Origin: a virus
IMG/VR virus record: IMGVR_UViG_3300043811_000028
Location: 1 to 34,842 of that record
Strand: one strand, 5' to 3'
Length of the DNA: 34,842 nucleotides
Made by a program: the position numbers and the translations under genes
Part shown: positions 1 through 34,842 of the stretch, in pieces
Numbering within the stretch: the stretch's first letter is position 1
How the letters are laid out: every line of letters starts with the position of its first letter
Notes under the pieces: model-generated
What the model was told of the DNA's origin: nothing
The model's database searches: none
What the model saw: the letters and a program-made list of their open reading frames with translations, nothing else

Positions 1-100
1 GGCGGATAAAATGATTAAAAAAGCAAATGAAGAAATGAGAAAACAAATCAACGATCAAATTAAAAAACTACAGGATGAGACCAATGTGCTGCATAACTGA
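1..100 (+). CDS. 3' end of the small membrane protein gene (second copy of 34537-34815)
   Basis: This is the C-terminal part of the 92-residue membrane protein encoded at 34537-34815, present again because the window wraps. The stop codon is TGA at 98-100. It overlaps the start of the following gene (ATG at 84) by 17 bases. It is not an independent or broken gene. Confidence 0.85.
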   Translation, partial: ADKMIKKANEEMRKQINDQIKKLQDETNVLHN

Positions 101-127
101 AATATTGAAGTTAAAAGGTGATAGAGA
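1..127. repeat. Terminal direct repeat, copy 1 (circular map junction)
   Basis: Identical to the last 127 bases of the window, 34716-34842. The gene that ends at 34815 ends at base 100 in this copy, and the next gene starts at base 84, so reading frames continue across the junction. A repeat of exactly 127 bp is what a de Bruijn assembler leaves when it closes a circle at k=127, so this is most likely an assembly overlap rather than a biological terminal repeat. The unique genome is then 34,715 bp, either circular or circularly permuted as in headful packaging. Confidence 0.9.
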
Positions 128-635
128 GGTTTTTATACCATTAGATAAAAGCGGTCATCCATGGATTGCTGTTGAAGGTGGTGGTAAATATAAAGACTAT
201 GAGTATCTGATTGTGTTAAACCACCATGGTCACCGGTGCGGTTATGTCGCTATTCCTGCCAAGCATCCTGCTAATGATGTTGGATATAGTATGAATAAAT
301 TTTATAAGGGAATGGAAGAATTTAATTATCATAAATTAGATATTGATTGCCATGGTGGCTTAACATTTGGAAGCAAAAATCATGGACTAAAGGATTTGTT
401 AAAAAATCCATGCGCTGATAATTGGATTGGTTTCGATTGCGGACACGCTGGAGATCATTGTGATGTTGAAGCATTCATAAAATATTATGGTGAAGAAGAA
501 GCCAAAGAGAAGAAAACGTTCTTTGATGCAATGAATTATGGAACCATCTTCGGAATGGGATCAGTTAAAGATTATTCATATGCAGAGGATGAATGCAAAT
601 CCATTATTGATCAATTGATAGAGAAGGCGGCTTAA
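84..635 (+). CDS. Conserved phage protein with HGGLTF and GFDCGHAGD motifs, function unknown
   Basis: 183 residues. Starting at ATG 84 rather than 75 leaves AGGATGAG at a workable Shine-Dalgarno distance, whereas at 75 the AGG abuts the start codon. Three blocks are visible: NHHGHRCGYVAIPAKHP near residues 45-65, HGGLTF near 90, and a Cys/His/Asp-rich GFDCGHAGDHCD near 115-125. From memory, proteins with this order of motifs (GYV.IP..HP, HGGLT, GFDC.H.GD) are common in phages and have no assigned function. The conserved His, Asp and Cys could bind metal. It opens a run of closely packed small early genes, and its stop overlaps the next start as TAATG. Confidence 0.85.
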   Translation: MCCITEILKLKGDREVFIPLDKSGHPWIAVEGGGKYKDYEYLIVLNHHGHRCGYVAIPAKHPANDVGYSMNKFYKGMEEFNYHKLDIDCHGGLTFGSKNHGLKDLLKNPCADNWIGFDCGHAGDHCDVEAFIKYYGEEEAKEKKTFFDAMNYGTIFGMGSVKDYSYAEDECKSIIDQLIEKAA

Positions 636-832
636 TGAAATTTTATGAAATCATTAAAGAAGCCGTGAATTCATTATGCACAACACTTAATATGTATTTA
701 CCTGGTGATGTAACAAAAATAAAATATGGCGATGACAAATCGGATAATCTTCATTCTAGAATGTGTATGGCGGTTTACATAGAATTAATAAAAGCTGGAA
801 TAATTACGGATCAAAACTACAATGACGAATGA
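635..832 (+). CDS. Small hypothetical early protein
   Basis: 65 residues, acidic towards the C-terminus, with a predicted mixed helical fold and no recognised motif. Its ATG overlaps the upstream stop (TAATG) and its end overlaps the next gene by 11 bases, the tight packing expected of translationally coupled phage early genes. Not recognised. Confidence 0.6.
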   Translation: MKFYEIIKEAVNSLCTTLNMYLPGDVTKIKYGDDKSDNLHSRMCMAVYIELIKAGIITDQNYNDE

Positions 833-1064
833 ATGCAAAGATATTTGGCCTTTGATAATTATAAAAGATCGTTATGGTGGAGTTTATAGTGGTGGTAAAT
901 ATATTGCCTGGAACACATGGATTCAATATATGCCGAAGGAACAGGAATGGGGTGATACTGAATGCTCTGACTTTTGGCTAGATTATGATGGATCTCCACC
1001 ATGCGGAAGAGGTGCAACAATTCAAGAAGCAATTGATAACCTTAAAGAAAACTTAAATAAATAG
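822..1064 (+). CDS. Conserved small phage protein (KDRYGGVYSGG...EAIDNL)
   Basis: 80 residues. The N-terminal half has a PLIIIKDRYGGVYSGGKYIAW block and the C-terminus has a TIQEAIDNL helix after a glycine-rich turn. This resembles a widespread phage hypothetical family with an aromatic GGxYxAW block and a C-terminal EA...L helix. Many Trp and Asp residues suggest a compact beta-rich fold. Function unknown. It overlaps the preceding gene and is followed within 9 bases by the next. Confidence 0.7.
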   Translation: MTNECKDIWPLIIIKDRYGGVYSGGKYIAWNTWIQYMPKEQEWGDTECSDFWLDYDGSPPCGRGATIQEAIDNLKENLNK

Positions 1065-1072
1065 GAAAGTAA

Positions 1073-1297
1073 ATGACTGACGAAAAATTATTATTAGAAG
1101 AAATATATCATTGCATTAGATCGCATATTTTAGTTGACCTAGACAAAAGTATTAAAAGTGAAAATATAAAAAGCGCTGAATATACTTTAAATCATATTCT
1201 AAAAAAAATTGATTCGCTTTTCAGGCCTAACGCTAAGAGTGTGACACTTGAACCAGGAGATTACATAATATCAAACGAAGGGATAGAGAAAATATAA
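1073..1297 (+). CDS. Small hypothetical early protein
   Basis: 74 residues, helical and charged, with a short C-terminal beta-like segment (SVTLEPGDYIIS). The Shine-Dalgarno is AGGAAAG, 5 bases before ATG. The next gene begins one base after its stop. No family recognised. Confidence 0.6.
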   Translation: MTDEKLLLEEIYHCIRSHILVDLDKSIKSENIKSAEYTLNHILKKIDSLFRPNAKSVTLEPGDYIISNEGIEKI

Positions 1298-1298
1298 A

Positions 1299-1496
1299 AT
1301 GACTGACGACCAAATAAAAGAATTAATAGATACAAACTTTCGAGTATTATTTCTATTAGGAATCGCTACATCTTTAATCATGGACTACAAGAAATTAGAA
1401 GCCTATCACGATGACAGTGAAAATTGTGATTGGTTCATGAAAGCAATTGAGAATGTGGTTTATCTAAATAAGCCTTGGCCAGAAATGCCATTTTAG
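1299..1496 (+). CDS. Small hypothetical early protein
   Basis: 65 residues with a hydrophobic central helix (VLFLLGIATSLIM, about residues 16-28) that could be one membrane-spanning or buried helix, then an acidic, aromatic C-terminus. Its N-terminus MTDDQIKEL resembles MTDEKLLLEE of the gene just upstream, hinting at a distant duplication, though the rest does not align by eye. Function unknown. Confidence 0.55.
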   Translation: MTDDQIKELIDTNFRVLFLLGIATSLIMDYKKLEAYHDDSENCDWFMKAIENVVYLNKPWPEMPF

Positions 1497-1505
1497 GAGT
1501 AACAA

Positions 1506-1781
1506 ATGCCATTATTTAGATTTCATCGAGGCAGCCTAATTGAATCACTACAAACAACAATTATTGTTAAAGATATTAATGAACTTATGGATGTTATTAG
1601 TAAATCACATGAACCATGGTTAACGAAAAATATAACTTCATTTAGTGTGATGGTCGGTCCATATCCTGATCATGAAAATAGCTTTGATAAACGTATTGGA
1701 TGGTATACTCAAATGGTTACGAGTGATATTCATGACAAAGGAATATTTATTCCAGAGGGATTTTTGAGTGAACCATTCTAA
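1506..1781 (+). CDS. Small hypothetical protein, last gene of the plus-strand block
   Basis: 91 residues: an N-terminal segment MPLFRFHRGSL, an LMDVISKSHEP helix and a C-terminal Gly/Pro-rich stretch ending GFLSEPF. The FRFHRGSLxESLxTTxxV beginning resembles a short protein recurrent in phages and plasmids, function unassigned. The Shine-Dalgarno AGGAG lies in the loop between CATTT and AAATG arms, the second arm including the start codon. It ends at the convergent terminator. Confidence 0.7.
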   Translation: MPLFRFHRGSLIESLQTTIIVKDINELMDVISKSHEPWLTKNITSFSVMVGPYPDHENSFDKRIGWYTQMVTSDIHDKGIFIPEGFLSEPF

Positions 1782-1808
1782 ATAAAATGGGCCGCATTAG
1801 CAGCCCAT
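1781..1808 (-). terminator. Intrinsic terminator where the two transcription blocks converge
   Basis: Arms ATGGGC (1787-1792) and GCCCAT (1803-1808), with a further GC/GC pair inside after one mismatch. On the minus strand a U-rich tract (TTTTATT) follows the stem, so it should stop the long minus-strand transcript. The plus-strand flank is less T-rich, so termination in that direction is weaker. Confidence 0.65.
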
Positions 1809-1815
1809 CCATTCC

Positions 1816-1920
1816 TTATTTCTTTTTGGAATGTTTCTTTGGCATCTTTTTAGCATGATGCTTTTCTTTCTTTTCATGTTTCATTTCTTTGGCTTTCTTA
1901 CCTTTGTGCATTTCTTTCAT
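1816..1920 (-). CDS. 34-residue lysine/histidine-rich peptide
   Basis: A very short gene: 16 of 34 residues are lysine and 5 are histidine. An AAGGAAG Shine-Dalgarno sits about 8 bases before ATG, and the stop lies 8 bases before the terminator stem. It is the last gene of the late transcript. Such polycations are sometimes found beside phage structural genes and could neutralise DNA or bind RNA, but nothing here proves it. A biased but open frame with a good ribosome site is the only evidence that it is translated. Confidence 0.55.
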   Translation of the reverse strand: MKEMHKGKKAKEMKHEKKEKHHAKKMPKKHSKKK

Positions 1921-1952
1921 TGCGAGTCTTCCTTTAGTTGAGTTGATAAAAA

Positions 1953-2648
1953 TTAAGCTGCTCGTCTGGCATATAGGCGCCCGCAAGCTGTTGTTGTACC
2001 TGATACAAATGAAGCTAAACCAGATAAGTATACGGTAGTTGTAGACGATACATTTACTCTTAAAACTGGAGCGGTGAGACCTCCGACGGTAGCACCTAAA
2101 GCTGATCCTTGAATAGCGGTGATGCTAGATAAATCTGGATAGCTAGCGGATGTTAAGCTCACCCAACATTGATAATCAGTAGCACCTACACTGCTTTGAA
2201 AAAGTATATTTCCAAAAACATCCCAATCACCCGCTGTTAAACTAATAGTTGTTATATCTTTCTGTGTATTATTAGACATCGAAACAGCGGATGCCGCTAG
2301 AACAGTCGAACTAATTATTTCCCCCATATAACCCGCATTAGTAGCAACAGCATTTGTTTTACCTTGAACCTGAACTCCTGATGTTCCTTTACCTACTACT
2401 TGTAGAAGAACATTAGAATCTGTACCAGCAGCAGCAAAAACTACTGCATTACCAGTAGCAGAGTTAGCCATTTGAAAGAAATTAACCGCCGATGCTATCG
2501 GATTAAAATCTATCATCAAATTATTATTAGCATCTTTAAAGCCTGTAATAATTAATGGAGTAGTAATTGTCGGAGTGTTTGACCCAACAAAATTACCAGA
2601 TCCAGTCTGTCCAGCTAGTCCAACATCAACAACATTTTGAGTAGCCAT
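1953..2648 (-). CDS. Tail or virion surface protein, probably receptor-related
   Basis: 231 residues, rich in Ser, Thr, Gly, Ala and Val with very few charges, typical of beta-structured phage tail or fibre proteins. A KGTSGVQVQG turn near residue 90 and alternating beta segments follow. It sits at the distal end of the tail cluster, where podoviruses often place host-recognition proteins. Translation starts just after an AGGA-loop hairpin (2650-2665) that also contains the upstream gene's stop codon. The exact role (fibre tip, decoration) cannot be read from sequence alone. Confidence 0.7.
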   Translation of the reverse strand: MATQNVVDVGLAGQTGSGNFVGSNTPTITTPLIITGFKDANNNLMIDFNPIASAVNFFQMANSATGNAVVFAAAGTDSNVLLQVVGKGTSGVQVQGKTNAVATNAGYMGEIISSTVLAASAVSMSNNTQKDITTISLTAGDWDVFGNILFQSSVGATDYQCWVSLTSASYPDLSSITAIQGSALGATVGGLTAPVLRVNVSSTTTVYLSGLASFVSGTTTACGRLYARRAA

Positions 2649-2649
2649 A

Positions 2650-2665
2650 GTTTAATCCTTTAAAC
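2650..2665 (-). promoter_or_regulatory. AGGA-loop hairpin at the start of the 1953-2648 gene
   Basis: GTTTAA and TTAAAC arms (6 bp) enclose the tetraloop AGGA, the Shine-Dalgarno. The stem ends one base before ATG, so the ribosome site is displayed in the loop. Confidence 0.7.
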
Positions 2666-3223
2666 GTATGTCAAGTTACCAACAGCATTCAATACAACCC
2701 ATGTTGTGTTAGCGACAACACAAAGCAAAAGAACTTGATCATATTGATTAGTTGAAGACAGAGATCCACCAGTACCAGTTGTCGTGACTTGATTACCGAA
2801 ATGGATTAGCTGCGATGCGTTTTGAGCAATCATCCATCCACCAGCCGAGAAACCAGCAACCGCAATTTCAGTGCCTTGAGCAGCAGTAGCAGGCAAAGTA
2901 TAGGTAACAAGTGAGGCACCATTATTAGTGATATAACCTTGGTTAACAGCCAATGCTTGTGTACCAGTAGCTACGTTATTCCATGCAAAGGCATCAAGGT
3001 TAGATGCGGCTATAGTGATGGAGCCAGACACGGAAGTAATAGAAATGTTTGTACCGGCAATTAGTTGAGCACCTACTGGATCACCAGAGGTCGTACCGAT
3101 AGGAATTTGTCCAGCCGTTAATAATAAACCAGCAGCCGGTGAAGCGCCTTCACTGAGTAAAATAGAATGTGCCGCAATATTCGTATTGGGAGCATTATTA
3201 ATACTATTTGTGTTAGTAGTCAT
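2660..3223 (-). CDS. Tail protein with repeated GGW-IAQNA domain (paralogue A)
   Basis: 187 residues. The C-terminal ~85 residues (LPATAAQG, GGWMIAQNASQ, GGSLSSTN.YD, ANTTW.V, VGNLT.V) are clearly homologous to the C-terminus of the next gene, 3236-3715. The N-terminal half differs (Asn/Thr-rich start, then GQIPIGTTSGDP), a repeat also frequent in phage tail fibres. Probably a trimeric beta-structured receptor or fibre protein; the family's function is not known to me. Its start codon follows a 7-bp AGGA-loop hairpin. Confidence 0.7.
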   Translation of the reverse strand: MTTNTNSINNAPNTNIAAHSILLSEGASPAAGLLLTAGQIPIGTTSGDPVGAQLIAGTNISITSVSGSITIAASNLDAFAWNNVATGTQALAVNQGYITNNGASLVTYTLPATAAQGTEIAVAGFSAGGWMIAQNASQLIHFGNQVTTTGTGGSLSSTNQYDQVLLLCVVANTTWVVLNAVGNLTYV

Positions 3224-3224
3224 G

Positions 3225-3244
3225 ATTGTATGTCCTTATACAAT
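3225..3244 (-). promoter_or_regulatory. AGGA-loop hairpin at the start of the 2660-3223 gene
   Basis: ATTGTAT and ATACAAT arms (7 bp) around the hexaloop AAGGAC. The stem ends one base before ATG, and the upstream gene's stop lies inside the 5' half. Confidence 0.75.
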
Positions 3245-3715
3245 AGTTAAATTTCCCACACTGTTTCTAACGGTCCATGTCGTATTTGCTACTACACATA
3301 ACAATGAAACTTGATCATAGCGATTAGTGGAAGATAGTGATCCGCCTACCCCAACTGTAGAAGTGTGAGTACCAAAATTAATGCTCTGACCTGCATTTTG
3401 AGCAATAGTCCAACCGCCTGCGCCATTACCCGCAACTTGGATCATTGAAAATTGTGCAGCCGTTGCAGGAAGTGTTAGTGTGACGAGTCCGGCGTTATCA
3501 GCCAGATAACCATTATTGGCAACCATTGGTGAAGATGTGCCCGTGACATCAGTCCAGACAACCAGAGGAGAAATAGAACCAAACAAATTAAAAACTTGTT
3601 GGAGAGTTTCTTTATAAGTAACACCAGCTTGAACAGCCGGAAAAATATCAGTAAATTGCGGAGCCACCGGAACCGGTGGAAGCATACTAATAGGAACGCC
3701 ATTCACGATAGGCAT
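3236..3715 (-). CDS. Tail protein with repeated GGW-IAQNA domain (paralogue B)
   Basis: 159 residues. Residues ~75-159 match the C-terminus of the adjacent 2660-3223 product nearly block for block (LTLPATAAQ, GAGGWTIAQNAGQ, GGSLSSTNRYDQV, CVVANTTW). The N-terminal ~70 residues begin MPIVNGVPISMLPPV and differ. This looks like a tandem duplication of one tail domain with separate N-terminal attachment regions. It is preceded by an intrinsic terminator (3741-3767) and a 10-bp AGGA-loop hairpin, so its expression may be set independently of the genes before it. Confidence 0.7.
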   Translation of the reverse strand: MPIVNGVPISMLPPVPVAPQFTDIFPAVQAGVTYKETLQQVFNLFGSISPLVVWTDVTGTSSPMVANNGYLADNAGLVTLTLPATAAQFSMIQVAGNGAGGWTIAQNAGQSINFGTHTSTVGVGGSLSSTNRYDQVSLLCVVANTTWTVRNSVGNLTIV

Positions 3716-3737
3716 AAATAAAATCCTTTTTATTTAT
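3714..3737 (-). promoter_or_regulatory. AGGA-loop hairpin at the start of the 3236-3715 gene
   Basis: The longest of the series: ATAAATAAAA and TTTTATTTAT arms (10 bp) around the tetraloop AGGA. The 3' arm reaches into the ATG itself, so opening and closing of this stem should affect initiation directly. Confidence 0.75.
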
Positions 3738-3740
3738 CCA

Positions 3741-3767
3741 AAATAAAGGGGGTTATTAACCCCCTTT
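3741..3767 (-). terminator. Intrinsic terminator between tail genes
   Basis: A GGGGGTT/AACCCCC stem with a short loop, extended by AAA/TTT, followed on the minus strand by TTTATTTT. It lies 7 bases after the stop of the 3774-4751 gene and just before the next gene's leader, so it should reduce transcription of the last four minus-strand genes. The stem is nearly symmetrical and could also act on the plus strand. Confidence 0.75.
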
Positions 3768-3773
3768 TTAAGC

Positions 3774-4751
3774 TTACGCTACGCGTTGAACAAGTACAGA
3801 AACTACAACGCTACCGGCTGAGTAGTCAGTCGTACCACCTGCATATTCTGCGACTAATGCAGCGCCGGCAGCAGTTGGTGTATCCATTGCAACCGTGCCA
3901 GGCAACGGATTACCTGTACCGCCCCAAATGGTGTTGATTGGCGTGCCAAGCAATGCAGCGGTAATACCAGCATTGTTATATACGGTCGTGCCATCAGTAA
4001 TTTGAATTAATCGATCTCCGCCACCGCCTGACAATCCAGAAGCGCCGTAGTTAACACGAATGTCACGAACGACATATTGTTTCGAGCCACTTGAGGCTTG
4101 GATTGATACCGTTCCAGCACTTGCTAATGCAGTGTGAGAAAGTGTCACATCATGCCAAACCAAATCAGAGATAGCATCAGGAGACGCAAAGCTTGTGAAG
4201 GCATATTTGTTAGCTGCTTGCGAGAAACCTAAATTCGTAACAGCCGTTGAAGCACTGTTAAGATCAGATAGGTTGTTAGCTACTTGCAAATATAACGATG
4301 AACCAGCAGCCGTAATGGTTGCAAAGTTAATGTTATTAGCGCCTGACACGACAGGATTACCAATTGCAGAAGGTAATGGTTCAACAACAGTCCACATGGA
4401 ACCACCATAAACCGTACCAGCAGCAACGGGAACGTATTGGCCACCTTTAATCTGCTCAATACATTGGAAATCACCACGGCGTTGTAATATAGCTGCAACG
4501 CCAGTTGCGCCCACTTGAATACATTGATAAACACCATTTTGATAAGCAGCAGTTTGGCCAGCAAATAAAATGTAGTCATTAAGATTAACAGCAACGCTAT
4601 CAATCGTTAATGCGCCAGTTGCATAGGTGAATGTAGCGCCTACGCCGTTATTGGTTTGTCCATTGAAATAGGTACCGGATTGATTTGAGTTAGAAACCAA
4701 CCGCACAGCACCAAGTTGTTTAAACGTATTTAAAGATTCAATAGTTGACAT
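3774..4751 (-). CDS. Tail fibre-type structural protein
   Basis: 325 residues, rich in Gly, Ala, Thr and Asn. The N-terminal region (TGALTIDSVAVNLNDYILFAGQTAAYQNGVYQC interrupted by loops, residues ~45-80) is a motif set common in phage tail fibre proteins: a variable L.D...GD.IL...Q....NG.Y pattern. The C-terminal half (residues ~200-325) has beta segments suggestive of a receptor-binding head. Charge is low throughout. Assigned to the tail from composition and position; the exact substructure is not determined. Confidence 0.7.
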   Translation of the reverse strand: MSTIESLNTFKQLGAVRLVSNSNQSGTYFNGQTNNGVGATFTYATGALTIDSVAVNLNDYILFAGQTAAYQNGVYQCIQVGATGVAAILQRRGDFQCIEQIKGGQYVPVAAGTVYGGSMWTVVEPLPSAIGNPVVSGANNINFATITAAGSSLYLQVANNLSDLNSASTAVTNLGFSQAANKYAFTSFASPDAISDLVWHDVTLSHTALASAGTVSIQASSGSKQYVVRDIRVNYGASGLSGGGGDRLIQITDGTTVYNNAGITAALLGTPINTIWGGTGNPLPGTVAMDTPTAAGAALVAEYAGGTTDYSAGSVVVSVLVQRVA

Positions 4752-4753
4752 AG

Positions 4754-4767
4754 TAAAACTCCTTTTA
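4754..4767 (-). promoter_or_regulatory. GGAG-loop hairpin at the start of the 3774-4751 gene
   Basis: TAAAA and TTTTA arms (5 bp) around the loop GGAG, the Shine-Dalgarno core, 2 bases before ATG. All pairs are A-T, so on its own this one is weak; it fits the series seen at other starts. Confidence 0.5.
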
Positions 4768-4786
4768 AAAAATAATGAACGTCCTT

Positions 4787-4804
4787 GTTAACATCCTTGT
4801 TAAC
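4787..4804 (-). promoter_or_regulatory. AAGGAT-loop hairpin upstream of the 3774-4751 gene (CsrA-site-like)
   Basis: GTTAAC arms (6 bp) around the hexaloop AAGGAT. The string ACAAGGATGT equals the core of the published CsrA SELEX consensus. It lies about 36 nt upstream of the start codon, not at the Shine-Dalgarno itself, and contains the stop of the preceding gene. A second AAGGAC follows immediately, making a short direct repeat. Confidence 0.65.
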
Positions 4805-5090
4805 TTCCCCAACGAATATTAGCCGCAGTTGTTCCAGATGAATTAATCTGAACCGATCCAATATTATGAACCACACCCGCCGCAAGATTGTTGAAGATGA
4901 TCACCGTTCCGTCCCACGTAGTGACAGAAACATCACCAGCAGTACCAACGTATAAGTGGGTAGCAAACTCGCCATAAGCAGTATCTAGAGTAACAGTGCG
5001 CCATCTAGTAATACCATTAGCTAAACGATAAGGACCATTTAAAATATTATTTGGATCAAACGGACTTACCGGATATGTATTTATTGCCAT
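4800..5090 (-). CDS. Small beta-rich virion protein, possibly spike-base type
   Basis: 96 residues. After a Pro/Asn-rich start it has HLYVGTAGDVSVTTWDG (~45-62) and FNNLAAGVVHNIGSVQINSSGTTA (in two parts, ~66-90), ending NIRWGS. This order of blocks resembles small phage proteins annotated as spike-base or head-tail accessory proteins, where a GDV-V--DG strand is followed by an AG--H--- turn and a conserved SGTTA. It lies between two tail genes. Role in the virion is inferred. Confidence 0.6.
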   Translation of the reverse strand: MAINTYPVSPFDPNNILNGPYRLANGITRWRTVTLDTAYGEFATHLYVGTAGDVSVTTWDGTVIIFNNLAAGVVHNIGSVQINSSGTTAANIRWGS

Positions 5091-5100
5091 TAGAATCTCC

Positions 5101-6999
5101 CTATAACTTAATTAATCTATTTGCATAACTTGTAGGTTGCAAAATATTAAATGGTAAACCACCACCAGTGAAACCAATAGTCGCGGATAAATTAGATAAT
5201 GAAGATAGTTGACTAGCACCTTGATTAACAGCAATTGAATTAGCGTTGCCAATTGATCCAACTAAATCTCTAAATTGTGAAAGTGTAATGCCATGATTGT
5301 GAGTTGCCATTTCAGCTATGACAGGTGCGTGGTTATCGAAACCAACAAAGGAACCTAACGCATGTGCAGGAATAGTACCTGTAACAACATTCACACCACT
5401 TCCTGAAGAAGTTAAAGTAATTGGTATACCATTTGTGGAATTTCCTAAAGTAGAAGCCAATGCAATATTAGTAGAATTTCCACTGATAACGTAATAGATA
5501 GTTGATGCAGTCAAAGGTGTTGGTAATGCACCGCCAGTATTTGCAACTTGTACAGGCATACCAGTATAAAAAGGTGAGGCATCATTGATAACTAAATTAT
5601 TACCAGTGACAGTAAATATTTTTATAAAATTAACGCCATTAGGATCAGCACCTGAAAGAACACGACCTAAAGTAGCCGGGATAAAGATCTGATTATTAGC
5701 ATCAAAATCTGCAATGGATGATGAGCCTCGTCCTACATAAACACCTGAACTGTTATAAACAGGGCAGTAAGTGTCAGAAATATTATTCCAAAGTAAATTA
5801 AATAAAGGGAATGTATCGATATTGGCACGCGTAAGAGCATTTGAACTTGCGTTGCCAATGCTACCATCATTGCAAAATATATAGCCGCCAGGAACGTAAA
5901 AGTTACCAGAATAGTTATAGCTATTTCGTACATCGCCAGTCCTATCAGAATCAATGATGGTTTCGATCATGTCATTTGTAGAGTAATCTGCACCTGGTTC
6001 GATAGTGCCCAAATAGATAGCGGGTTTTGTAAAGTCAATATTGCACGCCGCACCAAGTGGGTAATTAACTTGTAAGAAGATAGCGTCGTTTCCACAAGGA
6101 CCTAAAGTCATCCCAGAAACACTAGGAATAGTGGCTGTTATGGTATATTTATTCCAACCAGTGGTCAGCGTTAAGGTATCAATAGTTGTGTTAGCATCAA
6201 CACTTGCACCGATACCATCACCAAAAAATTGTCTAATACTAATGCCTAATGTAGTTGTACCTGAATTACCGCGCGCCCAAATAGTAAAAGTAATCGCCTG
6301 ATTTGAAAGATTGTTTACATTTGAGGTAATAGGAAATTGAACGCATTTTTGCGTCTCGCCAGTAGCCGCATTAGACATATAGTTAAGATATGAAACCGGA
6401 GTGACATCGCCATTCAATGAATTGGTGCCCAATGTAAAATTAACAAAGGATAATTGATCAATGGCATTCGTATTGTTCTTAATGAAACAGATGTCGGGTC
6501 CAGCATTGGAAGGCGTTGCAGCAAGTCCAGCATGCGCACTTGGCGCGATAGGAAAGAAAGTTGAAGCAATCGGATTAGCAGAAGCGCCAAAGTTACGATA
6601 CATGACATTGTTAGCAATCAAGTTGGCAATGTTATAGGCTTCAGTGATCGTGCCACCACCACCGCCACCAGATGAGGTGAAATGATCAATTGTCCATTGA
6701 AGCACACCATTGGTGTCATAGATCTCTAGATAGTAGAGATCAGTGGGAGCGGTGGAATCAAATTCAAAGTAGAAAGGACCTTGCGTGCCATTCTCATCAA
6801 TAAGGATGCCATCGGAACCAACATTAGGAATTGTGACATAAGGCCAAGGAAAGAGACCGGCAGGATCTTGAAAAACGATCTTATCAACACTTTTGTTCAA
6901 AGAGCTGAATGTAGCCATGTAACCGGCGCCTAAAGGCTTACCAGTTAAATCAGCAAAATACCACTTAGGGTTCGGCGCAAGTCCGTATGTAATTGCCAT
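5101..6999 (-). CDS. Large tail fibre or tail collar protein
   Basis: 632 residues. The N-terminal ~110 residues (NPKWYFADLTGKPLGAG, then DPAG..PWP, FYFEFDSTAPTDLYYLEIYD) form a domain common at the start of phage tail fibres, followed by a Gly6 linker at ~112-117. A jelly-roll-like carbohydrate-binding segment follows. Residues ~460-538 hold the PLxAxxxYYVI module also found in two head-completion proteins. The C-terminus has a collar-like block (HNHGITLSQF). It is the largest tail protein here and a strong candidate for receptor binding. Confidence 0.8.
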   Translation of the reverse strand: MAITYGLAPNPKWYFADLTGKPLGAGYMATFSSLNKSVDKIVFQDPAGLFPWPYVTIPNVGSDGILIDENGTQGPFYFEFDSTAPTDLYYLEIYDTNGVLQWTIDHFTSSGGGGGGTITEAYNIANLIANNVMYRNFGASANPIASTFFPIAPSAHAGLAATPSNAGPDICFIKNNTNAIDQLSFVNFTLGTNSLNGDVTPVSYLNYMSNAATGETQKCVQFPITSNVNNLSNQAITFTIWARGNSGTTTLGISIRQFFGDGIGASVDANTTIDTLTLTTGWNKYTITATIPSVSGMTLGPCGNDAIFLQVNYPLGAACNIDFTKPAIYLGTIEPGADYSTNDMIETIIDSDRTGDVRNSYNYSGNFYVPGGYIFCNDGSIGNASSNALTRANIDTFPLFNLLWNNISDTYCPVYNSSGVYVGRGSSSIADFDANNQIFIPATLGRVLSGADPNGVNFIKIFTVTGNNLVINDASPFYTGMPVQVANTGGALPTPLTASTIYYVISGNSTNIALASTLGNSTNGIPITLTSSGSGVNVVTGTIPAHALGSFVGFDNHAPVIAEMATHNHGITLSQFRDLVGSIGNANSIAVNQGASQLSSLSNLSATIGFTGGGLPFNILQPTSYANRLIKL

Positions 7000-7018
7000 T
7001 TTGACTTCCTTGTCAAAA
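6999..7018 (-). promoter_or_regulatory. AAGGA-loop hairpin at the start of the 5101-6999 gene
   Basis: TTTTGAC and GTCAAAA arms (7 bp) around the hexaloop AAGGAA. The 3' arm ends on the A of ATG. Confidence 0.75.
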
Positions 7019-7031
7019 GTGTCTATCTATA

Positions 7032-8771
7032 TTATTGCAAACCGTAAATAATTGCCATCTTTCCAAACAACAAGAGCAAAGCTTTATTACGTGCCCTATG
7101 ATCTTCCATCTTCATAATGTGATCAAAACCTTTCTTGTCCCAATCTTTGGAATAAATAAAATTTAGACCTTCAATATCATTTCTGGCACCAGCCGCTTTT
7201 TTAATAGCATTAAAAATCATCTTTCCAGCATCACGAGCATCCGAAATACCAGTTTTAGATTGAGCTTCACTTTGAGAAACAGTTTTAATATTGCTTAAAT
7301 GTTTCCATGCAGTGCGCATATCTTTAATAGCTTGTTGAGCCGCAGGAAAGTTAGTTGTATCTTTTAATAGAGCTTGATAATTACCACGCGTATTTAAGAA
7401 TCGACTATAGAAATTTTTACCAGTTACATCATCACCTTCTCGATTTAATTTATCGACAATATTTTCTCTAACAATTTTAGGTTGAGCGGCCTTAGTAGCC
7501 TCTTCATAGGAAGGATTAGTTTGTTTTAAAAATTGATTAAAATTATTCTTTACTTGCGATATAGCATATTGTTGCGCAGGCGGAGCACCATTTTGCATAC
7601 GGTGAAGTGTACGATCAATTTCAGCTAGAAACTTATAGTTATTCTCTGGAATATCTTTAAAAACAGGATCAGATTTAACTAATTTAAAAGCTGTTTCCAT
7701 AACAGAATTTTTTTGCATGTCCGCAACAGTGTCGGGATTAATATTATGACGATAAGCTTTTTCATAAAGTTCATTAATTTTTTTGTCATTGACAGGTGAG
7801 GGTTTATAAATGCTATCAAGCATTTCATTAACAGCTTTGTTTTGTTCGTTTAGTTGCATTTTTTCATGACGGTAAGCAACGCGAGCACTTGGAGCCGTAC
7901 GTTTCAAATCACCTTCTGCTTGAGAAGTGACATAATTGCCAGAAGCTTGCGCAGGCGTTACGGTCGTGCCTAAGCGTCGATTTGCAGCCATAGAGCGATT
8001 AATATCTTTGGGCTCGATTCCTTCTAATAGTTCGGGAATCAAGGCATTTTTTCCACCACCACCAAGAGACCTAAATACAGATGGTGCTACCATACCACCT
8101 ACGGCCCCTGTACCGGCACCAGATAATGTAGGATCAACGCCATAACCAATAGCGGCACCAAGACCAGAGCGAGCCAATAAACGTAGAAGGGGATTTTGGC
8201 CAGTTGCCAAATTCAAAGCGGCTTGTGTACCACCACCAAGACCAGCGCCAGTTAATGCACCCATATTAGGATCTGCCTGATTATGAGCGGCTCCATATAG
8301 ACCAGCTTCACCAGCGGCTTTGCCAATATTCATTATGGATTTTATCCATGGCGATGAATTGATTAATTCTGATAAAGCATTAACACCTTTACCAACAGCG
8401 GGAATTTTGCCCAATCCTTTGATGCCTAAAGAGGCAGCGCCTCCAGGTAGCGCAAAAGAAGCAAACTCACCAAATCCTTGACCCGCTACGGAAGCAGCAT
8501 TTTGTGGAGCAAAATTCAATTCTGAAATAGGGTTTTTCTTAATAAGATTAGCAATCTTTATAGGGTAATTAGCAGCGCCTTGAGCAGCGCCGGCACCAAA
8601 AGAGCGAGTGCTTTTATAGGCATCATTTGGTAAAACAGTACCGGTAGCTGTCTGATTAGCTGGATCGAAAATACCAAAATCTTCTTCATTGGTAGCAGCT
8701 TTTCCCACAGGAGCTAACTCCCATGAATTAGAAGACTTATCATTATCAGAAACCAATTCCCAACTAGACAT
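7032..8771 (-). CDS. Ejection (DNA-transfer) protein, probable P22 gp16 counterpart
   Basis: 579 residues, close to the 609 of P22 gp16. N-terminal acidic, Ser-rich tail; then a Gly/Ala-rich hydrophobic region at ~85-240 with several possible membrane-interacting helices (GAAQGAANYP, GAGLGGGTQAALNLATG, GAAIGYG); then a long charged helical half. It is last in the cluster after the gp7-like and gp20-like genes, the P22 order gp7-gp20-gp16. Such proteins leave the capsid before DNA and help form a conduit across the cell envelope. Its start overlaps the end of the preceding gene by 8 bases. Assigned by order and composition rather than clear residue identity. Confidence 0.65.
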   Translation of the reverse strand: MSSWELVSDNDKSSNSWELAPVGKAATNEEDFGIFDPANQTATGTVLPNDAYKSTRSFGAGAAQGAANYPIKIANLIKKNPISELNFAPQNAASVAGQGFGEFASFALPGGAASLGIKGLGKIPAVGKGVNALSELINSSPWIKSIMNIGKAAGEAGLYGAAHNQADPNMGALTGAGLGGGTQAALNLATGQNPLLRLLARSGLGAAIGYGVDPTLSGAGTGAVGGMVAPSVFRSLGGGGKNALIPELLEGIEPKDINRSMAANRRLGTTVTPAQASGNYVTSQAEGDLKRTAPSARVAYRHEKMQLNEQNKAVNEMLDSIYKPSPVNDKKINELYEKAYRHNINPDTVADMQKNSVMETAFKLVKSDPVFKDIPENNYKFLAEIDRTLHRMQNGAPPAQQYAISQVKNNFNQFLKQTNPSYEEATKAAQPKIVRENIVDKLNREGDDVTGKNFYSRFLNTRGNYQALLKDTTNFPAAQQAIKDMRTAWKHLSNIKTVSQSEAQSKTGISDARDAGKMIFNAIKKAAGARNDIEGLNFIYSKDWDKKGFDHIMKMEDHRARNKALLLLFGKMAIIYGLQ

Positions 8772-10062
8772 TTTTCACCCCGTATTTTTTACGAGCTTCA
8801 TCAGCCGATACAGTAATTGTTTCGCCAGTGTCTTTGTTTCTAATAGTCACTTTAGATGTAGTAGAAGATTTTTTATTGTAATCTTTTGGAATATCAATAA
8901 AATCGCCTTTCACTCGTTTAATGCCGGCTAATTTCTCACGCACACCAGGGTGAATAGGTTCGGCCGTATCAAGGATGCCTTGAGCAACGTCGTACAATGT
9001 TTTGATATGACCATTAAATACTTTTAGCGCTGTTTCCGGTGAAACATCTAATTTGTCCACCGCTTGAGATACTTGGTTCAACGCATCAACTTGAGCATCA
9101 TGACTGATACCCATTCCTTCAGTCATACGCACACCATTCGCCAACAAAGGACCTAATGCGGTCTTTGCTTGAATGTAATGCGCATACGAATCAGGTTGTT
9201 CCGTTTTCCATCTCTGTAACCAGTTACTGGCGCGACCGTATAATTGATTGTATTTGGCAGCGTCTTTAAAGACAGTCTGAATATCATTACGGTGCAATTG
9301 AATAAACTTTTCAAATGCTACAGCCGAATCAGCGCGAGCCTTCAATGGACCACTGACACCTTTATTATTAGCACGCATTTGGGCAGATAAAGTATCTCGT
9401 TGTTTTTCAGATAATGGACTATAAAGCTCTTCATCAGGTGTCACTTTACCGAGATTCGCGCCAGTAGGAGCAATCGCATCACCATTTGCGTTAACAGTTA
9501 TACCATTGCCATTGGTAGGAATAGTCGTTGCATTAGCATTATTACCGTTTTGGGCAATGTTATTAACCTCTTCATCGGTAGCTCTATTATTAGCACCAAA
9601 GTCACCCTTGATAGGAGACTGATTAAGCTGATTAACAGGAGCTTGGGGCGTATTATTACCACCAGTCAAACTACGTACGGCATTCACTGCTGTTTGTAAA
9701 ATATTTTCATCATTACCTAATTGTGATTGAATATATTCAGGTGACAAAACATTTGAACCGCCGGAGGTAGGAGAATTGATACCTAAACGATATTGCTCAA
9801 GCATATCTTGATAATTCTTACGATTTGTAGGATCAGATAAATAAGCCGTTCTTTCATCAACAGGCAATTGTGCGAAAGACTTTAAAAACGTATTAATCCC
9901 CCCCTGTTTACCACTATAAGCTAATGCATTTTGTGCCTTAATAGCAGTCTCAAGCGGTTTGTATTTATTCTCTAACCGTTGCTTTTGCAATTCATTCAGG
10001 GTACCAACATGATGCAATATGCTGATATCGCTAATATTAGGTAATGGAAGATTAAAAGCCAT
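8764..10062 (-). CDS. Ejection protein, probable P22 gp20 counterpart
   Basis: 432 residues (P22 gp20: 471). Mostly helical: an N-terminal LNELQKQRLENKYKPLE helix, a low-complexity Asn/Gly-rich linker at ~160-205, then a charged helical C-terminal half ending VTIRNKDTGETITVSADEARKKYG (two strands plus a helix, ~405-430). Its position between the small Ala/Gln-rich gene and the gp16-like gene supports an injection-protein role. Start: GGAGG 9 bases before ATG. Four bases separate it from the previous gene. Confidence 0.65.
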   Translation of the reverse strand: MAFNLPLPNISDISILHHVGTLNELQKQRLENKYKPLETAIKAQNALAYSGKQGGINTFLKSFAQLPVDERTAYLSDPTNRKNYQDMLEQYRLGINSPTSGGSNVLSPEYIQSQLGNDENILQTAVNAVRSLTGGNNTPQAPVNQLNQSPIKGDFGANNRATDEEVNNIAQNGNNANATTIPTNGNGITVNANGDAIAPTGANLGKVTPDEELYSPLSEKQRDTLSAQMRANNKGVSGPLKARADSAVAFEKFIQLHRNDIQTVFKDAAKYNQLYGRASNWLQRWKTEQPDSYAHYIQAKTALGPLLANGVRMTEGMGISHDAQVDALNQVSQAVDKLDVSPETALKVFNGHIKTLYDVAQGILDTAEPIHPGVREKLAGIKRVKGDFIDIPKDYNKKSSTTSKVTIRNKDTGETITVSADEARKKYGVKNV

Positions 10063-10065
10063 CGT

Positions 10066-10671
10066 CTAGCCTCCAAACAACTTTGCAATACCAGCCCATA
10101 GAGCATTACGATCACTTTGCTCGCCGGCTTCCTGACCATAATTCGTGCCGCCTTTATATTCGCCAGCATTGCTAAATAGCTGCGATAAGAAATCACCAGC
10201 ATGTTGACCCATTTGCTCTTGATGTTGTAGGCCAGATCCATATTGCGTATTAATACCTAGCACATTCTGTAACCATTGATTCATATCTTGCGAGCTAATG
10301 CCTTGAGCATTTTGTTGCGCTTGTTGTTGCAATGCCGTAGACCCTGAAAGACCCGTAGCTGACCCCACATTCTGAGCGGCTCGAATGCCTTGTTGCTGCT
10401 GATAATGAGCCCAAGGTGATTCTTGATAACCACCCATTAGATGATTAATAAAGGCAGATGGATCTTTTTGAGAATTTAACCATTCTTGAAATTGCGGAAT
10501 AGCTTGAGTGCCAGCATTGAAAAAAGGATTTTGAGATTTTTGAGCTTTCTCGAAAAAAGGTTTATAACCTTTCCAAGCTTCTTCATAAGGTTTACCAGAA
10601 TCGCCAAAGAATCCTTGAGCAAGACCAGGAAGTGCCGCACCAAAATTTTTAGCTGCCGCTGCTGCAAACAT
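10066..10671 (-). CDS. Ejection protein, probable P22 gp7 counterpart
   Basis: 201 residues (P22 gp7: 229). The N-terminus AAAAAKNFGAALPGLAQGFFG is hydrophobic and Gly/Ala-rich, followed by a helical region rich in Gln (ALQQQAQQNAQG, ~115-125) and a C-terminus NALWAGIAKLFGG. Small phage proteins of this kind, with a KPxFExAQxxQNPFFNAG block and a Gln-rich helix, occur just before larger ejection proteins. Translation begins after a 7-bp AGGA-loop hairpin. Confidence 0.65.
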   Translation of the reverse strand: MFAAAAAKNFGAALPGLAQGFFGDSGKPYEEAWKGYKPFFEKAQKSQNPFFNAGTQAIPQFQEWLNSQKDPSAFINHLMGGYQESPWAHYQQQQGIRAAQNVGSATGLSGSTALQQQAQQNAQGISSQDMNQWLQNVLGINTQYGSGLQHQEQMGQHAGDFLSQLFSNAGEYKGGTNYGQEAGEQSDRNALWAGIAKLFGG

Positions 10672-10673
10672 AA

Positions 10674-10691
10674 CTTGATATCCTTATCAAG
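10674..10691 (-). promoter_or_regulatory. AGGA-loop hairpin at the start of the 10066-10671 gene
   Basis: CTTGATA and TATCAAG arms (7 bp) around the tetraloop AGGA, 2 bases before ATG. Confidence 0.75.
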
Positions 10692-10694
10692 AAA

Positions 10695-10958
10695 TTAGAA
10701 CGAACTCCAGCTCCCCGCTTTGAAATATTGTGCTGAGCCTAGAGTAGTATTATATATCATTTGGCCATTTTGAGGACCAATAATTGCATCACGTTGCACA
10801 GTGGTTAAATGCGGCAACATAAATCCATTTTGCGTAATATAGGCAATTAAATTCTGATAAAAAGTAGCCATGAAATCGACCCATATATCCGACATATAAA
10901 TTGATCCTTTTTTGACTAAAGGATCATAAAGCGGAAACTCATCAAAATTATTTGCCAT
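10695..10958 (-). CDS. Small conserved podovirus structural or accessory protein
   Basis: 87 residues. A helical N-terminal half (DIWVDFMATFYQNLIAYIT, ~24-42) precedes a conserved-looking C-terminal block, VQRDAIIGPQNGQMIYNTT followed by YFKAGSWSSF. The block 'G.MIYNTT....Q.F..G.W' is a short beta module found at the ends of many tail fibres and small tail-associated proteins. It lies between the gp10-like and gp7-like genes, a place where P22 encodes its tail needle, but it is far shorter than a needle. Role uncertain. Confidence 0.65.
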   Translation of the reverse strand: MANNFDEFPLYDPLVKKGSIYMSDIWVDFMATFYQNLIAYITQNGFMLPHLTTVQRDAIIGPQNGQMIYNTTLGSAQYFKAGSWSSF

Positions 10959-10961
10959 GTC

Positions 10962-10973
10962 TTACTCCGGTAA
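10962..10973 (-). promoter_or_regulatory. Short CGGA-loop hairpin at the start of the 10695-10958 gene
   Basis: TTAC and GTAA arms (4 bp) around CGGA. A weak member of the AGGA-loop series; it spans the stop codon of the upstream gene. Confidence 0.35.
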
Positions 10974-12797
10974 TACTTCACTGTCCCAAGATGCGCCCAT
11001 AATGATGAATGGAACGGGATCAAAGAACTCAAATTTAGTCACAAAGGCTTGTCCACGTTTTGTGGTGCCTAATTTGCGCCACAATGTGCGCGCAGTACGG
11101 TTGCCAATCTTGCCCATAGGGGCTTTGATCGTATAGCCATAAGTCTGCCCACCATCACGTGAGATGGATAAATAAACAAAAGGTACAATAGGAGAAATGT
11201 GCGCATTAATATTAACGGCAGGCTCAACTAACAAATTAACATTATTTTCTGTTGTAATAATAAGTAAAGATTCTGTTAGAAGAAATGGGTTAACAAAGTC
11301 AGCATCAATTTCAGCAACATTGCCTTGTAGCAAATCTATTTGTAATCGATCTATTCTTCGTCGCTGATATCCAGCGGGAACAATAGGTCTTGTGATACGC
11401 ATGCGCCGTATGGCTTCTCCAGCGTTTGTGAAGGTATTAGAATCAACTTGATACAAGATAGGATTTGCATAATCGCCCACATAATTAATGCCATTAAAAT
11501 AAGCGTGCGTTTGCGCGGGGTGCCTATCCCCTTCCAACGTTTCTTCTTCATGCCACAATTTCCCCTCTTCAGACTCTGGATTGCTCAATGTAACGTTATA
11601 AACAAAAGTGTGATTGGCAGCGGTGAAGTTCATTCGATAAAAAATCAAACCATTTTCTTTTATTAAAAATGATGTGCAATCTGAAACCTGTTGAACCGCT
11701 GCATATTGCGCTAATTGAAAATCTAATGCACGGTTGCTAACCGACATCGATTGCGAACCCGTAACTTGCATAACAGCGCCCAATCCGTCACGGTCTTGGG
11801 AAAGAAAATACATCTTGTCAAAACCAACGGCGATAGAACCGACGGCAGGCGTCCCATATTCCATGAGCAATGAATTGTTGCGTCTAAAGGGTAAATTTGT
11901 GCCGATACCAGCATTTTCCCAAACCTCGGTGTAAAATTGGCTGAACAAGAATAATCGTCTATGTAGCGTTCTACAAGCTACAATCGTGCCAGGATGAGAG
12001 GTCATAAAACCTTGTTGCAATTGACCTAGATTATCTACGGTGCCACTACCACCCGATGCAGATGTAATAACAGCGCCACCAGGTGTTGCAGAGACTCTAA
12101 TGATAGAGGTGCCAGAAAGAGCGACCACATAATATGTCGTGCCAGCAACCAATTCCGCTGGCAAACTTCCGCCACTGAAAACAACCGGCGTTCCAATTTG
12201 ATAATTAGCATTTGATCCGCTGGTTAAAGTAATACTAGAAGAGGTGCCAGCTAGTGTAAATGTATTAGAACCAGGTCCCCAAATTAATCCTTGATTGAAA
12301 CTACTTAATTGAAAACCATTTGTACCACCATCAGTAACAACAAAGAATCCATCTAAATAAGTTACATCAAGAGGCGTAGCAGGAAATGCAGGATCAGTGA
12401 TTTGCGTAAATACATTTAGGTTGGTATCCCAAATGTAACCATCTTGTCCGTCAACAAAAATAATTTGAAATGTATTAGCATCAATTCCGACAAAGCCACT
12501 ATCAGTATTAGCAAATGATCCTATGGGAGAAGTCACACCATTAGTCGTCGTGCGATAAATATCTGCACCAACGACACTATACTCAATATTATTAAAAACA
12601 AATTGACGTCTGAAACCCATTGTCGATAAACCGAATTGAATTTCAGTATTGATGAGACCAGAAGTGTTTATAAGTGTCTTAGGCTTTTTACCAAGAGGAT
12701 CAATGTACTCAAACATATTCACCGTGCGCTCAGAGTCAATACTGCTCACACGTTGATTGTTGTAACTGCCAACGATGTCATAATCTGCGCTAGCCAT
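10962..12797 (-). CDS. Head-completion / packaged-DNA stabilisation protein, P22 gp10-like
   Basis: 611 residues (P22 gp10: 472). The N-terminus 'DYDIVGSYNNQRVSSIDSERTVN' pattern (NQRVSSIDSERTVNMF, ~13-28) is typical of the family: N.ERTVN..P. A beta-propeller-like run of DG and GF strands follows (VGIDANTFQ, IFVDGQDGYIWD, VTYLDGFFVVTDGG). An extra ~80-residue module with LVAGTTYYVV is inserted at ~180-260, accounting for much of the size difference. It lies directly after the gp4-like gene, as in P22, where the two proteins plug the portal after packaging. Confidence 0.8.
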   Translation of the reverse strand: MASADYDIVGSYNNQRVSSIDSERTVNMFEYIDPLGKKPKTLINTSGLINTEIQFGLSTMGFRRQFVFNNIEYSVVGADIYRTTTNGVTSPIGSFANTDSGFVGIDANTFQIIFVDGQDGYIWDTNLNVFTQITDPAFPATPLDVTYLDGFFVVTDGGTNGFQLSSFNQGLIWGPGSNTFTLAGTSSSITLTSGSNANYQIGTPVVFSGGSLPAELVAGTTYYVVALSGTSIIRVSATPGGAVITSASGGSGTVDNLGQLQQGFMTSHPGTIVACRTLHRRLFLFSQFYTEVWENAGIGTNLPFRRNNSLLMEYGTPAVGSIAVGFDKMYFLSQDRDGLGAVMQVTGSQSMSVSNRALDFQLAQYAAVQQVSDCTSFLIKENGLIFYRMNFTAANHTFVYNVTLSNPESEEGKLWHEEETLEGDRHPAQTHAYFNGINYVGDYANPILYQVDSNTFTNAGEAIRRMRITRPIVPAGYQRRRIDRLQIDLLQGNVAEIDADFVNPFLLTESLLIITTENNVNLLVEPAVNINAHISPIVPFVYLSISRDGGQTYGYTIKAPMGKIGNRTARTLWRKLGTTKRGQAFVTKFEFFDPVPFIIMGASWDSEVLPE

Positions 12798-12798
12798 G

Positions 12799-13839
12799 TT
12801 AGTAACTCAATATATTCGGCCAGTAGAAAGGCTCCGGTGCCGTTAGGATCACAGAAGGTCTGATAGTCAAATCTGTTTCGTTAGAGTTTTTTAGCGTGTT
12901 GTAATAATCTTCATATTCGGCTTCATTAGCCGGAGGCCAATTACCCGATGGATAGTAAGCTAGAAATTTACGCGCCAGAGCGTATTTCAAGAATCCATAA
13001 TAGTTAGGTGGCAATTCGCCTAACGTATCTTGGTTGCCCAAGGAATTGATCATAGCCTTGACTTGAATCTTGAATGGATAAGGCTGATCAGGAACGGGAT
13101 AAACCGTGATAAAACTTTCTTGAGGCTGCTTATTCAAAAATATAAATCCTGGACGTGCCAAGAGGTTGTTTTGCCGAACAACGCCCCAATATTCTGCTTT
13201 AGAGATAATGCGCATTGGATAGATTAATGCTGTTGCTGACGTGTTTAAATTACCTTGATAGGTTGTCAAAACATTAACAGGAACGCCATCAGTCAAAAGA
13301 ATAATCGGAATGCCTAGCAATGCATTCTGCTCTGTCGCAGCAAGCATTAGCGTCGTAGGATTAATAAAAATAGTGTAGTAAGTCACCCCTGCAACCAATG
13401 GCGATGGAACGGTGCCAAAGGTAGAGATAATCACCGGCGTACCTGTTGGGAAGGCAGCAGATGATGGAACCGTTAAATAATTCGTGACATTCGATGCGGT
13501 GAAATTAACCGAGATCGGATTTGAATTTTGATTAATACCGGTGCCAGGTACGGAATAATTAGCAAAGGTTAAATCAACAACGCGATCAGCGGTAATATCC
13601 GTACCAACAATCATGTCAGAAATAGAATAGGTATCTTTTCCGACAATAAATTGATGATCGATAGTAGTGAGGTATGGAATATAAATGCTATCACTGGAAA
13701 ACTTATCCAATAACTCATTAATCAATTCCAATCCAGTCTTGAGCATAAAGCCATCGGGTGTTTCACCAACGCCTAGCTCACCGATTAGATAAAGTGAATT
13801 GACAATAACGTCATTAGTTGTGACAACATTTTGTGGCAT
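12799..13839 (-). CDS. Portal-plugging head-completion protein, P22 gp4-like
   Basis: 346 residues, about twice P22 gp4 (166). The family core is split: residues ~1-110 (VVTTNDVIVNSLYLIGELGVGE, LELINELLDKF) and ~195-346 (WGVVRQNNLLARPGF, NYYGFLKYALARKFLAYYP). Between them lies an inserted beta module at ~110-195 containing PLVAGVTYYTIF. N-terminal and C-terminal parts match the usual pattern of a helical DNA-stabilisation protein that adds to the portal vertex. P22 gp4 has also been described as having lytic activity; no catalytic residues can be read here. It abuts the gp10-like gene by one base. Confidence 0.75.
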   Translation of the reverse strand: MPQNVVTTNDVIVNSLYLIGELGVGETPDGFMLKTGLELINELLDKFSSDSIYIPYLTTIDHQFIVGKDTYSISDMIVGTDITADRVVDLTFANYSVPGTGINQNSNPISVNFTASNVTNYLTVPSSAAFPTGTPVIISTFGTVPSPLVAGVTYYTIFINPTTLMLAATEQNALLGIPIILLTDGVPVNVLTTYQGNLNTSATALIYPMRIISKAEYWGVVRQNNLLARPGFIFLNKQPQESFITVYPVPDQPYPFKIQVKAMINSLGNQDTLGELPPNYYGFLKYALARKFLAYYPSGNWPPANEAEYEDYYNTLKNSNETDLTIRPSVILTAPEPFYWPNILSY

Positions 13840-13861
13840 CGCATCCGTGCTCCGTCCCTAT

Positions 13862-13920
13862 ATGTCGAAAAACATTGAGAGTCTCGACACACCGATGAGA
13901 TGTGTCGAGATCTTCGACAT
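13862..13920. other. Large nested inverted repeat between head genes
   Basis: Inner arms of 10 bp (TCTCGACACA at 13882-13891 and TGTGTCGAGA at 13901-13910) with a 9-base loop, inside outer arms of 8 bp (ATGTCGAA at 13862-13869 and TTCGACAT at 13913-13920). Both strands can form it. No T-run immediately follows the inner stem, so it looks more like an RNase III-type processing site or transcript stabiliser than a terminator. It separates the coat-linked small genes from the gp4/gp10 genes. Confidence 0.6.
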
Positions 13921-14186
13921 TACCTTACAGGGAACGCAACCTTATCGAGACCAACAGTGATTTCACGCGCTAACTCTTGAGCGTGCTCACCGTTGTTGCA
14001 CATATAAGCGTTAAATTCCATTGATGCGCCTTCTAGTTTTGGCGCGCGTCCACCATGTCTAGATTGCTCACTTTGAACCTTTTTCACGAACTGGTTTTTG
14101 CTTGCGTGTTCCGCTTCCAGTCTGGATTGGCGTACATTCGCTACCGCTGCTTCCTTGCTCGGACTTCCGTCGTATCTGCTCTTCAT
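13920..14186 (-). CDS. Small conserved phage head-region protein (MCNNGEHAQE motif)
   Basis: 88 residues from the ATG at 14186; the longer upstream extension lacks a ribosome site, while this start has AGAGGA 7 bases before it. The N-terminal half is basic and helical, and the C-terminus carries SMEFNAYMCNNGEHAQELA and a terminal LDKVAFPVR, a block I recognise in small hypothetical phage proteins. It overlaps the preceding gene by 119 bases in a different frame. Likely made with capsid proteins; function unknown. Confidence 0.65.
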   Translation of the reverse strand: MKSRYDGSPSKEAAVANVRQSRLEAEHASKNQFVKKVQSEQSRHGGRAPKLEGASMEFNAYMCNNGEHAQELAREITVGLDKVAFPVR

Positions 14187-14316
14187 GATGTGTCCTCTCT
14201 TGTTTAGCTTTAGTTGGATGATCAAACCATTCTCCTGATGCCACTAACTTGTCTCGCTCTTCAAATGAAACAACTTTCATTTCTTGAAAAGGATGATAAA
14301 TACAGGCTAATGGCAT
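14068..14316 (-). CDS. Small phage protein with short-chain 'EWFDHPTKAK' motif
   Basis: 82 residues from the ATG at 14316, which has AGGAGA 6 bases upstream; the longer open frame would run into the coat gene. The start MPLACIYHPFQEMKVV and the block LVASGEWFDHPTKAK match a recurrent short phage protein (…ASGxWFDxPTEA…) found near head genes. The C-terminal half is charged and low in complexity, as expected because its last 119 bases also encode the start of the next gene in another frame. Function unknown. Confidence 0.7.
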   Translation of the reverse strand: MPLACIYHPFQEMKVVSFEERDKLVASGEWFDHPTKAKQERTHHEEQIRRKSEQGSSGSECTPIQTGSGTRKQKPVREKGSK

Positions 14317-14326
14317 CAGGTATCTC

Positions 14327-15538
14327 CTATGACAATACTTTTGAGGCGTATTGTGGGTGCCATAAGAAGCCACACAAAATATCAATACGCATTAAGTTTT
14401 GATAACCAAGAATGTCACCGGTTTGTGTAACGGCAAGTGATAATCCAGTTTCAGGATCAATCGCGACACTGGAATATGGAACTTGCAATTTATAAAGCGG
14501 AGGACAAACGATATCTAAACCACGTGCAGGATATGCCACGTTGACGTTATAACTTGGAACAACAGTAACAGCAGCTCCCGTTGGAACAGCATTGCTGACA
14601 TTTTGTAATGGGCTTGCAGAGTTACTATTGATAACTGGAGCAACTTGAATTGTTATCGCACCTCCACCATCACTGTTGGCAGGAGCAGTAATAACAAATT
14701 GCATGTTTTGACCGGTAGAAGCGCGTGAAAGTGGGTTAACACTTTGTACGCCTGCAATAGAGATCAAATCACCAGGTAAGAAATAATTTGTAACGCTGAA
14801 TGAACCGCCAGCTAATACAATCGTATTGCCAGAAGAAACAGCGCCATTGACTGTTAATACATCACCAGGATGCAAGGTAGGACCATTACCTGCAATGTGA
14901 CGTACGATATTTTGACTTTGGAAAATATCAAAATAAGATAAGTGACCGATTGCAGATTGTCTTACGATGTCTTCGTTGAAAACAGGTGTGAAGTTATTCA
15001 GCAACGCTGATTTCAAACTAGAACCGTCACGCACTGTCATTGCCATGTAAGCATCAGATGCAATGTTCACACCTTGTTCTAACAATTTAGCGCCAGCGAT
15101 ATCCACTGTTGCGAAAGAGTTAATTGGTGTGCCAGCGGTACCGGTGAAAAAATAAAGTTCTTGTTCCGCAGCAGAACAGATGTCACGTTCCATTTGCGTA
15201 ACAATGTTTTGAATGGCTGGTTGAATAAACATGCGACTGAAGTCTTCAATACGCAATGATAAATCTTGAACGGTGTAAGCGATCAAGGCATGGTATTGGT
15301 GAGCAACAGTGATGTTTTCAACAGTTTCGATAATGTCTTGGGGAACGGCTGTTGAGCCATCACCAACAACAAAGTTATTTTGTCTGCGAACTTGCAGCGT
15401 GTCACCAATTTTGTAACCAGCATTTTGAAAGTCATCTTGATAGATGCGACTTCCAGTCATTACAAACGGTGCATTATTAGCAAACATTGCTAATGCGGTA
15501 TTTGAAACCAATTGAGTAGTAATAAATTGATTTGGCAT
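14327..15538 (-). CDS. Major coat protein, P22 gp5-like
   Basis: 403 residues (P22 gp5: 430). Start chosen at MPNQFITTQ: GGGAGA lies about 9 bases upstream, whereas the longer ATG at 15553 overlaps that site. P22-type features: NQFITTQLVSNTALAMFAN at the N-terminus, VQDLSLRIEDFSRMF and an FDIFQSQNIVRHIAG region, then an inserted beta domain at ~225-300 (LTVNGAVSSGNTIV, GDLISIAGVQSVNPLSR) corresponding to the coat I-domain position, and an HPQYASKVLS end. It forms the icosahedral shell, assembled around scaffold. A 7-bp AGGA-loop hairpin lies 37 nt upstream. Confidence 0.85.
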   Translation of the reverse strand: MPNQFITTQLVSNTALAMFANNAPFVMTGSRIYQDDFQNAGYKIGDTLQVRRQNNFVVGDGSTAVPQDIIETVENITVAHQYHALIAYTVQDLSLRIEDFSRMFIQPAIQNIVTQMERDICSAAEQELYFFTGTAGTPINSFATVDIAGAKLLEQGVNIASDAYMAMTVRDGSSLKSALLNNFTPVFNEDIVRQSAIGHLSYFDIFQSQNIVRHIAGNGPTLHPGDVLTVNGAVSSGNTIVLAGGSFSVTNYFLPGDLISIAGVQSVNPLSRASTGQNMQFVITAPANSDGGGAITIQVAPVINSNSASPLQNVSNAVPTGAAVTVVPSYNVNVAYPARGLDIVCPPLYKLQVPYSSVAIDPETGLSLAVTQTGDILGYQNLMRIDILCGFLWHPQYASKVLS

Positions 15539-15574
15539 TGCTCGATCTCCCATCCATGGTTAATGAGCACGTCC

Positions 15575-15595
15575 GTAAGTTCATCCTAAACTTAC
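15575..15595 (-). promoter_or_regulatory. AGGA-loop hairpin in the leader of the coat gene
   Basis: GTAAGTT and AACTTAC arms (7 bp) around the loop TAGGATG. It lies 37 nt upstream of the coat ATG and starts at the scaffold stop. The coat Shine-Dalgarno itself (GGGAGA) sits in the loop of a wider TGCTC/GAGCA stem, so the coat leader has two stacked structures. Confidence 0.65.
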
Positions 15596-16380
15596 TATTT
15601 GAACGTACCCGCTTTCATCCTTGCTCTGATACTTGCAGTATCTTGAGCACCTGAATTACTAACTGGCGTGCTTTTAACCTGACCTAGTGTCCTAGGTGCC
15701 TGGGAGGCTTTTGAATCGCCACCACCGATCAAAGCATGCGACAGTTTCACAATTTCTGACGCTTGATCTAGAGGGTGGAGTTTGGATATTCGGAGGAGCT
15801 CATCTTTGTTCTTACCGAGCTTGTAGAGAGTTTCACCGGCACTACCTGGTCCCGTTTTGGGTAGGAGCAACGAAGCATCTCGCATGTGGCCAGTAAAGGG
15901 GCTATGTTCGCCTCTCACTACCTCATCAAAGTCGTCATATTTGTCGGATACAGTATCAAGATGTCTATGAAGATCTTGATATTGCCGATGAACATGAGCG
16001 GCTTGCTCCGCTTGTTTAGCTTTGTTCTCTTCCATTTCCTTGTGTCGGAGAGCATAGCTAACTGCCTTGTGAATCTGCTCATCTACATGAGGCATCGAGC
16101 CGTCATTGTAGGGGTTTGACTGGTCAGAGTTTTCAGCGTTTGGCTGAGCCTGTCTAGATTGCATGTCCGCCATCCTAGCGTGCAACTCACGAATTTCCCT
16201 ATCGTGAGCCCTCTTTTGTTGTTTCAGACGTTTCTGAACATAAAGAGGATCGTTAACATTCTCACCACCTTTGGAGTCGCTATCTTCGGATATTTCCGCA
16301 GCAGCTTCCTTCGGCTCACCTACACTGTCCATCACTTCACCAGCAAGCTCATCCTGAACTTGACCTTGAGCGCTTTCCAT
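15595..16380 (-). CDS. Scaffolding protein
   Basis: 261 residues. Start at MESAQGQ, with GGAG 7 bases before; the in-frame ATG 18 bases earlier has only an A-run in front. Composition fits phage scaffold: acidic N-terminus, long charged helical middle (KRLKQQKRAHDREIRELHAR, ~47-66; HKAVSYALRHKEMEENKAKQ, ~104-123), a Gly/Pro break and a basic C-terminus ending RMKAGTFK. The C-terminal basic helix-turn-helix is where P22 scaffold (303 residues) binds coat. Its gene lies between portal and coat, the usual position. It guides procapsid assembly and exits before DNA packaging. Confidence 0.75.
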   Translation of the reverse strand: MESAQGQVQDELAGEVMDSVGEPKEAAAEISEDSDSKGGENVNDPLYVQKRLKQQKRAHDREIRELHARMADMQSRQAQPNAENSDQSNPYNDGSMPHVDEQIHKAVSYALRHKEMEENKAKQAEQAAHVHRQYQDLHRHLDTVSDKYDDFDEVVRGEHSPFTGHMRDASLLLPKTGPGSAGETLYKLGKNKDELLRISKLHPLDQASEIVKLSHALIGGGDSKASQAPRTLGQVKSTPVSNSGAQDTASIRARMKAGTFK

Positions 16381-16409
16381 ATCGTCTCCACTCGGCATTT
16401 TTTTTGCCC

Positions 16410-16428
16410 CGAACTATTAGGCAGTTCG
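16410..16428. other. Small hairpin in the scaffold leader
   Basis: CGAACT and AGTTCG arms (6 bp) around a 7-base loop, about 30 bases before the scaffold start on the minus strand. No T-run follows, so it is probably a leader structure rather than a terminator. Confidence 0.4.
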
Positions 16429-16438
16429 TGTGCCCCGC

Positions 16439-16451
16439 AACAATCCTTGTT
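16439..16451 (-). promoter_or_regulatory. AGGA-loop hairpin in the scaffold leader
   Basis: AACA and TGTT arms, or AACAA and TTGTT with a tight loop, around AGGAT. It lies about 60 nt upstream of the scaffold start and is not itself next to a start codon. The flank TAACAAGGATTGTT resembles the hairpins at 4787 and 29296. Confidence 0.5.
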
Positions 16452-16504
16452 ACGTATTCAATGATTGTAAGAGTGTTAAATTTAAAAACATCAACACAGA
16501 TACA

Positions 16505-16520
16505 TATCTATATATAGATA
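16505..16520. other. Perfect 16-bp A/T palindrome between portal and scaffold
   Basis: TATCTATATATAGATA reads the same on both strands. It lies just after the portal stop. It may be a protein-binding site or a cruciform; A/T richness makes chance palindromes more likely, so this is only a candidate. Confidence 0.35.
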
Positions 16521-16523
16521 CAA

Positions 16524-18653
16524 TTACCTATTCTTTTCCTTGTTACCGGAAACATGTAAATCAGACATAATCTTCGCAATGCGTGCCGAGAAATCCATAT
16601 CCGCTTTTGCCATGTCGATCTTATTTTTCTGCATATCCATACCCATATCACTCGCAAGCTTTTTGGCGTTCATGATCAACTCAGCTTTTTCAAGTTCATG
16701 CTTTTCCTGTCTAATACGTAATTCTTCTGCACGTTCCTGTAATTGGGATTGTTTGATCTGCATTTCTTGCTGCATCATTTGCTCTTCTGGTGATGGTGGT
16801 TGCGGTGGTAATTCCTTACCCTCTTCCTTCGCCAAGATTTGTGGAGGTACCATCGATTTAAAGCGCTCTGCCATTTGTGGCATGAACTGTACATCTAAGT
16901 TCTTAGCCCAAAGATCGGCAATTAGCGGAAATGATTGCGGGAAGGCTTGCAATGTTTGTTGCATAAATTCCAATGCAATATCTTTTTGCACTGCAAAAGA
17001 TGGTCCCGTATCGATTTCAATATCAAACTCACCAGCAGTAATAACATTGGATTTTGTTCCGTCTTTTTCTTCTTTATTTAAAACAACAGATTCAGTGCGC
17101 CCATCAGGCTTTGAAACAACCATATGACGCTCATCATCACCAGCAATATATGGCAATAGATCTAAAACAACTCTGCCACCTTGTTCGATTGCTTGATTGA
17201 GATTATCAAAGAATACGTACGCACTCATTGAGCCTTCCATCTTGCGCTCACGACGAGCTTTCCCTGAAATATCTTTACCTTGCAGCGCTTCAGTTTCAGA
17301 GAATCCAAGTATCTCTCTAATATCTTGGCCACCACGTTGGAAATTCTGTAGGAGACCTTGCGACAATTCCCAAGCCGGTTGCTTCATAGGCATTGCGCCA
17401 GTTTTCGGATCGGGTTTTGCGCGCAAGATACCCATTTGTAACTCTGGATTACGCCAATCTTGCTCATAACCAATGATATTATCGGGTGTTCCTAGCCATT
17501 GTTCGCGTCTACGGTTCTTAATTTCAGCGGCAATTTCGGAACCCACGTAGTTAATAAACTTCTGCGCATCACGGGCTTCATGAATAAATGATTTAGTGTA
17601 TTGACGACCTTCAATGTAATAACTATCGCCATCCACAAAGATAATAGGCAATTGTTTAGAAGGCCACTCGCTGAAATCAATAATCTGATCGCGAATCATA
17701 CGATAATGCATGATGCGATAATCTTGGGACTGACGCTCACTAACGATTTTAGGAATGCCATTCTCAATAATATTACGCGCTTCACCTTCACCAGCTATTT
17801 CACGCTGTAACTTGTGCTTTTCCTGCATCACCTTCCACTCGTCTTGAGTGGCGGTGCGACCGTCCGATAATTTGTACAGAATGAAGCTATACCATTCCTT
17901 AACAAAGTAATCGCAAACTGTAATGGTGTCCCGCGTTTGCCATTGGAAATCCAGCAGCATGTATGGATCAATGTAAGATGTCGGATTGGTAACAAATGGA
18001 TAGGTAGCAAAGAACTCATCGCGACTAAATACATAATATCTGGCACAGAAGTTACCATCACCTTTATGTGGTTTGAGCGCACAGGGATCAAAGACAGTAC
18101 GCGTAGCATCAGGAATCATTTCATAGCGGATAATTTGATTAAATTGTTTCGGAGACTCATAATCCAAACATATTTGGAACGCACCAAAACCCATCATGAG
18201 GGCTGATTTGAATGCAGTTTGATATACTAGATCATTTTGACTTTGATACGATATCGTACGTACTAGGTCTGCTCTTAGGTTTATCTGCTCCTGAGTTGCC
18301 TTGCCAGTTAAAGATCGTACTAAAAGGTCTGGCTTATTTTTTCGTTGTTCTCCTGCTACTTTTTTCGTAGAATCGTACAACTTATTGAACGTCATGGCAG
18401 GCTTAAATAATCGCGTAAATTCTGAACGCTCTACCGCGGTCCACTGATCTCTCAAGACAAAGTTCATATCATCCTTACCGCGGGTGATATTCTCTTGAAA
18501 GTAACTATTCCAGGTATTGAGATGCTTGTTTGCTTGAGTTAAAACTTGGTTTTCATCAATGCCAGCCTCATTGAGCATGTCAACTCGGCGCGCTTCCATT
18601 TCATTGATTTTTTCAACAGATAAGGTTTTATAGTCAGATAATTCGCGTTCCAT
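16524..18653 (-). CDS. Portal protein, P22 gp1-like
   Basis: 709 residues (P22 gp1: 725). Start set at MERELSDYKTL because AAGGAT lies 9 bases before it; the earlier ATG is only one base after that site. Features of the P22-type portal family: AWNxxxxxxxxxxGxxxNFxxxxQW-like beginning (NSYFQENITRGKDDMNFVLRDQW, in two parts), a DPNAxxxxFxxxRY-like strand, and a long helical, Gln-rich C-terminal barrel (EEQMMQQEMQIKQSQLQER, about 635-653). It forms the dodecameric ring through which DNA is packaged and ejected. Directly follows terminase-side accessory genes and precedes scaffold. Confidence 0.85.
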   Translation of the reverse strand: MERELSDYKTLSVEKINEMEARRVDMLNEAGIDENQVLTQANKHLNTWNSYFQENITRGKDDMNFVLRDQWTAVERSEFTRLFKPAMTFNKLYDSTKKVAGEQRKNKPDLLVRSLTGKATQEQINLRADLVRTISYQSQNDLVYQTAFKSALMMGFGAFQICLDYESPKQFNQIIRYEMIPDATRTVFDPCALKPHKGDGNFCARYYVFSRDEFFATYPFVTNPTSYIDPYMLLDFQWQTRDTITVCDYFVKEWYSFILYKLSDGRTATQDEWKVMQEKHKLQREIAGEGEARNIIENGIPKIVSERQSQDYRIMHYRMIRDQIIDFSEWPSKQLPIIFVDGDSYYIEGRQYTKSFIHEARDAQKFINYVGSEIAAEIKNRRREQWLGTPDNIIGYEQDWRNPELQMGILRAKPDPKTGAMPMKQPAWELSQGLLQNFQRGGQDIREILGFSETEALQGKDISGKARRERKMEGSMSAYVFFDNLNQAIEQGGRVVLDLLPYIAGDDERHMVVSKPDGRTESVVLNKEEKDGTKSNVITAGEFDIEIDTGPSFAVQKDIALEFMQQTLQAFPQSFPLIADLWAKNLDVQFMPQMAERFKSMVPPQILAKEEGKELPPQPPSPEEQMMQQEMQIKQSQLQERAEELRIRQEKHELEKAELIMNAKKLASDMGMDMQKNKIDMAKADMDFSARIAKIMSDLHVSGNKEKNR

Positions 18654-18673
18654 GATTACCATCCTTGGTTATC
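18654..18673 (-). promoter_or_regulatory. AAGGAT-loop hairpin at the start of the portal gene
   Basis: GATAACC and GGTAATC arms (6 of 7 pairs) around AAGGAT. The 3' arm directly abuts the ATG at 18651-18653. Together with the hairpin at 18684 the portal leader has two AGGA loops about 30 nt apart. Confidence 0.65.
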
Positions 18674-18683
18674 GGGGATATAC

Positions 18684-18702
18684 GTCAGCAATCCTTGCTA
18701 AC
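18684..18702 (-). promoter_or_regulatory. AGGA-loop hairpin upstream of the portal gene
   Basis: On the RNA, GUUAGCA and UGCUGAC arms (7 pairs, one G-U) around AGGAU. It lies about 31 nt upstream of the portal start and does not serve a start codon of its own. Confidence 0.6.
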
Positions 18703-18717
18703 AGTGCTACTATTCTA

Positions 18718-18912
18718 CTAAGATTCGGTCAAAATTGCATCGTCTTTTGGCGGATCAGGTAATGGCATCCAATGTGTAACATTATCAATTAGAAATTCAT
18801 TATCTTGAAACACAGATATTTCTATATAATCGCTAGCATATCCATGCGCCCATACAAGCACACCTTGTGTTTGTATGGGCAATCTATCTTTAACGCTTAT
18901 CCATTCACTCAT
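18718..18912 (-). CDS. DUF551-like protein, paralogue 1
   Basis: 64 residues. EWISVKDRLP at the N-terminus and HWMPLPDPPK near the C-terminus are the two signature blocks of the DUF551 family, common in phages and without known function. A second member is encoded at 21794-22006. The ribosome site lies within a strong hairpin (18916-18935), so initiation may depend on translation of the gene before it. Confidence 0.8.
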   Translation of the reverse strand: MSEWISVKDRLPIQTQGVLVWAHGYASDYIEISVFQDNEFLIDNVTHWMPLPDPPKDDAILTES

Positions 18913-18915
18913 TTC

Positions 18916-18935
18916 AGCACCATATTAATGGTGCT
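18916..18935 (-). promoter_or_regulatory. Strong hairpin covering the ribosome site of the 18718-18912 gene
   Basis: AGCACCAT and ATGGTGCT arms (8 bp, perfect) around a 4-base loop, 3 bases before the ATG. Here GGUG, the only Shine-Dalgarno-like string, is inside the stem rather than in the loop, the opposite of the AGGA-loop hairpins. No T-run follows. Ribosomes finishing the 18954-19124 gene could open it. Confidence 0.55.
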
Positions 18936-18953
18936 AATACTAACGCTAAAAGT

Positions 18954-19124
18954 TTAAGTTTCATTTTTTTCATCCGCTAATTTTAAAGTAATTTCTGTTA
19001 TTTCTTTTAAAAGATCGCATAAATTATCACTGGCTATATATCGATATTTACCATCATTTAAAATGTCAGCCGTAAATTCATTATTAAAATTTTCTGATCT
19101 TATTTCTATTCTTATTTTTTTCAT
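18954..19124 (-). CDS. 56-residue hypothetical protein
   Basis: Begins MKKIRIEIRSENF, then a strand-turn-strand (LNDGKYRYIAS) and an amphipathic helix (LCDLLKEITEITLKLADE). It begins 10 bases after the upstream stop; its ribosome site (GTGATGAG) is modest. Codon use and length fit the small genes around it. Not recognised. Confidence 0.6.
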   Translation of the reverse strand: MKKIRIEIRSENFNNEFTADILNDGKYRYIASDNLCDLLKEITEITLKLADEKNET

Positions 19125-19133
19125 CTCATCACG

Positions 19134-19466
19134 TCAATAACAGGCTGTACAGTTAATAGAATTTTGTAAAATAGGATTACCATGAGGACAAAATTTCAAT
19201 TCCTGTCGAGGATGAATCATAGGTTGAATTGGCGCAGTCATACCATTTAACAATTTAGATATTACCGTTTCAAGATGATTTATTTTATTTAATAACTCTT
19301 CGGTATGAGAGAGTTCAGGAACAAAACATGTGCTAGCTGATAAATTACCTTTGAATATAATTTCAGTTTTGTAAATCCATCCTCCTGGTACTTTATAGCG
19401 TGTTATAGAACTATAAGGATCATGAAATATTAAATCCCAAAAATCTTCTTTGTTTTCTTCTGTCAT
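19134..19466 (-). CDS. Hypothetical protein with C-terminal Cys/His cluster
   Basis: 110 residues. An N-terminal acidic aromatic part (EDFWDLIFHDPYSS) leads to a coiled helix (LLNKINHLETVISKLLNG, ~70-87) and an end with CPHG and CTAC, which could form a single zinc site. Shine-Dalgarno AAGGG about 8 bases before ATG, next to a 12-base A/T palindrome. It lies just after the HNH gene. Function unknown. Confidence 0.6.
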   Translation of the reverse strand: MTEENKEDFWDLIFHDPYSSITRYKVPGGWIYKTEIIFKGNLSASTCFVPELSHTEELLNKINHLETVISKLLNGMTAPIQPMIHPRQELKFCPHGNPILQNSINCTACY

Positions 19467-19511
19467 TTTCTAACCCTTATAATTATAAAATCTTTGCAAC
19501 GAGGCCGTGAT

Positions 19512-19958
19512 TCAAGAATGATGTTCTTTATGGTGACACTTAGCACATAACCATCTTACATCTAATGGTTTGCTGTAATCATCATGATGAGCATGTATTC
19601 TATTAGTTTTTTCGCATTTTTCGCATGGTTCTGCTATTAACTTTCCAGACTTTATTGCGTTTCTAACAATGCGATGAACTTCAGCTTTTTCAGGATATCG
19701 AGATTCATAAATCTTTTTATATCTAACCCGATCTTTTGTTAAGCCGCCTTTCCATGCATTATTATTTTCACCTTTTGCATTAGAGCCAACTTTGTTTCCA
19801 TTAGAAATATTTAAACATTTTCTTGAACAAAACAATCCCTGTCCAACGCGAACCCTATAAGGCATTGTTTTAAAATTACCATTACAGTTTAAACATATTC
19901 TATCAACCCAGTTTTTAGTGGGCTTTCGAGGTTCATGTTTTCTAAATTTCTCTATCAT
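19512..19958 (-). CDS. HNH endonuclease, homing type
   Basis: 148 residues. The N-terminal part has a zinc-binding pair CLNC...FCSRKC (~23-50) followed by the GENNNAWKGG block typical of phage HNH homing enzymes. The C-terminal HNH core has CEKCEK (~118-123), IHAHHDDYSKPLDVRWLC and CHHKEHH, giving the Cys4 and catalytic HH of the fold. Such enzymes cut DNA at or near a phage target and spread their own gene. No strong ribosome site is visible; the RNA array directly upstream ends 12-13 bases before its ATG. Neither an intron core nor an intein is seen, so it appears free-standing. Confidence 0.85.
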   Translation of the reverse strand: MIEKFRKHEPRKPTKNWVDRICLNCNGNFKTMPYRVRVGQGLFCSRKCLNISNGNKVGSNAKGENNNAWKGGLTKDRVRYKKIYESRYPEKAEVHRIVRNAIKSGKLIAEPCEKCEKTNRIHAHHDDYSKPLDVRWLCAKCHHKEHHS

Positions 19959-19984
19959 AGCGCCGCTCGTTGCATAAAATTGGT

Positions 19985-20094
19985 GGCTCTCTAGCCATCT
20001 ATATCAATTGCTTTGATCATAGTATTCTCGGCCGAGTCAACAATCAGTAGAATCAATAAGTGACAACATACTTTCGCGCGTGTCATCGAGAGCC
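19985..20094 (-). ncRNA. RNA array domain D5 (acceptor-like stem plus ACCA)
   Basis: Closing stem GGCTCTC/GAGAGCC (7 bp, perfect), followed by ACCA at 19984-19981. Inside: TGACA/TGTCA, ATTCT/AGAAT, and a hairpin CTAT(G)ATCAA/TTGATATAG with a bulged G. Multibranched and 110 bases long, so too large for a plain tRNA, and no TTCRA T-loop is seen. Confidence 0.55.
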
Positions 20095-20104
20095 ATAAAC
20101 TGGT

Positions 20105-20170
20105 GCCCGATCTCTCTAAATCTTCATAGAAACATGTGGCCAACATTACTACTCATTAAAGAAATCGGGC
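20105..20170 (-). ncRNA. RNA array domain D4 (tRNA-sized, acceptor-like stem plus ACCA)
   Basis: Closing stem GCCCGAT/ATCGGGC (7 bp, perfect), followed by ACCA at 20104-20101. With ACCA it is 70 bases. A central hairpin ATGT(TGGCC)ACAT and TCTT/AAGA or TCTA/TAGA pairings are possible. No canonical D-loop GG, U33 or T-loop could be placed, so it is tRNA-like at the ends only. Confidence 0.55.
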
Positions 20171-20181
20171 ATAAAATTGGT

Positions 20182-20248
20182 GGCCTATTTTCCTTTGTCC
20201 GTTCTGTTTAATAGAGAGCTTCGTCCTCTCAACAAAGTATCGTCGGCC
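20182..20248 (-). ncRNA. RNA array domain D3 (GGCC stem plus ACCA)
   Basis: Closing GGCC/GGCC (4 bp; 5 of 7 if extended), then symmetrical 7-base strands, CTTTGT/ACAAAG (6 bp) and GAGAG/CTCTC (5 bp) with a 7-base loop. Followed by ACCA at 20181-20178. An elongated hairpin rather than a cloverleaf. Confidence 0.5.
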
Positions 20249-20257
20249 ATAAATCTT

Positions 20258-20380
20258 GCTGTGACTGTGTTCTCATCGTAGTTAGCTTGGAGAACTCTAC
20301 GCTATGCCTATGCATTTCGAGGCGTTACTCTCTCATCAGGCTTTAAATGCTAACCTAGACCTACCTATATCACTCACAGC
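20258..20380 (-). ncRNA. RNA array domain D2 enclosing the hammerhead
   Basis: Closing stem GCTGTGA/TCACAGC (7 bp, perfect) brackets the hammerhead ribozyme at 20281-20354. It is followed by AAGATTTAT, which resembles the TTTAT linkers after D3-D5 but lacks ACCA. Confidence 0.6.
20281..20354 (-). ncRNA. Hammerhead ribozyme, type I arrangement
   Basis: On the minus strand: stem I 5' strand GTTAGC...GC; core CTGATGA (20339-20333); stem II GAG/CTC with an 8-base loop; core GAA; stem III ATGC/GCAT closed by ATAG; then A17 and stem I 3' strand GC...GCTAAC. All core nucleotides (CUGAUGA, GAA, A15.1-U16.1, H17) are present. GTTAGC/GCTAAC gives six perfect outer pairs, with an internal loop in stem I, where hammerheads usually have tertiary contacts. 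Predicted cleavage is after A at 20303. Cleavage would separate the Tad2-like mRNA from the D3-D5 array and HNH mRNA, leaving a 5'-OH end on the latter. Stem II is short (3 bp), the main weakness. Confidence 0.85.
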
Positions 20381-20409
20381 TCGGGTAGGAAACGCTCGTT
20401 AAAATCTTA

Positions 20410-20467
20410 GGCGATAGATGCGGCTATCATATCACTCGAAGTAGTTTATGACAGGTGCACTATCGCC
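20410..20467 (-). ncRNA. RNA array domain D1 (long hairpin after the Tad2-like gene)
   Basis: GGCGATAG/CTATCGCC (8 bp) extended by TGC/GCA after a one-base bulge, then CTGTCAT/ATGATAG (7 pairs, one G-U) and a small apical stem. It begins 11 bases after the Tad2-like stop. TAAGATTTT follows, so it might act as a weak terminator or 3' stabiliser; the T-run is short and offset. No known self-cleaving core was found in it. Confidence 0.6.
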
Positions 20468-20478
20468 CATCTACACAA

Positions 20479-20757
20479 CTAAGCAGCCGTTGGCGCAGCG
20501 GGCGCTACCGGCGCAGCAGGAGGAGCAATAGCAGCACTAACAGCAGCTTGTTCTACAATCTTCCAATCTGTTGCTAAAATATCAGTCAAAGTGGAATTAC
20601 CAAAAAAGTTAGTAAGTTGTGAACTTGGTTGGTGTAATGCTTTAATAATATATTGCATGCCAGGAAGCAATACTAAATATTCTCCTGACGCTGCCCAAAT
20701 CTCACGTGCCAATAATTCACCTTGTTGTAATGCTTCAACTGCTTCTAAAAAGTTCAT
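20479..20757 (-). CDS. Tad2-like protein (DUF2829), candidate anti-Thoeris nucleotide sponge
   Basis: 92 residues. MNFLEAVEALQQGELLAREIW at the N-terminus (in its parts: a helix EALxxG then a basic-aromatic strand) and LATDWKIVE near residue 65 are the beginning and end blocks of the DUF2829/Tad2 family, typically 'F.EAL..LK.GK.V.R.GW' and 'D.LA.DW.IV'. Tad2 proteins bind cyclic ADP-ribose-type signals and block Thoeris; some also bind other cyclic nucleotides. An Ala/Pro-rich tail (~70-92) is an addition to the usual core. The second of two ATGs is preferred because AAAGGAG lies 7 bases before it. Just upstream of the RNA array. Confidence 0.7.
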   Translation of the reverse strand: MNFLEAVEALQQGELLAREIWAASGEYLVLLPGMQYIIKALHQPSSQLTNFFGNSTLTDILATDWKIVEQAAVSAAIAPPAAPVAPAAPTAA

Positions 20758-20801
20758 CATACATCTCCTTTAAGTTTAAGTTAGTCTTCCTTGATTTAAG
20801 T

Positions 20802-21005
20802 TTAATAACGTCTATTATGTTGTAACATCATTTCCACTTTATCCAAAACAGCAGGATGAAGTTTATTTAATTTAGCCCTAAATTCATATAAATGATCTAT
20901 GGCTAATTTTAAATCCTCTTGTTCATTACGTTCATAACGATCATCGCTACACACATTTTGAGCTAGTGTAGGTCTCATAGATGCACAATTTAAAGTTCCT
21001 AGCAT
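20802..21005 (-). CDS. Small hypothetical phage protein
   Basis: 67 residues; its stop is 45 bases before the Tad2-like gene. N-terminal Cys-containing part, then a long helix (NEQEDLKLAIDHLYEFRAKLNKLHP in segments) ending in MMLQHNRRY. Shine-Dalgarno GGGGAAG, and its ATG overlaps the end of the upstream gene by one base. No family recognised. Confidence 0.6.
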   Translation of the reverse strand: MLGTLNCASMRPTLAQNVCSDDRYERNEQEDLKLAIDHLYEFRAKLNKLHPAVLDKVEMMLQHNRRY

Positions 21006-21160
21006 TATTTCTTCCCCTTCTTTTTCTTACGCTTCTCACCGGCTTCACTATAAGCAATCGCTACACTTTGCTTTTGTGGCTTGCCAGCAGCCATTTCTCG
21101 CTTCACATTCTCTCCAAACCCCTTACGAGACTTTGCAGCACTTCCCTTCACTAACGGCAT
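21005..21160 (-). CDS. Internally initiated KGxx-like basic protein (nested in frame)
   Basis: 51 residues starting at MPLVKG, in frame with the end of the DUF3310 gene. AAAGGAG stands 8 bases before this ATG, and the protein has the size and sequence of a free-standing phage family (GKPQKQSVAIAYSEAG, lysine-rich C-terminus). The bases of the ribosome site are read as STKRRSK in the long product. Confidence 0.7.
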   Translation of the reverse strand: MPLVKGSAAKSRKGFGENVKREMAAGKPQKQSVAIAYSEAGEKRKKKKGKK

Positions 21161-21406
21161 TTTACTTCTCCTTTTGGTTGAGTTACGAAATTCCATTTCC
21201 TTGATAGCATCTTCTAGATACCATCTTGCCTTCTTAAGATCTTCCAGTCCATTCTTATGCTGCCAGCGCCATAGATATTTAACTGCATTGCCTATATTAA
21301 ATGGCATATGACGTGTAACTTCAATACATTCTATGCAATCTCCGCATTTGTCACAGCGGGCATCAGAAGAAGTATAATGTGGGGGATGATTTACATTGTC
21401 AGTCAT
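21005..21406 (-). CDS. DUF3310 protein continuing in frame into a KGxx-like basic domain
   Basis: 133 residues. Residues ~1-75 match DUF3310: NHPPHYT, a C..C..CIE block, then EVTRHMPFNIGNAVKYLWRW and LKKARWYLEDAI, as in phage 'SaV-like' proteins. The remainder, from MPLVKG, resembles a separate small phage protein (MPLxKGxSxKxxxxN...E...GKPQxQAxAIAY followed by a lysine tail). No stop separates them, so the long product is a fusion, while a strong ribosome site just before MPLVKG implies that the second part is also made alone. Function of both parts is unknown. Confidence 0.75.
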   Translation of the reverse strand: MTDNVNHPPHYTSSDARCDKCGDCIECIEVTRHMPFNIGNAVKYLWRWQHKNGLEDLKKARWYLEDAIKEMEFRNSTKRRSKMPLVKGSAAKSRKGFGENVKREMAAGKPQKQSVAIAYSEAGEKRKKKKGKK

Positions 21407-21797
21407 TTTTTAATAATCCATTTTCAATTAAATAAATTACCATCTTCGCACGGGCATTTGCTTCACTAATTTCTAAAGTTTTATGTTCGGTTTCCATATA
21501 ATCAAAATCACACCAATATAATCCATTATTTGCTTTACCATTAACGCACCACGAACCTAGCATCTCACCCAATTCAGCTACGGTGAAAAGTGAATAAAGG
21601 TTAATAACATCATCATCCGGCCAACTATTATTAACATAACCTGCCGATCTTACTTTGCCATTATTAAGCAATAAATCAATATCATTACCAGTAACGATCG
21701 AACCATCAGCCCAATAGAAAAAACTTTCCTGCTTAACTCCCAATTCTTTTAGTCGCTTAGCCAATTCAAATGAACATACTTGGTCTTCTATGTTCAT
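21399..21797 (-). CDS. Conserved phage protein (LAKRLKELGVKQES...ANARAKMVIYLIENG)
   Basis: 132 residues with three blocks that recur in phage and prophage proteins: SFELAKRLKELGVKQESFFYW at ~9-29, a middle FTVAELGEMLG, and ANARAKMVIYLIENGLL at the C-terminus. The family is common but has no assigned biochemical function to my knowledge. Its ATG overlaps the upstream stop and its end overlaps the DUF3310 start, so the genes are probably translationally coupled. Confidence 0.8.
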   Translation of the reverse strand: MNIEDQVCSFELAKRLKELGVKQESFFYWADGSIVTGNDIDLLLNNGKVRSAGYVNNSWPDDDVINLYSLFTVAELGEMLGSWCVNGKANNGLYWCDFDYMETEHKTLEISEANARAKMVIYLIENGLLKND

Positions 21798-22006
21798 TTA
21801 GGTGGCTCCGGCAATGGCATCCAATGTGTTACTCTTTCACCAGTATCTTCATGGTTTAATTCAAGTCTAAATATATGATCACCTTTTTCATATTCTCCTC
21901 GATAAACTGCTTCTGTCGTAACTCTAGTGTCTAAGTAAACCAAAATACACTGTTTATATAACGGTAATTTATCTTTTACACTTATCCATTCATTATTTAT
22001 CCCCAT
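21794..22006 (-). CDS. DUF551-like protein, paralogue 2
   Basis: 70 residues. EWISVKDKLP near the start and THWMPLPEPPK at the very end mark DUF551, as in the gene at 18718-18912. The middle differs substantially, so the copies are old or were acquired separately. Overlaps its neighbours at both ends. Confidence 0.8.
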   Translation of the reverse strand: MGINNEWISVKDKLPLYKQCILVYLDTRVTTEAVYRGEYEKGDHIFRLELNHEDTGERVTHWMPLPEPPK

Positions 22007-22545
22007 ACAATGCCCCTACCTTCGCAAGAATAACACTTATCAAAACGTAAACCACCTGACCCAATTAAAGGTTCTTTATCTATACGTTTACCATCACAAA
22101 TTGGGCATTTATAAGGTTTTTTTGAAACAAAAACCTTACCGTAATATTCATGCCATTTAGATAAATCAACATCAAGTTTTTGTTCAAATTCATTTCTTAA
22201 TTTTTCAATATCTTTTTCAATCTCCATTAAAGACTTATACTTTAAATTAGGAAATCTATTTTCCAAATCTTTTATGCGGCTTTCGTGGTCTTGTCTTATT
22301 TCATCTAAATATTCCGTATCAGCAAATAAACCTTGATAGTTTTCTTCTAATATAACCATTCGCTTTGATAGGTTACAGTCGCCTTGGTAATTCAAGTCCC
22401 AATGATTTACCACAGTCCGAGTTAATGAACTAACAATCTCATTAAGTTCACGAAATGCATTCCAAATACATTTACAATCATCGACAGAGATACCGCAACC
22501 TACGCACAGATGAGAATTACCTTGATCTTCTGCCTCTTCTCTCAT
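21997..22545 (-). CDS. Zinc-cluster protein with coiled helices
   Basis: 182 residues. N-terminal CVGCG...CKC (~14-26), a long helical middle with heptad-like charge (~90-140), and a C-terminal CPIC-G-R...CYSC-GRG (~152-178) like one DnaJ-type zinc module (CxxCxGxG). This arrangement suggests a nucleic-acid- or protein-binding role. Shine-Dalgarno AAGGA 5 bases before ATG; stop overlaps the next gene. No specific family recognised. Confidence 0.65.
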   Translation of the reverse strand: MREEAEDQGNSHLCVGCGISVDDCKCIWNAFRELNEIVSSLTRTVVNHWDLNYQGDCNLSKRMVILEENYQGLFADTEYLDEIRQDHESRIKDLENRFPNLKYKSLMEIEKDIEKLRNEFEQKLDVDLSKWHEYYGKVFVSKKPYKCPICDGKRIDKEPLIGSGGLRFDKCYSCEGRGIVWG

Positions 22546-22904
22546 TTCTTGTCCTTATCTTTCAACTTCTGAATAACATCATCAAGTTTCAACTCTAATG
22601 CAGCCGATACTTTCGCTGGAATGTTTGATTGAGATAAATAAGAACTACCTAGCATTAAGTACATAGTTTGTTTAGTAGGCGTAATAATAACTATCAAAAA
22701 CACGATGATCATTATCCATATTCTTTTATAAATATATTTCCATGCACCAAAAATTTTATCTAGAAACACATCATCACTCATACTCAAAAGTGTAATGAGT
22801 CCAAGAACAGCGCAAATAACAATAAAAATAACAATAATTATATTCAAAAAATCATTAAAGTTTGAAATTACTTCTACAGCGTATAACATCATTGCTAGAT
22901 TCAT
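22542..22904 (-). CDS. Phage inner-membrane protein, three probable membrane helices
   Basis: 120 residues. Hydrophobic segments at ~18-43 (FLNIIIVIFIVICAVLGLITLL in two parts) and ~64-77 (IMIIVFLIVIITP), with a hydrophobic first helix. It then has TKQTMYLMLGSS and a charged C-terminal helix ending KDKDKK. The pattern 'P.K.T.Y...G' after the last helix is frequent in phage membrane proteins of unknown role. A holin-like function is possible because no other clear holin was found, but it is not next to the lysozyme gene. Confidence 0.6.
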   Translation of the reverse strand: MNLAMMLYAVEVISNFNDFLNIIIVIFIVICAVLGLITLLSMSDDVFLDKIFGAWKYIYKRIWIMIIVFLIVIITPTKQTMYLMLGSSYLSQSNIPAKVSAALELKLDDVIQKLKDKDKK

Positions 22905-23452
22905 ATTTTAGGTATCCAAGTATTTTTAACAGACGTGCAGTATATACTAACATTACTGCGGTTAAGAACTCTTTCACGCGCCAATTCATTCTCGCGTTTA
23001 ACTAGATAAGCCTGATATTCTATCTCTTTAGCTGCATTATTTATGCGCTCTTGCTTAGCTCTAGCCCTCTTAGCTTTATGCTCTAATAACTTTAGCTCTA
23101 ATTGTTTCTTTTGCTCATCAAGACGGCATCTCTCTTCAAAGTCATTATCTTTCGGAACAAATTTAGGAATGTTGTAGATGGGAGAGTTACAATATTCTTC
23201 TTCATGATGAACAGATCTAGGCGCTCTCTCTTCATAATGCATATAGTTATGCGCGCAATCATCAATCATATCGGCTAAGGAATAACTATTGATCGTAGAG
23301 ATAGAGTCAATATCAAACTTACACGTATCAATATCATACGACTTCTTATCCCAAACCATTACAGTTTGTCTCGGCTCCCTGACTCTTAATACAGCTCGAC
23401 GCTCGGTTGCTGTATCAGGTCGCAAAATCCATTTATGCGACTTGGCAAACAT
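22901..23452 (-). CDS. Hypothetical protein with basic coiled-coil C-terminal half
   Basis: 183 residues. The N-terminal half is mixed (IDTCKFDIDSISTIN, YNIPKF). From ~108 to ~165 there is a charged helix dense in Glu, Lys and Arg (LDEQKKQLELKLLEHKAK, AAKEIEYQAYLVKRENELAR). It ends NTWIPKI. It overlaps the membrane-protein gene by 4 bases (ATGA), implying coupling. Not recognised. Confidence 0.6.
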   Translation of the reverse strand: MFAKSHKWILRPDTATERRAVLRVREPRQTVMVWDKKSYDIDTCKFDIDSISTINSYSLADMIDDCAHNYMHYEERAPRSVHHEEEYCNSPIYNIPKFVPKDNDFEERCRLDEQKKQLELKLLEHKAKRARAKQERINNAAKEIEYQAYLVKRENELARERVLNRSNVSIYCTSVKNTWIPKI

Positions 23453-23460
23453 AACTTTCC

Positions 23461-23700
23461 TTAACTTACATGATTAGCATGATTCAATAATTGATTAATA
23501 GAAATTTCCGTAATTTCAAGTAACTTACTTAACTTTCGATGATATTTAGAGATAGGAATTTCAATAATAGAACAACAGTTGAAAACTTCTCCAGGATGTT
23601 CTAATGGATTTTGATAGGCTGCTTCAGATTTGTAATAATCAACCCTGAGAACGGGCTTACCTAAATATAAATCAGCTCCTAAGAAAATCTTTACTTGCAT
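23461..23700 (-). CDS. Small hypothetical protein
   Basis: 79 residues: an N-terminal beta part (MQVKIFLGADLYLGKPVLRV) and a C-terminal helical part (KYHRKLSKLLEITEISINQLL). The stop lies 8 bases before the next gene. Its ribosome site AAGG lies in the loop of an imperfect hairpin (23703-23721). Not recognised. Confidence 0.55.
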   Translation of the reverse strand: MQVKIFLGADLYLGKPVLRVDYYKSEAAYQNPLEHPGEVFNCCSIIEIPISKYHRKLSKLLEITEISINQLLNHANHVS

Positions 23701-23712
23701 TTTAAATCATCC

Positions 23713-23856
23713 TTAATCATTTAGTGCTTGATGCATAAATCTTTCTTCAATTTCTACAGCACAATTTATGCAAATATATCCCATTATTTTTTCATCCCAA
23801 ACTTGTTCACCAAAATGGGACTTCTCACAATAAGAACATATAACATGATAAGCCAT
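23713..23856 (-). CDS. 47-residue zinc-ribbon protein after the large terminase
   Basis: MAYHVICSYCEKSHFG at the start and YICINCAVEIEERF in the second half give two CxxC knuckles about 25 residues apart, a minimal zinc ribbon. The ATG overlaps the terminase stop (TAATG), so it is probably made by reinitiation. Likely a small regulatory or nucleic-acid-binding protein; no family assigned. Confidence 0.65.
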   Translation of the reverse strand: MAYHVICSYCEKSHFGEQVWDEKIMGYICINCAVEIEERFMHQALND

Positions 23857-25436
23857 TAAAATATCCTCAACACTGGGTTCCACATATCTACCGCTTCATG
23901 TGGCTTCTTCTGCTCAATTACTCTATCCGATGCAAACCTCATAAGCCCGTATTGTAATGCATCATGCGGATGAGAGAAACGATTTTTGTTTGGTTTGTCT
24001 TGATATCTTTCATCGCCTGAAATACTCATACGCTTAAAGTGATAACCGTTAATAAAGCCCTTGCGTAATGTCGGACATCCTTCACGCGATAACATAAAAG
24101 CAGGCTTACCATCGATCATTGCATTCAGGAAATAACGCACAGAGGATATGCGTACATCAACATCGTTTGTTGAAGCTGCTTCTGTTTTGATACCTAAAGA
24201 ATTAAGCTCACCAATACAACTCAACTCTTCCATGATCTGATCACCAATCTCACCAGCAGGATCAGCGGATGAAGTACTTACTTTGTTGTAGACGAAGTCA
24301 ATAGGAAGGCTCGGTAAAACGACATTCTTTGCAAACGTTCTAATTCCCATATCTTCCGAAGTGTACTCTTTAAGAACCAATATCTGGCCCCTCGCGGTAA
24401 CCTGAAAGACGATACAAGCAGGAGTAAGACCGAAATCCCAACACAAATGTATAGGCAAACCCTGAATAGCATCAATAACAGGCATAGAATGAATGTCATC
24501 ATTGTACTCTGGATATACTCGCTTACCACTCTCAACAATGCCATATTTACCCGCGCAATATACTTTTATAAATCCCTCAGATCGCTTCTCTGCAAGCTTG
24601 ACGTAGTAGTCAGATGACAAATTAGAATAATTATCACAGCTCGGATTAGCGATATAATTACCGACACTATCCTTAGCAAAACTGCCATCAGGATTAATAA
24701 TAAGACCGGAAGGCTGATAGAATATTTTATAATTTGGTGTAGGATTTTTTTCAAAGTCTGCATAGATCCAATGATCCTCATCGGGTGGATTGGTGTCAGC
24801 GATAATACCTGACCAATATGGTTCGGAACAGAATGAATTAGATGGATATCGGTGATTCACACGTCCGATTAAATGGTGCAATACCGCTTGTGGAACTTCT
24901 GATACTTCATTGATGTAAGCGGCTGTTGCTTCAATCGATTTTAATTTACGGATATCTTCATCTCTATCTAATGCAATGAAGACTAACTCTAACTCTACTA
25001 CGCCATTACCATCATTGAATGTATGTTCATAAGTGAGTAACGGTTTCTGTCGCTTGCGAATATCCCCCAACTCACCAAACCAAGTGAGCCAGGTCTGTAA
25101 GGTGGTGGACTGTAATTCGCCAGAAGTATTACGGATGATGAGCCATTTGGCGCGTCTACGTCCGGTGTGCCAGACGGGCATGGAACAAGCGTGCCGTACA
25201 ATTTCATTAACGCAGATGGTAGATTTACCACTTCCATAAGGACCCATAATGAGCTTAACAAAACTAGTATCTGTAGCAAAGCGTTCACCACTAGGATTGG
25301 GTACATAGAGCTTATTCTTATCGCTTGCATATATGGTGGCCTCCATGCCTTTATATTCAATATGCTGCTTTGTCCCTATCTGATATGAATCACGTATCGC
25401 ATTAAATTCTTGGCGACATTGTGATAAGGACTTCAT
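23856..25436 (-). CDS. Terminase large subunit
   Basis: 526 residues from the ATG at 25436, which has GGAGG 9-10 bases upstream; the longer frame starts at TTG. ATPase: Walker A GPYGSGKST (~65-73), an adenine-side RRRAKWLIIRNT strand, and a Walker B-like VELELVFIALDRD...INEVSE region (~145-180). Nuclease: LCWDFGLTPACIVFQV (~330), DPAG around 390, and the C-terminal FSHPHDALQYGLMRFA (~490) with a catalytic Asp. It powers DNA translocation into the procapsid through the portal and cuts the concatemer. Follows the small subunit after four small genes. Confidence 0.9.
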   Translation of the reverse strand: MKSLSQCRQEFNAIRDSYQIGTKQHIEYKGMEATIYASDKNKLYVPNPSGERFATDTSFVKLIMGPYGSGKSTICVNEIVRHACSMPVWHTGRRRAKWLIIRNTSGELQSTTLQTWLTWFGELGDIRKRQKPLLTYEHTFNDGNGVVELELVFIALDRDEDIRKLKSIEATAAYINEVSEVPQAVLHHLIGRVNHRYPSNSFCSEPYWSGIIADTNPPDEDHWIYADFEKNPTPNYKIFYQPSGLIINPDGSFAKDSVGNYIANPSCDNYSNLSSDYYVKLAEKRSEGFIKVYCAGKYGIVESGKRVYPEYNDDIHSMPVIDAIQGLPIHLCWDFGLTPACIVFQVTARGQILVLKEYTSEDMGIRTFAKNVVLPSLPIDFVYNKVSTSSADPAGEIGDQIMEELSCIGELNSLGIKTEAASTNDVDVRISSVRYFLNAMIDGKPAFMLSREGCPTLRKGFINGYHFKRMSISGDERYQDKPNKNRFSHPHDALQYGLMRFASDRVIEQKKPHEAVDMWNPVLRIF

Positions 25437-25440
25437 CTTA

Positions 25441-25458
25441 ATTGGCCTCCATGCCAAT
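25441..25458 (-). promoter_or_regulatory. GGAG-loop hairpin at the start of the large terminase gene
   Basis: ATTGGC and GCCAAT arms (6 bp, perfect) around the hexaloop ATGGAG, so the Shine-Dalgarno begins in the loop. The ATG follows 4 bases after the 3' arm. Confidence 0.6.
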
Positions 25459-25463
25459 AATCT

Positions 25464-25643
25464 TTACGGTCTAGGTGAAGATGGTTTATTAATCTTTTCT
25501 TTGATCGGAACAACCGTCTCACGCGTTGTAAATCTCTCAGAACAGTGTGAGCATTCTCTGCGTCTCTCAATATATTTCTTGAAGAAACGATTATGCGAAT
25601 ACACCACGCGAGTCTCTGGACTCCCACAGCTTGAGCATTGCAT
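25464..25643 (-). CDS. NrdR-like stand-alone zinc ribbon (59 residues)
   Basis: MQCSSCGSPETRVVYSH opens a C-x2-CG knuckle; YIERRRECSHCSERFTTRET carries the second C-x2-C. The order CxxCG...TRVxxS...IxRRRExCxxCxxRFTTxE is that of the N-terminal zinc-ribbon domain of NrdR, the bacterial repressor of ribonucleotide reductase genes. NrdR is about 150 residues and has an ATP-cone domain after the ribbon; here the protein stops after ~12 more residues. It could bind the host NrdR boxes or another DNA site without nucleotide sensing, or be a terminase accessory. Encoded between the large and small terminase genes. Confidence 0.75.
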   Translation of the reverse strand: MQCSSCGSPETRVVYSHNRFFKKYIERRRECSHCSERFTTRETVVPIKEKINKPSSPRP

Positions 25644-25645
25644 GA

Positions 25646-25825
25646 CTACTTACCTTCTAACACAGCACTCATCACAGCACTACCGTTAACCTTTTTAGCA
25701 GCATTGTTAGTAGGATGGGGAACAGGTGTAGAACCATAGAAGGCTACAAATTTGCCTCTTGGCTCCTGGTGATCTTTCAAATCAAATTCAGTAGCGCCTA
25801 CATCTTCAACGTTATGATCTTTCAT
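25646..25825 (-). CDS. 59-residue hypothetical protein
   Basis: Polar, with a central GKFVAFYGSTPVPHPTNN stretch and a C-terminal helix VNGSAVMSAVLEGK. The ATG overlaps the upstream stop by one base, and its own stop lies 2 bases before the zinc-ribbon gene. It belongs to a set of four very small genes between the two terminase subunits. Not recognised. Confidence 0.6.
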   Translation of the reverse strand: MKDHNVEDVGATEFDLKDHQEPRGKFVAFYGSTPVPHPTNNAAKKVNGSAVMSAVLEGK

Positions 25826-25992
25826 TATTCAATCTCCATATGTAAACCTTCAGCTTCTGCATCCTTTACCATATCTCTTCCTAATTGTTCTGTCTTAGAT
25901 AAAAAACGACGATTAGAAAGTGGTTTAACTTCTTTACCTACATACTTATGCATTGGGGTATGAACATCATCTTTTACATGGTCATCATTCAT
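25825..25992 (-). CDS. 55-residue hypothetical protein
   Basis: Acidic N-terminus (MNDDHVKDDVHTPMHKYVGK), then NRRFLSKTEQLGRDMVKDAEAEG, a probable helix. AAGGA lies 7 bases before ATG inside an A/T-only hairpin. Stop overlaps the next ATG. Not recognised; the even spacing and overlaps support it as a gene. Confidence 0.6.
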   Translation of the reverse strand: MNDDHVKDDVHTPMHKYVGKEVKPLSNRRFLSKTEQLGRDMVKDAEAEGLHMEIE

Positions 25993-26011
25993 AAAAATTC
26001 CTTTTCAATGA

Positions 26012-26239
26012 TTACTTACGAACACCACTCAATGTACGCTTACCAATAATACGATTAGCCTTGTTATCAATCTTTACCTTCGATGCTTCACTCAATTTTC
26101 CTTTCTTCTCCATTTGCGTAGCACGTGCTTTTGCATTCTTTGCATGTGCTTTGTCTGGCATAGGATATTTGCGCTCACCTGGCATACCAAATGAGGACTT
26201 AGATAATTTGTTTCGCTTACTACTCGACAGGATTGCCAT
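26012..26239 (-). CDS. Small conserved phage protein (FGMPGERKYPMPDKAHAKNAKARATQM)
   Basis: 75 residues from the ATG at 26239, 8 bases after AAGGAAG; the longer form starts with GTG and leaves no spacing. The block SSFGMPGERKYPMPDKAHA followed by NAKARATQM is widely repeated in small phage proteins: a Pro/Gly loop 'FG.PG..+YP..D..HA..A..R'. Basic overall. It overlaps the small terminase gene by 20 bases. Family function unknown. Confidence 0.75.
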   Translation of the reverse strand: MAILSSSKRNKLSKSSFGMPGERKYPMPDKAHAKNAKARATQMEKKGKLSEASKVKIDNKANRIIGKRTLSGVRK

Positions 26240-26642
26240 GATCTTCACTTCCTTGTTTAGATTTCAATTCTTCAATCTCACGATTCAATTCCATAACGGG
26301 TGCGTTAGAACTATAGTCCCGCCAGTACGCATGTTCAAGTGTCCATTCTGCACCTTTGTGCCCTTTCTTATTTGCTTTGATTATTTTTCGACACCATTTG
26401 ATTTCTTTTTGCTTGATTTTTGCTAGAGACTGAACCACGTATACAGCCAACGTATCTAATTCAAGTTCAATATCAATGACACCTTGCTTGATCCAAATAT
26501 AAAATATGCGATCAGTTATACCATTAGCTTCGCATGCATAACGATGCGTTGAACCTTCTTCAATATCTTTGATAATAGTATCGATCAGCTTCTTATTAAG
26601 CTTTCGAAATGGATGAGGAATTTTATACGGTTTGGCTTCCAT
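26220..26642 (-). CDS. Terminase small subunit
   Basis: 140 residues. N-terminal helix-turn-helix-like region: IDTIIKDIEEGSTHRYACEANGITDRIFYIWI (in parts ~19-52) with the pattern 'I...I..G.....A...GI....Y.WI' of small terminase DNA-binding domains. Middle helices follow, then KGAEWTLEHAYWRDYSS (~95-111), the block 'W.LE...P..+'. It recognises the packaging site and loads the large subunit. It lies upstream of the large subunit with four small genes between. Start follows a 5-bp AGGA-loop hairpin. Confidence 0.8.
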   Translation of the reverse strand: MEAKPYKIPHPFRKLNKKLIDTIIKDIEEGSTHRYACEANGITDRIFYIWIKQGVIDIELELDTLAVYVVQSLAKIKQKEIKWCRKIIKANKKGHKGAEWTLEHAYWRDYSSNAPVMELNREIEELKSKQGSEDHGNPVE

Positions 26643-26646
26643 TCAG

Positions 26647-26660
26647 TGCAATCCTTTGCA
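26647..26660 (-). promoter_or_regulatory. AGGA-loop hairpin at the start of the small terminase gene
   Basis: TGCAA and TTGCA arms (5 bp) around the tetraloop AGGA, about 4 bases before ATG. Confidence 0.6.
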
Positions 26661-26687
26661 AAGATTTGAAATTAATTTAGTAAGCAA

Positions 26688-27119
26688 TCATACATTATAT
26701 ACACCACTACTCATTGCCTGAGCAAGTGTTACCGCACGACCTTTAACTTGTGTCGCCCAAATACTATTTAACATTTCTCTCGCAGCTTCGACATAATCAC
26801 CACGTGCAAGCGCTGCAATCATCTCTGTAAATTCCTGAAACTTTTTATATCCCATAAAGCACATATCAATTAAAACAATCTGTCTATCAAGATCAAGATT
26901 AGCAAACCAAATGTAATCAGAATTTAATTGTTGGTAAAAAAAACTCACATCATCATTGTATTGTGAGTTGATCCAATCATCAGATATACCGCGCGCAGTG
27001 AGATTGTAACCAATGCCAATAGTGATATTTCCAAGCGTGTCAGGATAAGGGAATTTTTCATAACCTTCATGCAGAATGAGGGATCTCTTTAACTTCGCAG
27101 ACATTTCCGGTGTCATCAT
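26688..27119 (-). CDS. Endolysin: GH24 lysozyme (T4 lysozyme family)
   Basis: 143 residues from the ATG at 27119, with GGAG 7 bases upstream; the longer frame overlaps the previous gene without a ribosome site. Catalytic triad by spacing: E18 in LHEG, D27 in YPDTLG and T33 in ITIGIGYN, the same 9- and 6-residue spacing as E11, D20 and T26 of T4 lysozyme. It cleaves the muramic acid-N-acetylglucosamine bond in peptidoglycan at lysis. The C-terminus (RDxYVEAAREMLNSIWATQV-like) is typical. No signal peptide, so it needs a holin, which is not evident next to it. Confidence 0.9.
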   Translation of the reverse strand: MMTPEMSAKLKRSLILHEGYEKFPYPDTLGNITIGIGYNLTARGISDDWINSQYNDDVSFFYQQLNSDYIWFANLDLDRQIVLIDMCFMGYKKFQEFTEMIAALARGDYVEAAREMLNSIWATQVKGRAVTLAQAMSSGVYNV

Positions 27120-27252
27120 TGACTGTCTCCATCCGTGGATTACTTGATAGTGTATCACAGGCGCGCCCACATTGATCACAGATATAAAATGCGGTGCCTT
27201 CGGCGCCACAATATACATGAACTGATGTTTGATGACACCGGGAGATAATCAT
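27067..27252 (-). CDS. Small Cys-rich phage protein (CHQTSV...YICDQCGRACD)
   Basis: 61 residues. MIISRCHQTSVHVYCG, then YICDQCGRACDTL gives C-H-C and C-x2-C-x3-C, likely one zinc site. Similar short proteins (C...V......YYVC..C...CD) are common in phages; function unknown. It is the first gene after the 27276-27303 terminator and overlaps the lysozyme start by 53 bases. Confidence 0.65.
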   Translation of the reverse strand: MIISRCHQTSVHVYCGAEGTAFYICDQCGRACDTLSSNPRMETVNDDTGNVCEVKEIPHSA

Positions 27253-27275
27253 TTTTTATTCCAAAAAAAATAGAT

Positions 27276-27303
27276 AAAAAAACCCCGCTTTCAGCAACGG
27301 GGG
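27276..27303 (-). terminator. Strong intrinsic terminator ending the replication genes
   Basis: CCCCG/CGGGG stem (extended by one more G/C neighbour) with a 10-base loop, followed on the minus strand by seven T residues. It lies between the VRR-NUC gene and the lysozyme-terminase genes. The downstream late genes must therefore have a promoter of their own or be reached by antitermination; neither is evident here. Confidence 0.85.
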
Positions 27304-27342
27304 TCATCCATGACATGATGAAAATCGTTCGGACAGATAAAT

Positions 27343-27720
27343 TTAAGAAGACGATAGATACCGATTAAATGCATCTCTCGCCTCATCAAAACCATACGCA
27401 ACTTCAGCAAAATAGCCTTGACTACGTAAATAGCGAATCCATTCTAACTGCAAATCAGAAACTTTTCCACCGGATGTGCGCTTCAATTCAACAAAGAAAC
27501 CATGATAACTCCCATGTGGAAATGGCACGAAAACATCGGGAAAACCAGCCGATACGCCCATGCGTTTCATTTTCATGGCCTCATACAAATTACGCTTTCC
27601 ACCATTAGCACTAGCGGCCAGCCAATACCCTTGTTTCATCAGCCAAGTCACAAATAGAATTTGCTCCTCTGCCTCTGTCGGGTTGGGGTTCACCTTCTTC
27701 GCTCTGACATTCCTTGTCAT
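27343..27720 (-). CDS. VRR-NUC domain nuclease
   Basis: 125 residues from the ATG at 27720, which has GGAG 9 bases upstream; an earlier in-frame ATG is weaker. VRR-NUC features in order: early acidic residues TEAEEQ, NGGKR, GVSAGFPDVFVPFP (the PD motif), FFVELKR (ExK), GKVSDLQLEWIRYLRSQGY with the conserved Gln, and VAYGFDEA. This is the PD-(D/E)xK fold of stand-alone phage VRR-NUC proteins, thought to act on branched DNA or as a resolvase/exonuclease. With the Sak4-like and SSB-like genes it forms a likely recombination set. It overlaps the preceding gene by 110 bases. Confidence 0.85.
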   Translation of the reverse strand: MTRNVRAKKVNPNPTEAEEQILFVTWLMKQGYWLAASANGGKRNLYEAMKMKRMGVSAGFPDVFVPFPHGSYHGFFVELKRTSGGKVSDLQLEWIRYLRSQGYFAEVAYGFDEARDAFNRYLSSS

Positions 27721-27853
27721 AATGCGATTCTCCATAAAGTTCTTTTAAAGCAGCCATGGCCTTTGAGCGATATCGTTTACCCCTACGCAGCCATGAGTTC
27801 GTAATGGGTTGTTGAAATGTGCGTGCCTTTCGATAATGTTCCACGTAGATCAT
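27611..27853 (-). CDS. Small hypothetical protein overlapping VRR-NUC
   Basis: 80 residues. N-terminal basic region ARTFQQPITNSWLRRGKRYRSKAMAALKELYG (in parts ~10-41) looks like a nucleic-acid-binding helix; the C-terminal half is polar and biased, as expected because it is read in another frame from the VRR-NUC start. GAGAAGGA lies directly before ATG. Its start 7 bases after the upstream stop supports translation. Confidence 0.55.
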   Translation of the reverse strand: MIYVEHYRKARTFQQPITNSWLRRGKRYRSKAMAALKELYGESHYDKECQSEEGEPQPDRGRGANSICDLADETRVLAGR

Positions 27854-27860
27854 TCCTTCT

Positions 27861-28103
27861 CTATTTCAAGCGTAAAAGTTCCTTTTTAACGCGTTCAAAT
27901 TCACTTTTAGAACAAAACCCTACAACCTCATTCAAATGTAATAGGCTAAGTATGACCTCATCCAAATCCTCTTTATGCTCTTCAAGGATCTCTTTAGCAT
28001 AATCACGTAACCATTCAGCATCATCCCTACCAAAGTGATTTGAACATTTTTTGATCAAATAGCATAAAATATCCTTCTTCTTTGACCAATTAGCATGTGG
28101 CAT
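27861..28103 (-). CDS. Small helical hypothetical protein
   Basis: 80 residues, almost all charged helix: NWSKKKDILCYLIKKC, DDAEWLRDYAKEILEEH, LDEVILSLLHLNEV, FERVKKELLRLK. It directly follows the HNH-like gene (stop and start adjacent). It may bind a replication partner; not recognised. Confidence 0.6.
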   Translation of the reverse strand: MPHANWSKKKDILCYLIKKCSNHFGRDDAEWLRDYAKEILEEHKEDLDEVILSLLHLNEVVGFCSKSEFERVKKELLRLK

Positions 28104-28532
28104 TTAAGGTGCCTCCAAGAAAATATCAATTCTTTGCTGAATATTGCTAATGACAGCCACTGCTCTTTCTTTGCGTTTCATGGCACGAATAATTTCATCT
28201 TTTAAGGTTCCTTCCAGTTCCTGAATTTCATCATCAGACCAAGAAGGCATATCTAAATCTCTGCGCCATCTTTTCAAATACCTAGACTTCAAATATTCAA
28301 GTCGTTTAAATGGAGTTAACAAAAATCTATCGCTTAACATTGAATTGCACAAAAAGCATGCTCGTAAAAGTACGCGATCATAGTCTGAAAAATTTTGAGC
28401 ATGTGATAATGAAGGACAATGATCTTGCGTATCGGCATTAGCATTACAATAAAAACAAAAATAACTTTTCATGGAATCATGCGATATATAAGATTCGTGC
28501 AAAATATGCATAAGTTTCTGTCTGTTGTTCAT
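28104..28532 (-). CDS. HNH-like zinc protein, possible recombination endonuclease
   Basis: 142 residues. FCFYCNANADTQDHCPS (~26-42) and LLRACFLCNSMLSDRF (~54-69) give C-x2-C...DH..P...C-x2-CN, the HNH pattern of 'CxYC......DHxxPxS.....LxxxCxxCN' phage endonucleases. The rest is a charged helical half with a SWSDDEIQELEGTLKDEI helix. The second His of HNH is not clear, so nuclease activity is uncertain. It lies downstream of the replication initiator pair. Confidence 0.65.
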   Translation of the reverse strand: MNNRQKLMHILHESYISHDSMKSYFCFYCNANADTQDHCPSLSHAQNFSDYDRVLLRACFLCNSMLSDRFLLTPFKRLEYLKSRYLKRWRRDLDMPSWSDDEIQELEGTLKDEIIRAMKRKERAVAVISNIQQRIDIFLEAP

Positions 28533-28548
28533 ATTCCATCCTTGGAAT
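28533..28548 (-). promoter_or_regulatory. AAGGAT-loop hairpin at the start of the 28104-28532 gene
   Basis: ATTCC and GGAAT arms (5 bp) around the hexaloop AAGGAT, directly before the ATG at 28530-28532. Confidence 0.6.
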
Positions 28549-28587
28549 TTATAAGGCTTTAATTTAACGCTATTAAACGAACGATAA

Positions 28588-29295
28588 TTAATACCCCTTC
28601 GCAGAAGAAAATAAAGAACTCTTCACAGCGGCGAAATTTGAGGCCTTGTGAGGCGTTTTTTTATTAACTTTTAAAATATGATGCATTCCTTCAATTTCTC
28701 GAAGGTAGCAAATCCTTTCATACCATTCTCCGCTCCCTAGCTTCCCTGCCTCCTCTTCACTCATCTCAATCAATTCCTGACGACGATCTTTTTTCACTTC
28801 TTTCACTAATTCTGGCACCGGTAATCGAATAGGAGCACTTCCACCCTCCAATTGCTTAGCCTCATTAGCAATAACCCGACCTTGAGCCAGGATATCTTCG
28901 TAGGTGGTTTTGAATTTACGTCTGAGATCAACTTCTTTGTCATGCGTCATCGCCCAACTTCCGATGCGATCATAGGTTGCGCGGACATTAGGATCAGTGA
29001 GATCACCAGAACGAACCGCTAAATCAAAAGCGGTCTCCCAAGGAAGCACACCGGCTGCTTGTTCGCAGATCTTGCGAAATTCAGCGATACTAGGCGGCCA
29101 TTCAAGATTCATACGGCAATAATCCAAAGCTACCTTAATGTGCTTAGGGTTAATGCCGGCCATCCCTTGTGACCACTCCTCCCACCAGATCTGAATAAAT
29201 GCATCACTGGCGAATAGCTTTGAAAATTTCTCTCCGAATATGCTCATAAATCGCATATGCAGAGCCTTGGTTAGCTCAAGCGGTAACTTTTCCAT
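28588..29295 (-). CDS. Replication protein P-like helicase loader
   Basis: 235 residues. The N-terminal half (LHMRFMSIFGEKFSKLFA, WWEEWSQGMAGINPKHIKVALDYC, WPPSIAEFRKIC at ~55-78) matches the phage 'replication P-like' pattern: a helix, 'W...L.......I..G...C......WPPS..EF...C'. The C-terminal half is charged. It is encoded immediately after the O-like protein, the lambdoid O-P order. It would deliver host DnaB helicase to the phage origin. Translation starts after an 8-pair AGGA-loop hairpin that includes the CsrA-type string ACAAGGATGT. Confidence 0.75.
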   Translation of the reverse strand: MEKLPLELTKALHMRFMSIFGEKFSKLFASDAFIQIWWEEWSQGMAGINPKHIKVALDYCRMNLEWPPSIAEFRKICEQAAGVLPWETAFDLAVRSGDLTDPNVRATYDRIGSWAMTHDKEVDLRRKFKTTYEDILAQGRVIANEAKQLEGGSAPIRLPVPELVKEVKKDRRQELIEMSEEEAGKLGSGEWYERICYLREIEGMHHILKVNKKTPHKASNFAAVKSSLFSSAKGY

Positions 29296-29317
29296 GAACT
29301 GACATCCTTGTTAGTTC
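29296..29317 (-). promoter_or_regulatory. AGGA-loop hairpin at the start of the P-like gene (CsrA-site-like)
   Basis: GAACT/AGTTC and ACA/TGT arms separated by one A-C mismatch (8 pairs in all) around the tetraloop AGGA. The string ACAAGGATGT matches the CsrA SELEX core. The stem ends directly before ATG. Confidence 0.7.
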
Positions 29318-30094
29318 TTAGTTCAAACACATTCTCATAATACGTTCAGCATTGGTTTCTTTCTTGGGTTGCATTGGTGTTAGAGTTAGCTCATCTTCCC
29401 ATCGCTGATTCAGCAAATACGTAGACGGGTGCGGAATATATTGCACATCAAGCCATTGAGAGTCATTGGCTAGCCGGTTACGCACATCTTCAAGAATCAT
29501 AGTTGCAATATCGTCATACTTCTTGCGCTTCCAAATTTGAAGGGCACGTGCCTTGTTTCGTTTCCTTGGATAGTTTTTCCAAAATTCATCAAAGAAAAAA
29601 GTAGGTGGGGTCGCTTGTGCCACGTCAGTGGCACTTAATAGCTTTACTGTTTCTTTTTTTATTGTTTGTTTTTTCTTATTGTCTTTATAGCTGCTGGTTA
29701 CCGGTAACTGGTTAACCGTTAACGGTTTTTCAGTATGCGGTTGCACAGTTTTATCTAAGTTATTGATTGTATTATATTCATTTTGTGCAACGAATTCTGT
29801 GCCATTGCACACGATCAAATTAGAGTGTGCAAATTTCCCTTGTGCATTTCGCACGGCATCCATCTTGATGAGGTGATGAGATTTAAGAGTTTCGAGGAGA
29901 GAATCTAGACGATCACGACCAATATTAAAGTGATTTCTTATTTGTTGTTTATAAAATATCCAATTAGGTGGAAGGCTAGAAAGATAGCACCACAAACCTA
30001 TGGCACCAATATCATTTAATCCTTGCAGCACTTTATTATCGAGGGTTGTATAACCAGAAGATTGTTTGGAAATAACTAACTTTTCTACTGACAT
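29318..30094 (-). CDS. Replication initiator, O-like
   Basis: 258 residues from the ATG at 30094, 7 bases after AAGGAG; the longer frame begins with TTG. N-terminal winged helix: LNDIGAIGLWCYLSSLPPNW followed by KQQIRNHFNIGRDRLDSLLETLKSHHLI (in parts ~30-80), the replication-initiator helix-turn-helix. A low-complexity Lys/Gln linker follows, then FDEFWKNYPRKRNKARALQIWKRK (~170-193) and IPHPSTYLLNQRWEDEL near the end, both hallmarks of phage O-like proteins ('F..FW..YP....K..A...W', 'P.P.T.L...RWED'). It should bind the phage origin, often within its own gene; no iterons are obvious. Confidence 0.8.
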   Translation of the reverse strand: MSVEKLVISKQSSGYTTLDNKVLQGLNDIGAIGLWCYLSSLPPNWIFYKQQIRNHFNIGRDRLDSLLETLKSHHLIKMDAVRNAQGKFAHSNLIVCNGTEFVAQNEYNTINNLDKTVQPHTEKPLTVNQLPVTSSYKDNKKKQTIKKETVKLLSATDVAQATPPTFFFDEFWKNYPRKRNKARALQIWKRKKYDDIATMILEDVRNRLANDSQWLDVQYIPHPSTYLLNQRWEDELTLTPMQPKKETNAERIMRMCLN

Positions 30095-30121
30095 AGGGAA
30101 ACTCCTTATCAAATTAATGTT

Positions 30122-30136
30122 GACCTGTCCTTGGTC
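30122..30136 (-). promoter_or_regulatory. AGGA-loop hairpin in the leader of the O-like gene
   Basis: GACC and GGTC arms (4 bp) around AAGGACA, about 28 nt upstream of the O-like ATG. A weak stem, listed because it repeats the two-hairpin leader pattern. Confidence 0.35.
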
Positions 30137-30243
30137 GAAGCTATAATCAGCTTATAGAGTTTTGTTTGGCGTTCCATGGAGGAACACAAATATTTCCCTA
30201 TATGGCTCCCAAGGCCAGGTTTTAGCGAACCCACATCATCTAA

Positions 30244-30266
30244 GCGCGTATTCAAAAGGTACGCGC
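30244..30266. other. Hairpin in the leader between 30285 and the O-like gene
   Basis: GCGCGTA and TACGCGC arms (7 bp, perfect) around a 9-base loop. The 190 bases from 30095 to 30284 hold no convincing gene. This is the strongest structure in it, along with a GTTCC/GGAAC stem at about 30171-30185. No T-run follows on the minus strand. It may be a leader structure or protein site. Confidence 0.45.
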
Positions 30267-30284
30267 ATAGACTTCCTTACCATC

Positions 30285-30554
30285 TTAGCCAATTCCCCTT
30301 TGATCGCAAAGCAGTTTCTCCAGATAGGCTACTCGCTTCAAATATCCATAATGCTCATTGACATTGTATCTTTCTGATTCAGTATGAAGCACATAACCTC
30401 CGTGACCGGTTACTGTTGGCACCATGTGATACATCAGAATTTCATAGTACATGATTGGAGAATCGGGCTTTTCGCTATCGAATGTAACCGTACTAAAATA
30501 AAAATATGTTATATACCGCGTATTGTAAAGACGCTTATCAAACTTAATAAACAT
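30285..30554 (-). CDS. Hypothetical protein, first gene of the minus-strand block
   Basis: 89 residues from the internal ATG at 30554, which has AGGAAGG close upstream; the 111-residue form begins inside the promoter region. Contents: basic start MFIKFDKRLYNTRYITYFYF, then YYEILMYHMVPTVTGHGGYVLH and HYGYLKRVAYLEKLLC, a likely C-terminal helix. It would be the first protein made from the leftward promoter. Not recognised. Confidence 0.6.
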   Translation of the reverse strand: MFIKFDKRLYNTRYITYFYFSTVTFDSEKPDSPIMYYEILMYHMVPTVTGHGGYVLHTESERYNVNEHYGYLKRVAYLEKLLCDQRGIG

Positions 30555-30567
30555 AACCTTCCTGCCC

Positions 30568-30596
30568 TTGTTAAAAAGAAAGTCAAATGATACACT
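30568..30596 (+). promoter_or_regulatory. Candidate rightward early promoter
   Basis: TTGTTA and TACACT, 17 bases apart, on the plus strand; four of six matches to each sigma-70 element. It overlaps the leftward promoter and lies 40 bases before the Arc-like gene. Inferred from spacing only. Confidence 0.35.
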
Positions 30597-30614
30597 CGTT
30601 AATATTAATGTAAA
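30587..30614 (-). promoter_or_regulatory. Candidate leftward promoter for the minus-strand block
   Basis: TTTACA and TATCAT, 16 bases apart, on the minus strand; five of six matches to each element. The spacer contains the palindrome TTAATATTAA (30599-30608), and the -35 box overlaps the ATACCACGG string, so a repressor bound there would block it. Confidence 0.5.
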
Positions 30615-30622
30615 TACCACGG
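30599..30622. promoter_or_regulatory. Candidate operator: palindrome plus ATACCACGG
   Basis: TTAATATTAA (30599-30608) is a perfect 10-bp palindrome. ATACCACGG (30614-30622) recurs in inverse orientation at 30781-30792, where it is part of ATACC-GT-GGTAT. Both lie within or next to promoter elements on either side of the Arc-like gene, so they are the natural candidates for its binding sites. Confidence 0.4.
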
Positions 30623-30634
30623 GGGAATTAAATC

Positions 30635-30781
30635 ATGCAGCCTATCAAAGCATTCCAAGTCCGCTTACCTAAGGATATATGGGTATTTTTAAAGAAAATA
30701 TCTGCTGAGCAAGAAAGATCCATGAATACTATCATTCAAGAATGTGTAAATAAATATATAAAAAAGGTTGACTCTAAGTGA
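30635..30781 (+). CDS. Arc-like ribbon-helix-helix regulator
   Basis: 48 residues: FQVRLPKDIWVFLKKISAEQERSMNTIIQECVNKYI in parts. This is the Arc/MetJ pattern: a short beta strand with alternating polar residues (FQVRLP), helix A (DIWVFLKKISAEQ), the turn R-S-M-N, then helix B (NTIIQECVNKYI). P22 Arc is 53 residues with the same layout and represses early promoters. It is the first plus-strand gene, flanked by candidate operators, so it probably controls the divergent promoters and itself. GGGGGA precedes ATG by about 8-10 bases. Confidence 0.8.
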   Translation: MQPIKAFQVRLPKDIWVFLKKISAEQERSMNTIIQECVNKYIKKVDSK

Positions 30782-30795
30782 TACCGTGGTATTAT
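30768..30795 (+). promoter_or_regulatory. Candidate second early promoter with internal operator
   Basis: TTGACT and TATTAT, 16 bases apart, five of six matches to each element. The inverted repeat ATACC-GT-GGTAT (30781-30792) sits between and partly in the -10 box. It would drive the genes from 30822 onward, starting at the very end of the Arc-like gene. Confidence 0.5.
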
Positions 30796-30821
30796 ACACG
30801 TATTAACTAAGGGGAAAGAAA

Positions 30822-30977
30822 ATGAAAATGCCACAAAAAGTAACAATCGAATATTTAACAGCTAGCGGAAATTGTAAGAGCGCGACAGGTGTATTAATTG
30901 GTTACTGTTATGACGGCGATGTGTGGGTGATGGTTAACGGTAGAAAGAAAAAAGGAATGCCGGTTCAATGGTTTTAA
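30822..30977 (+). CDS. 51-residue hypothetical early protein
   Basis: Beta-rich pattern: KVTIEYLTASGNC, ATGVLIGYCYDGDVWVMVNGRKKKGMPVQWF in parts, with a basic turn RKKKG. GGGGAAAG stands about 6 bases before ATG. A 12-bp hairpin follows its stop. Not recognised. Confidence 0.6.
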   Translation: MKMPQKVTIEYLTASGNCKSATGVLIGYCYDGDVWVMVNGRKKKGMPVQWF

Positions 30978-30983
30978 ATGTCA

Positions 30984-31012
30984 ATTCACCGTAAGAGATC
31001 CTTACGGTGAAT
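30984..31012 (+). terminator. Perfect 12-bp hairpin after the 51-residue gene, attenuator-like
   Basis: ATTCACCGTAAG and CTTACGGTGAAT arms (12 bp) with the loop AGATC. The following ATTTAAGG is only mildly T-rich, so termination may be partial. It shares GTAAGAG with the hairpin at 31179-31205. Confidence 0.5.
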
Positions 31013-31030
31013 ATTTAAGGGGTTAATAAA

Positions 31031-31171
31031 ATGAAAATAGAAAATTGCCTAAACTGCGAAGAGATTCAAACGGACACAGGGGTTAAAACCATAAGCTGTT
31101 ATGAGTGCTACATTCTTAGTGGTGATGAAGAAAGAGATATACAGAAAGCACAATTAGAAAAAATAGCTTAA
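31031..31171 (+). CDS. 46-residue zinc-knuckle protein
   Basis: CLNCEE near the start and SCYECYIL in the middle form two CxxC pairs about 19 residues apart, a minimal zinc ribbon, then an acidic helix. AAGGGG lies about 9 bases before ATG, in the loop of a TATTTAA/TTAATA stem. Flanked on both sides by strong hairpins. Not recognised. Confidence 0.6.
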   Translation: MKIENCLNCEEIQTDTGVKTISCYECYILSGDEERDIQKAQLEKIA

Positions 31172-31178
31172 ACGCGAA

Positions 31179-31205
31179 AAGGTAAGAGCGACTAACTCTT
31201 ACCTT
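31179..31205 (+). terminator. Perfect 10-bp hairpin after the zinc-knuckle gene, attenuator-like
   Basis: AAGGTAAGAG and CTCTTACCTT arms (10 bp) with a 7-base loop. No T-run follows, so it may be a processing or stability element rather than a terminator. Shares GTAAGAG with the hairpin at 30984-31012. Confidence 0.5.
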
Positions 31206-31241
31206 CATCCATCCACAATATATCCTGGGCAGGAAATATAT

Positions 31242-31727
31242 ATGCATAATAACATTTTAATGTATTATGGCAACATTACAAATCACTTTTATCCATGGAT
31301 GGAGACAAAGTACATGCAGCACTCAAGGAACACCCGTGACTTTATTAGCAGCTTAGTCAGTTGCTATCAGCGCTATGACCACCTAAACAAACAATACACC
31401 CTATCCTTCGATGACCTTCCAGAATACGACCTTTGCAAGTTATCGGCCATGTTACTACTGGACAATGACGATATCATTGGTGAAATCATAGGGCCTGACA
31501 ATGTACTCTTTGATTCCCTGTTAATCCCCGCTATGCAATCTTATCTCCGAAATATCGATGACCAAGAAGAGCAATACAAGCTAGCCGAAAGTTTTAAAAG
31601 AATGATACTTGCCTATCACGAGAAAGTAATTGAAGAGTTAATCACTGAAGAACTACGCGATATAAATACTCAAGGTCGTCATGAAGAGTACTCCAATGAT
31701 GAGGAGGACTTAGTATGGGCAATATAA
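31242..31727 (+). CDS. Hypothetical acidic early protein
   Basis: 161 residues, mostly helical: RDFISSLVSCYQRYDHLNKQ, YDLCKLSAMLLLDNDDIIGE, EEQYKLAESFKRMILAYHEK and an acidic end YSNDEEDLVWAI. Its ribosome site AGGA pairs with TCCT just upstream (TATCCT...AGGAAATA), so the site is within a stem. It lies before the Sak4-like gene. Not recognised. Confidence 0.65.
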   Translation: MHNNILMYYGNITNHFYPWMETKYMQHSRNTRDFISSLVSCYQRYDHLNKQYTLSFDDLPEYDLCKLSAMLLLDNDDIIGEIIGPDNVLFDSLLIPAMQSYLRNIDDQEEQYKLAESFKRMILAYHEKVIEELITEELRDINTQGRHEEYSNDEEDLVWAI

Positions 31728-31798
31728 CCCAAAACATTGTTCTATCACTCTTTGTCTATGGAATGATTTATTACTGCATTATTTTGATAACTAACTAA
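31715..31798 (+). CDS. 27-residue single-helix membrane peptide
   Basis: MGNITQNIV followed by a hydrophobic helix (LSLFVYGMIYYCIILI, ~10-25). GAGGAGGA is 7 bases before ATG, the strongest ribosome site of the region. It overlaps the upstream gene by 13 bases. Small phage membrane peptides of this size often modulate host membrane proteins; no function can be assigned. Confidence 0.55.
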   Translation: MGNITQNIVLSLFVYGMIYYCIILITN

Positions 31799-31811
31799 GG
31801 AAGGTGACGTT

Positions 31812-32696
31812 ATGGCTCTCAAAGGTGTTAAACCAGAAGCAATTAAAAAAAGACTAAAGGTTTTATTCTACGGTGCACCAGGGGTTGGAAAGACTACAGC
31901 AGCAATACAATTCCCCTCACCCTATTTGATCGACACAGAAAAAGGTGCGGAGAATGACAGCTATGTTAAAGAGTTACAGAAATCAAATGGCGTGATATTT
32001 CAAACATCAGACTTTGAGGAAATTGTTACAGAGATAAAAGAGTTACTCACTGTTAAGCATGACTTTAGAACGTTGGTCATAGATCCGCTTACAACGCCAT
32101 ACAATGACTTGATCGAAAAGTCGGAGAAGAAAGTAGGCACAGACTTTGGTCGTCACTTCAATGAAGCCAATAAGCGTATCAAGCATCTATACAATCAGCT
32201 TATGCGATTAGATATGAATGTGATTGTGACCTGTCATTCAAAAGATAAATATGGTGACAATATGTCTATCGTTGGAACAACCTTTGATTGCTACAAGAAG
32301 TTGGACTACATGTTTGATCTAGTTCTTGAGATTCAAAAGCGTGGTGGACAACGATTTGCAGTAATCAGAAAGAGCCGCTTAGAAGAGTTTAAAGAAGGTG
32401 ATAGCTTTCCGCACTCTTATGAAGAAATCGCCAAACGCTATGGTGGAGACATCTTAGAAAAGAAAGCAGTGGTTGAGAAATTAGCGAGCAAAGATCAAGT
32501 AATACTTTTAAAGCATTTGGTTGAACTCTACAAAGAACCTATCGAAGTGGTTGATAAATGGAAAGAGAAGGCAAAGGTAGAGTCATTCGAAGAGATGAAC
32601 GAGGAAATTATAGATAAAATAATTAAACACATGGAAAGCAAAGGTAAAGTAAAAAGTTTAAAAGACCAATGGATTGAAACTGAAACTAACCAATAA
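31812..32696 (+). CDS. Sak4-like phage ATPase (AAA_24 family)
   Basis: 294 residues. Walker A GAPGVGKTTAA (~20-30), PYLIDTEKGAEND (~39-51), the Walker B-like FRTLVIDPLTTPYNDLI (~80-95), and MNVIVTCHSKDKYGDN (~137-152) with the sensor His. This set and order are those of the phage nucleotide-binding AAA_24/Sak4 family: RecA-fold ATPases that stimulate single-strand annealing with a phage SSB. C-terminal helices are charged. The SSB-like gene follows 12 bases later, the usual pairing. Strong Shine-Dalgarno AAGGAAGGTG. Confidence 0.85.
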   Translation: MALKGVKPEAIKKRLKVLFYGAPGVGKTTAAIQFPSPYLIDTEKGAENDSYVKELQKSNGVIFQTSDFEEIVTEIKELLTVKHDFRTLVIDPLTTPYNDLIEKSEKKVGTDFGRHFNEANKRIKHLYNQLMRLDMNVIVTCHSKDKYGDNMSIVGTTFDCYKKLDYMFDLVLEIQKRGGQRFAVIRKSRLEEFKEGDSFPHSYEEIAKRYGGDILEKKAVVEKLASKDQVILLKHLVELYKEPIEVVDKWKEKAKVESFEEMNEEIIDKIIKHMESKGKVKSLKDQWIETETNQ

Positions 32697-32708
32697 GGAA
32701 TTACCAAC

Positions 32709-33221
32709 ATGGACGTTGAAATTAACTTTGATTATGAACCAATGACTGAAGAGCAAGCAATGCGCGAACGTTACAAATTAATGGATGATGGTTACTACAA
32801 CGCCACGATTAACATGGTGACTGAAAGAATGTCGTCCACAAATAATCCAATGGCAGAATTAACTTTAAGTGTATTTGATAAGAATGGTGAAGTGCATACC
32901 ATGAAAGATTTTTTAGTCTTCACAACAAAGATGATGTGGAAATTAAAACATGCCGCAGATTCTGCCAATCTTACCAAAGAATATGAGAACAAGTCATTCA
33001 GACCCAAGATGCTTGAGGGTAAACACGTAAAGGTAGAGGTGAAGACCCAATCAGGTAAAGAAATACCCGAAGATAAGCTACGTGGCAAACCTAAAGGATC
33101 ACTTTACCCTGACCGAAATGTTATCAATGATTATGTGATGACAGATAAAGGGGCAGTCAAGTATGATTCGAAAGCGCCAGCCGGCGGTCATGCAGATATG
33201 AATGATGACATACCTTTTTGA
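32709..33221 (+). CDS. DUF669 single-strand-binding-like protein
   Basis: 170 residues. DGYYNATINMVTER, NPMAELTLSVFDKNG, KHAADSANL and GKHVKVEVKTQSG form the DUF669 pattern of an OB-fold-like domain. The C-terminus ends DMNDDIPF, the acidic, hydrophobic-ended tail by which SSB proteins bind partners. In phages DUF669 proteins are encoded beside Sak4-type ATPases and act as their SSB. It would bind phage single strands during recombination and replication. Confidence 0.85.
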   Translation: MDVEINFDYEPMTEEQAMRERYKLMDDGYYNATINMVTERMSSTNNPMAELTLSVFDKNGEVHTMKDFLVFTTKMMWKLKHAADSANLTKEYENKSFRPKMLEGKHVKVEVKTQSGKEIPEDKLRGKPKGSLYPDRNVINDYVMTDKGAVKYDSKAPAGGHADMNDDIPF

Positions 33222-33230
33222 GAGGATAGC

Positions 33231-33596
33231 ATGCAAGAAAAGATCGTATTAGTGAAACATAAAGCTACCGGCGCAATGGTGCCGGTAGTGATTAAAAAGA
33301 TTGAGAAAGGTGTTATTACCAACTACAAAGAATATACGCACAATCGCAAAGGCTATCGCTTAGCAATGCTGCAAGATCGTTGGGATATGTCGAGAGAAGA
33401 TGTGCTATCTTTATTAATGCAATATGAAGTGCCAGGATATATTAATCATCAGCATATGATTGCCGGCGAAGAATATACATTACCTGCCGATGCAGCTATA
33501 TTTTGGGAAGAATATGTTTATGCAATAGAGAAGAAAGAAAAGTTAAAACATAGTAAATTGAAATCAAAGTTACTAGAAAGACTAACAATCAATTGA
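33231..33596 (+). CDS. Hypothetical early protein
   Basis: 121 residues. A beta start with a turn (VLVKHKATGAMVPVVIKKIE), then YKEYTHNRKGYRLAMLQDRWDMSREDVLSLLMQYEVPGYI (in parts ~32-75), which looks like a helix-turn-helix, and a basic tail (KEKLKHSKLKSKLLERL). A DNA-binding role is possible. Follows the DUF669 gene by 9 bases, with GAGAGGA before ATG. Not recognised. Confidence 0.65.
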   Translation: MQEKIVLVKHKATGAMVPVVIKKIEKGVITNYKEYTHNRKGYRLAMLQDRWDMSREDVLSLLMQYEVPGYINHQHMIAGEEYTLPADAAIFWEEYVYAIEKKEKLKHSKLKSKLLERLTIN

Positions 33597-33613
33597 AGAC
33601 AACGAGGTGCGCA

Positions 33614-33754
33614 ATGAATATGATAATTAATTTAATAATATTTCTATTTGTAGCAATGTTAATTTTTGATGCTACTTTATTACAAACAATAGGCGCTTTT
33701 ATTGTCCTTTGCATTGCCGGTGAAATGGTATCTAAAAGAGTCGAGCATGATTGA
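33614..33754 (+). CDS. 46-residue two-helix membrane peptide
   Basis: Two hydrophobic segments, IINLIIFLFVAMLIF (~4-18) and IGAFIVLCIAG (~26-36), and a short charged end KRVEHD. GAGG lies about 8 bases before ATG. Its end overlaps the phosphoesterase start by 8 bases (ATGATTGA), so the two are likely coupled. Could serve as a membrane tether or small holin-like peptide; unproven. Confidence 0.6.
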   Translation: MNMIINLIIFLFVAMLIFDATLLQTIGAFIVLCIAGEMVSKRVEHD

Positions 33755-34325
33755 AACATGGTTTACCAGTGATACACACTACGGTCATAAGAACATTCTT
33801 GAATATGAGAAAGAAGCACGTCCATTTCAAACCTTAGAGGAAATGCATGATGTATTGGTTGATCGTTGGAATGCTGTCGTTGGGATCAATGATATTGTTT
33901 TTCATTTGGGTGATTTTGCTTTTGGAAAACACAATATTCAAATAGCATCCCGTCTCAAAGGAAAGAAAAGATTAATATTAGGTAATCATGATAAATACTC
34001 TACAAGTGAATATCTCAAATACTTTGATAAAATATATGGAGTATTATTTTGGGAGCGATGTATATTAAGTCACGTGCCGGTACATAATAACGGGTTGGGT
34101 GCTAGATGGTTGCTAAACGTGCATGGTCATCTTCACAGCAGGAAAGTGAAACGAACTATTGGAATGATGATGGATGTGCCACAAGATGATGGGAGAGTAG
34201 TAACTATCTCAACGCCAATCTGCGAAGGTGAAGATCCAAATTATTTTAATGTTTCTGTTGAACAAAATAACTTAACACCCATTCACCGAGATAAAATAAT
34301 TGAACGATTAGAAGAAATATCATAG
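33747..34325 (+). CDS. Metallophosphoesterase
   Basis: 192 residues from the ATG at 33747; the longer frame merely reads back through the previous gene. All five motifs of the calcineurin-like family are present: SDTHYGH (D and H), LGDFAF (GD), GNHDKY (GNHD), LSHVPV (H) and NVHGHLH (GHxH). Two metal ions would be bound. Phage members of this type (DTHFGH...GHLH) have been suggested to act on 2',3'-cyclic or other nucleotide phosphodiesters, so RNA processing or counter-defence is possible. The substrate cannot be read from sequence. Confidence 0.85.
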   Translation: MIETWFTSDTHYGHKNILEYEKEARPFQTLEEMHDVLVDRWNAVVGINDIVFHLGDFAFGKHNIQIASRLKGKKRLILGNHDKYSTSEYLKYFDKIYGVLFWERCILSHVPVHNNGLGARWLLNVHGHLHSRKVKRTIGMMMDVPQDDGRVVTISTPICEGEDPNYFNVSVEQNNLTPIHRDKIIERLEEIS

Positions 34326-34333
34326 GAGTAAAG

Positions 34334-34534
34334 ATGAAAGAAATGTGTCATTGTGGTAAACCGCTTCATTACACAGATAATGATATTAAAAAGAAGGTAG
34401 ATAAAATGATTGAAGCTTTAGGAATTCATATTGATGTTGTGTATATGAATAAGACTTATAAAGTTCCAAGACATTTCATCGCTCTTCATGGTCTTAACGC
34501 ATGTGATTTAGATTCATTAGGATTTGAGGTATAA
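34334..34534 (+). CDS. Small hypothetical protein with Cys-His start
   Basis: 66 residues. MCHCGKPLHYTD resembles a half zinc knuckle (C-H-C...H). A KKVDKMIEALG helix and YKVPRHFIALHGL follow. AGGAG is 7 bases before ATG. The same kind of short protein (C.CG.PLHYTD......V..L....G) occurs in phages, function unknown. Confidence 0.7.
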   Translation: MKEMCHCGKPLHYTDNDIKKKVDKMIEALGIHIDVVYMNKTYKVPRHFIALHGLNACDLDSLGFEV

Positions 34535-34536
34535 AA

Positions 34537-34815
34537 ATGAAAGAATATTTTAGGTATATCAAGCGACCAGAAAATTATATAGCAATTATGCTAAGCCTAA
34601 TGCTTGGGATTTTTGTTATACAAGGTGATAACTCACTGTTAATGAGATGTGTTATTAATATATTTTGTTCAATGGGAATATTTCATTGTACTCACAATAT
34701 ATTTGAAATGATAATGGCGGATAAAATGATTAAAAAAGCAAATGAAGAAATGAGAAAACAAATCAACGATCAAATTAAAAAACTACAGGATGAGACCAAT
34801 GTGCTGCATAACTGA
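34537..34815 (+). CDS. Small membrane protein with C-terminal coiled helix
   Basis: 92 residues. Hydrophobic segments ~14-29 (YIAIMLSLMLGIFVIQ) and ~39-52, then a charged helix (~58-90: ADKMIKKANEEMRKQ, QIKKLQDE). It begins 2 bases after the previous stop. The last 100 bases are within the terminal repeat, and the gene continues unbroken onto the map start. Confidence 0.65.
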   Translation: MKEYFRYIKRPENYIAIMLSLMLGIFVIQGDNSLLMRCVINIFCSMGIFHCTHNIFEMIMADKMIKKANEEMRKQINDQIKKLQDETNVLHN

Positions 34816-34842
34816 AATATTGAAGTTAAAAGGTGATAGAGA
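34716..34842. repeat. Terminal direct repeat, copy 2
   Basis: Exact copy of bases 1-127. It contains the end of the two-helix membrane protein gene and the first codons of the next plus-strand gene. See copy 1 for the interpretation as a circular overlap. Confidence 0.9.

Follow-up and report, generated by a model that had tools for sequence, protein, structure and literature searches.

When short domains with acceptor-like stems and ACCA ends stand one behind another in a phage genome, the question arises whether they are tRNAs, the remains of tRNAs, or RNAs of another kind. Such a row lies in the window analysed here, a stretch of 34,842 nucleotides that is a contig of an uncultured phage, with genes for a P22-like portal, a major head protein, and a large terminase, and with most genes on the minus strand. 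All portals of isolated phages are less than 60% identical to that of the window (25-27% among the matches listed), and the close relatives of the window therefore come from metagenomes. The five domains, D1 to D5 in the order of transcription, are all encoded on the minus strand (20467-19985) and occupy the intergenic gap between a Tad2-like gene and a small endonuclease-like gene (Table 1). We propose that they are probably a tandem array of independently folding RNA modules, arranged like a tRNA operon, which would yield separate small RNAs and in which D2 would nick itself.

Table 1. Positions of the RNA array, its parts, and the two flanking genes in the window
Feature	Position	Strand	Basis or remark
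Tad2-like gene, upstream of the array	20479..20760	-	Pfam PF11195, E 3e-9
Whole array D1-D5	19969..20479	-	MFE z -4.2
Possible outer helix GUUGUGUAGA / UUUAUGCAAC	20479-20470 / 19978-19969	-	energy prediction only
D1, hairpin rod, 8-bp closing stem	20410..20467	-	z -5.8
D2, S module: double-pseudoknotted scaffold with hammerhead	20258..20397	-	match to model R1, relatives
D2 helix P2, CCUACC with GGUAGG	20389-20384 / 20365-20360	-	
D2 pseudoknot, GCUGUGA with UCACAGC	20380-20374 / 20264-20258	-	closing stem of D2 in the earlier note
D2 helix P4, GUUAGC with GCUAAC	20354-20349 / 20286-20281	-	
D2 helix P5 (crosses P4), GUUCUC with GAGAAC	20295-20290 / 20274-20269	-	read from sequence
Type I hammerhead core AAGC-CUGAUGA-GAGAGUAACGCCUC-GAA-AUGCAUAGGCAU-A-GCGU	20299..20343	-	
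Predicted hammerhead cut	between A20303 and G20302	-	from core sequence
D3, GGCC/GGCC closing pairs, module A	20182..20248	-	relatives; z -3.4
D4, long hairpin rod, GCCCGAU/AUCGGGC + ACCA	20105..20170	-	z -4.7
D5, GGCUCUC/GAGAGCC + ACCA, module B	19985..20094	-	relatives; z -1.9
D5 sequence pattern GGCUCUCGAUGAC..GCGCGAAAGUAUG..GAGAGCC	19985..20094	-	module B relatives
Linkers after D2, D3, D4, and D5: AAGATTTAT, ACCAATTTTAT, ACCAGTTTAT, ACCAATTTTAT			
Linker ACCAATTTTAT following D5	19974..19984	-	similar linkers at 20181-20171 and 20104-20095
Small endonuclease-like gene (HNH-like by eye), downstream	19512..19958	-	PHROG 2340 'endonuclease', E 2.5e-22

The gap between the two genes contains no open reading frame of at least 60 amino acids, and neither a promoter nor a terminator for the array was found above chance. 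The protein of the Tad2-like (Thoeris anti-defence) gene, which immediately precedes the array, has an alanine/proline-rich tail. In some relatives, the gap before the portal gene (L007 5592-6041, L032 5646-6041, L054 4686-5585) holds clusters of TTATCCACA-like (DnaA-box-like) repeats in place of RNA modules.

The likeness to a tRNA operon lies in the order of the modules, the short A/U-rich linkers, and the ACCA ends. An earlier note, made from the letters of the window, had described five domains closed by stems of 8, 7, 4, 7, and 7 pairs, acceptor-like stems followed by ACCA, and linkers that share TTTAT, and all of these are present. Folding of the minus strand (-155.6 kcal/mol, z -4.2) was as low in none of 100 shuffled sequences; a chain of four non-overlapping units closed by 7 bp arose in 2 of 200 shuffles, and two closing stems each followed by NCCA in only 1 of 200. 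A transcript of the plus strand was rejected as the source of the array, because it folds less stably (z -1.8) and gives no match to the S model described below. Several observations count against our proposal: neither promoter nor terminator stands out from chance, no relatives were found for D1 and D4, a 3' ACCA is not present behind every module, and thermodynamic folding by itself gives D2 no support (z -0.1 for D2 alone), the energy model being unable to score its pseudoknotted fold.

As the earlier note had held, the interiors of the domains are not those of canonical tRNAs. None of the five has a T-arm, and the check with ARAGORN that the note had suggested returned no tRNA in the array; Rfam gave no match there either. 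D1 to D5 were rejected as tRNAs, as they lack the combination of acceptor stem, T-arm, and anticodon arm and match no tRNA model. A group II intron was likewise discarded: the match to RF02004 spans only 22 nt at 11.9 bits (cut-off 34.5), domain V is missing, and the matching letters are those of stem II and GAAA of the hammerhead ribozyme that we describe next.

Domain D2 holds a complete hammerhead core, CUGAUGA-GAG..CUC-GAA-AUGC..GCAU-A. The defining segments CUGANGA ... GAAA lie at 20339-20315, AUGC..GCAU followed by A supplies the A15.1-U16.1 pair and a position 17 other than G, and stems I, II, and III are all formed, with II and III closed by loops. A hammerhead descriptor matched once in the window and in none of 300 shuffles. 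Stem I of the window is short (2 pairs, a mismatch, and 1 pair), as it is in L067, and this counts against our proposal; helix P4 extends it. None of the hammerhead models of Rfam gave a match above its cut-off, in the window or in its relatives, and Hammerhead_HH9, for example, scores 14.3 bits on the L180 core, against a cut-off of 52. We treat these sub-threshold scores as a reflection of what the models cover and not of a defining property of the hammerhead fold.

Ordinary nucleotide searching of the phage collection brought up nothing related to the window; relatives did come from exact-pattern scans of viral contigs. The first scan used a 20-base pattern from the D2 core and returned distant phages with the same surroundings; because this pattern included part of the hammerhead core, the contigs were scanned again with a pattern taken from the 3' flank only. 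L066 and several other pattern matches were discarded as chance matches in other sequence. The core is present in 46 of 52 distinct scaffolds, 7 of the 52 having come from the core-pattern scan. Of these 46, 44 have CUGANGA; the other 2 have UUGAUAA, an exchange of C3-G8 for U3-A8 that is reported from nature and from active hammerheads (Perreault et al., PMC3088659). All 46 have A15.1-U16.1, and position 17 is never G. Two variants may be mentioned here: in L119, the core has been replaced, and in L113, an extra base is inserted in CUGANGA. As far as letters and their comparison can tell, D2 carries a canonical type I hammerhead in one arm of its scaffold.

The scaffold itself consists of helix P2, helix P4 extending stem I, helix P5 running across P4, and a pseudoknot from the loop of P2 to the 3' end, and D2 has all four. 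The 7-bp stem that the earlier note had taken to close D2 is a real helix, but it forms the pseudoknot within a larger fold at about 20397-20258; the note had seen the domain and had missed the ribozyme. In relatives, the helices are kept with other letters: P2 reads CCUCUC/GAGAGG in L088 and CCUAUC/GAUAGG in L318, the pseudoknot reads UGCCCUAA/UUAGGGCA in L074 and UGCUCCA/UGGAGCA in L088, and P5 reads GUCUUC/GAAGAC in L318. In an alignment of 41 sequences, 98.7% of the helix cells are paired, against 72.1% after shuffling, and 313 double changes stand against 84 expected; the covariation score was reached by none of 500 shuffles, and sliding the helix partners cuts pairing to 32-40%. The covariance model built from these 41 sequences, with the window excluded (R1), matches the window at 20359-20281 with 44.6 bits (E 3e-11), and D2 is its sole clear match in 4 kb with the filters off. 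The window, L074, L088, L318, and L319 form a divergent branch, in which every helix is kept and the letters are changed. By these comparisons, D2 is a diverged member of an RNA family that Rfam does not include and that we designate the S family.

Not all scaffolds of this family carry a ribozyme. The scaffold occurs without any hammerhead in L101, L111, L112, L121, L127, and L195; three of these are inside tRNA arrays, and the copies in L111 and L195, which lie between tRNA genes, outscore the window with R1. The contig with the bare scaffold at L121 663-967 also has 20 tRNAs and a tmRNA gene. In another group (L103, L115, L134, L138, L148, L159, L162, L184, and L185), the scaffold is circularly permuted: it begins with the ribozyme and P5, has P1 closed into a hairpin, and ends with P2 and the 5' half of P4. 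Among cultured phages, the S module is carried by Arthrobacter phages Constance and Karkharias, Mycobacterium phage Gaia, and Enterobacter phage SDFMU_EhYP, and Pectobacterium and Dickeya phages also have the scaffold. ARAGORN places a tRNA within 350 nt of 17 of the 77 S clusters. In bacterial genomes, exact-pattern searching gave only about four real copies, and the S family is therefore essentially phage-borne.

These variants bear on the idea that the locus is a device for transcript processing, in which the hammerhead would uncouple the Tad2-like gene from the genes downstream and the other domains would be hairpins that stabilize or insulate. The array is indeed intergenic, within a run of genes on the same strand, and prophage hammerheads are known to flank genes (PMC3088659). 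However, in the standard order, the cut halves would still be held to each other by the scaffold, bare scaffolds are maintained with no hammerhead in them, and many arrays have no ribozyme at all, so that we regard such a device as unlikely.

Compared with known type I hammerheads, including those of phages and prophages (PMC3088659), the D2 family likewise has the full core, variation at N7 and H17, the exchange of C3-G8 for U3-A8, and three covarying stems. The difference is that the core of the D2 family sits in a conserved double-pseudoknot scaffold of 110 nt that also exists in ribozyme-free and permuted forms; the hammerhead of phage PaP3, for example, is without the S scaffold. Eckert et al. 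(PMC10085705) describe non-circular permutations of the hammerhead, which are another arrangement: in the S family, it is the scaffold that is permuted, around an ordinary type I core. Theta ribozymes (HDV-like, PMC10879173) are another class of self-cleaving RNA at phage tRNA genes, but they belong to a different ribozyme class and cut at the 3' end of a tRNA, whereas the predicted cut of D2 is inside the scaffold.

D3 and D5 also have relatives. Module A, represented by D3, has GGCC closing pairs, a 7x7 internal loop (GACGAUA at 20244-20238 and GAAAAUA at 20192-20186), a helix beyond this loop whose third and fourth pairs covary, and an interior of which almost every phage has its own version. 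About 40 copies are known, 26 contigs coming from one pattern; its conservation is partly imposed by that search pattern, and copies found independently before the portal gene (L013, L016, L027, L033, L043, and L051) show it too. A copy of D3 with 97% identity stands in L278 beside a different module. In other phages, 19 of the 43 matches to the module A descriptor are followed by ACCA or GCCA and 19 are preceded by TTAT, a few of the 43, with odd closing stems, being possibly chance matches. Module A had no match in 84,980 bacterial and archaeal genomes. Module B, represented by D5, is known in about 6 copies, with relatives in L009, L074, L096, L097, and L281. A third module, C, is found in 85 viral contigs (L236-L316; e.g., L078, L083, L094, and L281), its copies being put at about 65, and in no isolated phage by nucleotide search. 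It is about 80-325 nt long and combines a covarying 7-bp acceptor stem, the hairpin GGCGUG-GACAGUGA-CACGC, and a T-arm with the loop UGCAAUU, with no anticodon arm; ARAGORN does not detect it.

Modules A and B occur in mixed arrays with S, tRNAs, and module C, under similar ACCA/TTTAT punctuation. These comparisons assign D3 and D5 to two more conserved kinds of phage RNA module, and such modules are put together differently in different phages. Two other modules should be mentioned: L012, L014, L017, and L053 have GGAAGCUCAGAAAG ... CGAAGAGCCUCUGAU ... GACAGGUCUG, with a T-arm-like 3' end, just 5' of the portal gene, and L079 and L080 have a conserved GGGG(U/A)GAGAAGGG..UAGUNGNCAAAGUAAGCGUACGAUGAAAUGC..CCUCAUCCC right behind module A. 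In the literature, subscription journals and preprints being mostly outside reach and an earlier description therefore possible, we found no account of the S, A, B, and C modules.

The mixed arrays weigh on a further alternative, a single multi-domain RNA that works as a whole, in the manner of GOLLD or ROOL, instead of giving separate products. The possible outer helix would link both ends of the array, and GOLLD and ROOL are also large structured phage RNAs near tRNA islands, with unknown function (PMC12286853). That neighbourhood is the only likeness: neither GOLLD nor ROOL is matched through its Rfam model, and both were rejected as identities; the linkers are short and A/U-rich; and the modules here are small, separable, and recombining, being found also alone, in other orders, and with other partners. 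We consider a single RNA very unlikely.

We can now return to the three suggestions of the earlier note, namely, decayed tRNAs, a tRNA-mimic array, or a multi-domain non-coding RNA. A decayed tRNA cluster would account for the ACCA ends and the spacing, and degenerate and true tRNAs do lie nearby in sister phages. However, there are no tRNA matches and no T-arm with a T-loop, and D2, D3, and D5 belong to conserved, covarying families that are not tRNAs, so that decay fails for these three domains; that argument does not extend to D1 and D4, and for the cluster as a whole we give decay almost no credence. The tRNA-mimic suggestion fails for D1 to D5 themselves, but sister arrays do hold tRNA-like modules with the same ACCA/TTTAT punctuation. 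An array of several non-coding RNA domains is what the comparison with relatives supports. The note had also staked its case on homologous phages keeping closing stems or ACCA, and for D2, D3, and D5 the outcome is in its favour; D1 and D4 have no convincing relatives among the viral contigs compared.

Our proposal of separate modules has a version with a committed function, in which the array is a decoy: tRNA-like or otherwise structured baits for tRNA-cutting nucleases or for tRNA-binding host proteins, with interiors made variable by an arms race. The Tad2-like anti-defence gene adjoins the array, sister arrays include tRNA-like modules with an acceptor stem and a T-arm, and the modules are exchanged rapidly and have variable interiors. 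On the other hand, none of the five domains of the window has a T-arm or an anticodon arm, and the Tad2-like gene is directed at another type of defence system; a decoy in this strict sense appears rather unlikely. More broadly, our leading guess for the role, which we hold with considerable doubt, is that the RNAs interfere with translation in the host or with defences directed at tRNAs, given that tRNA-like modules stand in sister arrays and that a Tad2-like gene is adjacent.

The closest known parallel, in layout, is the pair RNAC and RNAD, the species 1 and 2 stable RNAs in the tRNA array of phage T4, whose role is unknown (PMC3014915, PMC9697503). RNAC (L317, T4 70908-71046) has a canonical T-arm, CCGGG-UUCGAAU-CCCGG, on its 3' side beside an imperfect acceptor-like stem; RNAD runs to GCACC followed by A, giving ACCA; and a homing endonuclease gene is present in the T4 cluster. 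The likeness consists of small structured RNAs, short linkers, ACCA (in RNAD), and an endonuclease gene nearby. The window shows the same placement in a phage RNA array with short linkers, with no true tRNA in it. The layout with a T-arm at the 3' end is common to RNAC and module C, whereas the domains of the window are without such an arm. Neither a hammerhead nor a module A loop was seen in the T4 RNAs, and the likeness between these RNAs and the modules described here is one of layout.

The existence of the array, the fold of the hammerhead, and the grouping into module families are supported by comparison with relatives, and from these we infer how the RNA might be cleaved, processed, and used. 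The array would be co-transcribed with the neighbouring genes, and the transcript would fold module by module. The hammerhead would then cut once, at the site given in Table 1, leaving a nicked D2 whose two halves the pseudoknot, P4, and P5 would hold together. Host nucleases that act on tRNA operons would cut the A/U-rich linkers and trim D3 to D5 to their ACCA ends, and the phage would make use of the stable products in the course of infection, as T4 presumably does of RNAC and RNAD. In the permuted copies, the scaffold would remain intact after the cut and gain a defined 5' end. Because of this, and because bare scaffolds exist, the lasting function of D2 is probably that of the scaffold and not of the cut; the scaffold would be the functional body and the ribozyme a device for its maturation.

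A wider and more tentative view, which we think may well prove wrong, is that modules A, B, C, and S are exchangeable RNA cassettes of phages, a hitherto unrecognised class in which the shell is conserved and the interior varies; they would follow the layout of a tRNA operon, would sometimes be matured by a hammerhead, and would act against host defence or translation, with RNAC and RNAD as the first-seen examples. RNAs of the RNAC/RNAD type in tRNA arrays have long been known without a function, and a comparatively defined family in cultured phages would make this question directly testable. The S family is large, carries its own ribozyme, and includes naturally permuted forms as well as relatives without the ribozyme, and it places hammerheads in a conserved phage setting that standard annotation has missed. 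Arrays with the appearance of damaged tRNA clusters can contain several unannotated RNA families.

Follow-up and report, generated by a model that had tools for sequence, protein, structure and literature searches.

A putative hammerhead ribozyme within a conserved pseudoknotted module of phage RNA arrays

An array of RNA modules between a Tad2-like and an endonuclease-family gene

The window, that is, the whole stretch of 34,842 nucleotides analysed here, was taken to come from a P22-like phage in the preliminary description, and matches to P22_portal (PF16510) and P22_CoatProtein (PF11651) bear this out. Upstream of the portal gene, about five RNA modules, one of which is the hammerhead module, lie between a Tad2-like gene (20760-20479, minus strand; PF11195, E 3e-9) and a gene of an endonuclease family (phrog_2340, E 2.5e-22). 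This array is flanked on either side by minus-strand genes, and all modules and stems of the window described below are on that strand too. The Tad2-like neighbour had been recognized from the outset, whereas the HNH label given to the other gene was not confirmed, only the endonuclease family and no Pfam entry being matched. The Tad2-like gene is possibly a Thoeris counter-defence gene. The same PHROG (1048) was also matched weakly in another contig, L086, about 2 kb from its hammerhead.

Just after the Tad2-like gene, the fold of the 526-nt array delimits a first module with the stem GGCGATAG...CTATCGCC (20410..20467). The hammerhead module follows, and is adjoined by an element of the form TGGCC-GACGATA-C...G-GAAAATA-GGCCA (20181..20249). 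Next come a module with a tRNA-acceptor-like 7-bp end stem, GCCCGAT/ATCGGGC, and then ACCA (20105..20170; inverted repeat I1), and a module delimited by eye, GGCTCTC-GATGACACGCGCGAAAGT...GAGAGCC, likewise followed by ACCA (19985..20094). Several array modules end in a 7-bp stem and ACCA, resembling the acceptor end of a tRNA. The linkers between modules are short and AU-rich, (A)CCA(A/G)UUU(U)AU, at 20180-20171, 20104-20095 and 19984-19971 in the window, and are similar in other arrays. ARAGORN detected no tRNA in the window, the acceptor-like module at 20105..20170 included, and a tRNA reading of the 74-nt hammerhead span was rejected, as no cloverleaf was found by ARAGORN or RF00005 in the window. 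No ORF of at least 60 aa overlaps the hammerhead module in the window. The 526-nt non-coding array folds at -156.3 kcal/mol, with a z of -3.34 against shuffles; a 96-nt piece alone was no better than shuffles (z -0.01).

The GACGAUA/GAAAAUA element, of which 32 distinct copies were collected (window, L020, L025, L059, L063, L087-L108, L137 and L153), combines a 7/7 internal loop with an inner stem that covaries. Its inner-stem pairing was 159, against 127 (sd 5.8) in shuffles, where the maximum of 2000 was 145. No Rfam match to this element was found in the loci scanned. A coding reading of the GGCCGACGATACT element, as MADDT, was rejected: the loop lengths are spread over all three frames (15, 9 and 8 of the 32), so the frame is not kept and the reading arises by chance.

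Two other modules were seen to recur. In one, GAUGRYACGCGCGAWAGU comes after a 7-bp end stem, whose 3' strand, preceded by CUAG, ends the module; its sites are 20094-19985 in the window, the minus strand of L087 just before the hammerhead module, and L171:484-592. Comparison by eye likewise found that modules similar to that at 19985..20094 precede the hammerhead in L087 and L171. The other, with a GGCGUGGACAGUGACACGC-like segment near its 5' end, occurs in the arrays of L096, L098, L099, L105 and L086.

A complete hammerhead core in type I order

All the hammerhead parts named in the preliminary description, together with the cleavage site, were located on the minus strand, and its statement that every core base is present was confirmed in the window sequence. 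The catalytic core (20303..20339) comprises CTGATGA (C3-A9; 20339-20333), GAA (G12-A14; 20318-20316) and an A at position H17 (20303). Between these lie stem II (GAG/CTC; 20332-20330/20321-20319) and stem III (ATGC/GCAT with the loop ATAG; 20315-20312/20307-20304). Stem I (20281..20354) consists of an outer and an inner helix with an asymmetric internal loop. The outer helix has the six pairs previously described (GTTAGC/GCTAAC; 20354-20349/20286-20281), but the inner helix of the window copy (GC/GC; 20341-20340/20302-20301) has only 2 bp and then an A.G mismatch. The predicted cleavage site, AUA^G, is at 20302..20303, after H17. A compact type I descriptor (CTGANGA, a 3-bp stem II, GAAA, a 4-bp stem III ending in U, H17 and a 2-bp inner stem I) matched once in the window and in none of 300 dinucleotide-preserving shuffles.

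Homologues retain the core while the stems covary

A coat-protein search gave 80 related contigs, and blastn against these gave the first homologue, L059. Pattern scans of viral contigs added L087 and L084, the latter with the same module as L086, and the copy in L171 was found through the 5' accessory part of the module alone. With the window, these make five distinct copies; L002, L085 and L109, which are one contig and identical to the window at the hammerhead region, were not counted as distinct. Of the eleven stretches with the accessory-domain pattern, five (L169, L170 and L172-L174) were chance matches that carry no hammerhead, and so were L175 and L176. No match was obtained by blastn against cultured phages or by a pattern scan of genome contigs for the module, and a coat-protein scan returned two MAG contigs (Sulfuricurvum and Planctomycetota) that are too weak for naming a host. 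Covariance-model searches, which covered 50 complete contig records and relatives totalling about 1.5 Mb, gave no convincing further copies; the best other match to the module model was a weak one at L044/L045:20991-21096, minus strand (16.8 bits, E 0.014).

By the core definition of PMC3088659, the core C3 U4 G5 A6 N7 G8 A9 / G12 A13 A14 / A15.1 U16.1 / H17 is complete in the window and in the four further homologues. Loss of core bases in close relatives, which the preliminary description had named as evidence against a ribozyme, was thus not seen, the thirteen core positions being kept in all four. The pairs beside the core (1.1-2.1, 10.1-11.1 and 15.1-16.1) are standard in the window, L059, L084 and L087. 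L171 has A.C at 10.1-11.1; Perreault et al. reject candidates by mispairing at 10.1-11.1 (PMC3088659). The cleavage triplets of the five copies are AUA, AUA, GUA, GUC and GUC, all of them NUH.

Across 29 pairs in six helices of the five sequences, 97.2% of the 145 cells are standard-paired, against 29-49% in controls with slid partners. Two-sided changes occur at 13 of the 29 pairs, a count reached by none of 500 shuffles, with the limits that five sequences make a small sample and that the shuffles ignore their kinship. Covariation was present in five of the six helices counted, and in P1 (see below), across five phages, and two-sided changes occur in outer stem I, stem II and stem III. Outer stem I is 100% paired, with two-sided changes at 4 of its 6 pairs, and its variants include GUUAGC/GCUAAC, GCUGCC/GGCAGC and GCCACC/GGUGGC. 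Stem III covaries around the invariant core as AUGC/GCAU, ACUA/UAGU, ACCC/GGGU and ACAU/AUGU. Inner stem I is 85% paired over the five sequences and is weakest in the window and L171. The hammerhead identity, first proposed from one sequence, is borne out by these homologues with their kept core and compensating stems, and comparison of the sequences leaves little doubt that the conserved element adopts a hammerhead fold.

The hammerhead is embedded in a module of about 140 nt

The hammerhead is found at 20281-20354, the extent first given to it, but the conserved unit is larger. Alignment of the five distinct homologues delimits a module of about 140 nt (20258..20397) with a mean column identity of 83%. 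A covariance model of the module, R2, scores 153.9 bits in the window, which is one of its training sequences. The module is closed by P1, the enclosing 7-bp stem already noted in the preliminary description (GCTGTGA 20380-20374/TCACAGC 20264-20258); counted by hand, the five copies have five different P1 helices, complementary save for one mismatch in L171. P1 is crossed by P0 (CCTACC/GGTAGG; 20389-20384/20365-20360, spanning 20360..20389), which is 100% paired in the five sequences and varies as CCUACC/GGUAGG, CCUCUC/GAGAGG and CCUAUC/GAUAGG. A further pairing joins the 3' strand of the stem I internal loop (GTTCTC, 20295-20290) to the 3' tail (GAGAAC, 20274-20269); this GUUCUC/GAGAAC pairing becomes GUCUUC/GAAGAC in L171, with two-sided changes at two pairs. 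Because P0 and P1 cross, two pseudoknots surround the hammerhead in this module.

Outside the core, the segments GAGCGTTT, GGTCTAGG and CTACGATGA are conserved across the module alignment. Loop II, AGUAACGC, is identical in the window, L087 and L171, although stem II of L171 differs, and L059 and L084 have other loops. In natural fast-cleaving hammerheads, loop II makes a tertiary contact with a loop or bulge of stem I; a base-paired contact between stem I and loop II was not found in the five copies. A pairing of GAGCGUU with loop II AACGC was rejected, being possible in only three of the five.

Rfam searches and predicted folds

At gathering cut-offs, no Rfam family was matched anywhere in the window, and the Rfam hammerhead models gave no match in the window up to an E of 10. 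The covariance-model check proposed in the preliminary description therefore failed for the window copy, and L084 aligned, fully in register and sub-threshold, to RF02275 Hammerhead_HH9 (16.9 bits with a cut-off of 52, E 0.083). By cut-off, the module is outside every current Rfam hammerhead family (clan CL00010). Since L084, with its textbook core, also scores sub-threshold, the failure in the window is attributed to the limited reach of the models and not to a faulty core.

The MFE of the window module is -32.8 kcal/mol for a non-hammerhead fold and -24.6 kcal/mol with the hammerhead forced, pseudoknots being unscored. The forced hammerhead lies above the MFE by 1.5 kcal/mol in L084 to 8.2 kcal/mol in the window, again with both pseudoknots unscored. 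The predicted MFE fold of the window pairs the stem II strand with GUUCUC, the segment that also partners the 3' tail; because the competing fold uses GUUCUC, formation of the covarying pseudoknot would remove that partner. A conserved on/off switch built on the pairing of the stem II strand with GUUCUC was rejected, this pairing being lost in L171.

The module is constant in arrays with differing gene settings

All five hammerhead copies are within arrays of RNA modules, in differing phage gene settings. The window and L059 copies are in the terL-to-capsid region; those of L086 (Sak4, SSB) and L087 (Sak4, Gam) are in regions of recombination genes. In L171, a near-consensus sigma-70 match (TTGAAA-16-TATAAT, 11/12) at 452-479 stands just before the first array module, and the array ends in a tRNA-Asn with no protein gene detected inside. 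The GACGAUA/GAAAAUA element, or a close variant, shares the array with four of the five hammerhead copies, whereas the L171 array has the tRNA-Asn and a GAUGGUACGCGCGAUAGU module instead. Such arrays often come with tRNAs or tRNA-like matches (L025, L059, L088, L093, L094, L100, L107 and L171).

Discussion

Hammerhead ribozymes cleave after H17, leaving a 2',3'-cyclic phosphate and a 5'-OH. By this established chemistry, the window RNA would self-cleave after A20303, with a 2',3'-cyclic phosphate at A20303 and a 5'-OH at G20302, and we consider such cleavage of the window copy likely. The pseudoknot and the outer stems probably stabilize an active form of the stem I loop and bias folding towards the hammerhead and away from competing hairpins. 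Of 18 hammerheads that conform to the consensus and were assayed in vitro, 14 were active (PMC3088659).

The context suggests that the hammerhead module forms one unit of a non-coding RNA array, in which tRNAs are often present; a cut within the array transcript may free ends from which single RNAs could be trimmed. That the module stays constant while the neighbouring genes change suggests that the ribozyme serves the array. The likeliest function of self-cleavage would thus be in processing of the array transcript, to which we give an even chance. The preliminary description had the 20303/20302 cut splitting the late transcript. This is less certain, as the site is enclosed in a closed and pseudoknotted module, which other phages carry outside the late region altogether. 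Because the cut would fall inside a closed module, the two halves may stay together, and they could be released only if P1 and outer stem I opened. Taken as a whole, the reading that we regard as probable is that of a self-cleaving hammerhead of type I topology within a larger conserved module, serving array processing.

The main rival, to which we give perhaps one chance in a few, is that the ribozyme partitions a polycistronic mRNA, cutting between the Tad2-like and upstream genes and the endonuclease, portal and structural genes to give them separate mRNA stabilities. The window array does lie between minus-strand genes on both sides, and hammerheads of prophages are often found flanking genes, the anti-restriction gene ardA among them (PMC3088659). 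Yet the module is not accompanied by the same neighbouring genes elsewhere, L086 and L087 having recombination genes, the L171 array has a promoter match of its own, and the outer stems would tend to keep both halves together.

It is improbable that the three-way-junction fold of the hammerhead has been kept as a non-cleaving structured RNA that serves the array as a binding module or decoy. The closed outer stems, the A.C at 10.1-11.1 in L171 and a conservation of the three segments outside the core that goes beyond hammerhead needs would suit this role, but all five copies, their helices varying, retain the NUH triplet and every catalytic position, G8 and G12 among them, and we know of no other demand that would preserve these. 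There is likewise little likelihood that the conserved pseudoknotted platform is a ligand, protein or RNA sensor gating cleavage: the invariant segments outside the core and the sharing of GUUCUC between the stem II strand and the 3' tail in the window MFE are consistent with regulation, but the competing pairing is lost in L171, whose stem II no longer matches GUCUUC, and a candidate ligand is lacking. A chance resemblance of an ordinary non-coding stretch to a hammerhead, which a short motif and a negative Rfam result in the window might suggest, is extremely improbable in view of the 0 matches in 300 shuffles and the covariation in five of six counted helices and P1 across five phages, and is in our view refuted by the homologues.

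The self-cleaving hammerhead favoured here shares with the type I class (clan CL00010) a complete core, three stems in type I order and an NUH triplet, the nearest model being RF02275 through the in-register, sub-threshold match of L084. Unlike Rfam hammerheads, it is embedded in a conserved module of about 140 nt with crossing P0 and P1. Hammerheads are already known in phages (PMC3088659, PMC6155905), and the bacterial and prophage hammerheads of Perreault et al. 2011 likewise combine a phage location with pseudoknots; theirs join stems I and II, whereas here the stem I internal loop is joined to the 3' tail (PMC3088659). A counter-defence gene is nearby in both cases, ardA there and a Tad2-like gene here, but the former hammerheads often occur as sets flanking protein genes and the present one stands singly among the non-coding RNA modules of an array (PMC3088659). 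Theta ribozymes, which are HDV-like and hence of a different class from the hammerhead, are also self-cleaving RNAs of phage tRNA/RNA clusters; they adjoin phage tRNAs, and a role in RNA processing has been proposed for them (PMC10879173), which makes them the closest precedent in function. They cut within +/-5 nt of tRNA 3' ends (PMC10879173), whereas the cut predicted here is inside its own module.

The module architecture, the family and the arrays were not found in Rfam or the open-licence literature, and an earlier description is possible. On the sequence comparison, the element is very probably a real ribozyme and an undescribed variant of the hammerhead. More tentatively, and with somewhat less than an even chance, environmental phages may carry an undescribed RNA-array system of small structured RNAs (tRNAs, acceptor-stem-like modules, the GACGAUA/GAAAAUA element and others) with short AU-rich linkers and a built-in, self-processing pseudoknotted hammerhead. 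Since this family is tied to a definable setting, RNA arrays with tRNAs and in one case a promoter match, and to no single protein gene, the biological role of such bacterial and phage hammerheads becomes testable. A hammerhead architecture missed by the current Rfam models suggests that more phage ribozymes remain undetected, and the family points to new structured RNA modules in phages.
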